Shown: positions 1 through 59,691 of the stretch, piece by piece
Numbering within the stretch: position 1 is the first letter of the stretch
How the letters are laid out: every line of letters starts with the position of its first letter
Assembly: GCA_902559985.1 (NCBI GenBank)
Contig: CACEJY010000006.1
Location: 1 to 59,691, forward strand
Direction: 5' to 3'
Source of the DNA: an uncultured SAR116 cluster alpha proteobacterium
GTDB taxonomy: Bacteria; Pseudomonadota; Alphaproteobacteria; Puniceispirillales; Puniceispirillaceae
DNA length: 59,691 nucleotides
Notes under the pieces: model-generated
The model's input: only the letters and a program-made list of their open reading frames with translations
The model's database searches: none
What the model was told of the DNA's origin: nothing
Position numbers and translations under genes: made by a program

Positions 1-1059
1 ACGTTCGACATCATACTCTTCAGCAAAGCCAAAGCCACCATAAGTCTGGACACACATTTCAGCCGCAGCCCAAGATGCATCAGCGCAAAGTAGCTTGGCG
101 AGATTGGCTTCTTCTCCTGGATTTTCATCAGCCTCATACAATCGAATTGATTCTTGTAGCATTAATTCTGCCGCTCGCATTTGACTATAAGCACGGGCAA
201 TCGGGAATTGTATTCCTTGGTTTTGACCAATAGGTCGGCCGAATACATTACGTTCGGATGAATAGCTAGACGCGTGCTCGATAAACCATTTCGCATCACC
301 AATACATTCCGCGGCAATCAAAATACGTTCAGCATTCATACCCGATAAAATATAACGGAACCCCTTGCCCTCCACACCAATAAGGCTGCTAGCCGGAATG
401 CGCATATCATCGAAAAACAACTGTGTTGATGAATGATTCATCATTGTGCGAATGGGGGTAATGGTTAATGATTTATCACGTGCATCGCGCATATCGACCA
501 GAAACACCGAAAGTCCATCAGTTTTCTTGGCGCATTGATCAAGCGGTGTCGTTCGAGCCAAAAGCAGCATCAAATCCGAATGTTCTGCGCGCGATGTCCA
601 TACTTTTTGGCCGTTCACCACGTATTCATCACCATCACGCTTAGCAGTGGTACGAAGCGCGGTTGTATCTGTGCCGCTGGTTGGTTCCGTTACACCAAAA
701 GCTTGTAATCTTAGACTGCCATCGGCAATGGCTGGCAGATATTGTTTTTTTTGTGAGGCTGATCCATGCCGTAAAACTGTTCCCATCGTGTACATCTGTG
801 CATGACAAGCCGCTGCATTACCACCAGACCGATGTATTTCTTCCAAAATCGCTGAACCGGCAGAAATTGGTAGACCCAACCCCCCATATTCCTCTGGAAT
901 CAAAGCGGACAAATAGCCAGCATCAGTTAGGGCTTGAACAAAATCAGTTGGATAAGCGCGATCAGCATCGCATTCCTGCCAGTATTTGTTATCAAAATCA
1001 GCGCATAATCTTGTAACAGCATCGCGGATTTCTGCATGATCGTGTGAGTAGTGAAACAT
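1..1059 (-). CDS. Acyl-CoA dehydrogenase (C-terminus cut by window edge)
   Basis: My reading of the minus strand gives 353 open codons from the ATG at 1059 to the window edge, so roughly the last 30 residues are missing. It has the acyl-CoA dehydrogenase domain order: helical N-terminal domain, middle beta domain with the FAD-contacting stretch QAFGVTEPTSGTD, then the C-terminal helical domain with ERNVFGRPIGQNQ and the QTYGGFGF segment. The family oxidises acyl-CoA thioesters to 2-enoyl-CoA and passes electrons to ETF. It is divergent from the flavoprotein cluster starting at 1218, so shared control is plausible. The substrate cannot be read from the sequence; a link to the neighbouring CoA-transferase is inference. 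Confidence 0.93.
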   Translation of the reverse strand, partial: MFHYSHDHAEIRDAVTRLCADFDNKYWQECDADRAYPTDFVQALTDAGYLSALIPEEYGGLGLPISAGSAILEEIHRSGGNAAACHAQMYTMGTVLRHGSASQKKQYLPAIADGSLRLQAFGVTEPTSGTDTTALRTTAKRDGDEYVVNGQKVWTSRAEHSDLMLLLARTTPLDQCAKKTDGLSVFLVDMRDARDKSLTITPIRTMMNHSSTQLFFDDMRIPASSLIGVEGKGFRYILSGMNAERILIAAECIGDAKWFIEHASSYSSERNVFGRPIGQNQGIQFPIARAYSQMRAAELMLQESIRLYEADENPGEEANLAKLLCADASWAAAEMCVQTYGGFGFAEEYDVER

Positions 1060-1217
1060 TAAAACAGCTTTCTTCAACAATTTGCTCTTTTTTAAACATC
1101 CTAGTATCACAACGCGAGACCACAAAAGAAAAAAGTGTGTGGTTCTTGACCTGATTTAATCAAAAGTTCAGGCTGGCTCAATACAAAAACACATATGTCT
1201 AGGACCTTCGAAAACTT
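1060..1217. promoter_or_regulatory. Divergent intergenic region, probable back-to-back promoters
   Basis: This 158-bp AT-rich gap separates two genes transcribed away from each other, so it must hold promoters for both. A TTGACC hexamer lies near 1147 in the plus direction, and a CCTGA/TCAGG dyad with a 13-nt spacer lies just beside it. Both are weak signals, and no firm -10 element could be assigned. Confidence 0.4.
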
Positions 1218-2948
1218 ATGAAACTCATAAAAACAGATGTTCTAATTGTCGGCGCTGGTGCCGCAGGTATGTACGCCAGCATATCCGCTGCCAAATCGAA
1301 CAAGAAGGTTATGCTGTGTGATAAAAGCCTAATTAGTAGAGGCGGCGCAACGGTTATGGCACAAATGACTGTGGCTGCAGCGCTTGGCCATCAAGAAGCC
1401 GATCATTGGACACACCATCTCCAAGACACAATTAAATCTGGCCAAGACCTCTGTAATGAAAAGCTGAGTTACCTTCTTTGCAAAAATGCTCCAGAGAAAA
1501 TACGACAAATGCGTGATTGGAAAACCAATTGGGCGAATGACAACGCGCGAATACGACAGGTGCTTGCGCCCGGCCATGGAGTAAAACGTTGCTGTTATGT
1601 CGATTTTCTTAACACTGGTCCAGCTGTCGCCCGAACTCTTCGGGGGGAAATAGCAAAACTAAAAAACGTAACCCGTGTCAGTGGACTAACAATTATTGAT
1701 CTTGTAGTTGAGAAAAACCGGGTTATCGGTGCGATCGGCCTAAACACTGAGGCTGGCGAATATGTATCCATCGGCGCTAACGCAATTGTTTTAGCTGCCG
1801 GCGGCTTAACACAACTTTTTGCACGTAACTCGGCATCAAAAAACATGGGCGGGGACTCTCACGCGCTTGCACTAAGAGCAGGCGCTAATTTAATGGACAT
1901 GGAGTTTGTACAGTTTTTCCCCATTGGCCATCTTGCGCCTCGCCTTGTGGGAATGGACCCCATAATGTGGGACCCATTCCGTTATAAGCTAGGCGGCCGC
2001 CTCCTCAACGGTCACGAAGAGCAGTTTATTGAAAATTATGGTGGCGAAGATGGAGATGCTTATACAGTGGGCCGTGACCTTGCAGCATACGCCATATTAA
2101 AAGAATGCGAGGCTGGGAGAGGCTCGCCTAATGGAGGAGCTTGGTTAAGCTTTCAACATTTGAGTAAAGCGGAACTTGATGAGGCTTTTGGGCCTATTAT
2201 AAAGAAACTCTCAGCGAATGACATAGATCTAACAAAACAAGCGATCGAAGTAGCGCCAATTGCCCATTATCACATGGGTGGAATTGAAGTGAATGATTCA
2301 ATGGAAACATGTGTAAAAGGACTTTTTGCAGCTGGTGAATGTGTTGGTGGCGCCAATGGTGCTAACCGGCTGTCTGGCAATGCAATTCCAGAAGCATTTG
2401 TTTTCGGAGAAATTGCTGGCGCTAGCGCCGCAAACACGATTAGTGAGACTCCTCACCTTTCACCTCAACTTCATCAAAATGTACTCTCGAATTTGCTAAT
2501 TGAATTATCGCGCCAACCGAAGCAAAAGTCACAATTTCAGACGGTGACGTCACGAAAGTTACTTTTTGAGCTGCAAAAACTAATGTGGGAAAATGTTGGA
2601 GTGCTTAGAAGCAAACAGGGACTGAAAATGGCTATTAATGAAATAAGGAGAATGAAGAACGATATTTTCCCAAACTTAAAACCAGCCTCTGGAACCGTTT
2701 TCAACACCAGCTTGATGGATTGGCTTGATCTAAGGAATAGTCTTTTGTGCGCTGAGGCCATCTGCCTCGCAGCTAACGAGCGCAAAGAAAGTAGAGGCGC
2801 GCATCAGATGGAAGACATACCTTTTAAATCCAACAAATTTACAAAGAATCAAATAATATCAATGATTGATGGAAAACTTGTGTCGCGCTGGCAAGATGTA
2901 CAAAAATTGGAATTTGATCTTGAAAGAAAGCGTTGGGCAAAGGTATGA
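1218..2948 (+). CDS. SdhA/FrdA-like FAD-dependent oxidoreductase
   Basis: 576-aa flavoprotein of the succinate dehydrogenase/fumarate reductase family. The N-terminal dinucleotide motif VGAGAAG is at residues 11-17, the HYHMGG motif at 350-355 and NGANRLSGN around R384; H350 and R384 match conserved catalytic-region residues of SdhA/FrdA. Two differences stand out. The residue aligned with the covalent-FAD histidine is A44, so FAD is probably bound non-covalently. The HPTG substrate motif reads FPIG at 234-237. The stop overlaps the start of the 2Fe-2S gene by 4 bp, which suggests a two-subunit enzyme. No membrane-anchor subunits are nearby. A soluble dehydrogenase or reductase of an organic acid is the best inference; the substrate is unknown. 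Confidence 0.85.
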   Translation: MKLIKTDVLIVGAGAAGMYASISAAKSNKKVMLCDKSLISRGGATVMAQMTVAAALGHQEADHWTHHLQDTIKSGQDLCNEKLSYLLCKNAPEKIRQMRDWKTNWANDNARIRQVLAPGHGVKRCCYVDFLNTGPAVARTLRGEIAKLKNVTRVSGLTIIDLVVEKNRVIGAIGLNTEAGEYVSIGANAIVLAAGGLTQLFARNSASKNMGGDSHALALRAGANLMDMEFVQFFPIGHLAPRLVGMDPIMWDPFRYKLGGRLLNGHEEQFIENYGGEDGDAYTVGRDLAAYAILKECEAGRGSPNGGAWLSFQHLSKAELDEAFGPIIKKLSANDIDLTKQAIEVAPIAHYHMGGIEVNDSMETCVKGLFAAGECVGGANGANRLSGNAIPEAFVFGEIAGASAANTISETPHLSPQLHQNVLSNLLIELSRQPKQKSQFQTVTSRKLLFELQKLMWENVGVLRSKQGLKMAINEIRRMKNDIFPNLKPASGTVFNTSLMDWLDLRNSLLCAEAICLAANERKESRGAHQMEDIPFKSNKFTKNQIISMIDGKLVSRWQDVQKLEFDLERKRWAKV

Positions 2949-3298
2949 AAAATAACAAACAACAAAATGTTTTCGCGGAACTCAATATTTTTAGGGGTAC
3001 TAATAGCACAAAACCCGAATTTCAAACATTTAAAGTACCCTTTCAGCAAGGTGCCTCAATCCTTGATGCATTGATTTGGATAAATGACAACGTTGATGAA
3101 AGTCTATCATTCAGATATTCCTGTATTAACGCCAATGCCTGTAAAGAATGCATGATGATTGTTGACGGGCAAGTAGAATATGCCTGTTTAAAAAAACTTC
3201 AAAAATCTGGTTCTAAACTTGAGCCATTACCAAACAAAACACTCATAAAAGATTTAGTCACAGATATTGTTCCGCCCAAGGAAAAACTACTTAGCTAA
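2945..3298 (+). CDS. Stand-alone 2Fe-2S subunit (SdhB N-domain-like)
   Basis: 117-aa protein matching only the ferredoxin-like N-terminal half of SdhB/FrdB. The start chosen is ATG 2945, which overlaps the upstream stop (ATGA); a TTG 12 nt earlier is less likely. Cysteines run C-x5-C-x2-C-x11-C around the segment SCINANACKEC; the usual SdhB loop is C-x4-C-x2-C. The second domain of SdhB, which carries the 4Fe-4S and 3Fe-4S clusters, is absent. The overlap with the flavoprotein gene makes it the probable electron acceptor subunit of that enzyme. The final acceptor is not identifiable. Confidence 0.78.
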   Translation: MKNNKQQNVFAELNIFRGTNSTKPEFQTFKVPFQQGASILDALIWINDNVDESLSFRYSCINANACKECMMIVDGQVEYACLKKLQKSGSKLEPLPNKTLIKDLVTDIVPPKEKLLS

Positions 3299-3456
3299 TC
3301 AATTAAAGGGGTTTTTGGAATTTAGTCCTGAGGAATATATCTGTGTTTGTTTTGGTCGCAATCATTGTTGGAGGAATTATTGTCGAGGGTTGATTTTCCC
3401 CCAAGGTGGGATGAACATCTTTTTTAATTTTAGTTTTTCTATTGGGTTTACTCTGG

Positions 3457-4695
3457 ATGAACAATTCAACAAAAAAATCAAATTGGAAATATAGCAATTT
3501 CAAAACAAAAAATGTTGGGCCATTAAAGGGCATCAGGGTTCTAGATTTATCACGTGTTGTTGCAGGAAACATGACGTCATTGCAACTGGCTGATTTTGGT
3601 GCAGAAGTTATAAAAGTAGAGCCGCTTCCTGATGGCGACCCACTCCGAACCTGGAAACAGGGCGGGGAGTCTACTTTCTGGAAGGTATATTCGCGAAATA
3701 AAAAAAGTATTGGATTAGACTTCAGGTCGCCAGATTTTAAGGAAATCATCAGCCATCTCATTATGAGTTCAGATGTAATGATCGAAAACTTTCGGCCGGG
3801 AACACTCGAAAAAATGGGGTTTGGCTTTGACACACTGAAGCAAATTAATCCAAAACTCATTCTTCTCAGAATTTCCGGTTTTGGCCAAACAGGAACATAC
3901 AAGTCAAGGCCAGGTTTTGGCACTCTGGTTGAGTCCATGTCCGGTTTTGCTCATAAGAACGGTGAGTTAAACGGAGGTCCCCTGCTTCCGCCACTTGCGC
4001 TTGCAGATATGATATCCGGTCTTTACGGATCAAACGCAGTTTTAATGGCTTTAAGAGCACGAGATACGAGTGGCAAAGGACAAATCATTGACCTTGCTCT
4101 TCTTGACGCGATGGTTTCTGTTCTTGGCCCAGAAGCCCTAGATTACGAACTTGTTGGAAAGCCAAAGGAACGCCTTGGCAATCAATCAAGCACGTCTACA
4201 CCGCGCAATGTTTATGAAACAAAAGATGGTTACTTTTTGTCAATCTCAGCATCAACTCCCAAAATGGCTGCCAGACTTTTTGACACTATTGGCCATGGAA
4301 CAATGAATGAAGACCGCCGCTTTAATACCAACGAAGGGCGACTGAAGCATCGTGATATTGTTGATCAAACCGTTGCTGAATGGATTGCAAAGCGCAACAA
4401 AAATGAGGCTTTAAAGGCATTAGTAAAGGCGGATGTAACGGTAGCGCCACTTTATTCCATAGCGGACATTACATCAGATCCCCACTTCGTTGAACGCGAA
4501 ATTTATTCTGAAATCCCGGATGATGATCTTGGCAAAATACCAGTCCACAAGCCCGTTCCTAATCTCTCAGATACTCCTGCAACATTTCGCAACGCCGCAC
4601 CAAAAATTGGGCAAGACACAACCGAGATCCTTTTAGCAGCAGGGTTCAAAGAAAAGCGAATAGATCAGTTTTTTGAGAGAAAAAGTATCAAATGA
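3457..4695 (+). CDS. CaiB/BaiF family (family III) CoA-transferase
   Basis: 412 aa. It opens with LKGIRVLDLSRVVAGNMTSLQLADFGAEVIK-type family III sequence, and D184 in the segment PPLALADMISG aligns with the catalytic aspartate that forms the acyl anhydride in formyl-CoA transferase. The family moves CoA between carboxylic acids. ATG 3457 is chosen over an upstream TTG at 3442; neither has a strong Shine-Dalgarno. About 160 bp separate it from the 2Fe-2S gene, with nothing recognisable between. The stop overlaps the next start by 4 bp, so transferase and lyase are translationally coupled, which argues that the CoA ester made here is the lyase substrate. Likely donors or acceptors are succinate, malate, citramalate or itaconate-type acids, by inference. 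Confidence 0.9.
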   Translation: MNNSTKKSNWKYSNFKTKNVGPLKGIRVLDLSRVVAGNMTSLQLADFGAEVIKVEPLPDGDPLRTWKQGGESTFWKVYSRNKKSIGLDFRSPDFKEIISHLIMSSDVMIENFRPGTLEKMGFGFDTLKQINPKLILLRISGFGQTGTYKSRPGFGTLVESMSGFAHKNGELNGGPLLPPLALADMISGLYGSNAVLMALRARDTSGKGQIIDLALLDAMVSVLGPEALDYELVGKPKERLGNQSSTSTPRNVYETKDGYFLSISASTPKMAARLFDTIGHGTMNEDRRFNTNEGRLKHRDIVDQTVAEWIAKRNKNEALKALVKADVTVAPLYSIADITSDPHFVEREIYSEIPDDDLGKIPVHKPVPNLSDTPATFRNAAPKIGQDTTEILLAAGFKEKRIDQFFERKSIK

Positions 4696-5618
4696 AAAAT
4701 CAGCAACTTAAGTCTAATAAAAGCCAATTAAAAAGCGAAGCACCGCTGTGGCGTTCTCTTCTTTATATGCCTGCAAACAATGAAAAATTTCTTGCAAAAG
4801 CACAAAGCCGCGGTGCTGATGCGATTATTTTAGACTTAGAAGACAGCGTTGCGCCAGAAGATAAATTAAAAGCTCGGGAAATTTGCAAAAGCGCAATCCA
4901 AAAGTTAGTGGGCGGACCGTCAGACATACTCGTTAGAATTAATGCACCATTAGGGCTCTTAGTTAGAGATATTGAAGCTGTCATTCAACACGGGTTAAGA
5001 GGGTTACTCATACCCAAAGTCGAGAGCGCTGGTATTCTAATAGCAATGGATGAATTACTTACCTCCCTTGAGCAAAAACGCGGAATGAACATTGGACAAA
5101 TAATGACAATCCCAATGCTCGAAACGCCGAAAGCGCTGCTCTCGGCAGAAAAAATAGCGGGATCAATTAATCGCAACATAGGTCTTATCCTCGGTGGTGA
5201 GGATTTTGCAACATCCGCCGGGCTTTACCCAAGCGCAGAAACTTTGTCTTATCCTAAAATTCAAATGGCACTTGCTGCGAAAGCTGCGGGGTTAATGCCC
5301 CTAGGTATTTTAGATACGGTTGCAGACTTTTCGGATGCAGATTACATGTTTGAAGTCGCAAAAAAATCCGCAAAGTTTGGTTTTGAAGGGGCTACCTGCA
5401 TTCACCCAACCATGATTGACGCCCTAAACCGCGGCTTTAGTCCCACATGCGAGGAGGTCAATGAAGCTGAACTAATAATAGAAGTTATGGAAGACGCTTG
5501 GCAAAACAATCATGGCGCAGCACAAATTAACGGAAAAATGATTGATATGCCTGTTTATAAGCGCGCCCAAGCTGTTTTAAGACGCGCAGAACTTATAAAG
5601 GAAAAACAAAGTCATTAA
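4692..5618 (+). CDS. CitE-like HpcH/HpaI family lyase (malyl-/citramalyl-CoA lyase type)
   Basis: 308-aa TIM-barrel protein of the citrate lyase beta/malyl-CoA lyase group. Visible motifs are LYMPANNEKFL near the start, ILDLEDSVAPEDK (phosphate/CoA and metal region), a conserved arginine in LVRINAP, and LGGEDFA with metal-binding Glu and Asp. The family cleaves 3-hydroxyacyl-CoA such as citramalyl-CoA or malyl-CoA to acetyl-CoA plus an oxo acid, or hydrolyses malyl-CoA. It is the last gene of the cluster and overlaps the CoA-transferase by 4 bp. No enoyl-CoA hydratase sits in the cluster, so if the route goes through an unsaturated CoA ester the hydratase must be elsewhere. Confidence 0.88.
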   Translation: MKNQQLKSNKSQLKSEAPLWRSLLYMPANNEKFLAKAQSRGADAIILDLEDSVAPEDKLKAREICKSAIQKLVGGPSDILVRINAPLGLLVRDIEAVIQHGLRGLLIPKVESAGILIAMDELLTSLEQKRGMNIGQIMTIPMLETPKALLSAEKIAGSINRNIGLILGGEDFATSAGLYPSAETLSYPKIQMALAAKAAGLMPLGILDTVADFSDADYMFEVAKKSAKFGFEGATCIHPTMIDALNRGFSPTCEEVNEAELIIEVMEDAWQNNHGAAQINGKMIDMPVYKRAQAVLRRAELIKEKQSH

Positions 5619-5635
5619 TCTAAAATAAAACGAGT

Positions 5636-5652
5636 CAAGCAAACTCTGCTTG
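5636..5652 (+). terminator. Weak hairpin after the CitE-like gene
   Basis: CAAGCA and TGCTTG form a perfect 6-bp stem with a 5-nt loop, 17 bp after the stop codon. There is no T-tract after it, so intrinsic termination here is doubtful. Confidence 0.3.
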
Positions 5653-5795
5653 GGTCCATCACTCTGAACGAAATTATACGACTCTGAGTTTGTAGCTTTA
5701 TCGGGCAACAAAGATCTCACCTACTCAACAAACAAGAGTAGCTGTATCACGGTGCAGGTATCTGGCACCACGATCCGAAAGCATGCTGATTAAAA

Positions 5796-5870
5796 TGGTG
5801 GGAGTGACTGGGATTGAACCAGTGACCCCTTCGATGTCAACGAAGTGCTCTCCCGCTGAGCTACACCCCC
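5796..5870 (-). tRNA. tRNA-Val (GAC anticodon)
   Basis: The reverse complement folds as a complete cloverleaf. The acceptor stem GGGGGTG pairs with CACTCCC (one G-T), the D-arm contains TAGCTCAGCGGGAGAGC, and the anticodon stem CTTCG/CGAAG encloses the loop TTGACAT with anticodon GAC. The T-arm holds GGTTCAATCC, the discriminator is A, and CCA is encoded. The length is 75 nt including CCA. It is a lone tRNA between two plus-strand genes and is transcribed opposite to both. Confidence 0.97.
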
Positions 5871-5918
5871 ATACCATTTGAACACCCGCCAGCGGACACA
5901 CACTACCCTAAATTATTA

Positions 5919-5938
5919 AAAGGCAGGCTGTTGCCTTT
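5919..5938. terminator. Bidirectional terminator-like hairpin
   Basis: AAAGGCA and TGCCTTT make a perfect 7-bp stem with a 6-nt loop and A/T-rich flanks on both sides. It may stop transcription from the CitE operon after it crosses the antisense of the tRNA. The rest of the 5619-6100 gap holds only weak short dyads, one being TGCAG/CTGCA at 5948-5964. Confidence 0.45.
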
Positions 5939-6100
5939 ATTGAGGCTTGCAGGTTATAACTGCACCATGCTCTTTGTCATATCAAGCCTTTTTTCAACCA
6001 AATCTTTGCATTAGCAAAAAAAATTAATTACACGCATTCATTCAACGCAAGAGCTAACTTCCTTATTGTCCCGGCCCCTTTGACAAGTTAGAGTTGCTGC

Positions 6101-7162
6101 ATGAGTACTTTTGAAGCCCCAGACCCTCATTCAGTATGCTCGGCAAAACTCGCGCCATCATTAACCGACAGTGCAGCCGAGACGACGCCTGCAGAATTTT
6201 TACCAGATTCTGTTGGCGCGCATTCTGGTGAGCTCACAAGTCTATCGAAATCTACTGACACACACCCAAATTCTGCAAATTTTGGACCCATTATTTTGCC
6301 ACTGGTGTCACTTCAGCAATCCACCTTCAGCGCCGTTGAGACATTATATCCACCATATCACGCAGAGCCAAGTTCAGTGGTACTCTCCTGCCCTCATGCC
6401 GGGCGTATTTATCCCGCCGAATTCATCGCAGCTAGTATTGCCGGTATAACAGATCTACGTGGGTTAGAAGACTTTGGGGTTGATCAACTTATCAGCGGTG
6501 CCTTGAACCATGGTATTCGGTGCGTGACGAACAAAGTCACCAGAGCCTATATTGACGTAAATCGGCCTGTTGATGCACTTGACCATCTCATGCTGAGCAG
6601 CCCGCCTGCTAGCAATCACGTTAAACCCTCACGCCATGTGCGTGCCGGTTATGGTTTGTTGCCGCGTTTGACCGCTGCAAGAGAGGTCATTCACCGACAA
6701 CTGTTACCCCATGACGAGGTTGAAAGCCGAATTGCATTGGTTCATCAACCCTATCATTCGGCTATTCGAGCTGCCCTGAGTGATGCCCGTAACAAATTTG
6801 GGCGTGCAATTCTGATTGATTGCCATTCCATGCCATCACATGACCAACAAAACCGTCCTCTTTCCGACATCATTCTTGGCGATCTGCATCACACTACTTT
6901 TGATCAGGAAGCTGGCAAAATGTTGACCTCTCTTATCAAAGATTCAGGCTTTAGCGTTGCCTGGAATAGCCCCTATGCTGGAGGCTATATAACAAAAAAT
7001 TACGGGTGCGCTAACAGCAACCAGCAATCAATCCAAATCGAGATTAACAGAAGCCTTTATATGAGCGGCAAGTATGAGCTGAATGACCAGGGAGTTAAAC
7101 GTGTCTCAAGCCTAATTACAAAGCTTTGTGTCGCTCTTTCTGATATGCCGGCCCCACTCTAG
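6101..7162 (+). CDS. N-formylglutamate amidohydrolase family protein
   Basis: 353 aa. From about residue 90 onward it matches the N-formylglutamate amidohydrolase fold: SCPHAGRIYP with a probable metal His, LEDFGVDQL, a VNRP segment, ILIDCHSMP with Asp-Cys-His, and the late GGYITKNYG segment. The family hydrolyses N-formyl-L-glutamate or related formyl/acyl amino acids. The N-terminal ~85 residues are rich in Ser, Thr and Pro, unlike the family, and there is no internal Met that would remove them. It stands alone and is convergent with der; the two TAG stops overlap in the palindrome CTAG at 7159-7162. No hut genes are in view, so a role in histidine breakdown is not supported by context. Confidence 0.85.
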   Translation: MSTFEAPDPHSVCSAKLAPSLTDSAAETTPAEFLPDSVGAHSGELTSLSKSTDTHPNSANFGPIILPLVSLQQSTFSAVETLYPPYHAEPSSVVLSCPHAGRIYPAEFIAASIAGITDLRGLEDFGVDQLISGALNHGIRCVTNKVTRAYIDVNRPVDALDHLMLSSPPASNHVKPSRHVRAGYGLLPRLTAAREVIHRQLLPHDEVESRIALVHQPYHSAIRAALSDARNKFGRAILIDCHSMPSHDQQNRPLSDIILGDLHHTTFDQEAGKMLTSLIKDSGFSVAWNSPYAGGYITKNYGCANSNQQSIQIEINRSLYMSGKYELNDQGVKRVSSLITKLCVALSDMPAPL

Positions 7163-8601
7163 CTGGGTGCAAAGGGGTTTTCACGCTTTCGCTTAACCAT
7201 GCGGATTGGTACTCCGCGCAATCCAAAATCGACGCGCAAACCACTGGTTAGATAGCGCAAATAACTCTCGGGCAAATCAGCAGGGCGACTAACAAACAAA
7301 GCAAATGTTGGCGGACGAGTTTTAATCTGTGTAATATATCGAATACGCAGTCGTCGACCATCTACCAATGGTGGTGGATGAGCCTCTAACATTGCGTCAA
7401 GCCAACGATTCAACCGACCAGTTGAGATACGCGTATTCCAAATCCGATACATTTCATCCGCCGCACCCAGCAGTTGACTTAGACCTTTTCTATGCAGTCC
7501 CGACATTTGCACCACCGGCACACCGCGCAATTGTGCAAGGGAAGTCTGCAAACGGTCGGAAATCTGGTCGCTTGCAGCCTGTTTATCATGCACTACATCC
7601 CACTTATTAGCACCAATAACAATGGCACGACCCTCATCTTCAATCAGACGAGCGATTGATAAATCCTGTTTATGTATTTCTTTTGTGGCATCAATCAGAA
7701 GAACACAAAGATGCGCATATTGAATAGCCCGCAGCGCATCATCAACCATCAACTTCTCAATCTTATCTGAAATCCGAGCACGTCGACGCATGCCAGCTGT
7801 ATCGACTAGTTTATAAGGCGTGCCATTCCATTCAAACGGCACCTCAATAGCGTCCCGCGTAATACCAGATTCGGGGCCAGTCAACAGCCTATCTTCATTG
7901 ATTAAGCTATTTATTAAAGTTGATTTTCCCATATTAGGGCGACCAACAATAGCAATCCGCATCGGCTGAACAGTCTTTTCATCTTGCCACATGTCAATTG
8001 GCTGACCTTCAGAGTCTGGTTTATCTTCAATATGATTACCGTCAGCAAAAACAACCTCATCATTAACAGCACTTGCCTCGCCGCTTAGAACTCCATCAAG
8101 TCCAATGGCGGCAGCGGCAGCAAGCATCGCATCATGCAAATCCACCAACCCCTCACCATGCGAAGCTGAAATAGGGACAGGCTCACCAAGCCCCAGTGAC
8201 CATGCCTCAGCCAAACCAGTTGCACCAGCCTTGCCCTCACATTTATTGGCTAGCAAAATTACACTTGCTCCAGCTTTTCTGATTTCGTTGGCAAAAAAAC
8301 TGTCAACCGGCGTTACACCTGCTTTAGCATCAACAACCATCAAAGTAATATCAGCATCAATAATCGCCATTTCTGTTTGGCGTCGCATTCGCTCTTCCAA
8401 TGAGCCATCATTAACGTCTTCCAAACCTGCGGTATCGATTACCGTAAAGAAGAGCGAAGCTAATTGTCCCTGTCCCTCACGGCGATCACGTGTTACCCCA
8501 GGCTGATCATCAACAATCGCATGCTGTTGGCCAATTAATCGGTTAAATAATGTTGATTTTCCAACGTTTGGCCGGCCAACAATAGCAAAGCTAACAGACA
8601 T
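7159..8601 (-). CDS. der: Ribosome assembly GTPase Der (EngA)
   Basis: 480-aa protein with two tandem GTPase domains and a C-terminal KH-like domain, the hallmark of Der. The first domain has the P-loop GRPNVGKST near residue 8, DTAG and a NKCE-type G4; the second has GRPNMGKST around residue 220, DTAG and NKWD. The KH-like end includes the IKTRPPTFALF segment. An acidic linker of about 40 residues joins the two GTPase domains. Der acts in 50S ribosome maturation. It ends a minus-strand run with bamB and the YfgM-like gene, the usual proteobacterial order; the gap to bamB is 15 bp. Confidence 0.98.
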   Translation of the reverse strand: MSVSFAIVGRPNVGKSTLFNRLIGQQHAIVDDQPGVTRDRREGQGQLASLFFTVIDTAGLEDVNDGSLEERMRRQTEMAIIDADITLMVVDAKAGVTPVDSFFANEIRKAGASVILLANKCEGKAGATGLAEAWSLGLGEPVPISASHGEGLVDLHDAMLAAAAAIGLDGVLSGEASAVNDEVVFADGNHIEDKPDSEGQPIDMWQDEKTVQPMRIAIVGRPNMGKSTLINSLINEDRLLTGPESGITRDAIEVPFEWNGTPYKLVDTAGMRRRARISDKIEKLMVDDALRAIQYAHLCVLLIDATKEIHKQDLSIARLIEDEGRAIVIGANKWDVVHDKQAASDQISDRLQTSLAQLRGVPVVQMSGLHRKGLSQLLGAADEMYRIWNTRISTGRLNRWLDAMLEAHPPPLVDGRRLRIRYITQIKTRPPTFALFVSRPADLPESYLRYLTSGLRVDFGLRGVPIRMVKRKRENPFAPS

Positions 8602-8616
8602 AGAAATATCACAACC

Positions 8617-10026
8617 TTATCGAAATGCCGCGAGGCTGCCATTGTTACTCAAAACGAACATCATCCCCGCACCAAGCTGTGGCGGAGTTACCACATCAGA
8701 TCCTACCCGCAGGGTTTCCTTGCCATCACCAGCATCGGCGTTAAAGCTATAAAGTTTACCTGATTTAGAAATCACCATTACCTTTCCCTCAACGACGACC
8801 GGCCCAACATATCGCGGGATATCTTCCGACGCTACAATCCCTCTTGGAAGAGCGTCTGGCAAATCAACAACCCAACGCACCACACCATCATTCCGCCTTA
8901 ACGAATAAAGCCGGCCATCAATCGTTACTAAAAACAAAGACTTACCTGCAAGCCATGGCATCTCAATGCCACCAATCGGTTGATCCCACAACAACAAACC
9001 AGAGCGTGCATTAAAAGCAGCAGTTTGTCCGGCCTGACTAACTGCAAAAACCACACCACCATCATGCACTGGATGAGCGCGAATATCACCAAGGCCTTGT
9101 AACGGTGTATTTGGGCTAAAAACCGCAAGGGAGTCTGACCAGGAAACCTGACCTGAGCTCGCCTCTAGTAGACTTATATCACCTCCATAACCGGCAATCG
9201 CTAACTGTTTGCCAGAAAAAGCAGGCGATGGCGCACCATAAACAACGGTGTTTACAGGTAGACCAGCGCGCTGCCAGATAAGAGCACCATCACCCGTTCC
9301 ATAGGTCAAAACATTGCCATCAAGATTGGTAATAACAACTGCATCTTTGCCAATGATTGTCGGTCCTCCCCGCACCGGGAGTTGCGAAGTTACCGACCAG
9401 ATTGGTGAACCATCCTTTACTGCTAAAGCTGCAAATTTTTGACCCCCAGCATGAACAAAAAGCTTATCACCGCTAACTGCCAGCCCTCCGGCGATGCCCG
9501 GCAAAGGATCATCGGAAAATGTTTCTATTGTGACCTGCCAATTGAGTTTGCCATTCTCTATGTCAAATGCCGTTACAATTCCATTTGGAGCAACTGTAAA
9601 AACCTGTCCATTAGCAATAACTGGCTGTGCAAGATCCGTTAATTCATTGCCCTCACCACCAATAGAAGTGCGCCATACTTTTTCAAATGGGAGATCAGCC
9701 TTTACATTTCCACCTGTATGGCCGGGTGTTAACCCTGGATGCCCTGCATTAAGATTTGCAATTACATCTGATAAGCCTGCTCCCTCAACAAGAGCTGCAG
9801 GATCGGGTAAAACAATTTCATTCGTCGTAATAATTGCTATGCGATCGCCATCGAGGACAAGTTCAGATTCCGAGCAACCAGCAGACCCAAAAACCAACAA
9901 AACAAGGCTTAATGACAACAATTCTGACACTAATGACGACACCGTGTTCAACAGATTATTCGGTCTCAAGTTTTGCATAACAAAACTCAAATCTTCATTT
10001 TTTGCCAATGTTTTGCTAAATCTCAT
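8617..10026 (-). CDS. bamB: Outer membrane assembly lipoprotein BamB (PQQ beta-propeller)
   Basis: 469 aa from ATG 10026, chosen because AAGGAG lies 6 nt upstream; another in-frame ATG at 9978 would give a more ordinary signal peptide. The start is followed by a long n-region, a hydrophobic stretch and a lipobox-like FGSAGC, so lipoprotein processing is likely although position -3 is not ideal. The mature part contains repeated blades of the type ALIWQ, GQVSW, GLLLWDQ and GVVRW, typical of the eight-bladed PQQ propeller. BamB is a periplasmic accessory of the BAM complex that inserts outer membrane proteins. The position between a YfgM-like gene and der supports the call. Confidence 0.93.
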   Translation of the reverse strand: MRFSKTLAKNEDLSFVMQNLRPNNLLNTVSSLVSELLSLSLVLLVFGSAGCSESELVLDGDRIAIITTNEIVLPDPAALVEGAGLSDVIANLNAGHPGLTPGHTGGNVKADLPFEKVWRTSIGGEGNELTDLAQPVIANGQVFTVAPNGIVTAFDIENGKLNWQVTIETFSDDPLPGIAGGLAVSGDKLFVHAGGQKFAALAVKDGSPIWSVTSQLPVRGGPTIIGKDAVVITNLDGNVLTYGTGDGALIWQRAGLPVNTVVYGAPSPAFSGKQLAIAGYGGDISLLEASSGQVSWSDSLAVFSPNTPLQGLGDIRAHPVHDGGVVFAVSQAGQTAAFNARSGLLLWDQPIGGIEMPWLAGKSLFLVTIDGRLYSLRRNDGVVRWVVDLPDALPRGIVASEDIPRYVGPVVVEGKVMVISKSGKLYSFNADAGDGKETLRVGSDVVTPPQLGAGMMFVLSNNGSLAAFR

Positions 10027-10118
10027 AATGACTCCTTGACCACCTTGCTTCATACATCCGAGGCTTTTCTCCTACATCGATGAATTGCCAAGCATGGGCT
10101 CTCTCCTATTCAAATCTA

Positions 10119-10742
10119 TCAATTAAGGATCTTAAGCATTTGACTGGCACGTTGACGCACACCAGGTGGAATATCAGACAAGCCGGCCAACGTTGTATAT
10201 TTGGTAATAGCAGTTTCAAGATCACCGGCACGCAAGGCCAAACCAGCCGCTTGTTCCAGCGCCATAGCCTGCCACGGGCCAGCTTGGCCTTCCAGCACAG
10301 CCAATCTTACTGCCAACTCATCTGCACTGCGGTTCATCGGTGCATTCATAACCGACAACAAAAGAGCGGCCTGCTGATAGAGTTGTTTCACTGAAGGGTC
10401 AGTGGAAAGGGCAAGGTAGCTCTTTTCAGCGGCAGCATAATCTTGAGCTAAAGCCTGCGCTGCTGCAATCCGAAATTTCGCTAGCATTGCATAGCCCGGG
10501 CTTAATTGATCAAGCTCAGCCGCTAATGCTGTTTTTAAATCACTCGCACCCAACGCATTATGATATGCAGTGGCTGCAGTTGCAGCTTGATGGCCCTGCC
10601 ATGTTTTGTAGCCTTGTCGCCCACCAACACCGAGTACCACAATCGAGACCGCCAAAATCACATATTTACCGAAGCGGGACCACAATTTCTGCATTTGATC
10701 GCGTTTCAGATCTTCGTTAACTTCATCAAAAATATCAGCCAT
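10119..10742 (-). CDS. YfgM-like membrane-anchored TPR protein
   Basis: 207 aa. The N-terminus MADIFDEVNEDLKRDQ leads into a single membrane helix at about residues 27-45 and then an Ala-rich helical TPR-like domain. This is the architecture of YfgM (TPR_21 family), an inner-membrane protein of the periplasmic chaperone network that associates with SecYEG and PpiD in E. coli. It is the first gene of the minus-strand run followed by bamB and der, matching the conserved order. The ~200-bp gap to the divergent gene at 10944 is AT-rich and should hold the promoter. Confidence 0.88.
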   Translation of the reverse strand: MADIFDEVNEDLKRDQMQKLWSRFGKYVILAVSIVVLGVGGRQGYKTWQGHQAATAATAYHNALGASDLKTALAAELDQLSPGYAMLAKFRIAAAQALAQDYAAAEKSYLALSTDPSVKQLYQQAALLLSVMNAPMNRSADELAVRLAVLEGQAGPWQAMALEQAAGLALRAGDLETAITKYTTLAGLSDIPPGVRQRASQMLKILN

Positions 10743-10943
10743 TTATCTAACAATCATTAGTAGTGTGAGCATCATATTAATACCCAGAACTTAGAGGTTT
10801 AAACTTAAACTTAGCAAGCCAAGCCGCCCAGCATCGTAATAGCAATTCTTTTCACTTAAATGCCAGTGCTTTATTGACCTAAATGCAAAGCTGTCTCAAC
10901 ATAACTTGGAATAATAAAAACAGCCACCTATAAAAGTGAGGTA

Positions 10944-11285
10944 ATGGAAAACCACATGCAACGGATATCTAGACCCAAAAGGCTTCGTAAACCTTTATTC
11001 TTTAACCGCACCGAACTTGGGCAGATCCTAGCAACTTATAGCATTCGTGTTGCCAGCGGAGAATGGCGTGATTACGCAATTGATCATTTCCCTGGCAGTG
11101 CCCTCTTTTCCATTTTTCGGCACACCCATGAAACCCCACTTTACATTGTTGAAAAACTGCAGCGTTATCCAACCGAATCGCCAAAGTTTACCTTGCGCGA
11201 CCGCAGCAAAATTCTTTGTAAAGGTAACTCAATGCAAGAAATTATTAGGTATTTCGATCGTTTGCCAAGATTAATCACAGGCTAA
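10944..11285 (+). CDS. DUF2794 family protein
   Basis: 113-aa protein recognised as DUF2794, a small family nearly limited to Alphaproteobacteria. It is basic at the N-terminus (RISRPKRLRKPLFFNRTEL), with a compact alpha/beta core containing WRDYAIDHFPGSALFSIFRH. No function is established. ATG 10944 has GAGG only 2 nt before it; ATG 10956 is an alternative. It is divergent from the YfgM-like gene. Confidence 0.85.
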   Translation: MENHMQRISRPKRLRKPLFFNRTELGQILATYSIRVASGEWRDYAIDHFPGSALFSIFRHTHETPLYIVEKLQRYPTESPKFTLRDRSKILCKGNSMQEIIRYFDRLPRLITG

Positions 11286-11450
11286 CTAGAGGCCAAAGCC
11301 TTACTCTAATAAAAAAAATTTTCAGCTATTGATTATAACCAATTTGTTAGATATTTATTAATAAGAACAAAAAGTGAACAAACTAATTTAGAACCGCTAT
11401 AAACACAACCAGGTGCATGGCTGTGAGCTGATTGTGAAAGGTTGCCAAAA

Positions 11451-11732
11451 ATGGGGTGGCATAAGCGGCAACAAACAAAATCAAATGATCCAGAGAACCC
11501 GGCAACCCTTGCCGATATGATTCAAGAAGGGCTGTCAATTTTCTGTTGGTGCAATCGTTGCGGCCATAACAGCACTGTTGACCCGGTGCCATTAACAAAT
11601 GTGTTGGGCTCTTTTTTCCCAGTTCCTGAGCTTGGTAGGCGGATGCGGTGCAGTATATGTCAGACCCGCGATATTACCACTCGACCAGCTTGGCCCAATC
11701 ATGGTGGTGGTCAAATTGCACGACATGGTTAA
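11451..11732 (+). CDS. Small Cys-rich putative zinc-binding protein
   Basis: 93 aa from ATG 11451, which has AAGG 9 nt upstream; a TTG at 11442 would add three residues. CWCNRC and later CSIC supply two CxxC-type pairs about 45 residues apart, the spacing of a zinc ribbon. It contains a Pro/Arg-rich C-terminus and no membrane segment. The protein is probably real because its coding potential and ribosome site agree and it sits among other small alphaproteobacterial genes, but I do not recognise a named family or function. Confidence 0.65.
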   Translation: MGWHKRQQTKSNDPENPATLADMIQEGLSIFCWCNRCGHNSTVDPVPLTNVLGSFFPVPELGRRMRCSICQTRDITTRPAWPNHGGGQIARHG

Positions 11733-11909
11733 TGCAGCTAATACGCCAAGCCATTAATGAAGCCTTTAAATTGCCAAAAAATTACTCTCTTGTTGATGAA
11801 AATGCGTCATAGGCTTGCCTGTAAAGGTGTGATCAGGTAGTCGTAGCAATGCAACTCTTATCTTTCTAATGATTGTGTGGTTAGGATAAACCAGGAATGA
11901 GGCTTAACT

Positions 11910-12122
11910 ATGAATGCCAGTGATACTGCAAAAGTCCAACGCTTTTTACGCCAGCGTTTTGGCAATAACAAATTGACCCTTGCGCGCCGCGAAAATAAGG
12001 ATGACTCGGCCGAACTAATGCTTGAAGACGAGTTCATTGGAGTGGTCTTTCAAGATAATGAAGATGGCGAGACATGTTACCACGTACAAATTTCAATTTT
12101 GGAAGAAGATTTGAACGACTAA
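11910..12122 (+). CDS. DUF3126 family protein
   Basis: 70-aa protein matching DUF3126, a short alphaproteobacterial family of unknown function. It has the typical N-terminal KVQRFLRQRFGN helix followed by a beta-rich acidic C-terminus (ELMLEDEFIGVVFQDNEDGE) and ends in ILEEDLND. The length is normal for the family. It is a stand-alone gene followed by the broken exporter at 12175. Confidence 0.88.
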   Translation: MNASDTAKVQRFLRQRFGNNKLTLARRENKDDSAELMLEDEFIGVVFQDNEDGETCYHVQISILEEDLND

Positions 12123-12174
12123 CCATATAATATTGTTCTGCAATCAAGATTTTGTCTGACTTAAAATTTATTTT

Positions 12175-12537
12175 TTAATACCAGCCTCCGGCCCGCAAAA
12201 TCGTGGCAGCCAAAACGAACATGATCACAGCAACAACACCATTCAATACCCGCCAAGCTCGGGGCAGACATATTATATCTGAGAGTAAATAAACGCTATT
12301 ACCAAGCGCCGGAAAGAATACAAAACTGGCCGTTACAGCTCCGGCTCCAAATGCTAGTTTATTTGCACCACTAAATTGCAACGAAATTGTGCCAATTAAC
12401 ACCACTGTATCAAGGTAAACATGCGGATTAATGAATGTCATTGCTGCAGCAGCCCCAAGGCTTGTCCAAAGACCACCAAATTGATCTTGTAGTTTTAAAC
12501 AAAAACTTTTTAAAACATCTCTTGTTAACCACCTAAT
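12175..12537 (-). pseudogene. Truncated ArgO/LysE-type amino-acid exporter
   Basis: The minus frame open from 12537 to the stop at 12175 matches only the C-terminal half of ArgO/LysE exporters: GAAAAMTFINPHVYLDTVVLIG, which corresponds to the conserved TWLNPHVYLDT segment, then AFGAGAVTASFVFF and PRAWRVLNG. The full family is about 200 residues; the first ~90-100, with the N-terminal membrane helices, are missing. Homology fades near 12500, and the next gene ends inside this remnant at 12525. No matching N-terminal half is found elsewhere in the window. This is best read as a gene cut by acquisition of the AT-rich block to its right. An in-frame ATG at 12441 exists, but a functional 88-aa exporter is unlikely. 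Confidence 0.82.
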
Positions 12538-13445
12538 TTAAGTTTTAGTTCATTCACTTCCCTCAAAATTCCTTGTTTGAATTTCATCGGCTCATATCCA
12601 AAATCACGCGTTGCATTTTCATATGAAAAAACTTTATCTTCTTTCATCCTTAATACTTGTTCAACAGTAATAGGAAAACGAGATCCCATTATCATCTTAC
12701 CTACATATGCTCCCATAATGCTTAACCAAATAGGCAAGTGAATAAAAAATACCCTTTTATCTAGTCCAGTAGCAATCTCACGTAATATTGATATATATGA
12801 AATTTGGTCTCTACCTGACAAATTATACTGTTTGCCATAGCAAGAGCTCTTGTTTTTGAGCACTTTCAAATAGGCAGATCCCAGATCCTCAGCGTTTACA
12901 GGTTGCATCAAATTTTTTCCACTGCCAAAAACAGGGAAAAAGCTGTAGGCATTAATAAACTTTATTAGCCTCCAAAAATTTTGGTCTCTACTGCTGCCAT
13001 AAATTAAAGTTGGCCGCAATATTGTTATGTTAGAATGCTCATTAATCAGTTTGTCTTCAATCTCTATATATTCAGCACTAGCACTCTTAAATTTAGAATA
13101 CCGTCCTGTAGTATGCACACATATACACCAGTCAATTCCCATTTCTGCACTAGATTTTACGATGTTTGTAGAAAACTGAATATTTGCAATATGCAATATT
13201 GTTTTACTACCTTTCATTGTTTTTTTTAACTGATCAATATCGTTAAGATCAGCCTCAATGAATTTAAGTTTTAGATTGTAACGCGTTAAATGCTCTACTT
13301 TACTCCCTTTTCTAACAAGGCACTTAATTTCTTTGTTGTATTTTTCTTCACTTAGCTTCTCAAAAAAATACCGTGCTGAGTGTCCGCTGGCTCCAGTTAT
13401 CAACAATCCATCATCTTTATACTTCAAAACATTTACCAACCTCAC
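12525..13445 (-). CDS. NAD-dependent epimerase/dehydratase-like protein
   Basis: 306 aa, extended SDR/NmrA-like Rossmann protein. The motif TGASGHSA replaces the usual TGxxGxxG near residue 18; later come an ILRPTLIYG segment and a C-terminal domain. The usual YxxxK catalytic pair is not obvious: the corresponding region reads HTTGRYSKFKSASAEYIEIED. Such proteins act on nucleotide sugars or related metabolites, but no substrate can be assigned. The apparent start is GTG 13445 with AGGGG directly upstream, so the exact start is uncertain. It is AT-rich unlike its neighbours and overlaps the remnant of the argO-like gene, both signs of transfer. Confidence 0.75.
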   Translation of the reverse strand: MRLVNVLKYKDDGLLITGASGHSARYFFEKLSEEKYNKEIKCLVRKGSKVEHLTRYNLKLKFIEADLNDIDQLKKTMKGSKTILHIANIQFSTNIVKSSAEMGIDWCICVHTTGRYSKFKSASAEYIEIEDKLINEHSNITILRPTLIYGSSRDQNFWRLIKFINAYSFFPVFGSGKNLMQPVNAEDLGSAYLKVLKNKSSCYGKQYNLSGRDQISYISILREIATGLDKRVFFIHLPIWLSIMGAYVGKMIMGSRFPITVEQVLRMKEDKVFSYENATRDFGYEPMKFKQGILREVNELKLKLGG

Positions 13446-13503
13446 CCCCTAAGTAGTGCCAATGGCCTAAGTTACCGTATTTTTGTTTTTTAATCTTATA
13501 CCC

Positions 13504-13516
13504 TATTCCCACTCAA
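13504..13516. repeat. Direct repeat of the guaA 3' end (att-like), distal copy
   Basis: These 13 bp match the guaA 3' terminus at 14969-14981 in 12 positions. On the minus strand this copy reads through GTTGAGTGGGAATAG, i.e. codons for VEWE and a stop, echoing the IEWE end of GuaA. The guaA 3' end is a known attachment site for genomic islands in several bacteria. The copy lies in a 202-bp AT-rich gap with no gene. Confidence 0.5.
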
Positions 13517-13647
13517 CAGCACGACCTTCCTAGAAGTTTGATTATATTAAGTTTTATATTTATTTTGTAAGTGTTTTATTAAGCCTTTTCTCATTCTATT
13601 ATATTTTCACATTTTCAAATCAGCAACCCACAAGACTTTAATCAGCA

Positions 13648-14283
13648 TTACTCTTTAGAAATCTTAACTAGGTACTTTACACCTTTAAAATAGAAAAAAG
13701 ATGGCCAAGCATCATTATTACCAATGCGTAGCAAGTTAAAATTTTCTTGTAATGTTTTGGATATATCTAATTCATCATCAGCAGATTTTCGCTTGGGGTA
13801 AAAAGACTCCTTACCAACTTGTTTTTTACGAGTGACATTTGGATATAATTTTAGAAATTCAGAAATAATATTAATCGTAGCGATTGCTTGTTTTTCTCTG
13901 ATTTCTTTATAAAGTTCAGTTCCATCAAAAGTAATTATTGATTGACAAAATATATCGCCGCTATCAACATTCTCAGCGGCCTCAATGAGGCTAACTTTTA
14001 TTTCATTTTGTCCTTCCAACAGTTGCCATTGTATCGGCGCAAACCCTTTTCCTTTTGGCAAGTCGCTGGCGTGCACTACTAAAGTTAATTTGTTACGTTG
14101 CAAGAACTCATTGGGAAGAATTTTTGTGTTCCCCAATAAAAACACAATATCAAAATCAAAAACTTCGTCTGCCCTAAAAAATTTACTTATCGAATAATGC
14201 TTAAACTCAAATTTTATGTTTTTAAAAAAGTCACAAATCCAATTGTTGTCTTTATCGAACACAAGTGCTACCGAGTAGCTCAT
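13648..14283 (-). CDS. Formyltransferase family protein (sugar-formyltransferase-like)
   Basis: 211 aa from ATG 14283, with GGAG 7 nt upstream; the TTG at 14289 is unlikely. The core has the formyltransferase signature around HASDLPKGKGF with a likely catalytic His, then VDSGDI with the Asp. The C-terminus (FYPKRKSADDELD and WPSFFYFKG) resembles enzymes that N-formylate amino sugars using 10-formyl-tetrahydrofolate in surface-polysaccharide or flagellin glycosylation loci. The Asn of the N-x-H motif is replaced by Val in this copy. It is not the housekeeping Fmt, being too short and lacking its C-terminal domain. It lies in the AT-rich block between the guaA repeats, probably horizontally acquired. 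Confidence 0.8.
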   Translation of the reverse strand: MSYSVALVFDKDNNWICDFFKNIKFEFKHYSISKFFRADEVFDFDIVFLLGNTKILPNEFLQRNKLTLVVHASDLPKGKGFAPIQWQLLEGQNEIKVSLIEAAENVDSGDIFCQSIITFDGTELYKEIREKQAIATINIISEFLKLYPNVTRKKQVGKESFYPKRKSADDELDISKTLQENFNLLRIGNNDAWPSFFYFKGVKYLVKISKE

Positions 14284-14311
14284 TCTCAATCTCCATTTTG
14301 AGTCAACACAT

Positions 14312-14325
14312 TGTAATATATTACA
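14312..14325. promoter_or_regulatory. Perfect 14-bp palindrome upstream of the formyltransferase
   Basis: TGTAATATATTACA is a perfect palindrome ending 29 bp before the formyltransferase start codon. It may be an operator, but in such AT-rich DNA a chance palindrome is quite possible. Confidence 0.3.
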
Positions 14326-14381
14326 TTATTTAATTTATTATTCTTTATTTTCACTATGTAAGTACTTTGTAGGTTAATGGC

Positions 14382-14822
14382 TCAATCCTCAATCAACCTT
14401 TTTCCAAAACTGATTACTTCATCTTCATCGTAGCCAACTGCGTTATAAAAGTTTATCGCTTCTTTGTTATCTGCTCTGATTTGAAGGTTTATTTTTGGGC
14501 AACCTTTATCAAAAAGTATCTTTTCTCCGAATTCTAACAACTGTTTTCCATAACCACTTTTTTGGAATTGAGGAAGAACTGCGAAGTAGTTTAACCATCC
14601 TCTGTGTCCATCATAACCAAACATCGCAGTAGCAATTATTCTGTTTGAGAGTTCAGCGACAAAAAATAAATCATTCTGTGTTTTTACTTTACGCTGAATA
14701 TCTAATTTTGGGTTATTCCAACTTCTTATCAAACCGCATTCTTTCCAAATATGAATAACGTCTTCCATATCTAAATGCTGATAAGTTCTTATGTTCAATT
14801 CTGTTAGTGTTTTTTCAGTCAT
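14382..14822 (-). CDS. GNAT acetyltransferase, YpeA-like
   Basis: 146 aa from ATG 14822 (a GTG at 14843 would add seven residues). It closely follows the YpeA pattern: IWKECGLIRSWNNPKLDIQRK near the start, GYDGHRGW in the middle, the acetyl-CoA-binding QFQKSGYGKQLL, and the end SFGKRLIED. YpeA-type GNATs are presumed protein or amino-acid acetyltransferases; the substrate is unknown. It is AT-rich like the two genes downstream and is the gene nearest to the guaA end of the block. Confidence 0.88.
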   Translation of the reverse strand: MTEKTLTELNIRTYQHLDMEDVIHIWKECGLIRSWNNPKLDIQRKVKTQNDLFFVAELSNRIIATAMFGYDGHRGWLNYFAVLPQFQKSGYGKQLLEFGEKILFDKGCPKINLQIRADNKEAINFYNAVGYDEDEVISFGKRLIED

Positions 14823-14967
14823 TTCTACGTTTCGCAATTGCACCTGTAGTTTGTAGGTTTCTTTGTAACATCGAAAAAATAACCTAATTTTATCAACGAC
14901 TTAACTTTTCATAATTCAGTCACTATGAATTTTTTATACAATATTTTCAATGACTTAATTTAAGCTA

Positions 14968-16515
14968 TTACTCCCACTCAATTGTTCCCGGGGGTTTTGA
15001 TGTCACGTCGTAAACAACACGGTTAACACCATGCACCTCATTAACAATTCGAGTTGCAGTTCCAGTTAAAAACTCGTGGCTGAAAGCATAGCTTTCGGCT
15101 GTCATTCCATCACTAGAGGTTACTGCTCGTAAAGCACAAACATATTCATAAGACCGCGCATCACCCATCACACCAACGGTTTTTACTGGCAGTAAAACTG
15201 CAAATGCCTGCCAAATTTTATTATAAAGACCGGCCTTTCTAATTTCATCTAGGTACACCGCATCCGCGGCGCGCAGAATATCCAGCTTTTCAGGGGTGAT
15301 ATCACCTGGGATACGAATGGCAAGGCCTGGGCCGGGAAACGGATGTCGCCCAACAAGGCTATCAGGAAGGCCAAGCTCACGACCAAGGTCGCGGACCTCG
15401 TCCTTAAACAACTCACGGAGCGGCTCAATAAGTTCAAGGGCCATATCATCTGGCAAACCTCCGACATTATGGTGCGATTTAATTGTCACTGCGCTTCCAC
15501 CAGCAGCCGAAATGCTCTCAATTACATCTGGATACAGCGTGCCTTGGGCTAAAAACTGAGCATCATCGATATTAAGGGCTTCCTCGTCAAAAACCTCGAT
15601 AAAGCTTGACCCAATGATCTTGCGTTTTTCCTCAGGATCACTGACGCCAGCAAGGCGTCCCAGAAACAGCTCCGATGCATCCTTATGAATTAAGGGGATG
15701 TTATAATGGCCACTAAACAACGAAACCACCTCTTCCGCTTCACCTTCGCGCAACAGCCCGTGATCGACAAACACACAAGTCAATTGGTCGCCGATAGCGT
15801 GATGAATCAATACGGCCGCCACCGAGGAGTCAACGCCACCAGATAGGCCGCAAATCACTCTTGCATCGCCAACCTTTGTACGGATTAACTCAATGGCACG
15901 GCTACGATAGGCCGCCATCGACCAACTGCCAGTACACCCACAAATGCCAAGAGCAAAGCGCGCCAGAAGATCTGCTCCATTTTGTGTATGCACTACTTCG
16001 GGGTGAAATTGCACACCATAGTAATGACGACTTTCATCAGCAACCGCGGCATAAGGAGCACCAGATGAAGTTGCAATGACCGAAAACCCGTCAGGAAGCT
16101 TGGCAACATGATCCCCATGGCTCATCCAAACAGCATGTTGCCCCCCAATCTGCCAGAACCCGTCAAACAAAGTAGATTGCGCGGTGATTTCTAGCAAAGC
16201 ACGGCCAAACTCACGGCTAGTTCCAGGCTCAACTTCTCCGCCAAGTTGTGCGCACATGGTTTGCTGGCCATAACAAATGCCAAGAACCGGCACCCCCAAA
16301 TCAAACACCATCTGCGGCGCACGCGGCGTATCGGCGAGCGCCACAGAATTTGGGCCGCCAGACAGAATAATGCCATTAGGACCGGCGGCTTTAATCTTTT
16401 CTGGATCAATCGTGCAGGGTAAAATTTCGGTGTAGACACCCACCTCGCGCAGGCGGCGCGCAATCAATTGCGTCACTTGCGAACCAAAATCAATAATCAA
16501 AATAGAATCGAACAT
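14968..16515 (-). CDS. guaA: GMP synthase (glutamine-hydrolysing)
   Basis: 515 aa, full length. The N-terminal class I amidotransferase has the nucleophile Cys in [12 protein letters not shown] near residue 80 and the HPEV histidine near 170. The ATP-pyrophosphatase domain has the P-loop GLSGGVDSS around residue 225, and the C-terminal dimerisation domain ends in PPGTIEWE. It converts XMP to GMP with glutamine and ATP, in the same pathway as guaB 1.5 kb away. The 3' terminus is the target of the direct repeat described at 14969-14981, but the reading frame is intact. Confidence 0.99.
14969..14981. repeat. Direct repeat at the guaA 3' end (att-like), proximal copy
   Basis: Last codons of guaA. 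Its partner is at 13504-13516, 1,465 bp away in the same orientation, with 12 of 13 identical positions. The segment between them carries only the formyltransferase and GNAT genes. Confidence 0.5.
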
Positions 16516-16567
16516 AACTCGTATTCCTCAAATATTAGCCATTAAGTTTCTCCGCCACAGATTATTT

Positions 16568-17908
16568 TCAACGTAATCTTGCTTGCATAACTGCGATGAA
16601 AAAGCCATCCGTACCGTCGCGCTCAGGTAAAAGCTGCAACAGCCCGTCTTTAGTTGGTGGGCAATCACCACCTCCAGCTTTACCAATTGTGTCAGCCCAG
16701 ACATTCACAATATCAGCAAGTTCAATCTCGGGCGCATTGCCTAAAAACCTTTTGATTAAATGCGGCCCCTCACTGGCAAGAACCGAACAGGTGATGTAGA
16801 TAATTCGCCCACCTGGCGCAACCATTGCCCGCGCCTTTTCCAACAAAATGATCTGTGTCTCTTTGACCTGATTCAACCGTTCGGCGGTGAGTTTCCATCT
16901 GGCATCAACCTGCCGCCGCCAAGTTCCTGACCCTGAACAAGGTGCATCAATAACCACGCGATCGAATTTACCGCGCCAGGTCCGATTAGACCATCTTTCT
17001 GCCACCTGCTTGCGTTCAACATTATGAATGCCCGCCCGGCGGAAGCGCTCACCACCCTGTTTCAACCGTTCCGCATTTAGATCAAGAGCCAGTATGCGGC
17101 CCTTATTCTGCATATTTGCCGCCATCAAAAGTGATTTACCACCGGCCCCGGCACAAATGTCGGCAACTTGCATACCAGGCCGAGCATCACACAGCATCGC
17201 GGCCACTTGCGACCCTTCGTCCTGGACGTCGAATAAACCACTCTTCCATTCAGGCAAATCTTCAAAGCGCGAGCGTTTTTCTAGCCTAACACCATAAGGT
17301 GAGAGCCGGGTTGGATGCCCTTTAACACCGCGACCTGCCAACTTGTCGCGAAGCATGCGTCGGTCTGGCAGTTTCAACGGGTTAATCCGAACATCGGTGG
17401 GCGCTTCAACCAACAACGCACCAAGTTCTGTTACCAACGCATCGCCAAGCCCAGCTTTGGTGTCATCCATCAACCATTTGGGCCACTCTAAGGCGACATG
17501 ATCAGCCATAGCAGGGTCCATTAAATCACGGTTCACAAGCTCGGCAACAAGACTAGTTTCCGTTGCATTTAGCGGGGCTGGTGAGTGAGCATTATCAGCC
17601 GAAAACAAGTGCGGGAGTTTGGAGGCTTGCCGTTCCATTAACACTAATGCCACCAGCACCGTATTACGCGGGCTCGATGGTGCGTCAAGTTGGGCAAGAT
17701 GCCAGCCAATGCGAGCAGTCGCTCGCTGGATTTTCCAGAAAAGTTCACCAATAGCTGCCCTATCACCAGATCCAGCAAAGCGGCGGCGTTGAAACCCGGC
17801 ACTAAGCCATTGCGCCGCCTTCCGACCGCGAAATGCTCCAGCAGCGCCTGCAGCCTGCATTTCAGTAAGAATTTCTATCACAGCAGCGATTCTAGCAGCT
17901 GGCGTCAT
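16568..17908 (-). CDS. RsmB/NOP2-type RNA m5C methyltransferase
   Basis: 446 aa from ATG 17908 (GTG 17923 is the longer alternative). An N-terminal NusB-like helical region is followed by a SAM-dependent domain with ADICAGAGGKS (SAM motif I), VIDAPCSGSGTW carrying the second catalytic-region Cys and YITCSV carrying the nucleophilic Cys. These two cysteines define RNA cytosine-5 methyltransferases. RsmB methylates C967 of 16S rRNA; this protein is the alphaproteobacterial relative, and the exact target is inferred. It lies between guaA and guaB in the same orientation. Confidence 0.88.
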   Translation of the reverse strand: MTPAARIAAVIEILTEMQAAGAAGAFRGRKAAQWLSAGFQRRRFAGSGDRAAIGELFWKIQRATARIGWHLAQLDAPSSPRNTVLVALVLMERQASKLPHLFSADNAHSPAPLNATETSLVAELVNRDLMDPAMADHVALEWPKWLMDDTKAGLGDALVTELGALLVEAPTDVRINPLKLPDRRMLRDKLAGRGVKGHPTRLSPYGVRLEKRSRFEDLPEWKSGLFDVQDEGSQVAAMLCDARPGMQVADICAGAGGKSLLMAANMQNKGRILALDLNAERLKQGGERFRRAGIHNVERKQVAERWSNRTWRGKFDRVVIDAPCSGSGTWRRQVDARWKLTAERLNQVKETQIILLEKARAMVAPGGRIIYITCSVLASEGPHLIKRFLGNAPEIELADIVNVWADTIGKAGGGDCPPTKDGLLQLLPERDGTDGFFIAVMQARLR

Positions 17909-18016
17909 GGCCCGGTTTTCCACATCTGGCCAATTACAGACCGTAAATTATTTACCTAGCACCCGCCCAACAAGGATGAGCAAATGAAATAGTCTTTACC
18001 CTTTTGCATCCTGGGC

Positions 18017-19552
<1,536 letters not shown>

Positions 19553-20335
19553 TTACACTATTACCGTACCACCAGCCACAACATCGGCTGAAATATCTTC
19601 AGCCCGTCCGATGCCGTGAAAGCCAATTGCCAAGACGTAGCTTTCAACAGATTCTGACCGACTAGCCGCAGGTTTGACATGGCGTACCGTTTTAAAATTG
19701 CGATGCATTATATCTAGCAACAATTTTTCTGCACCACCGCGAAAACATTTTGCTAAAAAAAAGCCATTCTGATTTAAAACATTCAGTGCAAAATCTAATG
19801 CTGCTTCCAACAGTGCGGTTGTGCGCAAATGATCAGTAGACCGGTGGCCTGTAGTATCAGCCGCCATGTCACTTAGCACACCGTCTGCTGCCCCGCCAAT
19901 GGCCGTCCGAACTTTCTCCAGCATTTCTGGATCAGTTATATCACCAGTGAAAATATCAGCCCCAACAATGCCGTCAGTTTCCAGCAAATCAATACCCACA
20001 AGCCGCGCTTTACCCTTGCCAAGATTCGTCCGGAGTGACGATACCTGCAACCACCCACCTGGCGCACAACCGAGATCAACAATTGCCATGCCGGGCTTAA
20101 AAAGCTGAAAGCGATCATCCATTTGTTCTAACTTTAGGGCCGCTCGCGAACGTAAACCACGAGATTTAGCTTCAGCGACAAAGGGATCATTTAACTGGCG
20201 AGTTAACCAGCGCTGTGACGAAACCTTGCGCCCTCGCATCTTTTTTGGCTGGCGCGTCAGCCCAGTCGCATTGCGATAGCTGCGCCCCGATGGACCTTTT
20301 TTTCCCGCTTTGCCATAGCCTGATCGATCTGCCAT
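19553..20335 (-). CDS. rlmE: 23S rRNA (uridine-2'-O) methyltransferase RlmE
   Basis: 260-aa FtsJ/RrmJ family protein. A basic N-terminal tail precedes the SRAALKLEQ segment with the first catalytic Lys, IVDLGCAPGGW (SAM motif I), the Asp in VLSDMAAD, the Lys in FFLAKCFRGG and the Glu in SESVESYVLA. Together these give the K-D-K-E tetrad. It modifies U2552 of 23S rRNA late in 50S assembly. The ~50-residue basic extension at the N-terminus is common in alphaproteobacterial members. It is divergent from glnE with a 129-bp gap. Confidence 0.96.
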   Translation of the reverse strand: MADRSGYGKAGKKGPSGRSYRNATGLTRQPKKMRGRKVSSQRWLTRQLNDPFVAEAKSRGLRSRAALKLEQMDDRFQLFKPGMAIVDLGCAPGGWLQVSSLRTNLGKGKARLVGIDLLETDGIVGADIFTGDITDPEMLEKVRTAIGGAADGVLSDMAADTTGHRSTDHLRTTALLEAALDFALNVLNQNGFFLAKCFRGGAEKLLLDIMHRNFKTVRHVKPAASRSESVESYVLAIGFHGIGRAEDISADVVAGGTVIV

Positions 20336-20464
20336 GAATGCTTATCGCCAAACTGGTCATATTTTTCAACCATCAATTCACAAACAAATAACCCATAAAT
20401 TTGCGTTTGGCAGAAGCATGGTCTCTACTCCCAGCTACTTTATTTACTGTTCTCAAAGCTCTTT

Positions 20465-23413
20465 ATGCTGGTGGGCCCAACTATTTCGGATAAAATAAAT
20501 TACATGACTAACCCCATCTATTATGACCAGATCTGCCCACGTCTGCCGGTTATTGACCCGGCAAATAAACCTATTCGGGATGAATTTGCCAAAACGCTCA
20601 AGGAAAAATGGTCCAATAATAAACTTCATGACATCGGTTACAACGCTGATGATCTGGCAGCAATGCTGGCTTTCAGTCCTTATCTTCAACGCCTCGCCCT
20701 ACGCCATCACAATGATGTTATCGTTAATCTTCAAAGCCCTAATTTTCAACAGATTGAATTGGCACGGGTAGCTTTCATCGACGAAATGGAAAACGCCAAC
20801 TGCGATGCGGCTGCAATGCGTGCTATCCGGAAATGGCGCGAAAGATCAGCACTGGCAATCGCGCTAGGCGATATTGCGGGCCTATATGACATGCCCACAC
20901 AACTGATATGGCTGAGTGACGCAGCTCAAACCGTTTTGAGACACACCGTTGGATACCTTTTCCGCTGCGCATCCAAGCAGGGCAAAATCAAGTTTTTTTC
21001 CAAGGATTTTACCGGCTGCGGTTGGACCGTGCTTGCACTTGGCAAATTGGGCGCTGGTGAGCTTAATTTTTCGTCAGATGTTGATTTAATTGCTCTACAT
21101 GACACGAATAACGCTCCCTTAGATAGCCATGATGCTGTTCAACCATTTTTTGTTGCGATGACACGCGACCTTATCCGATTATTAAGCTCAAAAACGCGAG
21201 ATGGCATTGGCTGGCGAGTTGATTTGCGGCTTCGTCCTGATCCGGGGGCAACAGCTGTCAGCATCGATTTGAACGCGGCAATTGGTTACTATGAATCGAT
21301 TGCGCGCACATGGGAACGTGCCGCATTTATCCGCGCCCGCCCCATCGCGGGTGATCTTCAACTCGGAAATAATTTTTTGTATCAAATTCAGCCATTTATC
21401 TGGAGAAAGACCCTAGATTATACAGTATTGGAAGACATGAAAACAATGCTGCGCCGGCCACCACAAACAGAAAGCTGGCTTGGCTATAATTTAAAAACCG
21501 GAAAAAATGGCATTCGTCAAATTGAGTTTTTTACCCATGTTCTGCAGCTTGTAACTGGGGGCCGCGATACCAATTTACGAGACAATAACAGCCTGTCAGC
21601 TCTAAATGCACTGGCTGACGCAGGCTGGATCACACACGAACAATCAGATGCGCTTGGCAATGCTTATCACCAGTTAAGGCGTATTGAACACCGACTGCAA
21701 ATGATCGGTGACAATCAAACTCACAGCCTGCCGCGCAGCATTGAAGATCTCGAAAAGTTTGCCCATTTTATGGGGCATGATGACGCTACCAGATTTTGTT
21801 TCGAACTTTCTGCACTTTTGGGTCGCGTTGCTCAGCATTCCGCACACGACCTTTTAGACCCACCGATCCAAACTGGAGATGGCGATAAGAGTATTAGAAG
21901 CGTCTTAATTGATGATTATGACACTCTAATTGGTTGGTTAGCTGATAACGGCTTTCAACGTCCCAAAATTGTCGCTGACACCCTATCAGGCTGGATGGCT
22001 GGTCGTATTTCCACAACCCGCAGCGAGCGCGCAAGAGCCTTATTAAACCGTCTCATGCCAGATATTTTGATATCACTAACTACAGCAGAAGCACCAGATG
22101 ATAAATTTGCCGCACTGGCCCAATTCATTGAGGGCTTGCCAGCCAGCGTACAAATATTCTCATTGCTTGATTATAACCGGGATTTGACACGGCTTTTATG
22201 CGATGTGCTCGTACTCTCTCCACAGCTTGGCAATCACCTGCGCCAACATCCAACATTATTTGACCTGTTGCTTTACAAGGCATTTTTTGAACCGTTGCCA
22301 GACGCCACAATAATGATAACTGAATTGCGCGACAACTGCAAAAGCCTTCCTATTGAAAAAGCACTTGACCAGCTCAAAATAAAAGTCCGCGAATGGAAGT
22401 TTCGTGTTGAAGTACAGGCCCTAAGCCAGACAATTGAAAGCGCTGACCTTGCAAAAGGGCTTAGCGCTATTGCAACTGCAACTGTGGTCTTAATGCTGGA
22501 CTTTGCGAAGGCCGATATGGTCCGACGCCATGGTAAGATTGAGGGTGAAGTTAATATTCTTGGCCTTGGCCGCCTCGGAACAAAACAAATGACGGTAAGC
22601 TCTGACCTTGATTTGTTGATCATTTATAAAGCCACGGAATCAGTTTTATCAAATGGCAAGCGGCCATTAAGTGCCCCCATTTATTTTACCCGTCTTGCCC
22701 AGACCATGGTCAGTTGGCTCAGTACAGCAACTGCAGAAGGCGTTCTCTATCCAGTTGATTTACGCCTTCGCCCAGAAGGCAAAGCCGGATCTATCGCGAC
22801 CTCAATTGACCGACTAGAGACCTACTTTGCGCATGATGCTTGGGTCTGGGAAAAGCTCGCTCTAACCAAGGCACGGTTTATCGCCGGTGACGCCATTCTT
22901 GCAAAACAGTTGAACATAGCAATTGACAAAATAGTGAATAAGTCCCACGACCGAGGAGTTGTTGGCAAAGCGGTTGCAAGCATGCTCAATCGAATTCGTA
23001 AATCGCAGAATGAGCAGTCAAAATGGCATTTAAGAACACGTGATGGTGGCCTTGTTCATCTTGACCTTCTGATTCAAGCAATGCGCCTTGAAAACGGACA
23101 TCTATTTAATGATACCGGACAATCACCATCAGACATTCTGGATAGGCTAGTTGCGGCTGAAAAAATAAACTCCTCCGATTTTACTGAATTAAACGCAGCA
23201 ACAAGCCTGTTGAACGAAGTGCATCAATGTATACGCTTGACCTTTGGCAATGCGAGTCACATACCAAACACCCTTCCCGTAAGGCTGCGAACATTCATTC
23301 TGACCCGGATGGATCTTGCAGATGAAGACCAATTGGCTCTTTTATTAAATGCATCGTTGTATCAGGTGCATAATCAATTGCTCAACTACAGTAGGCTCAA
23401 AAAGGTAAAATAA
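20465..23413 (+). CDS. glnE: Glutamine synthetase adenylyltransferase/adenylyl-removing enzyme
   Basis: 982 aa, normal length for GlnE. Two nucleotidyltransferase domains are visible. The N-terminal adenylyl-removing half has LGAGELNFSSDVDLIALHD around residues 195-215, and the C-terminal adenylylating half has LGRLGTKQMTVSSDLDLLIIY around residues 700-720, each with the DxD metal pair. A PII-binding regulatory region lies between. The enzyme tunes glutamine synthetase in response to glutamine and PII; glnK lies 15 kb away in this window. The start is uncertain (ATG 20465 or 20504) because neither has a clear ribosome site. Confidence 0.97.
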   Translation: MLVGPTISDKINYMTNPIYYDQICPRLPVIDPANKPIRDEFAKTLKEKWSNNKLHDIGYNADDLAAMLAFSPYLQRLALRHHNDVIVNLQSPNFQQIELARVAFIDEMENANCDAAAMRAIRKWRERSALAIALGDIAGLYDMPTQLIWLSDAAQTVLRHTVGYLFRCASKQGKIKFFSKDFTGCGWTVLALGKLGAGELNFSSDVDLIALHDTNNAPLDSHDAVQPFFVAMTRDLIRLLSSKTRDGIGWRVDLRLRPDPGATAVSIDLNAAIGYYESIARTWERAAFIRARPIAGDLQLGNNFLYQIQPFIWRKTLDYTVLEDMKTMLRRPPQTESWLGYNLKTGKNGIRQIEFFTHVLQLVTGGRDTNLRDNNSLSALNALADAGWITHEQSDALGNAYHQLRRIEHRLQMIGDNQTHSLPRSIEDLEKFAHFMGHDDATRFCFELSALLGRVAQHSAHDLLDPPIQTGDGDKSIRSVLIDDYDTLIGWLADNGFQRPKIVADTLSGWMAGRISTTRSERARALLNRLMPDILISLTTAEAPDDKFAALAQFIEGLPASVQIFSLLDYNRDLTRLLCDVLVLSPQLGNHLRQHPTLFDLLLYKAFFEPLPDATIMITELRDNCKSLPIEKALDQLKIKVREWKFRVEVQALSQTIESADLAKGLSAIATATVVLMLDFAKADMVRRHGKIEGEVNILGLGRLGTKQMTVSSDLDLLIIYKATESVLSNGKRPLSAPIYFTRLAQTMVSWLSTATAEGVLYPVDLRLRPEGKAGSIATSIDRLETYFAHDAWVWEKLALTKARFIAGDAILAKQLNIAIDKIVNKSHDRGVVGKAVASMLNRIRKSQNEQSKWHLRTRDGGLVHLDLLIQAMRLENGHLFNDTGQSPSDILDRLVAAEKINSSDFTELNAATSLLNEVHQCIRLTFGNASHIPNTLPVRLRTFILTRMDLADEDQLALLLNASLYQVHNQLLNYSRLKKVK

Positions 23414-23609
23414 GATAAACCCATACTAATGTTGTTAAAACGACGAAGCATCAACGTTTTTGGGACAGACTAAAAGCTCCTGCTAGATTTAAGAAGCAAA
23501 TAGAAATTAACCTAACGTGATAGCGTGCAACATTGTCAATGATGTCGGGGACCGCGCTGTGAGTCACGACATTGTTAAATCGTTGTGTTCCCTATGAGAG
23601 GCAGGCGGT

Positions 23610-24902
23610 ATGCTGAGGGCGATCATATCAACCTGGACCCTTTTTTTTGGTCTATTGCTGATTAATGCTGGTAGCGGTTTACAAGTCGTCTTGCTGGGAA
23701 CACGCGCGCCTGAGGTCGGCTTCAGCAATTTTGCTACGAGTATTGTGATGTCAGGTTGGTTTGCTGGGATCTTTATTGGCTCAATAATTGTACCCAATAT
23801 TTTAGCAAATGTTGGGCATGTGCGTGTGTTTGGTGCGATGGCAGCAATCGCATCCGCAGCAGTTCTGATACATATTGTTTTTCTGAACCCCTCTGCATGG
23901 GCAGCCATGAGATTTGCCAGTGGCTTTAGCTTTGCGGGCATGTATATTGTTTGTGAAAGCTGGCTAAATGAAAAGGCCACCAATGAGAACCGTGGTCAAC
24001 TTCTATCACTCTACACCATAACAAATATGGGAGGGATGGGCGCGGGCCAGATGATGGTTTCGTTTGGTCAAGAAGGTGGTACAGGTCTATTTTTATTGGC
24101 CTCCGTCATGATTTCAATTGCTGTCGTGCCAATCTTGATTACAGCGAGTTCCGCACCCAATTATGATGCCCCAGAGCGAATTAGTTTTCGACGATTAATT
24201 CAAGTTTCACCCCTAGCGGTTGTTGGAATGACTTTGATCGGCGTAATTATCTCCATGATTTTTGGGATGGGTGCCATTTATGGAGATTTAATCGGTCTAA
24301 ACAATACTCAAATTGGTTATTTCATTACTGCGATCACATTTGGCACACTTGTATTTCAATATCCAATCGGCAGGCTTTCTGATAAATTTGATCGGCGAGC
24401 TATTATTCTTGTTTCAGCAATTACTGCCGGTTTAACTGCCAGCATTGCAGGTCTTTTTGGTCCTGACAGTTTTTTTGCATTGCTGGTTTTAATGCTAATT
24501 TTTGGTGGTTTAATCTTTTCGCTTTACTCTCTGTTTATTGCGCATGCAAATGACTACCTCACTCCAAGTCAAATGGTGGCCATGTCATCTGGCTTACTTA
24601 TGGTAAATGGTGCAGGAGCGGTTATAGGGTCACCCTTGGCGGCATTTGTGTTTGAACTCATTGATGTCAAAGCATTCATGCCAACGATAGCGTTTGTTCT
24701 TTTCGCTTTGTCAGGGTTCATTATTTACAGAATGAATGTTCGAAGTGCCGTTCCAACTGAGGCTCAAGGTACATTTGTTGTGATTCCAGATACGTCAACT
24801 GGTGTTGCGGTAAATCTTAGCCCAGAGGTTGAGTGGGTAATGGATCAGGACCAAGCCGCCGACGAAAACGACCCATTTAAAGACAACCCTTACGTCAAAT
24901 AA
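23610..24902 (+). CDS. MFS transporter (YcaD-like)
   Basis: 430-aa membrane protein with about 12 hydrophobic helices, an MFS-type loop GRLSDKFDRRAII between helices in the second half, and an internal WLNEKATNENRGQLLS segment typical of YcaD-like members. It has a hydrophilic acidic C-terminal tail of roughly 40 residues. The ATG at 23610 is preceded by a GAGAGG ribosome site. It is a single-gene unit with its own terminator at 24906-24940. The substrate is unknown. Confidence 0.88.
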   Translation: MLRAIISTWTLFFGLLLINAGSGLQVVLLGTRAPEVGFSNFATSIVMSGWFAGIFIGSIIVPNILANVGHVRVFGAMAAIASAAVLIHIVFLNPSAWAAMRFASGFSFAGMYIVCESWLNEKATNENRGQLLSLYTITNMGGMGAGQMMVSFGQEGGTGLFLLASVMISIAVVPILITASSAPNYDAPERISFRRLIQVSPLAVVGMTLIGVIISMIFGMGAIYGDLIGLNNTQIGYFITAITFGTLVFQYPIGRLSDKFDRRAIILVSAITAGLTASIAGLFGPDSFFALLVLMLIFGGLIFSLYSLFIAHANDYLTPSQMVAMSSGLLMVNGAGAVIGSPLAAFVFELIDVKAFMPTIAFVLFALSGFIIYRMNVRSAVPTEAQGTFVVIPDTSTGVAVNLSPEVEWVMDQDQAADENDPFKDNPYVK

Positions 24903-24905
24903 TGG

Positions 24906-24940
24906 GGTAGGTTGTGATCTCAGCACAATCACTACCTTTT
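24906..24940 (+). terminator. Rho-independent terminator of the MFS gene
   Basis: GGTAG/CTACC and TTGTG/CACAA form a stem with a small internal loop (G versus TCA) and a 7-nt apical loop, followed by TTTT. It begins 4 bp after the stop codon. Confidence 0.8.
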
Positions 24941-25055
24941 AATACCTCTCCAGCCAATTCATGTAGCCCAATTCCCACTTTTTACTTACGTAACAAACTT
25001 GTTGTAGGACAAATTTAGCTTTGATTTCAATGACAATAATATTAAAAATTTTACT

Positions 25056-25607
25056 ATGAAACAGTTTTTAAAGCCTTTCAAATGCACATTCTTCCTGATC
25101 ACGGCAGTTTCAACAATACTTTTAATCGGGCTGTCTATAATTCTCCATACACCAACATTATCAGCTAATGATGGCAAGAGCCCGTTTTCAATTTCTGGCG
25201 ATCTTAAAATCACCCACATAAGCGATGGCGACTCACTACGCAGCGGCAAACTGAGAATTCGTCTTTTCGGCATAGATGCACCAGAAAAAAAACAGAAATG
25301 CACCAACCTGAATGGTCGGCAATGGGATTGTGGGATTGCAGCACAGAAAGCTCTAAAACAACTGGTCGAGTCTGTGCCCAGAATATCCTGCGATCTAATG
25401 GATGTAGACCACTATTCTCGACTTGTGATGCGCTGTTATGCTGGAGAAATAGATGTTGCAGCGGCACTTGTTAGGGAAGGACTGGCGCTAGCCTACCGCC
25501 AATATTCTGGACTCTATAACAAGGATGAAAATGCTGCCAAAATAACTAAATCAGGAATGTGGGGTGGGTCATTCACAAAACCATGGACATGGCGACGTAC
25601 TCAGTAG
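25056..25607 (+). CDS. Secreted thermonuclease-family (SNase-like) protein
   Basis: 183 aa. An N-terminal hydrophobic helix at about residues 11-32 acts as signal or anchor. The staphylococcal-nuclease OB-fold follows: HISDGDSLRSGKLRIRLFGIDAPE carries the DGD metal residues and first Arg, and HYSRLVMRCY carries the second conserved segment with its Arg. The usual YGR in that segment reads YSR. Three or more cysteines in the exported part could form a disulfide. It is a predicted periplasmic or secreted nuclease for nutrient scavenging; the role is inferred from the family. Confidence 0.88.
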   Translation: MKQFLKPFKCTFFLITAVSTILLIGLSIILHTPTLSANDGKSPFSISGDLKITHISDGDSLRSGKLRIRLFGIDAPEKKQKCTNLNGRQWDCGIAAQKALKQLVESVPRISCDLMDVDHYSRLVMRCYAGEIDVAAALVREGLALAYRQYSGLYNKDENAAKITKSGMWGGSFTKPWTWRRTQ

Positions 25608-25678
25608 ATTTTATAGCACAAGAAAGACTGCTGCTATCGGTATTCATTTTTAAGTTGGGTGTAAATGTCAAAAAAATA

Positions 25679-26092
25679 CTAAAAAATGCCAAGTTCACGT
25701 AATTCTGCTACTAATTCAATTGGCATATTTTCATCATTATCCGTCTCAACATCAATTGGCGCATCCGCAACCTCGAGATAGCGCCAACCTTGAAAGATAC
25801 GCACACGCGTTGGTGCAACAATAACAATTTCAGGTGATAGAACGATGCCACAAGCTGGACTCCCATCAGCACGCCGGGCCTCAACAAAACCAATAATCGC
25901 TTGGCGTGCTGCCATCACACCCTTTATAATCCAATATAAAGAACCACCATCGAGTAACTCCTCAGCACGGCGAGGTCGATTGCGCGTAATATGGACCAGC
26001 CTGCCAACATTGGCGATGCGCTGGGCCTGAAGCCCACGCAGGCTCTCAATCGAGGCAGTGCCAACCGATAATTTCTTGAGATGAATCGTCAT
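25679..26092 (-). CDS. DUF1489 family protein
   Basis: 137 aa matching DUF1489, an alphaproteobacterial family of unknown function. It begins MTIHLKKLSVGTASIESL and carries the family-typical RPRRAEELLDGGSLYWIIKGV stretch and a late VAPTRVRIFQGWRYL segment. Length is normal. It is convergent with the nuclease and downstream of mgtE on the same strand with a ~100-bp gap, so it could share that transcript. Confidence 0.88.
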   Translation of the reverse strand: MTIHLKKLSVGTASIESLRGLQAQRIANVGRLVHITRNRPRRAEELLDGGSLYWIIKGVMAARQAIIGFVEARRADGSPACGIVLSPEIVIVAPTRVRIFQGWRYLEVADAPIDVETDNDENMPIELVAELRELGIF

Positions 26093-26193
26093 AAACCATT
26101 AGACCGTAGGAGATTGCGACGCATAATGCATTTGTTATTTTGACTATATGTGAATCTAGATGTCGTTCGACCTCCCCTACAGTAACCCCCAGC

Positions 26194-27594
26194 TTACATC
26201 AAATATAGTGCTGCAAGACCAAGAAACACAGAAAAACCGACAACATCAGTGGTGGTTGTCACAAAAACGCTTGATGCCACCGCAGGATCAACACCGGACC
26301 GGAGCAATCCCAGTGGCACCAGCGTGCCAGTAAGCCCCGCTACAAGCAAATTTGCAAACATAGCAACAGCCATAATCACTGCAATTTCAGGATCGTTAAA
26401 CCAAATAAAAGAAACAAGGCCGGCAAGACCCGCAAATACCAGCCCATTCAGCAATGCGACCAGAAACTCCCGAAAAATGAAATTACGTGTCGACACAGAG
26501 TCAAGCTGACGCAAAGCTATCGCCCTCACCGCAACAGCTATAGTTTGGGTACCCGCATTTCCGCCCATAGATGCCACAATCGGCATCAGCACGGCCAGCG
26601 CAACAAGCTGCTCTATTGTGCCGTCAAACACGCCAATCACCGCAGATGCCAAAATAGCTGTTACCAAGTTCACCACCAACCATGCAGTGCGCCCTTTCAT
26701 TGTTTCTGTCATGCTTGAGCGCAGGCTTGCCCCGCCAACGCCGGCAAGAGCCATTAAATCTTCTTCCGCCTCCTCATCAATCACATCAATCACATCGTCA
26801 ATTGTAATCATTCCCACAAGGCGGTTACGTGAATCCACCACACCCGCACTGACCATGCCATAACGCCGGAATAGAACTGCCACTTCCTCTTGGTCCAGAT
26901 TAACAGGAATCAAACGAAAATCACCTTCCATAATTTCTAGGATCCGACAATGCCTTTGGGTGCAAAGCAGTTTGCTTAGCGGCACTTCACCAAGAGGTTT
27001 TCGCGCCGGGTCAACCACAAAAATCAGGTAGAAATCCAGGGTTTTTACCGCACCACTCCGCAAAAAATCAATGGTCTGGCCAACAGTCCAGAATGACGGC
27101 ACTGTGATAATTTCACGCTGCATAAGCCGGCCTGCTGAGTCCTGAGGGAAAGAAAGGCTTCCTTCGACAAGCACTCGTTTTTCGTTGGGTAGTGCCGCGA
27201 GAACATGGGCTAGAGTATCCTTCTCTAGTTCTTCAACAATATCAATTACATCGTCAGTAGACAAATTGTGCAATTGACGCGCCAACGCTTTTGTCCCCAT
27301 GACTTCAATAATTTGTCCGCGCGTATTTTCGTTTAAATAGGTAAGAGTTTCTCCATTAAGATGATCGTCAAGAAATCGAATTAGTGATGCGGCAATCCCA
27401 GCAGGCAGCCGCTCTAATAAATAGGCCTGATCAGCGGGATGCAATGGTGCCATTAATGCACGCGCACGTTGCGCGGCGCCTTTTTGCACCGCGCCAATAA
27501 TCGCCGCTTCAACTTTTGGCGTTAATCCAGAGAGGAATAACCGTCTGCCATTGTCGTTATCCCTACGATCAATTTGTTTGTTATTTTGCACCAT
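26194..27594 (-). CDS. mgtE: Magnesium transporter MgtE
   Basis: 466 aa with the full MgtE layout: N-terminal superhelical domain, for example HPADQAYLLERLP, then paired CBS domains at about residues 140-265 with the segment MITIDDVIDVIDEEAEED, and five membrane helices in the last ~185 residues. The pore helix motif PIVASMGGNAGTQT is present. MgtE is a Mg2+ channel gated by Mg2+ binding to the N and CBS domains. The 246-bp upstream gap shows no recognisable M-box or other magnesium riboswitch. Confidence 0.96.
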   Translation of the reverse strand: MVQNNKQIDRRDNDNGRRLFLSGLTPKVEAAIIGAVQKGAAQRARALMAPLHPADQAYLLERLPAGIAASLIRFLDDHLNGETLTYLNENTRGQIIEVMGTKALARQLHNLSTDDVIDIVEELEKDTLAHVLAALPNEKRVLVEGSLSFPQDSAGRLMQREIITVPSFWTVGQTIDFLRSGAVKTLDFYLIFVVDPARKPLGEVPLSKLLCTQRHCRILEIMEGDFRLIPVNLDQEEVAVLFRRYGMVSAGVVDSRNRLVGMITIDDVIDVIDEEAEEDLMALAGVGGASLRSSMTETMKGRTAWLVVNLVTAILASAVIGVFDGTIEQLVALAVLMPIVASMGGNAGTQTIAVAVRAIALRQLDSVSTRNFIFREFLVALLNGLVFAGLAGLVSFIWFNDPEIAVIMAVAMFANLLVAGLTGTLVPLGLLRSGVDPAVASSVFVTTTTDVVGFSVFLGLAALYLM

Positions 27595-27840
27595 TGGCTA
27601 TTTGCCACCTTTGCAAATCATAGAAAGTTTGCCGCTCATGACGTTTAACCGGAGATGGAGCTTCAAGGACAGCACAAAGCAGCAGGTCACAAATTTTTTA
27701 AGGTCGCGTTGCGAAAAGCTAGTGCAAAAAGCAGTGCAACTAAACAATGCATATCCATTACAAAATATGAATATACCTGATAAACAAATACAAACTCAAC
27801 AGCTCCCCTCGTGATCTGACCTACTATCCCTAAAAATCAT

Positions 27841-29292
27841 TTATTTACCTATAGTTGTCTTGGATCCAAGATCATATAAACCGATGCGGCGCATCGGACC
27901 ATCAAAGCGCAATTCATGTCCGATTGGTGGGTGCGCACGTTGAGTACAATCCATCCGCTCACAGACCGAGCAGCCAACTCCGATTTCATCCAATTGGGCG
28001 GTTTTGGAAACGTCAATTTGATCAGCATAAATCATGTCTCGCGCATGATACAACTCGCAGCCAAGTGTCACCGCAAACTCAGGGGACTGAGCCAAGGTGG
28101 GCGACCACAAAGGTGGAGCTGTCCGCGCCACCATAAAATATTTTTGACCATTTGGCAGTTCTGCAGCTTGTATGAGTATTTTTTCTGGCGTACGAAATGC
28201 CTTGTGCATTGTCCATTTTGGACAGGTTCCGCCATGTGTTGCGAATTGCATTCCGGCAGCAGCAAGGCGTTTGGAAATATTACCCGCATCATCAACACGA
28301 ATAAAGAAAAAGGGAATGCCGCGTGCATTCGGCGCATTTAATGTTGTTAAGCGGTGGCACACTTGTTCAAAGCTACAGCCAAACCGGCGCCCCAATAAAT
28401 CAAGATCATATCTAAGACTCTTGGCCGAATCCAAAAAAGTCGAGTATGGCATCATTACCGCGCCAGCAAAATAGCCGGCAAGAGTGATTTTTAGTAATGA
28501 TTTTGTTTGCAAATCCTGCACTGCATGATCTTCACAAATTTTATCTAGCGCCGTCTGTTGGCTAAGCAAAGCTAATTGGACCAAAAGATGAAATTGCCTT
28601 TGCGAGCCAAGCAGAGCCTCACTGATTAATATTTCACGGCGATGCAGATCATAGCGTCGAAGCTGGTTCTGCATAATTTCAACAGGCATAATCCGTACTC
28701 GAAGACCAAACGTTTCAGTTACATAAGTCGCTAAATTGGCGAGCGTATTATCACCCGTCAGGCCAAAATCATTCACAGATACAATTTTGGCGACGCGACG
28801 CAACTCATCAGCAGCATCCTCAAGTGCCGCAAAATAGTTATTGGCTTTTTGCAGGGTTGCGCGAACCTTTTCAATTGGATTGCTTATCTGCATGCTGCCA
28901 CCATCACCAGCGGTAGCTTCCAATTCGTCCCTTACCTTGCGGTAAGCTTGAAATAACGTGATGAGCCCGCGCGCCGCCCCTGGGGCGGCGGTAATCATGT
29001 CTTGAATCTCGCGGCGTGGCACTTGTTCATCAGCCAACAATGGATCAGAAAAAATTTCCGACATACCTGTGGAAAGGCTGGCCGCATCATCTTCAGCAAA
29101 GTCCTTAAGATCAATGTCGAAGCTGTTTCCCAGACGCAGTAGCAAACCAACGGTAAGAGGGCGTTGGTTATGTTCTAAGAGGTTTAAGTACGAGGGACTA
29201 ATCTCTAGCGCATCTGCCATTGCGGTTTGGGATAACCCAATGGTCTTACGGAACCGGCGTAGTTTATGCCCAACAAGAATTTTTTCTTGCAT
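27841..29292 (-). CDS. XRE-family regulator with degenerate IrrE domain (ScfR/RamB-like)
   Basis: 483 aa. The N-terminal helix-turn-helix at about residues 8-65 includes GLSQTAMADALEISPSYLNLLE. The middle region resembles the ImmA/IrrE domain but lacks HEXXH; the corresponding helix reads FHLLVQLALL. The C-terminal DUF2083-type domain ends with a Cys cluster GVGCSVCERMDC. This is the layout of short-chain acyl-CoA-responsive regulators (ScfR, PccR, RamB), which control glyoxylate, propionate and acetate metabolism. ATG 29292 has AGGA 7 nt upstream. A perfect palindrome at 29378-29404 is a likely autoregulatory operator. Confidence 0.9.
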   Translation of the reverse strand: MQEKILVGHKLRRFRKTIGLSQTAMADALEISPSYLNLLEHNQRPLTVGLLLRLGNSFDIDLKDFAEDDAASLSTGMSEIFSDPLLADEQVPRREIQDMITAAPGAARGLITLFQAYRKVRDELEATAGDGGSMQISNPIEKVRATLQKANNYFAALEDAADELRRVAKIVSVNDFGLTGDNTLANLATYVTETFGLRVRIMPVEIMQNQLRRYDLHRREILISEALLGSQRQFHLLVQLALLSQQTALDKICEDHAVQDLQTKSLLKITLAGYFAGAVMMPYSTFLDSAKSLRYDLDLLGRRFGCSFEQVCHRLTTLNAPNARGIPFFFIRVDDAGNISKRLAAAGMQFATHGGTCPKWTMHKAFRTPEKILIQAAELPNGQKYFMVARTAPPLWSPTLAQSPEFAVTLGCELYHARDMIYADQIDVSKTAQLDEIGVGCSVCERMDCTQRAHPPIGHELRFDGPMRRIGLYDLGSKTTIGK

Positions 29293-29377
29293 CCGATCAT
29301 CCTCTCAATGTCCATCAAACGCCTGATGCTTGGATAGAAAAATCAAACCGACTAGGCTATCATTCTAATCCATTAGC

Positions 29378-29404
29378 GAAAATTGTAAATATTTTACAAT
29401 TTTC
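29378..29404. promoter_or_regulatory. Perfect 12-3-12 palindrome, candidate operator of the ScfR-like regulator
   Basis: Arms GAAAATTGTAAA and TTTACAATTTTC flank TAT with no mismatch. The centre lies about 100 bp upstream of the regulator's start codon. The TTGTAAA/TTTACAA core resembles operators of XRE-IrrE regulators, which often control their own genes; assignment to this regulator is inference. Confidence 0.7.
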
Positions 29405-29529
29405 AAATTTTCACTTTTTTTCTTTCTTTTTAAGTCCGCTCCTGCGCACGTTAATTTGAGAATAATGCTTTGGCCAAGCTACCCGCTAAAAAATTAAGTT
29501 GTTCCCGAGATAAGACAAGTATTTTAGGT

Positions 29530-29604
29530 CTTTGCGATGTGGAATTTTCTCGAATGAAAGCGGCTTGGGGGAGATCGTTTAATTCGCAATTCTACATCGC
29601 AAAG
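29530..29604. ncRNA. Long stem-loop, possible structured RNA or large operator
   Basis: The arms 29530-29546 and 29588-29604 pair over 17 bp with a single wobble on the plus strand. Inside, CGAAT (29551-29555) pairs with ATTCG (29582-29586). There is no T-tract on either side. It lies in the 400-bp gap between glycerate kinase and the regulator gene, 89 bp past the kinase stop on the minus strand. The rest of that gap contains the palindrome at 29378-29404 and a GC-rich stretch at 29605-29645, but no gene. Confidence 0.45.
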
Positions 29605-29692
29605 CTCGGTCGGTCAGGGATTTAACTTTGTCCGGCCCCCCGATTGATATTCGTGTCAAAAGCACACCACTTCACAAATGTTCTCTCTTTTG

Positions 29693-30976
29693 TTACGAGG
29701 ATTGAGCAATTACCAAAACTATATCAGCAAGATTGGTACCGGTTGCACCAGTTATAAGCAATTGATCATACGTCCGCAGGTAGTCATAACTGGCATGCCC
29801 CGAAAGAGCGGCGCTGGCGGCGGAATGATCAAAATCATGCTCTGATGAAATGAGTCCACCGGCAGCATCTGTTGGTCCATCGCGACCATCGGTTCCTGCC
29901 GCAAGTATCGCCCAACGTTGTGGAGCTCCCGAGCCAGCGTCACGCATCGCTAACGCAAAAGCAAGCGCCAATTCTTGTGAGCGCCCCCCTTTACCGGGAT
30001 TAGACATTTCAAGTGTAACCGTAGTCTCGCCTCCAACAACAAAACCAAATGGCCTTGCTGGGCTTTCATTTTGATTATGCTGTTCAATTACCAGCGCTGC
30101 AAGGCGGCGGGCCATATCGGTTGCTTCACCATCAAGGTCTGGCGCATCAAAACACTTGAACTCCGGCATAACGGACTCGACATAACTGGCGGCCGCCTCC
30201 CGGCATTGGGCATTACTTGCGATAATCCGCGTTGTGACTCGATCAAGAACTGGATCACCTGGTCGCACTGGGCCCGCCACATCATTAGATATGATGGACT
30301 GCAAATGTGGCATTACAAAATCCAGTCGATCAAGCTTTTTGGAACGTATTAACGCGAGCGCATCATCGAGCGGCACCGGATCAGCGACAGCCAGGCCACT
30401 AGCAATCGACTCTGGTGCATCACCCGGCACATCTGATAGTAAAAATTGGGTTATGCGGGCCGGAGCCGCCAACCGAGCCAACTGTCCACCTTTTAATCGA
30501 GAAAAAAGTCGCCGCACAATATTAATAGCATGAATATCAAGCCCGCTGGCGAGCAATACATCATTCAAGGCTATTTTCTGGGTTAGAGAAATGCCAATTG
30601 CTGGTGCTGGCAATAATGCCGAGCCACCGCCGCTGATCAACAAAAGTAAATGATTGGCTTCACCAAGCCCAGATACAAGACTTTCGACGGCATTGGTAGC
30701 ATCTAGCCCACGCTTATCAGGAACCGGGTGGGCACTGGCGATACAACGAAAACCATCGATATCGCGATGGTTCTCATCGGTTGTGATAACAATACCGGTA
30801 CCATCATACCCACAATTGCGTACCGCTTCAGCCATTGCTCCAGCTGCTTTGCCAAGCGCAATAACATGGCTCGGTTTTTCGTCAAGCTTACGATAAGCAT
30901 CCTTGGTAATTCGATCAGGGATCCCGGCTTTGAGCGCCGCAGAAAACCCATCCGATATTACCTTTTCAAAATACAT
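29693..30976 (-). CDS. Glycerate kinase, type-2 (GckA/TtuD family)
   Basis: 427 aa. The N-terminal DUF4147 region has IALGKAAGAMAEA near residue 40 and LLISGGGSALLPAP around 113; the C-terminal MOFRL region has FVVGGETTVTLE, GGRSQELALA and AAGTDGRDGPTDAAG. This family phosphorylates D-glycerate to 2-phosphoglycerate. ATG 30976 has AGGGG 7 nt upstream. It is co-directional with the 2-hydroxyacid dehydrogenase 13 bp upstream, forming a probable two-gene unit that reduces hydroxypyruvate or glyoxylate and then phosphorylates glycerate. Confidence 0.92.
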   Translation of the reverse strand: MYFEKVISDGFSAALKAGIPDRITKDAYRKLDEKPSHVIALGKAAGAMAEAVRNCGYDGTGIVITTDENHRDIDGFRCIASAHPVPDKRGLDATNAVESLVSGLGEANHLLLLISGGGSALLPAPAIGISLTQKIALNDVLLASGLDIHAINIVRRLFSRLKGGQLARLAAPARITQFLLSDVPGDAPESIASGLAVADPVPLDDALALIRSKKLDRLDFVMPHLQSIISNDVAGPVRPGDPVLDRVTTRIIASNAQCREAAASYVESVMPEFKCFDAPDLDGEATDMARRLAALVIEQHNQNESPARPFGFVVGGETTVTLEMSNPGKGGRSQELALAFALAMRDAGSGAPQRWAILAAGTDGRDGPTDAAGGLISSEHDFDHSAASAALSGHASYDYLRTYDQLLITGATGTNLADIVLVIAQSS

Positions 30977-30989
30977 GCATGCCCCTAGT

Positions 30990-31964
30990 TCACACAGGGT
31001 CTATCAAGCTATCACCCGCAAAAAAGGCTCGTGCATTTTCAACGACTTTTAAGCCCATCGCGGTTCGCGTTTCCACCGTCGCTGATCCAATATGCGGTAG
31101 TAAAACCGTGTTTGGCGCTGATAACAGTGCAGGATTGATTGCAGGTTCACCCTGGAACACATCCAACCCTGCTCCACCAATGCGGCTCTCACAAAGGGCC
31201 GCAGCAAGCGCCGTTTCATCCACAACATCGCCTCGTGCGGTATTAATGAGGCAAGCATCGCGCTTCATCATAGCAAGGCTCTTAGAATTTATCACATGGT
31301 AGGTCTGCGGGCTTGCCGCACAATGCAAAGAAACAATATCAGCAACACGACACACGCTATCCACATCATCAAGCTGTTTTGCAGAATAATTAAACTTATC
31401 AGTTATTTGAGAACGGTTTTGAAATACAACCTCCATGCCAAAACCAAGAGCGGCCCGATGCGCGACTGCCTTGCCTATTCGCCCCATCCCAATAATGCCG
31501 AGCGTTTTTCCTTGCAAGGCGCGCCCCATCAAGTGAGTTGGACGCCAGCCATCCCAAGATCCAGATCGTAGCTCGCGTTCCCCCTCGCCGGCCCGGCGTG
31601 TCAGCATCAGAATCAGCGTCAATGCAAGATCAGCTGTCGCATCAGTAAGCACACCGGGAGTGTTACTGACAAGGATACCAGCTGAAGCTGCTGCCTCAAG
31701 ATCAATATGATTTACCCCAACACCAAAATTTGCGATCAGCCGACCTGAACCCCTGGCACCCGCCGAGATAATATCGGCCCCTATTTTGTCTGATACTGTC
31801 GGGGCGATCGCATCATGACTAGAAAAGCCAGCTGCCATTTCAGCAGCGGAAAGCGGCGTGTCACCCTCATTAAATGTTGGAGAAAAATATTGAGAAAGCG
31901 CGGCTTCGGCTTCGGCCGGCCAGCGCCGGGTCACAAAAATTGTAGGTTTATCATGTTTTGTCAT
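30990..31964 (-). CDS. D-2-hydroxyacid dehydrogenase (glyoxylate/hydroxypyruvate reductase type)
   Basis: 324 aa. The catalytic domain is followed by a Rossmann segment GIIGMGRIGKAVA at about residues 155-167, then LINTARGDVVDE with the substrate-binding Arg, DVFQGEP with the Glu and LLPHIGSAT with the catalytic His. The family reduces 2-oxo acids with NAD(P)H. Coupling to glycerate kinase 13 bp downstream suggests hydroxypyruvate or glyoxylate as substrate. It lies after the terminator of the BMP gene, so it probably has its own promoter in 31965-32082. Confidence 0.9.
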   Translation of the reverse strand: MTKHDKPTIFVTRRWPAEAEAALSQYFSPTFNEGDTPLSAAEMAAGFSSHDAIAPTVSDKIGADIISAGARGSGRLIANFGVGVNHIDLEAAASAGILVSNTPGVLTDATADLALTLILMLTRRAGEGERELRSGSWDGWRPTHLMGRALQGKTLGIIGMGRIGKAVAHRAALGFGMEVVFQNRSQITDKFNYSAKQLDDVDSVCRVADIVSLHCAASPQTYHVINSKSLAMMKRDACLINTARGDVVDETALAAALCESRIGGAGLDVFQGEPAINPALLSAPNTVLLPHIGSATVETRTAMGLKVVENARAFFAGDSLIDPV

Positions 31965-32082
31965 TTCAGCATTTTGCGCAAAAACGACGCGAAAGAACAG
32001 TTTTTTTTACCACTCGCCACCAGATAAAATAATTTAGCCTGAGTCCCACAAAGAACAAAAAATTCGCAAACTCATAATAACG

Positions 32083-32113
32083 AAAAGGGCGTTGCCAATC
32101 ACAACGCCCTTTT
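32083..32113 (-). terminator. Strong bidirectional terminator after the BMP gene
   Basis: AAAAGGGCGTTG pairs perfectly with CAACGCCCTTTT around a 7-nt loop, giving a GC-rich stem with A and T tracts on the two sides. It lies 40 bp beyond the stop of the minus-strand importer operon. Confidence 0.92.
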
Positions 32114-32153
32114 CCCATACAAGTTCTTTTATGAGTTCACTTTTTGATCATGA

Positions 32154-33275
32154 TCAACCAGGGATTTTGCCCTTAATACCCTCAACATAGTAATCAAGCG
32201 TTGTGAACAATTCCCCATCATTAAGGGTTTTTCCAGCAGGGACACGAACCGTACCAGAATTATCCTTGATCGGCCCTGTAAAAATTTTGTTTTTTCCTGA
32301 TTTAATATCAGCTGCAGCCTGAGCTGCTGCCTTGGCGACATCCTCAGGCATATTTTCAAATGGTGATAAAACCAAATAATCATCTGCCATACCAACCCAA
32401 GTGTTGCCAGCCCAGTGATCCGGGCCATCACCTGTTGACCATTTTCCATCCATCATCTGTTGAATTTTTGCGATATAGTAAGGCCCCCAGTTATTCACTG
32501 AGCTAAACAATTGGGCTTTAGGTGCAAAGGCTTTCATATCGCTTGACTGACCAAAGCCGTGTACACCAGCTTTTTCGGCAGTCTGCAACATGGCAGGGCT
32601 GTCTGTATGCTGAGCCAGTATGTCCGCACCTTCGGCAATGTGAACTTTTGCTGCGTCAGCTTCTTTTACTGGATCATACCAAGAGTTTACCCAGATAACC
32701 GAAACCTCAGCCTTCGGGTTTACAGAACGAAGACCAATGCCAAAGGCATTGATACCCTGAATAACCTCAGGTATCGGGAAAGATGCCAAATAACCAATTT
32801 TGTTTGATTTAGTCATAAGACCAGCAACAACACCTTGGACATAACGGCCTTCGTAAAACCGAATGTTACCGGTAGCCACATTTGGAGACCGCTTATAACC
32901 AGTAATGTGTTCAAATTTCACATTTGGAAATTCTTTGGCAACTTTGATCGTATGATCCATGTAGCCAAAAGATGTGGTGAAAATGATGTCATTTCCCTGT
33001 TTTGCCAATTCGCGAATAACCCGCGCCGAATCAGGTCCTTCAGGCACATTTTCTACGAATGTCGTTTCAACCTTTTTTCCAAAATGCTTTTCAACATCCA
33101 ACCGAGCGACTTCATGTGCATATGTCCAGCCATGATCCCCTGGCGTCGTCAGATAAACAAAGCCAACTTTGACCCTATCAGCTGCATTAGCCACTGTGAC
33201 CGCTGTTAACGCAACCAAAGCCGAAAGGGCCAAGGTGGCAACAGCAGCAAACGAAAAGTTAGTTTTTATTTTCAT
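32154..33275 (-). CDS. BMP-family ABC transporter substrate-binding protein
   Basis: 373 aa with a cleavable signal peptide ending ANA-A near residue 32. The mature protein begins DRVKVGFVYLTTPGDHGWTYAHE, the pattern of the basic membrane protein (PnrA/Med) family. It contains TTSFGYMDHTIKVAKEFPNVKFEHITG and later AHTDSPAML-type ligand segments (here QHTDSPAM). Characterised members bind nucleosides or purines. ATG has GGAGG 7 nt upstream. It is the last gene of the operon ATPase-permease-permease-BMP and is followed by a strong terminator. A purine or nucleoside ligand is inference. Confidence 0.93.
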   Translation of the reverse strand: MKIKTNFSFAAVATLALSALVALTAVTVANAADRVKVGFVYLTTPGDHGWTYAHEVARLDVEKHFGKKVETTFVENVPEGPDSARVIRELAKQGNDIIFTTSFGYMDHTIKVAKEFPNVKFEHITGYKRSPNVATGNIRFYEGRYVQGVVAGLMTKSNKIGYLASFPIPEVIQGINAFGIGLRSVNPKAEVSVIWVNSWYDPVKEADAAKVHIAEGADILAQHTDSPAMLQTAEKAGVHGFGQSSDMKAFAPKAQLFSSVNNWGPYYIAKIQQMMDGKWSTGDGPDHWAGNTWVGMADDYLVLSPFENMPEDVAKAAAQAAADIKSGKNKIFTGPIKDNSGTVRVPAGKTLNDGELFTTLDYYVEGIKGKIPG

Positions 33276-33336
33276 TATTTCCTCCGTAAAAAATTATATA
33301 TTTGAGTAAGAAAGAAGATAAGTTATTTAATTCCAT

Positions 33337-34248
33337 CTATTTATTACTGATAAACAAACGCCCCAAACAGGCTGGGGAATTAGCCAATGCAAAATCACGA
33401 TTACGCGCTATCAGTACCAACACAATGATAGTCGCAATATAGGGCAGCATTGACAGCATCTGTGATGGCACAGTCCATCCCCGCGCTTGTCCTGCCAGCT
33501 GCATAATTGTGATCCCGCCGAACAATAATGCGCCGATGAGGATACGCGAAGGAATCCAAGATGCAAAGACCACAAGCGCAAGCGCAATCCAGCCACGTCC
33601 CGCTGTCATACCTTCAGACCAGTGTGGCGTTAGCATAAGCGGCAAATATGCGCCCCCAAGTCCGGCCATCAGGCCGCCGAATGACACGGCGCCAAACCGC
33701 ACCAAAAGCACCCGATAACCAAGCGCATGCGCCGAATCGTGGCTATTACCAACCGCCCGCAACACCAAACCGGCCCGCGTTCGGTTTAAAAACCACGCTA
33801 CTAGCATAAGAACGCCAATTGATAGGTAGGCCATGATGTCATGGTTAAATAGCAAGTTGCCAATAATAGGAACGTCAACAAGAATTGGAATGGCAAGATT
33901 GGGTAAACCATCAACCGTGCCGCCAACATAGGGTGCGCCGACAAGCCCTGATAAGCCTGACCCAAAAATAGTCAGAGCAAGACCTGTTGCAACCTGGTTG
34001 GTGGCGAGGCCCAAAGCAAATAGCGAAAACACAGCGGCAGTCATCGCCCCGGCAAGTGCACCGGCCAGAATGCCCATGTAGGGATTTCCAAAGATCGACG
34101 TTGCTGCAAAGGCCGATACGGCCCCCATGAGCATCATGCCTTCCACTCCTAAGTTCAACACTCCACTTCTTTCGGCTACCAATTCGCCCGTTGCCGCAAA
34201 AATCAATGGTACCGAAGTCAATAGAACGGTTAGGATCAAGGCTTCCAT
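33337..34248 (-). CDS. ABC transporter permease (BPD_transp_2, second)
   Basis: 303-aa integral membrane protein with about eight to nine hydrophobic helices and the family-typical segments LVAERSGVLNLGVEGMMLMGA near residue 25 and LRAVGNSHDSAHALGY around 165. It pairs with the permease encoded directly upstream, whose stop is 1 bp away, to form the heterodimeric channel of the BMP importer (YufQ-like). Confidence 0.93.
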   Translation of the reverse strand: MEALILTVLLTSVPLIFAATGELVAERSGVLNLGVEGMMLMGAVSAFAATSIFGNPYMGILAGALAGAMTAAVFSLFALGLATNQVATGLALTIFGSGLSGLVGAPYVGGTVDGLPNLAIPILVDVPIIGNLLFNHDIMAYLSIGVLMLVAWFLNRTRAGLVLRAVGNSHDSAHALGYRVLLVRFGAVSFGGLMAGLGGAYLPLMLTPHWSEGMTAGRGWIALALVVFASWIPSRILIGALLFGGITIMQLAGQARGWTVPSQMLSMLPYIATIIVLVLIARNRDFALANSPACLGRLFISNK

Positions 34249-34249
34249 T

Positions 34250-35350
34250 CTATCGCCCCTTTGAAACCGGCATTACTGCCGGACGCCGCCACGTGATATG
34301 ATAACGGTTAAATATCTCGCCAGCTAGAAGCATAAAAAGCAATATCCCCTTGAAAACACCTGTCACCACCTTTGGCATGCCAAGCGCTATCTGTGCATAA
34401 TCGCCGCCAAGTTCAGCAAGGGCTACAATCAGACCAGCAAAAATCACCCCGATTGGGTTTAACCTTGCTAAAAACGCTACAATAATTGCGGTAAAACCAT
34501 AACCAAAAGATACATTTGGCTGAAGCTGGCCCATGCTAGCAGATACCTCAATCATCCCAGCAAGCCCTGCTGCACCGCCTGCAATTGCCATCACGCCAAT
34601 CGTTACCAAATGCGGCTCAAAGCCGGCAAATTGGCCAGCACGTGGCGCATCACCCATTACCTTGATCTGGAACCCCAAAATAGTGCGAGATAACACAAAT
34701 CCCCCGGCAACCGCCAACAACAACGCGCCAATAACTCCCCAATGCAACTGTCCCAGCGTGCCAACAATCGGCAAGTCAATCCTTTGGATCAGACCGGCAT
34801 CACTATACATTTTTGTAAGCGGAAACCCAAATGACATGGGATCGCGCCACGGACCTCGCACTAGCCAGTCAATAAAGAGCGCTGCAACATAGGTCAGCAT
34901 TAAAGAAACCAGGATTTCATTGGTGTTAAATCTAACTTTCAACAATGCTGGTATCATTGCCCAGCATATACCACCAATTATGCTGGCCAAGACCATTGCC
35001 GGCATCAGGGACATCGCTGGCCAATCCGGAAAATTCAGTGCCACCCAACCGGAAAAGATTGCACCAAAAATCAACTGGCCTTCAGCGCCTATATTCCACA
35101 CATTCGCGCGAAAACAAAATACCAGTCCAGTAGCAGTAATGATGAGTGGACAAGCCTTTACAAAAAGATCACCAATTTGATCGGGACGCGAAATTGGCGC
35201 TACAAAAAAGGTATAAAGTGAATCAAACGGGCTAAATCCTAGAAGGCCAAAAATGGCGACACCAACAGCCAATGTCAGGAAAATGGCAACCGCTGGAGTC
35301 AGCAATGTCAGCGATAGGGGAATATGTTTGCGCGGCGTCATGCTAATCAT
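34250..35350 (-). CDS. ABC transporter permease (BPD_transp_2, first)
   Basis: 366 aa with about nine to ten membrane helices. Typical segments are FCFRANVWNIGAEGQLIFGAI near residue 80 and IKVMGDAPRAGQFAGF near 230. It is the larger permease of the BMP importer (YufP-like). It overlaps the ATPase gene by 4 bp, indicating translational coupling. Confidence 0.93.
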   Translation of the reverse strand: MISMTPRKHIPLSLTLLTPAVAIFLTLAVGVAIFGLLGFSPFDSLYTFFVAPISRPDQIGDLFVKACPLIITATGLVFCFRANVWNIGAEGQLIFGAIFSGWVALNFPDWPAMSLMPAMVLASIIGGICWAMIPALLKVRFNTNEILVSLMLTYVAALFIDWLVRGPWRDPMSFGFPLTKMYSDAGLIQRIDLPIVGTLGQLHWGVIGALLLAVAGGFVLSRTILGFQIKVMGDAPRAGQFAGFEPHLVTIGVMAIAGGAAGLAGMIEVSASMGQLQPNVSFGYGFTAIIVAFLARLNPIGVIFAGLIVALAELGGDYAQIALGMPKVVTGVFKGILLFMLLAGEIFNRYHITWRRPAVMPVSKGR

Positions 35351-36924
35351 ACGCTCTTCCCTCCTACTGCATGGCTACCACCCATCAAAAGGCCCACTTT
35401 TTTAGCCGTAAGGTTACCCGCTGGTTCCGCATCAGATAAGATCCCATCATGCAGTACCGCAATCCGATGTGAAATCGCAAAAATTTCTTCGAGGTCCTGC
35501 GATATCATAACTATCGCAGAACCTTCTGCCGCCAGATCTAGCATCGCTCTACGGATAAACACTGCCGCTCCAACATCAACCCCCCATGTGGGCTGCGACA
35601 CGATCAACACTTTTGGCACCTTGATAATCTCACGGCCAACAACAAATTTCTGCAAATTGCCTCCCGATAGAGATGAGGCCAGCGGGTTCGCCTCCGGCAA
35701 ACGTACATCGAAATCTTTGGCTATCTCGCCTGCTTTGGCTTTCATGCCCGAAAGATCAAGAACACCGTGGCGAACCAGTTCAACAATTGAGTGACTGGTC
35801 AATAACGCATTTTCAGCAAGGCTCATTGACGGTACCGCCGCGTGACCGTTGCGCTCTTCTGGAATAAACCCCATGCGAGCGACACGCCGTTCAGCTGGAT
35901 TTTTCAGACTGACATCCACCCCATCAAGAAACATCACCCCAGAATCACTCCCCCGCCATTCGCCAATCAATGCGGACATCAACTCACCTTGACCATTGCC
36001 GGCAATACCTGCAATACCAAAAATTTCACCCGCATTCGCGGCGATCGATATGTTACGCAAGGTAACAGAAAATGCTGACTCTTGGGGACGATAGAGATTT
36101 TTTACCTCAAATAGCAACTTGCTCTTGGCTGGCGCCTTTTGGCGTGCGACGTTCTTAACTTTATTGCCAATCATCATTTCAGCAAGCTTGCTGTTTGTTT
36201 GCCCTTTTATCGCAACCGAACCAACATTCTGCCCACGTCGTAATACTGTTGCACGGCTAGTCAGGGCTCGGATTTCATCTAGCTTGTGTGAGATAAACAA
36301 AACAGCTAGTCCGTTATCAGCAAAGCGCCGCAGCACCGAGAATAGCTGTTCGGTCTCTTGCGGGGTTAAAACTGATGTTGGTTCATCCATAATCAGTAAT
36401 TTAGGGTCTTGCAGCAAACAACGGATAATCTCAACACGTTGTTGTTGGCCAACCGAAAGATTATAAATTCGTGCATCCGGATCAACACCGATACCATATT
36501 CTTTTGAAATGCTGGAAATGCGTGAAGAAAGCGATGCCATTGTTTCGCCCGGCGGCATCGCCAACTGGATATTTTCAGCAACAGTTAGCGCATCAAACAG
36601 AGAAAAATGCTGAAACACCATACCAATTCCAAGTTTACGCGCATGTTGCGGCCCGTTAATAAAGACCGGTTTACCATTCCAAAACAATTGCCCAGTATCT
36701 GGCTGCAACAACCCGTAGGCGATTTTTACGAAAGTTGATTTGCCGGCACCATTTTCTCCCAGAAGTGCGTGTATTTCACCAGCATGGATGCTGAAAGACA
36801 CATCATCATTCGCAACGAAGTCTCCAAAACTTTTGGTAATGCCAACAGCTTCAAGAAGTGGCCCCAATTTTGAACAGCTTGAGTTTGACGATTTAGACAT
36901 TACTCTTTTAACTTTCTTAGGCAT
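35347..36924 (-). CDS. ABC transporter ATP-binding protein (duplicated, BMP-type)
   Basis: 525 aa with two fused ATPase domains. The first has Walker A GENGAGKST near residue 57, signature LSVGQQQRVEI and Walker B LLIMDEPTS. The second has a degenerate P-loop GIAGNGQGELMSAL and signature LSGGNLQKFVVGRE, with the Walker B Asp-Glu replaced (LIVSQPTWGVD), as is usual for this class. This is the layout of YufO-like nucleoside importer ATPases. It is the first gene of the four-gene operon. ATG 36900 is a possible shorter start. Confidence 0.94.
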   Translation of the reverse strand: MPKKVKRVMSKSSNSSCSKLGPLLEAVGITKSFGDFVANDDVSFSIHAGEIHALLGENGAGKSTFVKIAYGLLQPDTGQLFWNGKPVFINGPQHARKLGIGMVFQHFSLFDALTVAENIQLAMPPGETMASLSSRISSISKEYGIGVDPDARIYNLSVGQQQRVEIIRCLLQDPKLLIMDEPTSVLTPQETEQLFSVLRRFADNGLAVLFISHKLDEIRALTSRATVLRRGQNVGSVAIKGQTNSKLAEMMIGNKVKNVARQKAPAKSKLLFEVKNLYRPQESAFSVTLRNISIAANAGEIFGIAGIAGNGQGELMSALIGEWRGSDSGVMFLDGVDVSLKNPAERRVARMGFIPEERNGHAAVPSMSLAENALLTSHSIVELVRHGVLDLSGMKAKAGEIAKDFDVRLPEANPLASSLSGGNLQKFVVGREIIKVPKVLIVSQPTWGVDVGAAVFIRRAMLDLAAEGSAIVMISQDLEEIFAISHRIAVLHDGILSDAEPAGNLTAKKVGLLMGGSHAVGGKSV

Positions 36925-37040
36925 AGGATCTATTGGAAGAACGCCTTCCGGATATTCATGCTGACAGGATTAAAAATAAAAGCAAACACGTAAAGCAATT
37001 AGACTTATCTTATAGACCAGGTTTCTTTTAAAAAGCGTTT

Positions 37041-37077
37041 GATTAAAAAAAGCTCCCACAAACGCATTGTGGGAGCT
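37041..37077 (-). terminator. Rho-independent terminator of glnK-amtB
   Basis: AGCTCCCACAA pairs perfectly with TTGTGGGAGCT around a 5-nt loop. On the minus strand the stem is followed by TTTTTTAATC. It lies 25 bp past the amtB stop. Confidence 0.95.
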
Positions 37078-37102
37078 AGAAGTTAGTTTGGGTTCGGCTT
37101 TT

Positions 37103-38419
37103 TTACTTCGAAAATTCGGGATATGCATCCATGCCAAGTTCGGAGTTATCAAGCCCAGCAATTTCATCTTCCTCTGAAACCCGAATACCAAGAGTTGCCT
37201 TGATAACGGTCCAAACTACTGCAGATGCGACAACCGTAAATGCACCAACGATGATTATGCTGATTATCTGTGTTCCAAAACTTGCATCAGAGTTGGTAAG
37301 TGGTACAGCTAAAGTTCCCCAAATGCCAGCAATTAAATGCACTGGGATCGCTCCAACCACGTCGTCAATTTTGAACTTGTCCAACAAAGGAACGCTAAAC
37401 ACAACAATCACTCCACCAACAGCTCCTATGATGGTAGCTGCGCCAAGGGTAGGCGTAAGCGGCTCCGCAGTGATAGAAACCAGTCCAGCGAGCGCGCCGT
37501 TCAAAACCATAGTCAAATCCACCTTTCCATAAACCACTTGGGTCAATATCAAAGCCGCGATCGCTCCACCTGCTGCTGCCGCATTGGTGTTAGCAAAAAT
37601 TCGCGATACGTCAGCAATGTCACCGACCGTTCCCATGGCGAGTTGTGAACCGCCGTTAAACCCAAACCAGCCCAGCCACAAGATGAACACACCCAGAGTG
37701 GCGATGGGAAGGTTCGCGCCAGGCATTGGTACCACTTTGCCATCTTTATACTTTCCGATGCGAGGACCGAGGATTAAAGCACCGGTCAAAGCAGCCCATC
37801 CACCTACGGAGTGTACAACAGTGGATCCGGCGAAATCTAGGAAGCCCATCTCATCTAAAAATCCACCGCCCCACTTCCAGCTTGCTTGGAGAGGGTAAAT
37901 AAAAGCAGTCAAAATCAGCGTAAACAGCAGAAATGGCCATAATTTTATACGTTCTGCCAAAGCTCCGGATACGATTGACGCAGTAGCGGCGCAAAACATC
38001 AGCTGAAAAAAGTAGTCTGACCCAGTAGTGGCGTATGAGATGTCATCTGCTTTGTCCGCAGAAATACCGACCGCCTCCATTACCGCTACACCAATCACAC
38101 CTGAAAAAACCCCATCAACTGACCAAGTTCCCAGCGGATACATTAAATTGTACCCCAAAACGTAATAACCAACCGCAGCTATTGAAAATAAAGCTATATT
38201 TTTGGTCAATTGCATCGTCGTATTTTTAGAACGAACAAGGCCCGCTTCTAACATGCAAAAACCACAAGCCATAAACATTACCAGAAAGCCTGCCATTAAA
38301 AATAAAAGCGAATTCAGTATAAACACGCTATGTTCCGGTGCCTGTTGCGCAAAGGCGGGGCTGGCTATTAAACTCAGCACCCCCACGACACTTACATAAT
38401 TCAAAATCTTCTTAATCAT
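37103..38419 (-). CDS. amtB: Ammonium transporter AmtB
   Basis: 438 aa from ATG 38419, chosen because AAGGAG lies 6 nt upstream and the product starts with a clean signal peptide (MIKKILNY to ASPAFA); the longer frame is an artefact reaching into glnK. About 11 further membrane helices follow. Conserved pore histidines are visible in FAGSTVVHSVGGWAAL and IPVHLIAGIWGT, and the second corresponds to the twin-His motif. AmtB conducts ammonium and is gated by GlnK. It is 22 bp downstream of glnK in an operon with its own terminator. Confidence 0.97.
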   Translation of the reverse strand: MIKKILNYVSVVGVLSLIASPAFAQQAPEHSVFILNSLLFLMAGFLVMFMACGFCMLEAGLVRSKNTTMQLTKNIALFSIAAVGYYVLGYNLMYPLGTWSVDGVFSGVIGVAVMEAVGISADKADDISYATTGSDYFFQLMFCAATASIVSGALAERIKLWPFLLFTLILTAFIYPLQASWKWGGGFLDEMGFLDFAGSTVVHSVGGWAALTGALILGPRIGKYKDGKVVPMPGANLPIATLGVFILWLGWFGFNGGSQLAMGTVGDIADVSRIFANTNAAAAGGAIAALILTQVVYGKVDLTMVLNGALAGLVSITAEPLTPTLGAATIIGAVGGVIVVFSVPLLDKFKIDDVVGAIPVHLIAGIWGTLAVPLTNSDASFGTQIISIIIVGAFTVVASAVVWTVIKATLGIRVSEEDEIAGLDNSELGMDAYPEFSK

Positions 38420-38441
38420 AAATTTCTCCTTAATTGCGCGC

Positions 38442-38780
38442 TTACAGTGCGCCTTCGCCAGTTTCGCTTGTACGAATTCGCACCGCATCCTGAAGATCAA
38501 ATGTGAAAATCTTGCCATCGCCAATTTTGCCAGTCGTACTGGCATCCTTAATGGCCTCAACTACCTTGCCAGCCATTTTTGCCGACACTGCAAGTTCAAT
38601 TTTGACTTTCGGTAGGAAATGAACGGTGTATTCAGCGCCACGATAAATCTCGCTTTTGCCTTTCTGCCGGCCATAGCCTTGCACCTCGGTAACAGTCATA
38701 CCGTTAATGCCAATTTCGAGCATCGCTTCGTGAACAGCAGTCAATTTTCCCGGTTGAATGATCGCAACAATATATTTCAT
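38442..38780 (-). CDS. glnK: Nitrogen regulatory PII protein GlnK
   Basis: 112 aa, the canonical PII length. The T-loop contains RGAEYTVHFLPK with Tyr51, the uridylylation site, and the trimer-core segment KIGDGKIF is present. PII proteins sense 2-oxoglutarate, ATP and ADP and, as GlnK, plug AmtB when ammonium is high; they also signal to GlnE. The operon position before amtB supports glnK rather than glnB. Its leader region contains a multi-helix fold (38857-38950) and an upstream dyad at 38981-38999. Confidence 0.96.
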   Translation of the reverse strand: MKYIVAIIQPGKLTAVHEAMLEIGINGMTVTEVQGYGRQKGKSEIYRGAEYTVHFLPKVKIELAVSAKMAGKVVEAIKDASTTGKIGDGKIFTFDLQDAVRIRTSETGEGAL

Positions 38781-38856
38781 AATCAGTCCTTCCTTGCGGT
38801 CCCGCTGATATCATTGTTACCAGCCTAAATTTGCCCTCGGCGCGGCCTAATTATAG

Positions 38857-38950
38857 GTTAGCACGCCTTGCAAGCATCAAATCGTGGCGGACTTTTGGGA
38901 GGCCCAGGCGCCGCCGATCCTTCGGCTTTAAGCCGATGAGGGGTGCTAAC
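38857..38950. ncRNA. Candidate structured RNA between glnK and the LysR gene
   Basis: Three nested or adjacent helices are visible. A long-range closing stem pairs GTTAGCAC (38857-38864) with GTGCTAAC (38943-38950) and continues with CC/GG after one mismatch. An internal hairpin GGCGG/CCGCC (38886-38890 with 38911-38915) is capped by TGGG/CCCA. A second hairpin TCGGC/GCCGA lies at 38922-38936. The fold would sit in the 5' leader of glnK-amtB if transcription starts beyond 38950, or in the leader of the LysR gene on the other strand. I cannot match it to a known riboswitch class. Confidence 0.5.
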
Positions 38951-38980
38951 ATCTTAGTAACCAAAAAAATTCTGCTAGTT

Positions 38981-38999
38981 TTGCATTATTGTGATGCAA
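38981..38999. promoter_or_regulatory. Dyad TTGCAT-N7-ATGCAA in the divergent glnK/LysR region
   Basis: A perfect 6-bp inverted repeat with a 7-nt spacer, about 70 bp before the LysR start and about 200 bp before glnK. The TGCA-type half-sites recall NtrC sites (GCAC-N5-7-GTGC) without matching fully. It may bind NtrC or the LysR protein; unproven. Confidence 0.4.
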
Positions 39000-39067
39000 T
39001 TTTTGCAGCAGTCGATATGATGACGATACATATCATTGATAAACCAGAATCTTCAGGAATGGCTATC

Positions 39068-40000
39068 ATGCGATTTATGACATCACTTCGGTTCATTGAC
39101 GCGGTCGCTCGTGAAAAATCAATCCGCAAAGCTGCAGAAAAGCTTGCTATTACATCCACCGCACTAAACCGGCGCATTCTGCAAATTGAAGACGAAATTG
39201 GACAACCGTTATTTGAACGGCTTGCATCGGGTGTGCGGTTAAATACTGCAGGTGAACTATTCGTTCAACACATACGCACTCAAACTGCCGAGCTTGCTCG
39301 TGTTCAGTCGCAAATTGCCGATTTATCAGGCGTTCGTCGCGGGCACGTTAGAATCGGGAGCGGGGCTGACACGATGCGGCACTTTCTTCCAAAAACAGTG
39401 GCGGCTTACCGCGATGAGCACCCTGCAGTTACATTTGATTTGCAACGTCAATCAGGCGAGGAGGCAGAGCATGCGTTACGCTCGCTTGAGGTTGACCTCG
39501 CATTGATTTTTGAGCCAATTAAAAGCGTGGACTTTCAAACAATGGTAACAGCCCGACAGCAGTTACATTGTATCATGGCAGCAGATCACCCATTGGCGGA
39601 AAAAGCAGCCATCCGACTTCGCGATTGCTCAGAGCAAGCTGCCGTCCTGCCTCGCGCAGATGCCGGGGTTCGGCAGCTTCTAAATGTTGGATTGATTAGT
39701 CGTAACACAACATTAGACATAATTGCTGAGTCAAACAATCAAGAATTTCTTCACAACTATCTCACACAAGAGCCAGTTATATCGTTTCAAATCCCAATCG
39801 CGCTCCCTACAGGTATGATCGAAAATGTCGCTGGTGTGAACAATGTGGTTGCAAGACCTGTCGACCCGAGCGATGTGCCTGCGGGCATATTACACGTGGG
39901 CCAGCTGAAAGGCCGAGTACTCCCAGTTGCCGCAGCCAAATTTTTAGATACTATTATAACTGAGCTAAGCAACCGTTACAGTGACGATTTTGACCAGTAA
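39068..40000 (+). CDS. LysR-family transcriptional regulator
   Basis: 310 aa from ATG 39068, chosen because AGGA lies 9 nt upstream and the product then begins MRFMTSLRFIDAVAREKS as LysR proteins usually do; ATGs at 39059 and 39017 are alternatives. The N-terminal winged HTH includes SIRKAAEKLAITSTALNRRILQIE and ELGQPLFER-type sequence (here EIGQPLFERL). The C-terminal periplasmic-binding-like effector domain spans about residues 90-300. It is divergent from glnK, so it might regulate that operon or the SnoaL-like gene downstream. The ligand is unknown. Confidence 0.92.
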   Translation: MRFMTSLRFIDAVAREKSIRKAAEKLAITSTALNRRILQIEDEIGQPLFERLASGVRLNTAGELFVQHIRTQTAELARVQSQIADLSGVRRGHVRIGSGADTMRHFLPKTVAAYRDEHPAVTFDLQRQSGEEAEHALRSLEVDLALIFEPIKSVDFQTMVTARQQLHCIMAADHPLAEKAAIRLRDCSEQAAVLPRADAGVRQLLNVGLISRNTTLDIIAESNNQEFLHNYLTQEPVISFQIPIALPTGMIENVAGVNNVVARPVDPSDVPAGILHVGQLKGRVLPVAAAKFLDTIITELSNRYSDDFDQ

Positions 40001-40029
40001 TCATATTGATTTAGGTGGCAACAATTAAA

Positions 40030-40506
40030 ATGACAATTAATGAAGAACAGCTTTTGCAAGCACGCGTCGCTTGGGGCAATGGCATGATTGCAATTTCAAA
40101 GGCATATGACGAGTCGGGCATTAAACAGGCGAAAGTAATTGCAAATAGCTTTTTAGATAATGTTTATGGATTTGAGCTAGGACTAGTTCTTTTTAAACCA
40201 ACTCTCAGCGGCGGTTCTCAGACATTTCGTCCAACTAAAGAAGGCGCCCTGTCCTACTTTGTTGGACATGACCCCAAATATCCATCAGATAATGGCTTTG
40301 GGATCCAATCCTGGCATGAGGTAAAATCAGAAACTTGCGCTACCTTTTTCGATGGAAATGTTGCGATGTGGATGGGCTGGGTAACATTAATCGGTAAAGA
40401 TGGTCATACGGTTACAGTTGACAAAAGCTGGGGATACAAAAGATTAAAAAATGGCGCTTTAAAAATTATACTGCATCATTCCTCATTACCTTACAATTCG
40501 GGGTAG
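40030..40506 (+). CDS. SnoaL/NTF2-like hypothetical protein
   Basis: 158 aa from ATG 40030, with AGGTGG about 12 nt upstream; a GTG at 40015 is possible. The layout (N-terminal helix with WGNGMIAISKAYDESG, then beta-strands with FGIQSWHEVKSE and GNVAMWMGWVTL) suggests an NTF2-like cone fold, and similar proteins are sometimes labelled phosphoribosyl-AMP cyclohydrolase without support. It lacks the Cys/His metal set of true HisI. It follows the LysR gene by 29 bp and has its own terminator, so it may be co-transcribed with the regulator. Function unknown. Confidence 0.72.
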   Translation: MTINEEQLLQARVAWGNGMIAISKAYDESGIKQAKVIANSFLDNVYGFELGLVLFKPTLSGGSQTFRPTKEGALSYFVGHDPKYPSDNGFGIQSWHEVKSETCATFFDGNVAMWMGWVTLIGKDGHTVTVDKSWGYKRLKNGALKIILHHSSLPYNSG

Positions 40507-40572
40507 CATTCTCCAGCATAGACCCCTCTCAAATTAAAATCCTCCACAAACCTACTTTCTGACAAACGTATA

Positions 40573-40598
40573 CCTGCGGCCCCGGCAGGCTCTTTTTT
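40573..40598 (+). terminator. Rho-independent terminator after the SnoaL-like gene
   Basis: CCTGC/GCAGG stem with a 7-nt G/C loop followed by CTCTTTTTT. It ends the LysR/SnoaL-like unit before the convergent flavoprotein gene. Confidence 0.75.
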
Positions 40599-40654
40599 GA
40601 CTTAATCCAAATAACGCACATTATGGTTAAACCCAAAATATGTTGATGATCATG

Positions 40655-41833
40655 TCAAGCGTACTGCCCAGCAACAAAACCTGAGGACCAAGCCCACTGG
40701 AAATTATACCCCCCAAGGTGGCCAGTTACATCCACCACCTCGCCAATGAAATAAAGTCCGGGGACAGCTTTTGCCTCCATTGTTCTCGATGATAATTCAT
40801 TCGTATCAACCCCACCTAGTGTAACCTCGGCTGTGCGATACCCTTCGGTGCCGTTTGGCGTCAATTGCCAGTCATTAACCATTTGACCGAGCTTACGCAG
40901 ATGCAAATCACTGCGATCAGCCAACCGTCCTAAAACGCCAGCAAGATCGCACAATTCGGCGGCAAGGCGTTTTGGCAAAATATCAGCGAGGCAGGTTGCA
41001 ACATCTTGCCTTGGCTGCCTGGCCTTTCCATTGATTAAATGCGCACTTGCATCGTAGGCTGGGGATAGGTCTACCGAGACTGACTGCGTATCACGCCAAT
41101 AGGACGAAATTTGCAAAATAGAAGGACCGCTTAACCCACGATGGGTAAATAGCAGTCCTTCTTGGAATGCTGTTCCGGCATAGGCAACCCGGGCATCAAG
41201 CGAGAGGCCCGACAATATCTTGCAGCGCTCAAGAAGACCTTCGTCAAAAACCAACGGCACAAGCCCCGGCCGTTGATCAAGAACATTAATTCTAAATTGC
41301 TGAGCAATCTGGTAACCGAAACCGGTGGCTCCAATTTTCGGTATCGACAGGCCGCCCGTAGCGATAACGAGGGACTGAACCCTTGCAAGGCCGACATCAA
41401 GGGTGATGTGAAATCCATCTTCGCGCTTATCAATCGCACTGACTTTACAATCCATACGGAGATCGACGCCTGCATTGTCACATTCATCCTTTAGCATATC
41501 GATTATATTTTGCGACGACTCATCACAAAACAACTGGCCTAGTTTCTTCTCATGATGGGCAATCTTGTGCTTATTAACCAACGAGATGAAATCATGCTGG
41601 TCATATTGACGAAGCGCGGATTTACAAAAATGCGGATTTGCCGACAAAAAGGCTTCCGGCGCAGTGTAAAGATTAGTGAAATTACAACGGCCTCCCCCAG
41701 AAATCCGAATTTTTTCACCCAACTTACATGCATGGTCCAATAGAAGCACCCTTCTGCCGCGCTTGCCTGCCTGACTGGCGCACATCAGCCCCGCTGCACC
41801 AGCGCCAATCACCATAATATCTGCATCAACCAT
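40655..41833 (-). CDS. HI0933/YhiN-family flavoprotein (BaiN-like)
   Basis: 392 aa from ATG 41833. The N-terminal FAD-binding motif is VIGAGAAGLMCA near residue 9, followed by the family signature GEKIRISGGGRCNFTN. Later motifs are LVIATGGLSIPKIGATGFGY and the C-terminal GLYFIGEVVDVTGHLGGYNFQWAWSSG. This is the HI0933/YhiN family; related BaiN acts on bile-acid intermediates in clostridia, but the substrate in Proteobacteria is unknown. It is a single gene, convergent with the SnoaL-like gene. Confidence 0.93.
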   Translation of the reverse strand: MVDADIMVIGAGAAGLMCASQAGKRGRRVLLLDHACKLGEKIRISGGGRCNFTNLYTAPEAFLSANPHFCKSALRQYDQHDFISLVNKHKIAHHEKKLGQLFCDESSQNIIDMLKDECDNAGVDLRMDCKVSAIDKREDGFHITLDVGLARVQSLVIATGGLSIPKIGATGFGYQIAQQFRINVLDQRPGLVPLVFDEGLLERCKILSGLSLDARVAYAGTAFQEGLLFTHRGLSGPSILQISSYWRDTQSVSVDLSPAYDASAHLINGKARQPRQDVATCLADILPKRLAAELCDLAGVLGRLADRSDLHLRKLGQMVNDWQLTPNGTEGYRTAEVTLGGVDTNELSSRTMEAKAVPGLYFIGEVVDVTGHLGGYNFQWAWSSGFVAGQYA

Positions 41834-41973
41834 CACATACCAGCCCGAGCAACACTAACCCTTCAAAGCTAGGGCCAGCGATCTATTACCCATACCCCAA
41901 GGCTAGCAGGCTGGCAATTCTTCACTGAGGCTTTATGCTGGCTATGAATAACGGGTAAAAGGCAGCATTTTCC

Positions 41974-42249
41974 ATGAGGTGGCAAATCTACATCATTGAA
42001 TGTCGGGATGGCAGTCTATACACCGGCATCACCATTGATCTGGAAAAACGGCTTGCTGCGCATAATGCCGGTAAAGGAGCCAAATACACCACCTCCCGCA
42101 GGCCGGTTCAGTTGGTTTACCGCGAAGGTGCGGCCAATCGGTCAGATGCAAGCAAACGCGAAAATGCAATTAAAAAACTGAATCGAAATGACAAATTAGC
42201 GCTTTGTGCCAAACAAGATAGTATGCAACACATCCAGACTGCAAAGTGA
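41974..42249 (+). CDS. GIY-YIG nuclease superfamily protein (UPF0213/YhbQ-like)
   Basis: 91 aa. It begins MRWQIYIIECRDGSLYTGITIDLEKRLAAHN, containing the GIY-YIG core (YIIE...YTGIT) and the Arg in the following helix. GAKYTTSRRPVQLVYRE and the downstream E in SKRENAIKKLNR complete the single-domain YhbQ type. Members may act on DNA ends or stalled forks, but the physiological role is poorly known. It is convergent with the next gene, with a 13-bp gap. Confidence 0.92.
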   Translation: MRWQIYIIECRDGSLYTGITIDLEKRLAAHNAGKGAKYTTSRRPVQLVYREGAANRSDASKRENAIKKLNRNDKLALCAKQDSMQHIQTAK

Positions 42250-42262
42250 GCCAGAACAACCT

Positions 42263-43249
42263 TTAACCGGAAACATCATAAGGAACACCAAAAATCCACC
42301 CCTCGCGGCGCGCTATTGCCATGCTAGCGGCTGGTAAAGTAAATCCAGAGGCAATGCTGAAATAGCGCAAGGCAGCCGCAGCAATGATCGCATCAGCCTC
42401 ATCTGCGTCATTTCCTATTGGAGCGAAACTAGGCTTGACTCCCTCACTGTTGTAAGCGGCCAAGGCCTTGTTTAAAAAAGCTGGATCTGCAGCAGCCTTC
42501 TTTGCCGACACCATGCCAAGCCGGTAGAAGTACAGGCTTGGAAAAATTTCAACCAAAACCAAATCCGTTTTACCATCAACAATGTCATCAAACGGCCAAA
42601 TCGAGAGACGCTCTCCCAGATGCTGTCTCAACCGATGCAGTAACCGCATTCCAGCGAGCGAGCCCGTGGACACATTGTCCGCGCCAACCGCCTTAAATGT
42701 TGGAGATGGGGTGCGACCAGCAGCGTGGGAAGCAATCTCGGTAAGACGACGGCAGCTCTCATAGTAACGCGCTTTATAGTCTGGCGGCGCCAGATAATAC
42801 TCACCCCACTTGGGATGACTAAACATGGCACCACCATATAGATCAGGCTGGTTGCAATTTACCTTTTCAACTAAAGCCCATAATTCTGTCGCCGTTTTTG
42901 GGGAATCCTTAGCACCTGGAAAATAACCTTTACCATCAACCTCTGCAGCCACATCAACACATAATTCAGCGCCCTGTTTAATTCTGAAAGGGTGCGCAAA
43001 CGCAAAGTCTATTCCTGCCAAAACCGGTAACTTGTCAACCGCGGCATTGGCGTATTCAATTAGCAACTTAAAAACTTGACAGCGTGACCAGTAACGGCCG
43101 ACCGGTGGGCTCATCCGTTTCGGCACCCCTTTCCCGGGTTTGGCAATAGCAAGCTGAAGTCCAGCATGGTGTTTTGCCTTTGCACCGGACCAATCAATAC
43201 CAAGATAAGATGAAAAAACCGAGTCACTTTTCATGTGTGGCGCACTCAT
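42263..43249 (-). CDS. Predicted RNase H-like fold protein (DUF429-like)
   Basis: 328 aa. Several acidic motifs fit an RNase H/DUF429-type nuclease-like fold: LGIDWSGAK near residue 16, AGIDFAFAHP near residue 78, VEIFPSLYF near residue 231 and DADEADAIIAAAALRY near residue 280. The spacing of the Asp/Glu residues suggests a metal-dependent active site. A ~100-residue insertion lies between the second and third motifs. No signal peptide or membrane helix is seen. Its function is unknown, and the family name is a weak match. ATG 43234 is a possible shorter start. Confidence 0.65.
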   Translation of the reverse strand: MSAPHMKSDSVFSSYLGIDWSGAKAKHHAGLQLAIAKPGKGVPKRMSPPVGRYWSRCQVFKLLIEYANAAVDKLPVLAGIDFAFAHPFRIKQGAELCVDVAAEVDGKGYFPGAKDSPKTATELWALVEKVNCNQPDLYGGAMFSHPKWGEYYLAPPDYKARYYESCRRLTEIASHAAGRTPSPTFKAVGADNVSTGSLAGMRLLHRLRQHLGERLSIWPFDDIVDGKTDLVLVEIFPSLYFYRLGMVSAKKAAADPAFLNKALAAYNSEGVKPSFAPIGNDADEADAIIAAAALRYFSIASGFTLPAASMAIARREGWIFGVPYDVSG

Positions 43250-43387
43250 TATATGTGTTAGTTTCTCTCACCAAACACCTATTATCAAAGTTTCGCTAGC
43301 GTGTCCGATACACATTATCGAGCCCGCGAGCATTACAAATCCAGCTTATAAAGATGCCAACACAATACATTTCATAGCAGCCAGTCA

Positions 43388-44416
43388 ATGCCATTGTCAC
43401 AACTATCACCATCACAGAAAAGAAAACCTAGTCCAAAGGATGTGGATACATATGATTTGATTGTTCTGGGCAGCGGCATTGCCGGGCTCGCCGCCGCCAG
43501 ACTGGCAACAAAAGACAACAAATCAGTGCTAGTCGTTGATAAGGGACGGCATCTTGGTGGGCGTGTTTCAACCCGCCGGAAAAATGGCTTTCTTTTTAAC
43601 CATGGTGCCCAATTTGTCACAGCAAAGGGAAACAAATTTGCCGCATTACTGGCTGATGCTCGCAAGGCCGGCAGGTTGAAGGACTGGCGTATTGATCCAG
43701 CAAAAACGGTTCAAATCGGCACTCCATCAATGCGTGACCTACCACAATTCATGGCACGCGGTCTCGAAATCCGCCAACAAATTGAGGTAACCCGCGTTGC
43801 TCATATCGGCCCAAATATAGGGTTCTTTGGTGATGCCGGCTTGATTGCCTGTGGCCGGCAAGCCATTGTTAGCGCTCCTGCACCACAATCAGCCCGTTTA
43901 CTGACAAACGTGTATCCAGATCTTGCTGCAACCGCTGAGCTTACGAGCTATGATCCATGTTGGACCATCATGCTTGGCCTTGAAGTCAACATCGGGCCGG
44001 TTGGCCTATCGCAAGAACAGTTTTTCCCATTACGTAATGAGCTGGCTGGCATTTCCCTTGCAGTGCCAGAACCCATGCGCTTTGCATATAAACCTGGCCT
44101 AATCACACCAACACCTGCTGCACTAACCATTCAGGCCAGCGGCAGGTGGAGTCAGCAATATCGCGATGAAGATCGACAAACTGTAATTGCCCGATTATGC
44201 GCCATTTGGGAAAAAATTTCTGGACAGCCTCTTCCCCCCATTATTGATGCTAACGCGCATCGCTGGCTTTATGCCAAGGTCACAAAGGTCGCCAATGAAA
44301 ACGCCCCACGCCATAGCGATGATAAAAAGATGGCTATTGCGGGTGATTGGCTTACGGGACCGCGTGTCGAACAGGCTTTTGATAGCGGCACTGCAGCCTA
44401 TCTTGGCCTGTGCTGA
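43388..44416 (+). CDS. Renalase-like FAD-dependent amine oxidase family protein
   Basis: 342 aa. The N-terminal FAD motif VLGSGIAGLAAARLA is followed by VVDKGRHLGGRVSTRR and NHGAQFVT, the pattern of renalase-like NAD(P)/FAD oxidoreductases. The C-terminus IAGDWLTGPRVEQAFDSG is typical of the flavin-contacting end. Bacterial renalases oxidise the unreactive 2- and 6-dihydro isomers of NAD(P)H, so a metabolite-repair role is plausible but inferred. It is a stand-alone gene between divergent and co-directional neighbours. Confidence 0.88.
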   Translation: MPLSQLSPSQKRKPSPKDVDTYDLIVLGSGIAGLAAARLATKDNKSVLVVDKGRHLGGRVSTRRKNGFLFNHGAQFVTAKGNKFAALLADARKAGRLKDWRIDPAKTVQIGTPSMRDLPQFMARGLEIRQQIEVTRVAHIGPNIGFFGDAGLIACGRQAIVSAPAPQSARLLTNVYPDLAATAELTSYDPCWTIMLGLEVNIGPVGLSQEQFFPLRNELAGISLAVPEPMRFAYKPGLITPTPAALTIQASGRWSQQYRDEDRQTVIARLCAIWEKISGQPLPPIIDANAHRWLYAKVTKVANENAPRHSDDKKMAIAGDWLTGPRVEQAFDSGTAAYLGLC

Positions 44417-44530
44417 TCCCCGATGGGATGTAAGCTTGATAATTTTTGTTTCCTGCGATCTCTAGCATAGCTAGCAAGCGTGGAACCGTGCTAGATAAAC
44501 CAACCCATTAGCTAAGCGGCACTTTGTTTC

Positions 44531-45466
44531 ATGCTTGACGTCTTAAATATTTCGATCCCATTTTTTGCCCTGATCTTTCTTGGATTTGGTGCTCATGCCA
44601 CAGGATTTATTGATGTAGCAGGCGCACGTGCCATGTCCAAATTTGCTTTTTACGTCACCTTGCCGCCCTTTATGTTTCTGAAGATTACAGCCAACGACCC
44701 AGCCGCCATTCTGAATTGGGGATTTATCTGGCGGTATGAGAGCAGCACCATTCTTATTTATTTGACCGCGGCATTGATTGCGCAGCTTTTGTTTCGCCTT
44801 GGACGTTTGGAAAGCGGCATTTTTGGATTGAACGTTGCATACCCAAATTACGGCTATATGGGAATCCCACTTGCCATTCTAGCCTTTGGTGACGAAGCCG
44901 CCCTGCCAATAGCATTGATTCTGTTTGCCGATACAATTGTGCTACTAACCCTTACCGCCTGTTTCGTGTCTGGCAATGGAGGCGGACCGGTGGCCGCGAT
45001 CAAACGCATTTCCTTCACCATGATTGCCAACCCGTTGGTTATTGCGGTTCTTGCCGGCCTGCTATTTTCAGCATCTGGGTTAATTTTGCCAAAAATCCCA
45101 CAACAATTGGGCACTTTACTGGCGGGAGCCGCCGCACCGGTTGCACTTTTCGCCCTTGGTGCAACCCTGTTTGGACAGCCTGTTCGGGCCGCAGCCGCCG
45201 AAGTTTCAACCATATCTTTGCTGAAGCTCATTTTACATCCCCTTTTGGTAGCGCTGTTCTTTTTGGGGCTACCGGGACAGGAGCCAATTTGGGTGAAGGT
45301 GGCCATCCTCTCAAGCTGTCTTCCAGTTGCTGCCAATGTGTTTATGCTGGCAAATCATTACGGTGCCTATACTGGACGCACAGCATCAGCAATTCTTATG
45401 AGCACAGCTTTTGCCAGCGCCACTGTGCCGGTAATTCTATATTGGTTATTTTACGGTCAACATTGA
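44531..45466 (+). CDS. AEC (auxin efflux carrier) family transporter
   Basis: 311 aa with about ten hydrophobic helices in two five-helix repeats. Characteristic features are LDVLNISIPFFALIFLGF at the start, NVAYPNYGYMGIPL (the NxGxxG-type break in the first repeat) and LPVAANVFMLANHY near the end. AEC carriers in bacteria move dicarboxylates such as malate, or other organic acids. No gene partner shows the substrate. A hairpin lies directly after the stop. Confidence 0.9.
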   Translation: MLDVLNISIPFFALIFLGFGAHATGFIDVAGARAMSKFAFYVTLPPFMFLKITANDPAAILNWGFIWRYESSTILIYLTAALIAQLLFRLGRLESGIFGLNVAYPNYGYMGIPLAILAFGDEAALPIALILFADTIVLLTLTACFVSGNGGGPVAAIKRISFTMIANPLVIAVLAGLLFSASGLILPKIPQQLGTLLAGAAAPVALFALGATLFGQPVRAAAAEVSTISLLKLILHPLLVALFFLGLPGQEPIWVKVAILSSCLPVAANVFMLANHYGAYTGRTASAILMSTAFASATVPVILYWLFYGQH

Positions 45467-45472
45467 ATAAAA

Positions 45473-45495
45473 TCGCACAAATTTAACTCGTGCGA
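45473..45495 (+). terminator. Hairpin after the AEC carrier gene
   Basis: TCGCAC/GTGCGA stem with an 11-nt A/T-rich loop, starting 7 bp after the stop. There is no clear T-tract directly after it, so it is a weak terminator candidate. Confidence 0.4.
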
Positions 45496-45637
45496 CATAT
45501 CGTCTTTCCCCCGCCGGCTAACTATTGCCTTTATTTTACCCCGGACCATCTTATGATAATGTGGTCCCATATTTGGTCCCTAAAATGGCCGCTTACACCA
45601 TTGATGAATTGTCACTGTTAGAAAGCCAACTGTGATT

Positions 45638-47653
45638 ATGATTGCCGAATTTGGTCATTTTGCGTTGATCACCGCATTTATCCTTAGCCTTGCACAAAGC
45701 GTGTTGCCATTGTTTGGGGCTGCGCGCAGAAACATTCCGATGATGCTGGTGGCACCAGCAGCAGCAATCAGCGTTACGCTTGCCGTCATTCTTTCATTTT
45801 CTGCCCTTGTCTGGGGCTTCATTACATCGGATTTTTCGCTGGCGCTGGTGGCAAATCATTCCCATTCCACCAAGCCGATGATCTACAAAATTTCGGGCAC
45901 ATGGGGCAATCATGAGGGGTCACTTCTGTTGTGGATTTTAATTTTGGTCATTTATGGCGGGTTGTTGGCACTTGGTGGCCGAGCTATGCCAATTGCCTTA
46001 AAAGCGCGTATTCTCGCTATTCAAGGCATGGTTAGTGCTAGTTTTATGGCTTTTAGCCTGTTTACATCAAACCCATTCCAACGACTTTCGACAATTCCTC
46101 TTGATGGCAAGGGGCTTAACCCCATTTTGCAAGATCCAGGCCTCGCCATCCACCCGCCAATGCTTTATCTTGGTTATGTCGGCCTATCGATGGCCTTTGC
46201 CTTTGCGGTTGCCGCCCTAATAACCGGAGAGGTTGACAGGATGTGGGCAAAATGGTTGAGGCCGTGGGTTATAGCGGCCTGGTGCGCCCTTACCTGCGGG
46301 ATCGCACTTGGGAGCTGGTGGGCCTATTATGAACTTGGCTGGGGCGGCTGGTGGTTTTGGGATCCAGTAGAAAACGCATCCTTGATGCCATGGCTTGCAG
46401 CCACAGCCCTGTTACATTCGGCCATCGTCGTTGAAAAACGGGGCCAGCTAAAAAGTTGGACCGTGCTGCTTGCAATCATGGCATTTTCCTTATCGTTAGT
46501 TGGTACTTTTATTGTTCGTTCGGGCTTGCTTACATCAGTTCACAGTTTCGCATCTGATCCGGCTCGGGGTGTTTTTGTTCTGATAATTTTGTTATTTGCT
46601 GTTGGTATACCGCTAGCCCTATATGCGTGGCGCGGACCACAGCTTTTCACCACTGCTGATTTTACTCTGACAAGCCGGGAAGGTGCACTTATTGCGAATA
46701 ATATGTTACTCATTGTTGCCACTGCCATTGTACTGCTTGGCACCTTTTACCCTCTTGGTCTTGAAATGTTAACCGGCGCTCGCATTACAGTTGGCCCACC
46801 CTATTTTGATGCCACCTTCAATCCGGTTATGGCACTTTTAATGATGATCATGGCGATTGGACCGGTAATGGCATGGCGGCACGGCAGAACAACGCGTTTA
46901 CGACCAGTTATGATCTGCGCCATCGTTGGTGGCGCTATAGCCTGCCTCGCATTGCTGTCTTTTGAGGTAGGCTTTGGCATTGGGCCCCTAGTTGCATTGG
47001 GACTTATTGGCTGGCTGAGCGCGAGCATCGGAGCTGATATTTGGCTGCAGCTCAGGCCTACCAAATCGGCCGATTTCAGCGCTAAGTTAAAACGCCTTCC
47101 ACGCGATGTGATCGGCATGTGGGTTGCACATTTTGGGATCGTTATTTTCATGCTTGGCGCGGTTGGTGATAGTCTTTTCAATAGCGAACAAGTGGTGCGT
47201 GCAACCCCCGGCGATGTGATCAAAATAGCCGATCGAAACGTAACCTTTACCGGCATACAACAGGTTCAGGGGCCAAATTATCAAGCCATTGCCGCGCAGT
47301 TGGAATATCGCGATGAAGCGGGCAACTTATTTGCTGTTTTGACGCCTGAAAAACGTATCTATAGTGCCGAACAGCAAACCACAACTGAAGCAGCCATTCG
47401 GCCAACCATGCGCGGTGATGATTACGCCGTCCTGGGCGATGGCGATGCCCAAATTGGCTATGCACTGCGACTTTACTACAAACCTTTGATCAGCTGGATT
47501 TGGGGAGGAGCCGCATTCATGGCAGTTGGCGGGCTGATAGCTATTTTTGGCCGTCAACGCATTATCAGACACCAAAATGTCGCTATTACAGGCCTCGCTG
47601 CATCAGACTCTCATATGACAGCAGCCTCTCTATCTAAAGGCGGCAAAGGATGA
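45638..47653 (+). CDS. ccmF: Cytochrome c-type biogenesis protein CcmF
   Basis: 671 aa from ATG 45638 (start MIAEFGHFALI; the GTG at 45632 is less likely). A multi-helix membrane protein with the WWD haem-handling motif WGGWWFWDPVENASLMPWL around residue 235 and a large periplasmic domain before the last helix. CcmF with CcmH receives haem from CcmE and ligates it to apocytochrome c. It is first in a four-gene operon in which every junction overlaps by 4 bp. ccmE, often directly upstream, is absent here. Confidence 0.97.
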   Translation: MIAEFGHFALITAFILSLAQSVLPLFGAARRNIPMMLVAPAAAISVTLAVILSFSALVWGFITSDFSLALVANHSHSTKPMIYKISGTWGNHEGSLLLWILILVIYGGLLALGGRAMPIALKARILAIQGMVSASFMAFSLFTSNPFQRLSTIPLDGKGLNPILQDPGLAIHPPMLYLGYVGLSMAFAFAVAALITGEVDRMWAKWLRPWVIAAWCALTCGIALGSWWAYYELGWGGWWFWDPVENASLMPWLAATALLHSAIVVEKRGQLKSWTVLLAIMAFSLSLVGTFIVRSGLLTSVHSFASDPARGVFVLIILLFAVGIPLALYAWRGPQLFTTADFTLTSREGALIANNMLLIVATAIVLLGTFYPLGLEMLTGARITVGPPYFDATFNPVMALLMMIMAIGPVMAWRHGRTTRLRPVMICAIVGGAIACLALLSFEVGFGIGPLVALGLIGWLSASIGADIWLQLRPTKSADFSAKLKRLPRDVIGMWVAHFGIVIFMLGAVGDSLFNSEQVVRATPGDVIKIADRNVTFTGIQQVQGPNYQAIAAQLEYRDEAGNLFAVLTPEKRIYSAEQQTTTEAAIRPTMRGDDYAVLGDGDAQIGYALRLYYKPLISWIWGGAAFMAVGGLIAIFGRQRIIRHQNVAITGLAASDSHMTAASLSKGGKG

Positions 47654-48210
47654 GCAAGCTTCGTCTGTCCTTTTTATTACCCCTTTTGGCTTTTGCCGTT
47701 CTGGCACTGTTTGGGGCGATTGCGCTTTACAGCACATTATCAGGAAGCCGTGACCCAGCACAATTGCCATCGGTTCTTGTTGGTAAGCCAGCACCGCAAA
47801 CAACGCTGCAACGACTAAGGCAGCGAGACCAAAACAACGACAACAGCGTCACACTGACCGAATTCCGCGGTCAGCCTTTGTTGGTAAATTTCTTTGCATC
47901 ATGGTGTGCGCCCTGTCGTGCCGAGGCACCAGCCTTGGAAATGATATCAAAAGATATTACCATTTTTGGCATTGCCTATAAGGATCGTAGCGAAGATACG
48001 GCAGAATTTTTGCAGCAGTTTGGCAACCCGTTTCAGGCCGTTGGCATGGATATTGATGGCCGCAACGGCATAAGATGGGGCGTTTATGGTGTTCCTGAAA
48101 CCTATTTATTGGACAGGAATGGGGTAGTTGTGCTCCGGCATGCTGGCCCAATTACGCGAGGTATCATCGAGAACACGATCATGCCGGCATTGGAGGACCT
48201 TGGATCATGA
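47650..48210 (+). CDS. ccmG: Thiol:disulfide interchange protein CcmG/DsbE
   Basis: 186 aa. An N-terminal membrane anchor at about residues 6-28 is followed by a periplasmic thioredoxin fold with active site FFASWCAPCRAEAP near residue 80 and the cis-Pro segment YGVPETYLLD. CcmG reduces apocytochrome c or CcmH so that the CxxCH haem site is in the dithiol form. It is translationally coupled to ccmF and ccmH. Confidence 0.96.
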   Translation: MSKLRLSFLLPLLAFAVLALFGAIALYSTLSGSRDPAQLPSVLVGKPAPQTTLQRLRQRDQNNDNSVTLTEFRGQPLLVNFFASWCAPCRAEAPALEMISKDITIFGIAYKDRSEDTAEFLQQFGNPFQAVGMDIDGRNGIRWGVYGVPETYLLDRNGVVVLRHAGPITRGIIENTIMPALEDLGS

Positions 48211-48833
48211 CACTCCTCGCTTTTAGAACCATGTCCCAATTATTCCACCGCATAGTAAGATTGATAAAAGTCTATCCACCAATTATGCCAACAAAGCCGC
48301 TCAGGCTTGCGGCTGGTTTTAGTGTTTTTTTGGCGGTAATGATAATAGCGCCATTAACCACAACGGTATTCACAGTGGGAACAATACCAGCCATGGCAAT
48401 CACGCCAGAGGAAATACTTGGCGACCCAAAACTCGAAGCGCGCGCGCGCGCGCTTTCAAAGCAGCTCCGCTGTTTGGTGTGCCAGAACCAATCCATTGAC
48501 GATAGTGATGCCGATCTTGCGCGTGATCTTCGGATTGAGGTGCGCCGCCAGATTACCGCCGGACGTAGTGATGAAATTATCATTGAACAGATTCATCAGA
48601 AATACGGAGATTACGTGTTATTCAACCCACCCCTTGACAGGGGCACAGTATTTTTGTGGCTTGCTCCGATTGGGTTCGTCGGGCTTGGTGTGTTGATCAT
48701 TGTGCTAGCCCGCCGGAACCATCCTGTTCCCGCTTCACCTGACCTTGGAGCCGCGGACCGCACTCGTATTGAGACCATGCTGGTTACCCGCAACAGCGCA
48801 AACAGCAATGAAAAGGAGAGGCAAAAAGAATGA
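48207..48833 (+). CDS. ccmH: Cytochrome c maturation protein CcmH
   Basis: 208 aa. The redox motif LRCLVCQNQSI lies at about residues 86-96, with a C-terminal membrane helix near residue 150. The N-terminal segment is unusually long, about 65 residues, including a hydrophobic helix (SVFLAVMIIAPLTTTVFTV) that serves as signal or anchor. Internal starts such as the Met at residue 27 would shorten it, but the 4-bp overlap with ccmG supports 48207. CcmH reduces apocytochrome c and works with CcmF in haem ligation. Confidence 0.93.
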   Translation: MTLLAFRTMSQLFHRIVRLIKVYPPIMPTKPLRLAAGFSVFLAVMIIAPLTTTVFTVGTIPAMAITPEEILGDPKLEARARALSKQLRCLVCQNQSIDDSDADLARDLRIEVRRQITAGRSDEIIIEQIHQKYGDYVLFNPPLDRGTVFLWLAPIGFVGLGVLIIVLARRNHPVPASPDLGAADRTRIETMLVTRNSANSNEKERQKE

Positions 48834-50266
48834 TTGAACAGATGCTAGAAAATCTGTCTTTTGCCAGTTTGCCAGTGATCGCTGGCACAATTATTTGCGG
48901 CGTTGGCCTGACGGGTTTAATGCTTTGGATCATTAAGCGTGGCCGCACGCACATGCAGGGCAGCGATCAAACTATCCAGCTTTACCAGCAAATTGATCTT
49001 TTACAGAATGAACGTCAGCAACGAGATAACGAGCAGCAGAATGGGACTATCAGCGCCAAGGAATACACCAATGCCTGCCATGAAATAGATAAACGATTGC
49101 TGGCTTTAACATTGGATATGGACCAGCAGCAAGGTGAACGCCAATCAATGTTAACGCCGCGCATTATTATGCTCAGCTTGCTGGTGCCCGCACTTTCGAC
49201 CTTTATTTATCTTTGCCTTGGTAGCCCCAAAAGCCCTGACCAACCTATTGCTGGTCGCAGCGCCGAAATTGCCGCCGCTAAAGCTGGAGCCAATAAAAGC
49301 CAAAATGAAGCCGCCGCAGCGTTACAAAAGGCAATCAGCTCAACCGAACAAACACCACAAAATGTCGAAGCATGGCTTTTGCTTGCACAGGCTGCCGGTG
49401 CGGTTAATGACAGTGAAACCGAAATTCGAGCCTTACGTACTGCTATTGAGATTACGGAAAGCGAACCCAGCATAGTGGCGATGCTTGCCGAAGCTTTAAG
49501 CCGCGCTGCCGATGGCCAAATTACCGTGCCAGCACGTGCTCTTATTAAAGCGGTTCTTGAGGCTAACCCATACGAACCTCGAGCCATGTTCCTTGCGGGT
49601 CTTGCCAAATTTCAAGATGGCGATAACAAGAGTGCCATCCGGCTGTGGCAGAACCTTCTTGCCAAATCGCATCCTGACGCACCATGGATTTCGACTGTTC
49701 GCGATAATATAAAGAGTGCTGCCGAAGCGGGAAATATACCCCTTGATCCGTCAGACAACCTTCAACCGACTGGCCCCGATGCCATGGCGTTAGCCGGTGC
49801 CGCCGCAATGACAAAGGATGAGCAGAATGAGATGATTGCCGGTATGGTTCAGCGTCTTCATGACCGGCTTGTTGAAGAACCCAATGATACTGATGGATGG
49901 ATGCGCCTAGCTCGCGCCTACAATGTGCTTGGCCAAGCAGAAAATGCACTTGATGCGCTTGCTAATGGTGCAAAATTTACACCTGACAACCTCGATCTTA
50001 AACTTGCCCTGCTTGAGCAAATTCTGAACATGGGAACCACAAGAACCGAAATTGAACGAGCAAAACTGGTTCTTGCAAAGGGTGAGAAGATTGCACCAAA
50101 TAACCCCCAAGTTCTGTTTTTCAAAGGACACCTCGCGCAGTTATCTGGCGAAACTGAACGAGCACGCGAAGCATGGAAGAAATTGCAGGATATTTTGAAT
50201 CCAGAAAGTGAAGCCGCCAAAGCTCTTAAAGTGGAAATCGGAAAATTGCCGAAACCAAAGAATTAA
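48830..50266 (+). CDS. ccmI: Cytochrome c maturation chaperone CcmI (TPR)
   Basis: 478 aa. Two membrane helices (about residues 13-35 and 105-125) enclose a short coiled-coil-rich loop with LQNERQQRDNEQQNG, followed by a periplasmic TPR domain, for example EAWLLLAQAAGAVNDSETEIRALR and DGWMRLARAYNVLGQAENALDAL. CcmI delivers apocytochrome c to the CcmFH ligase. It is last in the ccmFGHI operon and convergent with the GrdB-like gene; no strong terminator is visible in the 112-bp gap. Confidence 0.94.
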   Translation: MIEQMLENLSFASLPVIAGTIICGVGLTGLMLWIIKRGRTHMQGSDQTIQLYQQIDLLQNERQQRDNEQQNGTISAKEYTNACHEIDKRLLALTLDMDQQQGERQSMLTPRIIMLSLLVPALSTFIYLCLGSPKSPDQPIAGRSAEIAAAKAGANKSQNEAAAALQKAISSTEQTPQNVEAWLLLAQAAGAVNDSETEIRALRTAIEITESEPSIVAMLAEALSRAADGQITVPARALIKAVLEANPYEPRAMFLAGLAKFQDGDNKSAIRLWQNLLAKSHPDAPWISTVRDNIKSAAEAGNIPLDPSDNLQPTGPDAMALAGAAAMTKDEQNEMIAGMVQRLHDRLVEEPNDTDGWMRLARAYNVLGQAENALDALANGAKFTPDNLDLKLALLEQILNMGTTRTEIERAKLVLAKGEKIAPNNPQVLFFKGHLAQLSGETERAREAWKKLQDILNPESEAAKALKVEIGKLPKPKN

Positions 50267-50378
50267 AAAAGCAACTTTTGAACCAGCCTGGAAGGCGGCA
50301 TTAAAAAGGCTTTACCTAAAAAACATTACCACACACTGAATCGCCAATCCTACGCGGTAAGTCATATATCAAGAGTGG

Positions 50379-51281
50379 TTAAACGGCCGCTTTAAGCTTT
50401 GCCGCATCTTGCTTCACCGCATCAAATTCTGCGCGGCGGTGGACAATCTCCTCATCTGATAGCAGCGCAATATTGGAATAATCCTTTTTCCAATCTGCTG
50501 CACCAGACCAAATCAAGGGAGATTGCTGTGTTGTACGCGGCGCTTCCGCGGTAACCAGCAAATCGACTGCCATCCTAGCGGCCAAATCCTGTGATGCTTG
50601 ATCATGCGGCAACCCTGCACCATTGCCAAGCGGCAAATCATTGAACAGCAATCGAGGTGCACCAACATATTCGATGATGTCCTTGGCACATCCCATAATT
50701 ACTGTTGGAATGCCAGCTGCTTCCAAATGGGTAGATGCTAGTGCTGTTGATTGGTGACATACTGGACAATTTGGCACCATCACAACGGCATCGACATCAT
50801 CTAACAGACAGAGTGACAATAATCGGGGGCAGTCTGTTTGCCTGGTAACACGCTGCGACCGATTTGTTGGTAACCCGTAAAAATTCCTCGAAACCGAGCC
50901 GATATGACCTGCATCGGCAAGGCGTAGCATCGCAGCAAGAGGAAAATAGCTACCCATATCTTTTGCGGTAGTGTGGGCTCGGTCAATCGCTATATGTGAG
51001 ATACGCACATCAGGAAATGGGGATATTGGTTCAGCATAACTGATAAAAAACTTGGCCTTGCCATTATAGGGAGCGAGAGGTCCCTGATCACCATTTTCCG
51101 GATTAAAAAGTGACGCGGTGGTCACAATGCCAATTTTGGCATCACTTAGTGGCTTTTTAAGTTGAGCAATTGGCACATCATCTTGCCTAGCCCATTGATA
51201 GGGCTTTCCATATCCAAGGCCCAGATAATAGCTTTTAATCCGCGGCAAATAATCAAGTGGAGCGTTATAATCCAGACTCAT
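50379..51281 (-). CDS. GrdB/PrdB-like protein (glycine/D-proline reductase B family)
   Basis: 300 aa from ATG 51281, which has AAGGA about 10 nt upstream; the longer frame to 51317 is less likely. It resembles the B subunits of glycine, sarcosine, betaine and D-proline reductases: IGIVTTASLF near residue 52, RISHIAIDRAHTTAKDMGSYFPL, and VVMVPNCPVCHQSTA in the position of the selenocysteine-containing motif, here Cys-x2-Cys. Those enzymes belong to anaerobic amino-acid fermenters, but Cys-only relatives occur in aerobes without known function. No A or C subunits are nearby. Confidence 0.8.
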   Translation of the reverse strand: MSLDYNAPLDYLPRIKSYYLGLGYGKPYQWARQDDVPIAQLKKPLSDAKIGIVTTASLFNPENGDQGPLAPYNGKAKFFISYAEPISPFPDVRISHIAIDRAHTTAKDMGSYFPLAAMLRLADAGHIGSVSRNFYGLPTNRSQRVTRQTDCPRLLSLCLLDDVDAVVMVPNCPVCHQSTALASTHLEAAGIPTVIMGCAKDIIEYVGAPRLLFNDLPLGNGAGLPHDQASQDLAARMAVDLLVTAEAPRTTQQSPLIWSGAADWKKDYSNIALLSDEEIVHRRAEFDAVKQDAAKLKAAV

Positions 51282-51539
51282 ACTGCAAAATCCTTCATCC
51301 GGGCTTTTATTCTTCACCTATATTCTTTCATGCTATGGGGTGGGCCGCCCCAACAGCAAGAAAAAAAGATGAAATTGCAGCCCTCAGATAACGGCACTAT
51401 CGGAATTTGCTGCATAACAAATCAGCCAGCGGGCAATCGCAACCTGTTCGAGGGATTAGGTTGTGGAAGTCTGCTTTAAAAATTTTATCAAAAACATAAA
51501 ATTAAATACAACAAATCATATCACTTACGACTGTTAATT

Positions 51540-52439
51540 CTAACTGTCCTTGCGAAGTCCTGACACAGGAACTTTCAAATAAACCTCACCATTCGGTTCA
51601 TTGGCAGGCATATGTCCTGCCCGCATATTCACCTGAATGGACGGCATAATCAGGCTTGGCATCGCCAGAGTAGCGTCACGCTTTTCTCGCATTTTAACAA
51701 ACTCTGCCTCACTCGCTCCGTTGCCAACATGAATATTCTTCAAGCGTTCCTCACCAACGGTGGTCTGCCAAGCAACATCGCGGCCATTAGGACCGTAATC
51801 ATGGCAGACAAAAATGCGGGTCTCCTCGGGAAGTGAGAGAATTCTGTGTATAGAATGATAAAGCTGGGCAGCATCACCACCAGGAAAATCAGCTCGGGCG
51901 GTCCCACCGTCAGGCATAAACAACGTATCACCAACAAATGCTGCGTCACCAATAACATGCGTCATGCAGGCAGGTGTATGGCCCGGAGTATGCATTACAG
52001 AGACAGACATGCCGCCAATCGCGTACTGACTACCCTCATTGAACAAAAAATCAAATTGGCTACCATCACGTTGAAATTCAGTTCCAGCATTGAACATTTT
52101 TCCAAACACCTGCTGCACTTCAACAATTTGCTCAGCAATTCCAATTTTGCCACCACGTTGTTGTTGGATATATGGCGCCGCCGACAAATGGTCAGCATGA
52201 ACATGCGTTTCTATTAACCATTCAAGCGACAATTGATGGGTTTCGATAAAATCAATAATCATATCAGCATGGGTGTAACCAATAGTTCCAGACGCATAGT
52301 CAAGATCAAGGACACTATCAATGACCGCACAGGCGTTACTGTTAGGGTCTCGCACCACATAGCTGATAGTATTGCTAGCCGCGTGAAAAAAACCTTCAAC
52401 AGGGGGATTAACTATGTCTTGGCTGTATTTAGTAGACAT
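51540..52439 (-). CDS. Persulfide dioxygenase-like metallo-beta-lactamase fold protein (ETHE1/Blh type)
   Basis: 299 aa from ATG 52439. The metal motif THVHADHLSA near residue 70, MHTPGHTPACMTH, FVGDTLFMPDGGTARADFPGG and VCHDYGPNG match the ETHE1/Blh subgroup rather than glyoxalase II. The family oxidises glutathione persulfide to sulfite plus glutathione using one Fe(II). It has no rhodanese fusion. It is divergent from the DUF1330-TauD genes across a 357-bp gap holding a 17-bp dyad. A role in sulfide detoxification is inferred from family. Confidence 0.88.
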   Translation of the reverse strand: MSTKYSQDIVNPPVEGFFHAASNTISYVVRDPNSNACAVIDSVLDLDYASGTIGYTHADMIIDFIETHQLSLEWLIETHVHADHLSAAPYIQQQRGGKIGIAEQIVEVQQVFGKMFNAGTEFQRDGSQFDFLFNEGSQYAIGGMSVSVMHTPGHTPACMTHVIGDAAFVGDTLFMPDGGTARADFPGGDAAQLYHSIHRILSLPEETRIFVCHDYGPNGRDVAWQTTVGEERLKNIHVGNGASEAEFVKMREKRDATLAMPSLIMPSIQVNMRAGHMPANEPNGEVYLKVPVSGLRKDS

Positions 52440-52688
52440 CAACGAGGCTCTCTTTTTTTTCACAAATATCAATCGATATATTTAGATGGTCAGAGTTAGT
52501 AAAAATCCATTACCACGCAAATTTCTGATGACTTTTCCGTTAGCATTTGCAAGCCCATAGAACGTGACACGTTTAATGCGCTCCTTGAAACCTAGACTCA
52601 GGAAATACATTACCAAAACCGACCAAACACGCAAATATTTTCCAGTTGTAATTCCGCACAGTGCCTGCCAAACTTTTTTGCTGGGTTA

Positions 52689-52705
52689 ACGCTATTTCAT
52701 AGCGT
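52689..52705. promoter_or_regulatory. Perfect 7-3-7 dyad in a divergent promoter region
   Basis: ACGCTAT, TTC, ATAGCGT: a perfect palindrome about 90 bp upstream of the first DUF1330 gene and 250 bp upstream of the persulfide dioxygenase-like gene. It could be an operator, or form a short hairpin. The rest of the 52440-52796 gap shows no gene or tRNA. Confidence 0.45.
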
Positions 52706-52796
52706 CTATGCCCGCAATCGGTAGATATCCAGTTTTGATCCCGCAAAGCTGAATGTTTTTTTGATTTTGTTCTCGGGCGAAATGGAATAGAAAAAA

Positions 52797-53090
52797 ATGC
52801 CAAAAGCTTATTGGATTAGTACATATGAGAAAGTCCTCGATGACAATAAATTAGCCGCCTATGCCGCCCTTGCCGGTCCCGCGCTTAGCGCCGGTGGCGG
52901 GAGGTTTTTGGCCCGGGGCATTCCGGGGAAAACCTATGAGGGCGGCTTGAGTGAACGAACTGTGCTGATTGAATTTGACTCGCTTGACGCGGCCATCGCG
53001 GCACACGACAGCCCCGGTTACGCGGCGGCACTTGCGGCACTTGACGGAGGGGCAATTAGAGGTATTCGCATTATTGAGGCGACAGATTAA
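52797..53090 (+). CDS. DUF1330 family protein, copy 1
   Basis: 97 aa. A ferredoxin-like fold family; it starts MPKAYWISTYEKVLDDNKL and has the ALAGPALSAGGGRFLARG and SLDAAIAAHDSPGYAAAL segments. By eye it is identical to copy 2 at 54077 in 57 of 97 positions with no gaps. It is visibly richer in G and C than copy 2. Role unknown; related ABM-fold proteins can be small oxygenases or dimerisation modules. It precedes the TauD-like gene by 56 bp, probably one operon. Confidence 0.88.
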   Translation: MPKAYWISTYEKVLDDNKLAAYAALAGPALSAGGGRFLARGIPGKTYEGGLSERTVLIEFDSLDAAIAAHDSPGYAAALAALDGGAIRGIRIIEATD

Positions 53091-53146
53091 CCTTTAGACC
53101 GGTCCATTTTACAAAGGTATTTTAAAGGTGAGGACTTATCACAAAA

Positions 53147-54019
53147 ATGGATTATCAAATAAAACCATTAACACGGGGGTTCGGTGCTGAGATTTTTGGT
53201 CTGGATCTCTCGGCGGGATTTAGTGACAATTTAGCCCAAGATCTTGTGGGTACATGGAATGATGCTGGCGGGCTAATGGTTATCCACGAGCAAAATTTGA
53301 CCAGCGAACAGCACATTGCACTTTCACGACATTTTGGCCCACTGTTTGGCGATCCGCGAGAGACCCCACTACAAGACACAGTTAGCCGCTATATTCACCC
53401 TGATCACCCAGAAATTTATCGCGTATCTAATCAGGTTAGTAAAGATGGAACGCCAAAAGGGCGAAAAGGGGCTGGTACTTATTGGCATTCGGACGTGTCA
53501 TTTCGAAACCGTCCAGCTCAGGCATCATTGCTTCATGCCAAAACTATTCCACCTGTGGGTGGAGACACTATTTTTGCCGATCAGGCCGCAGCTTATGACG
53601 CTTTGAGCGAGGGGATGAAAACCATTCTTGCTCCGCTTTTCGCATGGCATGATTTTGAAGTAGCCGCCCGTACGCAATATGCCAAACCCGTCGTGGTGGA
53701 GGGAGATATGAATGGGGCTAATTGCGCACGGCATCCATTGGTTCGTACCAAGCCCGAAACAGGGCGCAAAAGCCTATTTGTCAATCCTGGCTTCACGTCA
53801 AACATTGATGGGCTTGATGCTAATGAAAGTAAAGCCATTTTAGAGTTTTTATATCATCATTCAACTCAGCCTCAATTCTTGTATAGACATCGATGGACCG
53901 AAAAAGATTTACTGATTTGGGATAATCGTTCGATGATGCATTTCGCGGTGATGGATTATCCCGACGATGAGCCCCGTTACATGGAGCGTTGTACCGTTAT
54001 TGGTGAACCGCCAGCCTAA
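53147..54019 (+). CDS. TauD/TfdA family Fe(II)/2-oxoglutarate dioxygenase
   Basis: 290 aa. The facial triad is visible as H-x-D in YWHSDVSF near residue 113 and the distal His in NRSMMHFAVMDY near 264, followed by the 2-oxoglutarate-binding Arg in RYMERCTV. The N-terminus has GFGAEIFGLDLS, typical of TauD. The family hydroxylates taurine, alkyl sulfates, 2,4-D-type aryloxy acids and other carboxylates; the substrate cannot be fixed here. It lies between two DUF1330 paralogues in the same orientation. Confidence 0.93.
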   Translation: MDYQIKPLTRGFGAEIFGLDLSAGFSDNLAQDLVGTWNDAGGLMVIHEQNLTSEQHIALSRHFGPLFGDPRETPLQDTVSRYIHPDHPEIYRVSNQVSKDGTPKGRKGAGTYWHSDVSFRNRPAQASLLHAKTIPPVGGDTIFADQAAAYDALSEGMKTILAPLFAWHDFEVAARTQYAKPVVVEGDMNGANCARHPLVRTKPETGRKSLFVNPGFTSNIDGLDANESKAILEFLYHHSTQPQFLYRHRWTEKDLLIWDNRSMMHFAVMDYPDDEPRYMERCTVIGEPPA

Positions 54020-54076
54020 AAGGCTGATATCGTATTTCACTTGAGATGAAAAGCATCACTTGATCAGGGCCAACAG

Positions 54077-54370
54077 ATGCCGAAAGCTTACTGGATTACC
54101 ATCTATCGAACCATCTCTGATGAAAACAAACTTGCCGCTTATGCCGCGTTAGCAGGACCGGCAATTGAAGCCTGTGGCGGCCAATATCTTGCCCGCGGGG
54201 TCGCAAATATCGCTTATGAATCTGGCGGGTTGGATAGGACGGTGATTTGTGCGTTTGCGAGTATCGACGCCGCGATTAAGGCACATGATAGTCAAGGCTA
54301 CAAAAAAGCATTAGACGCACTTGGTAATGCGGCTGTTCGTGATGTCCGAATTATTGAAGGCATCGAATAG
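54077..54370 (+). CDS. DUF1330 family protein, copy 2
   Basis: 97 aa, paralogue of the gene at 52797 with the same length and 57 identical residues by eye. It starts MPKAYWITIYRTISDENKL and keeps the LAAYAALAGPA core and the AHDS-GY segment. It follows the TauD-like gene by 57 bp and is convergent with a thioesterase gene. It is less GC-rich than copy 1, which argues for old divergence or separate arrival rather than a recent tandem duplication. Confidence 0.88.
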   Translation: MPKAYWITIYRTISDENKLAAYAALAGPAIEACGGQYLARGVANIAYESGGLDRTVICAFASIDAAIKAHDSQGYKKALDALGNAAVRDVRIIEGIE

Positions 54371-54389
54371 TTAAACAGAAACCCTGAAA

Positions 54390-54857
54390 TCAACGAAGGT
54401 CAATTGCAGCGCCAACAACTAAATCAGCAAATTTGGCGCGGATTGGATCATCAATGGCGCATGGTCGTCTCGTTTTAGCATCAACATTCACATGGATAAA
54501 TGTGCCTGTCGCAGCGGTTCGTTTGGCGCCTGCAATAAATAACCCAAGATGGTAGGTAACTGCGCTGGAGCCTAAATGACTCACCGAAAGGCCGATCTCT
54601 ACATCACTCGGGTACGCAACCTCTTCAAAATAATTACAGCCTGATGATGCAACCAAAAAGACGGTGTCAGCACCTGCTATATCGAGAATGCTAGTTTCAA
54701 TTAAAAATTTATTCACGGCTGAGTCAAACAACTCATAATAAACTGCGTTGTTCATATGGCCATATTGATCATTATCACGCCAACGGGTTGCAAATGATGC
54801 AAAGCGGCGATAAGCGGAGCGGCTTTGAGGGCAAGCCCGAGTTTCTTTTTCAGCCAT
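54390..54857 (-). CDS. 4HBT-type acyl-CoA thioesterase
   Basis: 155 aa from ATG 54857 (AGGTG 8 nt upstream; the TTG at 54884 is unlikely). The hotdog-fold signature RWRDNDQYGHMNNAVYYELFDSAVN contains the catalytic Asp of the 4-hydroxybenzoyl-CoA thioesterase/YbgC type, and TGTFIHVNVD lies near the end. It hydrolyses acyl-CoA to free acid; the substrate is unknown. It is convergent with DUF1330 copy 2 and downstream of the dienelactone hydrolase gene. Confidence 0.9.
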   Translation of the reverse strand: MAEKETRACPQSRSAYRRFASFATRWRDNDQYGHMNNAVYYELFDSAVNKFLIETSILDIAGADTVFLVASSGCNYFEEVAYPSDVEIGLSVSHLGSSAVTYHLGLFIAGAKRTAATGTFIHVNVDAKTRRPCAIDDPIRAKFADLVVGAAIDLR

Positions 54858-54959
54858 CAGAGAACACCTATAATGTTTTAACAATCTTTTTGGAGGTTAG
54901 CATGCTCACCCCACGTCAAAAAAGCTCAAGATGGGAGATCAAAAATAGGCGAAAAAAAG

Positions 54960-55628
54960 TTAAATCATGTGTTTGGCGAGAAATGTCATCGAACGATCCC
55001 AAGCGGTTTGCGCGGCACTAGCGTCATATTGGCTGCGGTGATCGCAGTTAAAACCATGTCCTGCGTCATAAAAATACGTTTCAACCATTGGCTGGGCTGA
55101 AGCAAACGCGCGGGCCCCTTCTTCTGGGATTGACCCATCATGAATGCCAAAATGAGCCATGAAAGGACAGGCCACCATCCGTGATGCGAGAGATGGAAGC
55201 TCACCACCGTAATAGCTAATCGCAGCGGCTAGGCCGCTTGCTTCATCGGTTGCCACACGCCAAGCAAGTGACCCTCCCCAACAAAACCCAATAGCGGCAA
55301 CATTGCCTGCTGATCTCACATGCTCAAGTGCCACTTTAACATCTAATTCACTATTAGGATCTGTCTCATCTTTCAATTGGCGCCCTTTTAAAACGCCAAC
55401 ATCATCATACTGAAGAGTAATGTCCGGCTTAATGCGATCGAATAAAGCAGGTGCAATAGCGAGATAACCGGCAGTTGCAACACGGTCAGTCACCTCTTTG
55501 ATGTGCGAGTTGACACCAAAAATTTCTTGAAGAACTACAACACCGCCTTTAGATGGCCCCTCAGGAGCAGAGAGATAAGCTGAAAATTCATGCTTGTCTG
55601 ATGCGGTAAGACGTATCATAGATCCCAT
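54960..55628 (-). CDS. Dienelactone hydrolase family protein
   Basis: 222 aa alpha/beta hydrolase. The nucleophile elbow is AAIGFCWGGS with Cys near residue 116, the dienelactone-hydrolase hallmark; the His is in DAGHGFNCD near residue 192, and VVVLQEIFGVNSHIKEV near residue 31 carries the conserved Glu. Family members hydrolyse dienelactone in chloroaromatic breakdown, but many act on other lactones or esters. ATG 55628 has GAGG upstream. It may be co-transcribed with the thioesterase 103 bp downstream. Confidence 0.92.
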   Translation of the reverse strand: MGSMIRLTASDKHEFSAYLSAPEGPSKGGVVVLQEIFGVNSHIKEVTDRVATAGYLAIAPALFDRIKPDITLQYDDVGVLKGRQLKDETDPNSELDVKVALEHVRSAGNVAAIGFCWGGSLAWRVATDEASGLAAAISYYGGELPSLASRMVACPFMAHFGIHDGSIPEEGARAFASAQPMVETYFYDAGHGFNCDHRSQYDASAAQTAWDRSMTFLAKHMI

Positions 55629-55950
55629 AACAACCTCGTTTCATTTTACCGTCATACGACTGAGTAACAAAATCTGTCCACAAAAATAATCGAAACTCAA
55701 AGAGCCTATTTTTGATGATAATTAACTAAAGCAGACTATCATACCACTGCAATATTGTCAGTAGCCACACAATCTCCATTGGTTTCATTTATTGCTTGAA
55801 GAGGCCTAAAGCACATAAAATATTCGGCATTCATTAATTATCAATGCCATTTATCTTTTGGGCTATCTTTTTTGATCTGCACGTTAATCATTCAAACCAA
55901 GCCGCTTAAAATATAACCTTAATTTCAATGTATCTAAATGGGAGTGCTTT
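55629..55950. other. 322-bp divergent intergenic region
   Basis: AT-rich region between divergent genes, so it should hold promoters for both. The only structure seen is GGCATT/AATGCC (55826-55831 with 55843-55848) around an 11-nt A/T loop. No ORF, tRNA or terminator is recognised. Confidence 0.6.
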
Positions 55951-56955
55951 ATGCAACAAAGACAGATTGGTAAAACAGGACGAAAAATCTCAGCGATAGG
56001 CATTGGTGCCATGTCATTTACCAATTTTTATGGCGAAACATCCGAAAACCAATCACATGACATACTAAAAACCGCCCTAGATTATGGAGTTAGTCATATT
56101 GATACGGCCAATGTATATGGAAGCGGGCTGGCTGAGCAGGTTATTGGGAATTTTCTGAGAAAGCAGGGCACGCAAAAGGACAAGATGTTCCATATCGCAA
56201 CAAAGGCTGGAATAAAACGTGATAAAGATACAGGTCGCCGTTACTTCGATAACAGTCCCGCCTATCTTCAAGCCGAATTAGACAAATCACTGGCGCGCCT
56301 TGGGCTTGATCATATCGATTTATTCTACATACACCGCCGTGATCCCAACACTGACATTGAAGAAGTGACCGAAACGCTGGCAGCAATGGTTAAAGCAGGA
56401 AAAATTGGGGCTTTTGGCTTTTCTGAGATATCTCCAACAACGCTGTATAAGGCTGCTGCTATTCATGAAGTAGCCGCCGTTCAATCCGAATATTCACTTT
56501 CTGTTCGTAGCCCCGAAATGGGGCTTGTGCAGGCAACCGCAGATTTAGATGTATCCCTTGTGGCTTTTTCACCTGTCGGGCGATCGCTTCTAACTGACAG
56601 ACCGCATTCGTTTGAAACGGCTCAAGCAGCCCCCTTCCTGAAGCCCAATCCACGCTTTAACAAGCCAAATTTATCGGCTAACATTGCAGCAACGGTGGGG
56701 TTTCGAGAGCTAGCCAAAGAAATTGGCATGAGTGCAGCTGCACTTGCGATCTCCTGGTTGTTGCACAAAGGCCCTCACATCATCCCGATCCCAGGCACGC
56801 GGTCAGTCAATCATTTCCGTGAACTTTGCAGTGGGGTAGAAAAACGTCTTTCGGCAGAAGACATGAGACGTATTGAAACTGTTCTACCTATCGGCTGGGC
56901 ACATGGTGATCGCTATTCAGTGGCACAATGGGAAGGTGCTGAACGCTATTGCTAA
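55951..56955 (+). CDS. Aldo/keto reductase (AKR13-like)
   Basis: 334 aa TIM-barrel oxidoreductase. The catalytic Asp and Tyr are in HIDTANVYGSG near residue 50, the Lys in HIATKAGIKR near 88 and the His in FYIHRRDP near 130. The C-terminal IPIPGTRSVNHFREL segment is the NADPH-binding loop. Similar proteins are YakC/AKR13 and plant-type auxin-induced AKRs. It reduces aldehydes or ketones with NADPH. ATG 55951 has GGAG 7 nt upstream. It is a single gene. Confidence 0.95.
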   Translation: MQQRQIGKTGRKISAIGIGAMSFTNFYGETSENQSHDILKTALDYGVSHIDTANVYGSGLAEQVIGNFLRKQGTQKDKMFHIATKAGIKRDKDTGRRYFDNSPAYLQAELDKSLARLGLDHIDLFYIHRRDPNTDIEEVTETLAAMVKAGKIGAFGFSEISPTTLYKAAAIHEVAAVQSEYSLSVRSPEMGLVQATADLDVSLVAFSPVGRSLLTDRPHSFETAQAAPFLKPNPRFNKPNLSANIAATVGFRELAKEIGMSAAALAISWLLHKGPHIIPIPGTRSVNHFRELCSGVEKRLSAEDMRRIETVLPIGWAHGDRYSVAQWEGAERYC

Positions 56956-57058
56956 CCACTGATTAAAACATAAAAATGCCGGGACGAGTCAACTGTTTGC
57001 CCCTCAGGGAGTCTTTTGTTAAATTTAAAAATAGAATTGAGTGAAAGAGGACATCAGC

Positions 57059-57544
57059 ATGCCTAGTTTCGATATTGTCAGTAAAGTTGACAACACAGCA
57101 GTTGAAAATGCGCTCGCCGGAGTCACCAAGGAAATGCAGGTACGCTATGACTTCAAAGGAAGTTCATGTGAAGTATCGCTTACCGATGAAGCCATTCTGA
57201 TTAAGGCTGATGATGAACTGAAACGCCGCCAGGTAGAAGAATTAATTGTTACCCACCTAACCCGAAAGGGTGTAGACACTAAGGCATTGGAATTTGAAAA
57301 GCCTGAACAGGCGGGCGGTAACGCAATTCGACAAACAGTCTTGGTTCGTCAAGGCGTGCAGCGGGACGTTGCACAAAAAATTGTAAAAACAATTAAGGGC
57401 GCCAAATTGAAAACTCAAGCCTCGATCCAAGGCGATGAAATACGAGTCTCGGGGAAAAAGCGGGATGATTTACAAGCCACGATGAATATGATCAAGGCCA
57501 TGGATCTAAATTTGCCGCTACAATATGAAAATTTTCGCGATTAA
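57059..57544 (+). CDS. yajQ: YajQ family nucleotide-binding protein
   Basis: 161 aa from ATG 57059 (AGAGG about 9 nt upstream; the GTG at 57041 is rejected). It begins MPSFDIVSKVDNTAVENAL and ends LNLPLQYENFRD, both diagnostic of the YajQ/UPF0234 family, with the RYDFKGS and KTIKGAKLKTQASIQGD segments between. YajQ binds RNA, tRNA or cyclic di-GMP in different species, with roles in stress and virulence regulation. It has its own terminator. Confidence 0.97.
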   Translation: MPSFDIVSKVDNTAVENALAGVTKEMQVRYDFKGSSCEVSLTDEAILIKADDELKRRQVEELIVTHLTRKGVDTKALEFEKPEQAGGNAIRQTVLVRQGVQRDVAQKIVKTIKGAKLKTQASIQGDEIRVSGKKRDDLQATMNMIKAMDLNLPLQYENFRD

Positions 57545-57554
57545 AACAATAGTT

Positions 57555-57584
57555 GGCTAAAATCGTTGGCCCCGATAGCCTTTT
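57555..57584 (+). terminator. Rho-independent terminator of yajQ
   Basis: GGCT/AGCC and ATCG/CGAT form a stem with an AAA bulge and a short loop, followed by TTTT. It starts 11 bp after the yajQ stop. Confidence 0.65.
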
Positions 57585-57624
57585 CCTGAGCATAGTTCAT
57601 TAGCTCTGACAAAAATAGCTGGGC

Positions 57625-58461
57625 CTAATTCGCCTCAGAGCTGGCCTTATCTTCGAGAAAATCCAGTGGCCCAGCCGACCCAAGGCCAAGGCGCGTTGTC
57701 TCGGTTTCAATAACGACATCGGGGGTTACATTGCCGAGATTTACGTCTGGCCCAAATGTTTTAACTAGAAATTTTTTACCAGAATAAATCTGCACCGTGG
57801 TGCTGCCAACGCGCGGCGTAGCTAGCTCAAAAATACAACGGCTGATATCCACCTGCGCGCGCAGTGTTTTTATCAAACGTTCGTTTGGAGTGCCACCATG
57901 CATCAGCTCAGCTGCCTCAATTAGCGCAAAATCAGCACCCATTTCCAGCACATCATTCACCTCATCAATAATCGCTGTAATTGATGAGCTTTTGAGTTTG
58001 TCACCGATCTCCCCAACCGGGGTCATGCCATGCTGACGGATCATATCAAAAAGCTGTTGCCGCCACCCTTGGCCCAGTTGAACCATATTGTCTGAGACCT
58101 CAACAATATCAAAGCCAACTTTGCGCGCCTCAACTAAATGCTGTGGCATCGCCTCTATCCCCATTGTATGAAGCACATATTCCTGAAACTGCCCACCTAA
58201 AAACGGACGAATATTATGCTCCCTTAGCATCTTTATTTTGGCTAAAAGATGCGACTTACTAAATAGCCGTGATGTCCCAGTAGCAATCTTAAAAAAGTCG
58301 ATATAATGGCCAGAAACCTCGATCAGATCAGCAAGGCTCGCTAATCCCAATTGATAGTCTGACACCATTGTAATACCAGATTTCCGCGGCTTTTCATTGG
58401 AGCGACGACTATCTAGGGGTACAAAATCAAAGGCAGTTTGAAACGACATAGCCCACCACAT
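57625..58461 (-). CDS. Phosphosulfolactate synthase-like protein (ComA family)
   Basis: 278 aa TIM-barrel protein. The segments DFFKIATGTSRLF, FLGGQFQEYV, FDIVEVSDN, GEIGDK and ALIEAAELMHGG follow the ComA order. Archaeal and Bacillus ComA condense phosphoenolpyruvate with sulfite to phosphosulfolactate, for coenzyme M or sulfolactate. Several consensus positions differ here (EVSDN for the usual EISDG, EIGDK for EVGKK, EAAELM for EARESG), so the reaction may not be conserved. ATG 58449 is an alternative start. No comB, comC or sulfolactate genes are adjacent. Confidence 0.78.
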   Translation of the reverse strand: MWWAMSFQTAFDFVPLDSRRSNEKPRKSGITMVSDYQLGLASLADLIEVSGHYIDFFKIATGTSRLFSKSHLLAKIKMLREHNIRPFLGGQFQEYVLHTMGIEAMPQHLVEARKVGFDIVEVSDNMVQLGQGWRQQLFDMIRQHGMTPVGEIGDKLKSSSITAIIDEVNDVLEMGADFALIEAAELMHGGTPNERLIKTLRAQVDISRCIFELATPRVGSTTVQIYSGKKFLVKTFGPDVNLGNVTPDVVIETETTRLGLGSAGPLDFLEDKASSEAN

Positions 58462-58501
58462 CGATAAAAGAACAGCGACAGATCTGCTCGCATATTTAGC
58501 T

Positions 58502-58588
58502 TGTGATATTTATGTTAGGCGGTTTACGGTTCATTTCCAGTATAATTTTTGTTTGGGGTTAGAGAGCCCGGGTATTAGAAATATCACA
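58502..58588. repeat. 10-bp perfect inverted repeat upstream of the ComA-like gene
   Basis: TGTGATATTT at 58502-58511 and AAATATCACA at 58579-58588, 67 bp apart. A second imperfect pair, TTAGAGAGC (58559-58567) and GCCCTCTAA (58600-58608), overlaps it. These may be paired operator half-sites for the divergent promoters of 58461 and 58780; no gene lies in this 318-bp gap. Confidence 0.4.
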
Positions 58589-58779
58589 CTGCTAAAAAAG
58601 CCCTCTAATCATAAACCTCGATCTCTTGGAGTTGCCACAAGTGCTACACAACAGTAATAAAATTGATACAACCTGCCCTAACACAATGTAGGAGACTACT
58701 TTTAAGGTTTTAATATTCAAATTTTAAAGTGGGTATGACACCTCAATCGGAGATACAAGATGCCTTAAGGGATGAAAAT

Positions 58780-58947
58780 ATGAATTTAAAGAATTTAGTC
58801 ATCGCACTTAACGTTCTTTTATTAATGCCGTGCGCATGGTTCTTTATTGGACACGGCACACCAAAAAGCGTGACACTTTGGAGTTCAGCATTATTCTGGA
58901 CTTTGGCACCATTAGTAAACTTTTTCTACATTTTCAAAAAGTCATGA
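58780..58947 (+). CDS. Small two-helix membrane protein
   Basis: 55 aa from ATG 58780, chosen because AAGGG lies 8 nt upstream; ATG 58735 would add 15 residues without a ribosome site. Two hydrophobic helices (LVIALNVLLLMPCAWFFI and WSSALFWTLAPLVNFFYIF) are joined by a short polar turn, with a basic FKKS tail. No family is recognised. It is flanked by the divergent ComA-like gene and convergent with the SDR gene. It is probably real but of unknown role. Confidence 0.55.
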   Translation: MNLKNLVIALNVLLLMPCAWFFIGHGTPKSVTLWSSALFWTLAPLVNFFYIFKKS

Positions 58948-58984
58948 GCTATTTTTATTACAATTTATATTTTAAAACATGATC

Positions 58985-59691
58985 TTATCCCGACACTATA
59001 CCCCCATCAACATTGATCACCTGACCCGTGATATAGCTGGCATCTTCGCTTAACAAGAACCTAATTACAGCGCTTACTTCATGTGCCGTTCCAATTCGTT
59101 GAACCGGTATTTCTTGCTCAATCGCCTTCTGACCGCGCGATTTGACAAGATCGCGGATCATTGGTGTGTCTATAATGCCAGGCGCAACGACATTAACCAA
59201 AATGTTTGGTGCTTCGCGACGCGCAAGTGACCTAGCCATGCCAACAATTGCGCCTTTGGCGCCACTATACGCGGTGTGGAGATAGGCGCCTCGATTAAAA
59301 GCAACCGAACTGCATAAAACAATTCTAGCGTTGCTGCTTGCACGCAATGCTGGTTTTGCAGCTATGAAGAGAGAGTAAAAATTGCGGACATTGGCGTTTA
59401 TAGACTGATCGAAGACATTTTTTGTGTCACCAATAACAAAATTGTCTGGCTCAAAAGTGCCCGCCAAATGCACGAGACCATACAATGCTTCGACTCCCTT
59501 AAGAGCCTCCACAGCACTTGTTTCATCAGCCAAATTTGAGGGGATAATCGTAAGATTCGGAGAACGTTGTGTCATATTTGAGAGGGTATACAAGCCACTG
59601 GCATCTTGATCAATCGCAATTACTTTTGCGTTAGCTTTAAGCAGCATTTTGACCAAGCAACTACCGATACCGCCAGCAGCGCCTGTTACTA
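58985..59691 (-). CDS. SDR-family oxidoreductase (N-terminus cut by window edge)
   Basis: The minus frame stays open past the apparent start at 59656 to the window edge, where it reads VTGAAGGIGS, the TGxxxGIG cofactor motif; only a few N-terminal residues are missing. The catalytic Ser is in IVLCSSVAF and the Tyr-Lys pair in YSGAK. The C-terminus has VAPGIIDTPM and ITGQVINVDGG. It is a classical NAD(P)-dependent short-chain dehydrogenase, of the FabG-like group. The substrate is unknown. Confidence 0.94.
   Translation of the reverse strand, partial: VTGAAGGIGSCLVKMLLKANAKVIAIDQDASGLYTLSNMTQRSPNLTIIPSNLADETSAVEALKGVEALYGLVHLAGTFEPDNFVIGDTKNVFDQSINANVRNFYSLFIAAKPALRASSNARIVLCSSVAFNRGAYLHTAYSGAKGAIVGMARSLARREAPNILVNVVAPGIIDTPMIRDLVKSRGQKAIEQEIPVQRIGTAHEVSAVIRFLLSEDASYITGQVINVDGGIVSG

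Follow-up and report, generated by a model that had tools for sequence, protein, structure and literature searches.

What does a succinate dehydrogenase-like flavoprotein with one small iron–sulfur partner do beside a CoA-transferase and an acyl-CoA lyase in SAR116, an abundant marine group? The question is raised by the genes at the start of the window analysed here (59,691 nucleotides of contig CACEJY010000006.1, from an uncultured SAR116 alphaproteobacterium). The initial annotation read four of these genes as a single pathway, in which a C4–C6 dicarboxylate is oxidised or reduced, activated with CoA and cleaved, and this interpretation is partly supported. The locus consists of two modules, FpA–FeS and CoAT–CitE, and its sequence identifies FpA–FeS as an apparently uncharacterised succinate dehydrogenase relative, in which a flavin subunit with a putatively rebuilt substrate pocket is paired with a tiny iron–sulfur subunit.

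Gene layout of the locus

The first module encodes FpA (1,218–2,948, forward strand; 576 aa), a flavoprotein of the SdhA/FrdA fold with an altered active site that matches Pfam FAD_binding_2 and Succ_DH_flav_C, and FeS (2,945–3,298, forward strand; 117 aa from ATG), a stand-alone 2Fe-2S subunit (Fer2_3, E 8e-21). The second encodes CoAT, a family III CoA-transferase (3,457–4,695, forward strand; 412 aa from ATG, the longest start given by the ORF tool being TTG 3,442; CoA_transf_3, E 3.4e-115), and a CitE-like acyl-CoA C–C lyase, here CitE (4,692–5,618, forward strand; 308 aa; HpcH_HpaI, E 5.5e-33). The genes of each pair overlap by the 4 bp ATGA, and 158 bp separate the pairs. An acyl-CoA dehydrogenase gene (1–1,059, reverse strand; Pfam Acyl-CoA_dh_N/M/1) diverges from them and is cut by the window start; we set its start at the ATG shared with the start of the L022/L126 copy. 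The initially annotated layout of four same-strand genes with a divergent dehydrogenase is thus confirmed from the open reading frames, and Pfam names all five of the families proposed. A tRNA-Val(gac) gene downstream (5,796–5,870, reverse strand; ARAGORN) has no proven part in the locus.

Compared with the relative L022, differences at codon positions 1/2/3 number 41/22/149 in FpA, 8/2/26 in FeS, 32/20/91 in CoAT and 36/19/103 in CitE, and the predominance of third-position differences in all four genes indicates purifying selection. There are no membrane anchor genes between FpA and CitE. As initially noted, no hydratase is encoded in the locus; one MaoC-type gene lies elsewhere in the genome, which also carries two further SdhA-like genes, whose contigs each hold an SdhB-like open frame (259 and 251 aa).

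FpA and its iron–sulfur partner

The AF2 model of FpA (pLDDT 80.8, pTM 0.87; weak at residues 39–47, pLDDT < 50) finds its best Foldseek matches in M. smegmatis Sdh1 (TMq 0.86) and E. coli FrdA (TMq 0.88). Residues R286, H350 and R384, equivalent to FrdA R287, H355 and R390, which we take to be the catalytic residues, are conserved in all 21 aligned family members. Other positions have changed throughout the family (21/21; FrdA numbering): the covalent-flavin His, presumably His44, is Ala, GG is MT, H232 is F, and T244-E245 is W-D in one alignment or D-P in another. The replacements of H232, T244 and E245 (F234 and W251-D252-P253 in FpA) fall inside residues 228–260 (codons at 1,899–1,997, forward strand), the stretch most strongly conserved across the family: 30 of its 33 positions are invariant in the 21 aligned members. 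Among 70 distant SdhA-like loci, by comparison, the flavin His is kept in 64 and His232, Thr244 and Glu245 are each retained in 65. We take these three to form the second-carboxylate site of FrdA, SdhA and NadB; its replacement in every aligned family member disfavours an ordinary C4–C6 dicarboxylate as substrate and weakens the dicarboxylate oxidation first proposed.

FpA matches 52 NCBIfam models, and the best 25, for which scores are known, are all under their cut-offs. The highest of these 25 is TfrA, the flavoprotein of the CoM/CoB-dependent fumarate reductase TfrAB (389.2 bits, cut-off 718); NadB reaches 265.7 bits (cut-off 452.75), and a column that holds Glu in E. coli NadB, which we take to be Glu121, is Ala in 21/21 members. 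In a tree rooted on E. coli L-aspartate oxidase, its sole NadB, the family forms a single clade (support 1.0) and, in line with the initial expectation, does not group with that root. It lies closest to the flavoproteins of L034, a Syntrophorhabdus MAG, and L053, a delta-proteobacterial MAG, whose distal site is altered too; the L034 partner protein has 191 aa and an extra 4Fe-4S domain, unlike the 117-aa FeS, and the examined stretch of L053 holds no FeS match. Three loci placed in that region of the tree (L065, L070 and L089), which we take to be TfrA-like from their SdhB-like partners of 500–504 aa, also lack the covalent-flavin His, but carry Tyr at the His232 position where FpA has Phe.

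FeS corresponds to the N-terminal 2Fe-2S domain of SdhB alone: Fer2_3 is its sole Pfam match, in keeping with the stand-alone partner first described, and its four Cys are conserved across the 21-row alignment. The two genes occur together in 21 of 23 loci, the remaining two having a cut FpA. In the 21 complete pairs FeS is 109–125 aa long, a 4-bp overlap recurs in 16, and the spacing is −19 to +17 in 20. An SdhB-like match is found in 51 of the 70 distant loci, in ORFs of 151–504 aa, the shortest two cut at the stretch end. FpA–FeS therefore resembles SdhAB/FrdAB in flavoprotein fold, Arg/His/Arg catalytic residues and SdhB 2Fe-2S domain, and differs in the missing flavin His, the replaced second-carboxylate site, the absence of the 4Fe-4S/3Fe-4S half of SdhB, and the lack of anchors at the locus.

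A partial parallel is urocanate reductase, UrdA, which is reported to keep the carboxylate contacts, to have an altered distal site and to carry an FMN-bearing N-terminal domain (PMC7921117). UrdA and FpA would be alike in principle, each having a distal site remodelled to take a different group. In Pfam, FpA matches FAD/NAD-binding models, with FAD_binding_2 beginning at residue 7, and Succ_DH_flav_C, with no FMN-binding domain among them. We know of no SdhB-like partner of UrdA, and found no described catabolic enzyme joining an SdhA-like subunit to a stand-alone 2Fe-2S protein among the listed titles and abstract starts of open-licence papers.

Distribution and gene neighbours

The five-gene arrangement is also present in two other SAR116 genomes (L021 and L022; protein identity 85–96%), where the divergent acyl-CoA dehydrogenase is kept at 93%; among the loci fetched, the four-gene set is confined to these three genomes. 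Close copies of FpA, CoAT (at least 71%) and CitE (at least 63%) all fall in one set of four genomes among the 16 of the genus. The fourth, G009, has both pairs on separate contigs. The 12 remaining genus genomes (five <90% complete) yielded no close copy of either pair; six of them have CoAT at 53–55% without FpA. This co-occurrence represents at most two lineages, because three of the genomes (G000, G013 and G014) are close kin. The neighbourhood is therefore conserved, as anticipated, but in close relatives only.

The FpA–FeS family itself recurs in scattered relatives. Outside SAR116, the examined stretches around FpA yielded neither CoAT nor CitE, and in a class sample of 385 genomes a single further CitE match passed E ≤ 1e-75 (42% identity). 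Together with the separate contigs in G009, these observations weaken the idea of one four-gene pathway.

Six of the 23 family loci have a CoA ligase or CoA-transferase within 5 kb (17 have none), against 2 of 68 distant loci; a molybdenum hydroxylase is commoner (8/23), and 9/23 have neither. The p-values (0.003 for CoA enzymes and 4e-5 for the hydroxylase by raw loci; 0.003 and 0.001 after collapse to 11 lineages of our own grouping) are indicative only, since the 68 control loci come mostly from other phyla rather than matched Alphaproteobacteria and the queries were drawn largely from family loci. A CoA ligase adjoins in both sister loci, L034 and L053. In L116, genes for an LLM oxidoreductase, an enoyl-CoA hydratase, an SDR and a CoA ligase precede FpA–FeS on one strand; its sisters L120 and L121 lack the full ligase, with a 40-aa match left in L121. 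In addition to a molybdenum hydroxylase, L117 has a DUF1185 gene and a branched-chain-type binding protein; L165 has an amidohydrolase. Two further L117 genes presumably encode 6-hydroxynicotinate reductase and UPF0280; Pfam matches neither at E ≤ 1e-5, and the candidate reductase, the only one of the two scanned against NCBIfam, has no match there.

DUF1185 (AA_synth) and amidohydrolase genes also adjoin CoAT–CitE in G009 (L134). Close homologues (DUF1185 74–76%, amidohydrolase 76–82%) are carried by G013 and G014, on different contigs from FpA, and by G004, which is without a close FpA; none were found in the incomplete G000, and more distant ones are present in most other genomes. The resulting association (3/4 FpA genomes against 1/12 others, Fisher p 0.027) is confounded by kinship and is kept only as a weak observation.

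Candidate reactions

CoAT matches CoA_transf_3 at 385.5 bits (cut-off 23.3). Its closest curated family is the succinate–glutarate CoA-transferase NF052585 (277.6 bits, below the cut-off of 750), it matches the PDB SUGCT structure 9br6 (E 1.8e-60), and an Asp that we take to be catalytic is conserved in the alignment with SUGCT and other structures. CitE has the HpcH/HpaI fold, matches malyl-CoA lyase 5ugr (E 3.5e-37) and CLYBL 5vxc (E 1.2e-35), and carries GGEDF and MIDMP motifs as in CLYBL (alignment with 5vxc). The CoA-transfer and 3-hydroxyacyl-CoA cleavage types first assigned therefore stand. Mammalian SUGCT and CLYBL and bacterial RipC are close in enzyme type, but CoAT–CitE scores under the curated cut-offs and has an SdhA-like pair alongside. 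The pair resembles SUGCT–CLYBL (itaconyl-/citramalyl-CoA chemistry) and is predicted to perform an itaconate-type CoA transfer and cleavage; an itaconate route is reported to include both SUGCT and CLYBL (PMC12460153).

We tentatively favour the reading that FpA–FeS is a free-acid desaturase that recognises one carboxylate, its product being CoA-activated, in SAR116 perhaps via CoAT–CitE. FpA–FeS would be a two-subunit flavin/2Fe-2S oxidoreductase, anchor-free at the locus. FpA would desaturate (in reverse, saturate) the alpha,beta bond of a free carboxylic acid by SdhA/FrdA hydride-transfer chemistry, recognising one carboxylate, and the substrate's other end would not be a carboxylate held as in succinate. 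That distal group may occupy a pocket of Phe234, Trp251-Asp252-Pro253 and Met50-Thr51, and a bulky, aromatic or cationic group is plausible. As FeS lacks the 4Fe-4S/3Fe-4S half of SdhB, electrons would pass from a putatively non-covalent FAD to the one 2Fe-2S cluster and on to an external acceptor. CoA activation of the acid would follow, through CoA ligases in some lineages outside SAR116 and probably through CoAT within it, where an unlinked hydratase and CitE could release acetyl-CoA. CLYBL-type lyases take 3-hydroxy-3-carboxyacyl-CoA as substrate; this implies an intermediate derived from a dicarboxylate, which is hard to reconcile with an FpA substrate recognised by one carboxylate. A possibly cation-friendly pocket led us to consider homarine/trigonelline-type substrates; the papers listed in our literature search held nothing pertinent to these, nor support for isonicotinate.

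It is somewhat unlikely, yet conceivable, that the modules are independent and neighbours by chance, with CoAT–CitE and an unlinked hydratase converting itaconate, mesaconate or citramalate to acetyl-CoA and pyruvate, and FpA–FeS serving another route such as N-heteroaromatic carboxylate catabolism. The 158-bp gap, the split pairs of G009, the failure to find CitE close to FpA outside SAR116 and the mere 42% identity of the sole other class-sample CitE match all agree with this, as do the itaconate naming of SUGCT and CLYBL, the molybdenum hydroxylases near FpA, and the DUF1185, binding-protein and amidohydrolase genes of L117 and L165. Chance, however, sits uneasily with close copies of both pairs in the same four genus genomes and an arrangement kept in three.

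A single route in which FpA oxidises 2-methylsuccinate, or a similar C4–C6 dicarboxylate, to mesaconate, CoAT forms the CoA ester, and a hydratase with CitE yields acetyl-CoA and pyruvate is distinctly unlikely. Its chemistry closes with both downstream enzyme types, the genome has one MaoC-type gene elsewhere, and the succinyl-CoA:mesaconate CoA-transferase and itaconate lyase RipC models do match (199.3 and 151.7 bits), but far under the 700 and 375 that their curated cut-offs demand; all 21 aligned FpA family members have lost the second-carboxylate site, including lineages where an adjoining CoAT–CitE was not found. That FpA is simply a divergent L-aspartate oxidase, succinate dehydrogenase or CoM/CoB-type fumarate reductase is highly improbable. 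Fold and catalytic triad are held in common and TfrA gives the top score, yet membership of all three was rejected on scores (those of the best 25 of 52 models), residues and the tree (with its one NadB as root), and two further SdhA-like genes of this genome have SdhB-like frames on their contigs.

The one-carboxylate desaturase reading admits a broader and improbable extension: FpA–FeS may represent a new enzyme class, a soluble flavin/2Fe-2S desaturase whose substrates are heteroaryl- or otherwise cyclic monocarboxylates not yet activated with CoA. In SAR116 and other Alphaproteobacteria it would then connect N-heterocycle catabolism begun by a molybdenum hydroxylase with the cleavage of CoA thioesters. 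The family, with its invariant, putatively non-succinate pocket and one-cluster partner, offers an immediate target for substrate discovery. It also warns that apparent 'succinate dehydrogenase/fumarate reductase flavoprotein' genes may encode something else, and FpA–FeS would show how small a portion of SdhB suffices for a working electron outlet.

Organization of the locus and its flavoprotein pair

Four plus-strand genes at 1218–5618 encode an SdhA/FrdA-fold flavoprotein (FpA, 1218–2948), a 117-aa 2Fe–2S partner (FeS, 2945–3298), a family III CoA-transferase (CoAT, 3457–4695, most likely starting at the ATG at 3457) and a CitE-like acyl-CoA C–C lyase (CitE, 4692–5618). As the initial annotation described, each pair has a 4-bp overlap and an acyl-CoA dehydrogenase gene is divergent; both overlaps read ATGA, and the dehydrogenase gene is truncated by the window start. 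The enzyme types proposed there are borne out by Pfam, in which FpA matches FAD_binding_2 and Succ_DH_flav_C, CoAT matches CoA_transf_3, CitE matches HpcH_HpaI, and Fer2_3 is the sole match of FeS, a stand-alone 2Fe–2S protein. Codon-position differences between the window and the SAR116 locus L022 indicate purifying selection on all four genes. Downstream (5796–7162) lie a tRNA-Val and an N-formylglutamate amidohydrolase family gene, the latter also present in L022 and in L021, a second SAR116 locus. Farther on, 12001–15000 has a GC content of 33.9% between flanks of 44.6% and 50.8%, carries NAD-dependent epimerase-type, formyltransferase-like and GNAT genes, and is perhaps imported.

Both FpA and FeS were recovered in 21 of the 23 loci of the FpA family; of the other two, L029 stops inside FpA and L124 holds a truncated FpA copy. 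The genes overlap by 4 bp in 16 of the 21 pairs, and their spacing is −19 to +17 in 20, with L122 at +106 by the start computed. FeS measures 109–125 aa in these loci, and all 21 aligned rows contain the four cysteines of the 2Fe–2S site. Among 70 more distant SdhA-like loci, 51 have an SdhB-like match, in ORFs of 151–504 aa (the shortest two truncated by the stretch end). Many genomes of the order carry an additional set of SdhB, small membrane proteins and SdhA (L012, 2–4187; L008, 1–4165; contig C57 of the window genome), and FeS/SdhA spacing is alike across L007–L020. In L012 and L008 this set is followed by a gene resembling class I fumarase by eye, and the L012 flavoprotein aligns a Cys with the covalent-flavin His.

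An invariant pocket in a distinct clade

Grouping with L-aspartate oxidase, against which the initial annotation had wished FpA checked, is not what the tree recovers: rooted on E. coli NadB, the sole NadB included, it places the FpA members in a clade of their own (support 1.0). The nearest outside sequences are L034 and L053 (0.969), in both of which a CoA ligase adjoins the flavoprotein, then L065, L070 and L089 (0.885); the node joining E. coli FrdA and SdhA to the FpA side is poorly supported (0.486). FpA falls under the cut-off of the best 25 of the 52 NCBIfam models matched. Its AF2 model (pLDDT 80.8, pTM 0.87) drops below pLDDT 50 at residues 39–47, surrounding the former flavin-His site, and Foldseek returns SDH/FrdA structures on top, with aspartate oxidase from rank 41.

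Family members, excluding the incomplete L029 and L124, were aligned against E. coli FrdA, SdhA and NadB, and the active site was read by the functions of the corresponding FrdA positions. All 21/21 members retain R286, H350 and R384, the catalytic residues. A44 replaces the covalent-flavin histidine, M50–T51 replace two glycines, A117 occupies the column of FrdA Phe and NadB Glu, and F234 replaces FrdA His232. Thr244–Glu245 correspond to W251–D252 in one alignment and D252–P253 in a second; His232, Thr244 and Glu245 are each retained in 65/70 distant loci. Across the family, 30 of 33 positions at residues 228–260 are invariant. Because this pocket is invariant across lineages with differing neighbours, we infer one substrate class for the whole family, probably other than a plain dicarboxylate. 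The pattern resembles the published case of urocanate reductase, which keeps its carboxylate contacts and has an altered distal site (PMC7921117): in FpA, too, catalytic residues are kept and distal residues replaced.

Distribution and neighbours

FpA shares 73–93% identity with relatives in SAR116 cluster bacterium/Candidatus Puniceispirillum genomes and at least 50% in 10 of the 80 loci retained from the homologue search (three SAR116, three Methylobacterium, Aureimonas, Enterovirga, a Bradyrhizobiaceae MAG and a proteobacterial MAG). Counting the window genome (72.7% complete), matches at E ≤ 1e-120 occur in 12/385 genomes of a class-wide sample, and a phylum-wide sample gave 2/398, the second being of the same class. 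Among 16 genus genomes, close FpA (≥73%) occurs in four (G000, the window genome; G009; G013; G014), and CitE (≥63%) with close CoAT (≥71%) in exactly the same four; of the 12 that lack a close FpA, seven reach a completeness of 90% or more. CoAT at 53–55% identity occurs in six further genus genomes, and the class sample holds a single other CitE match at E ≤ 1e-75 (42% identity).

The neighbourhood conservation that the initial annotation proposed to check holds, but in close relatives only. The five-gene locus is kept in L021 and L022 (G013 and G014); in G009, FpA–FeS lies near the beginning of contig C1 and CoAT–CitE within contig C35. In G059, from a different family of the same order, a truncated FpA of 290 aa adjoins a phage-type integrase gene (L124, 1222–3435), and a CitE search at E ≤ 1e-30 found none. 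The link of FpA–FeS to CoAT–CitE was seen in SAR116 only, in at most two independent lineages.

Elsewhere the neighbours differ. A CoA ligase or family III CoA-transferase lies within 5 kb in 6/23 family loci (window, L021, L022, L025, L030, L116) versus 2/68 distant loci, and a molybdenum hydroxylase in 8/23 (L029, L112–L115, L117, L119, L165) versus 1/68, in a comparison whose queries were drawn largely from family loci; 9/23 have neither. The L030 ligase is nearest to long-chain fatty-acid types. L116 reads CoA ligase, SDR, enoyl-CoA hydratase, LLM oxidoreductase, FpA, FeS, and L120 and L121 repeat this row minus the ligase, of which a 40-aa match is left in L121. Alongside their Mo-hydroxylase genes, L165 and L029 appear, by reading of ORFs, to hold Liv-type transporter genes, and L165 additionally an amidohydrolase. 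L117 combines a DUF1185 gene with Mo-hydroxylase subunits and, near these and FpA, a 495-aa protein (3330–4817) with no Pfam or NCBIfam match at E ≤ 1e-5; its L119 counterpart is 97% identical. Each of the 16 genus genomes searched contains between one and eight genes for CoxL-like molybdenum hydroxylases (E ≤ 1e-60).

CoAT–CitE and the function of the locus

The curated model nearest CoAT is succinate–glutarate CoA-transferase, and among PDB sequences a CaiB/BaiF protein ranks first and SUGCT second. Malyl-CoA lyase and CLYBL are the PDB proteins nearest CitE, which has the GGEDF and MIDMP motifs of CLYBL, whereas malyl-CoA lyase 5ugr has GVADY and LIDIA. The CitE and RipC models top its NCBIfam matches, each under cut-off. 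Both SUGCT and CLYBL are treated in connection with the breakdown of itaconate in PMC12460153, so CoAT–CitE would fit a C5-dicarboxyl-CoA route whose hydratase is encoded elsewhere. The window genome has one MaoC-type gene, with no specific link to CoAT–CitE. Of the C4–C6 dicarboxylate route suggested initially, the CoA-dependent half stands as a fit, but the invariant, non-succinate pocket of FpA speaks against the flavoprotein half. The locus comprises two modules, which perhaps serve one shared route. Of the new findings, the strongest is the invariant, non-succinate pocket of FpA, in a family that retains no more of SdhB than its 2Fe–2S part.
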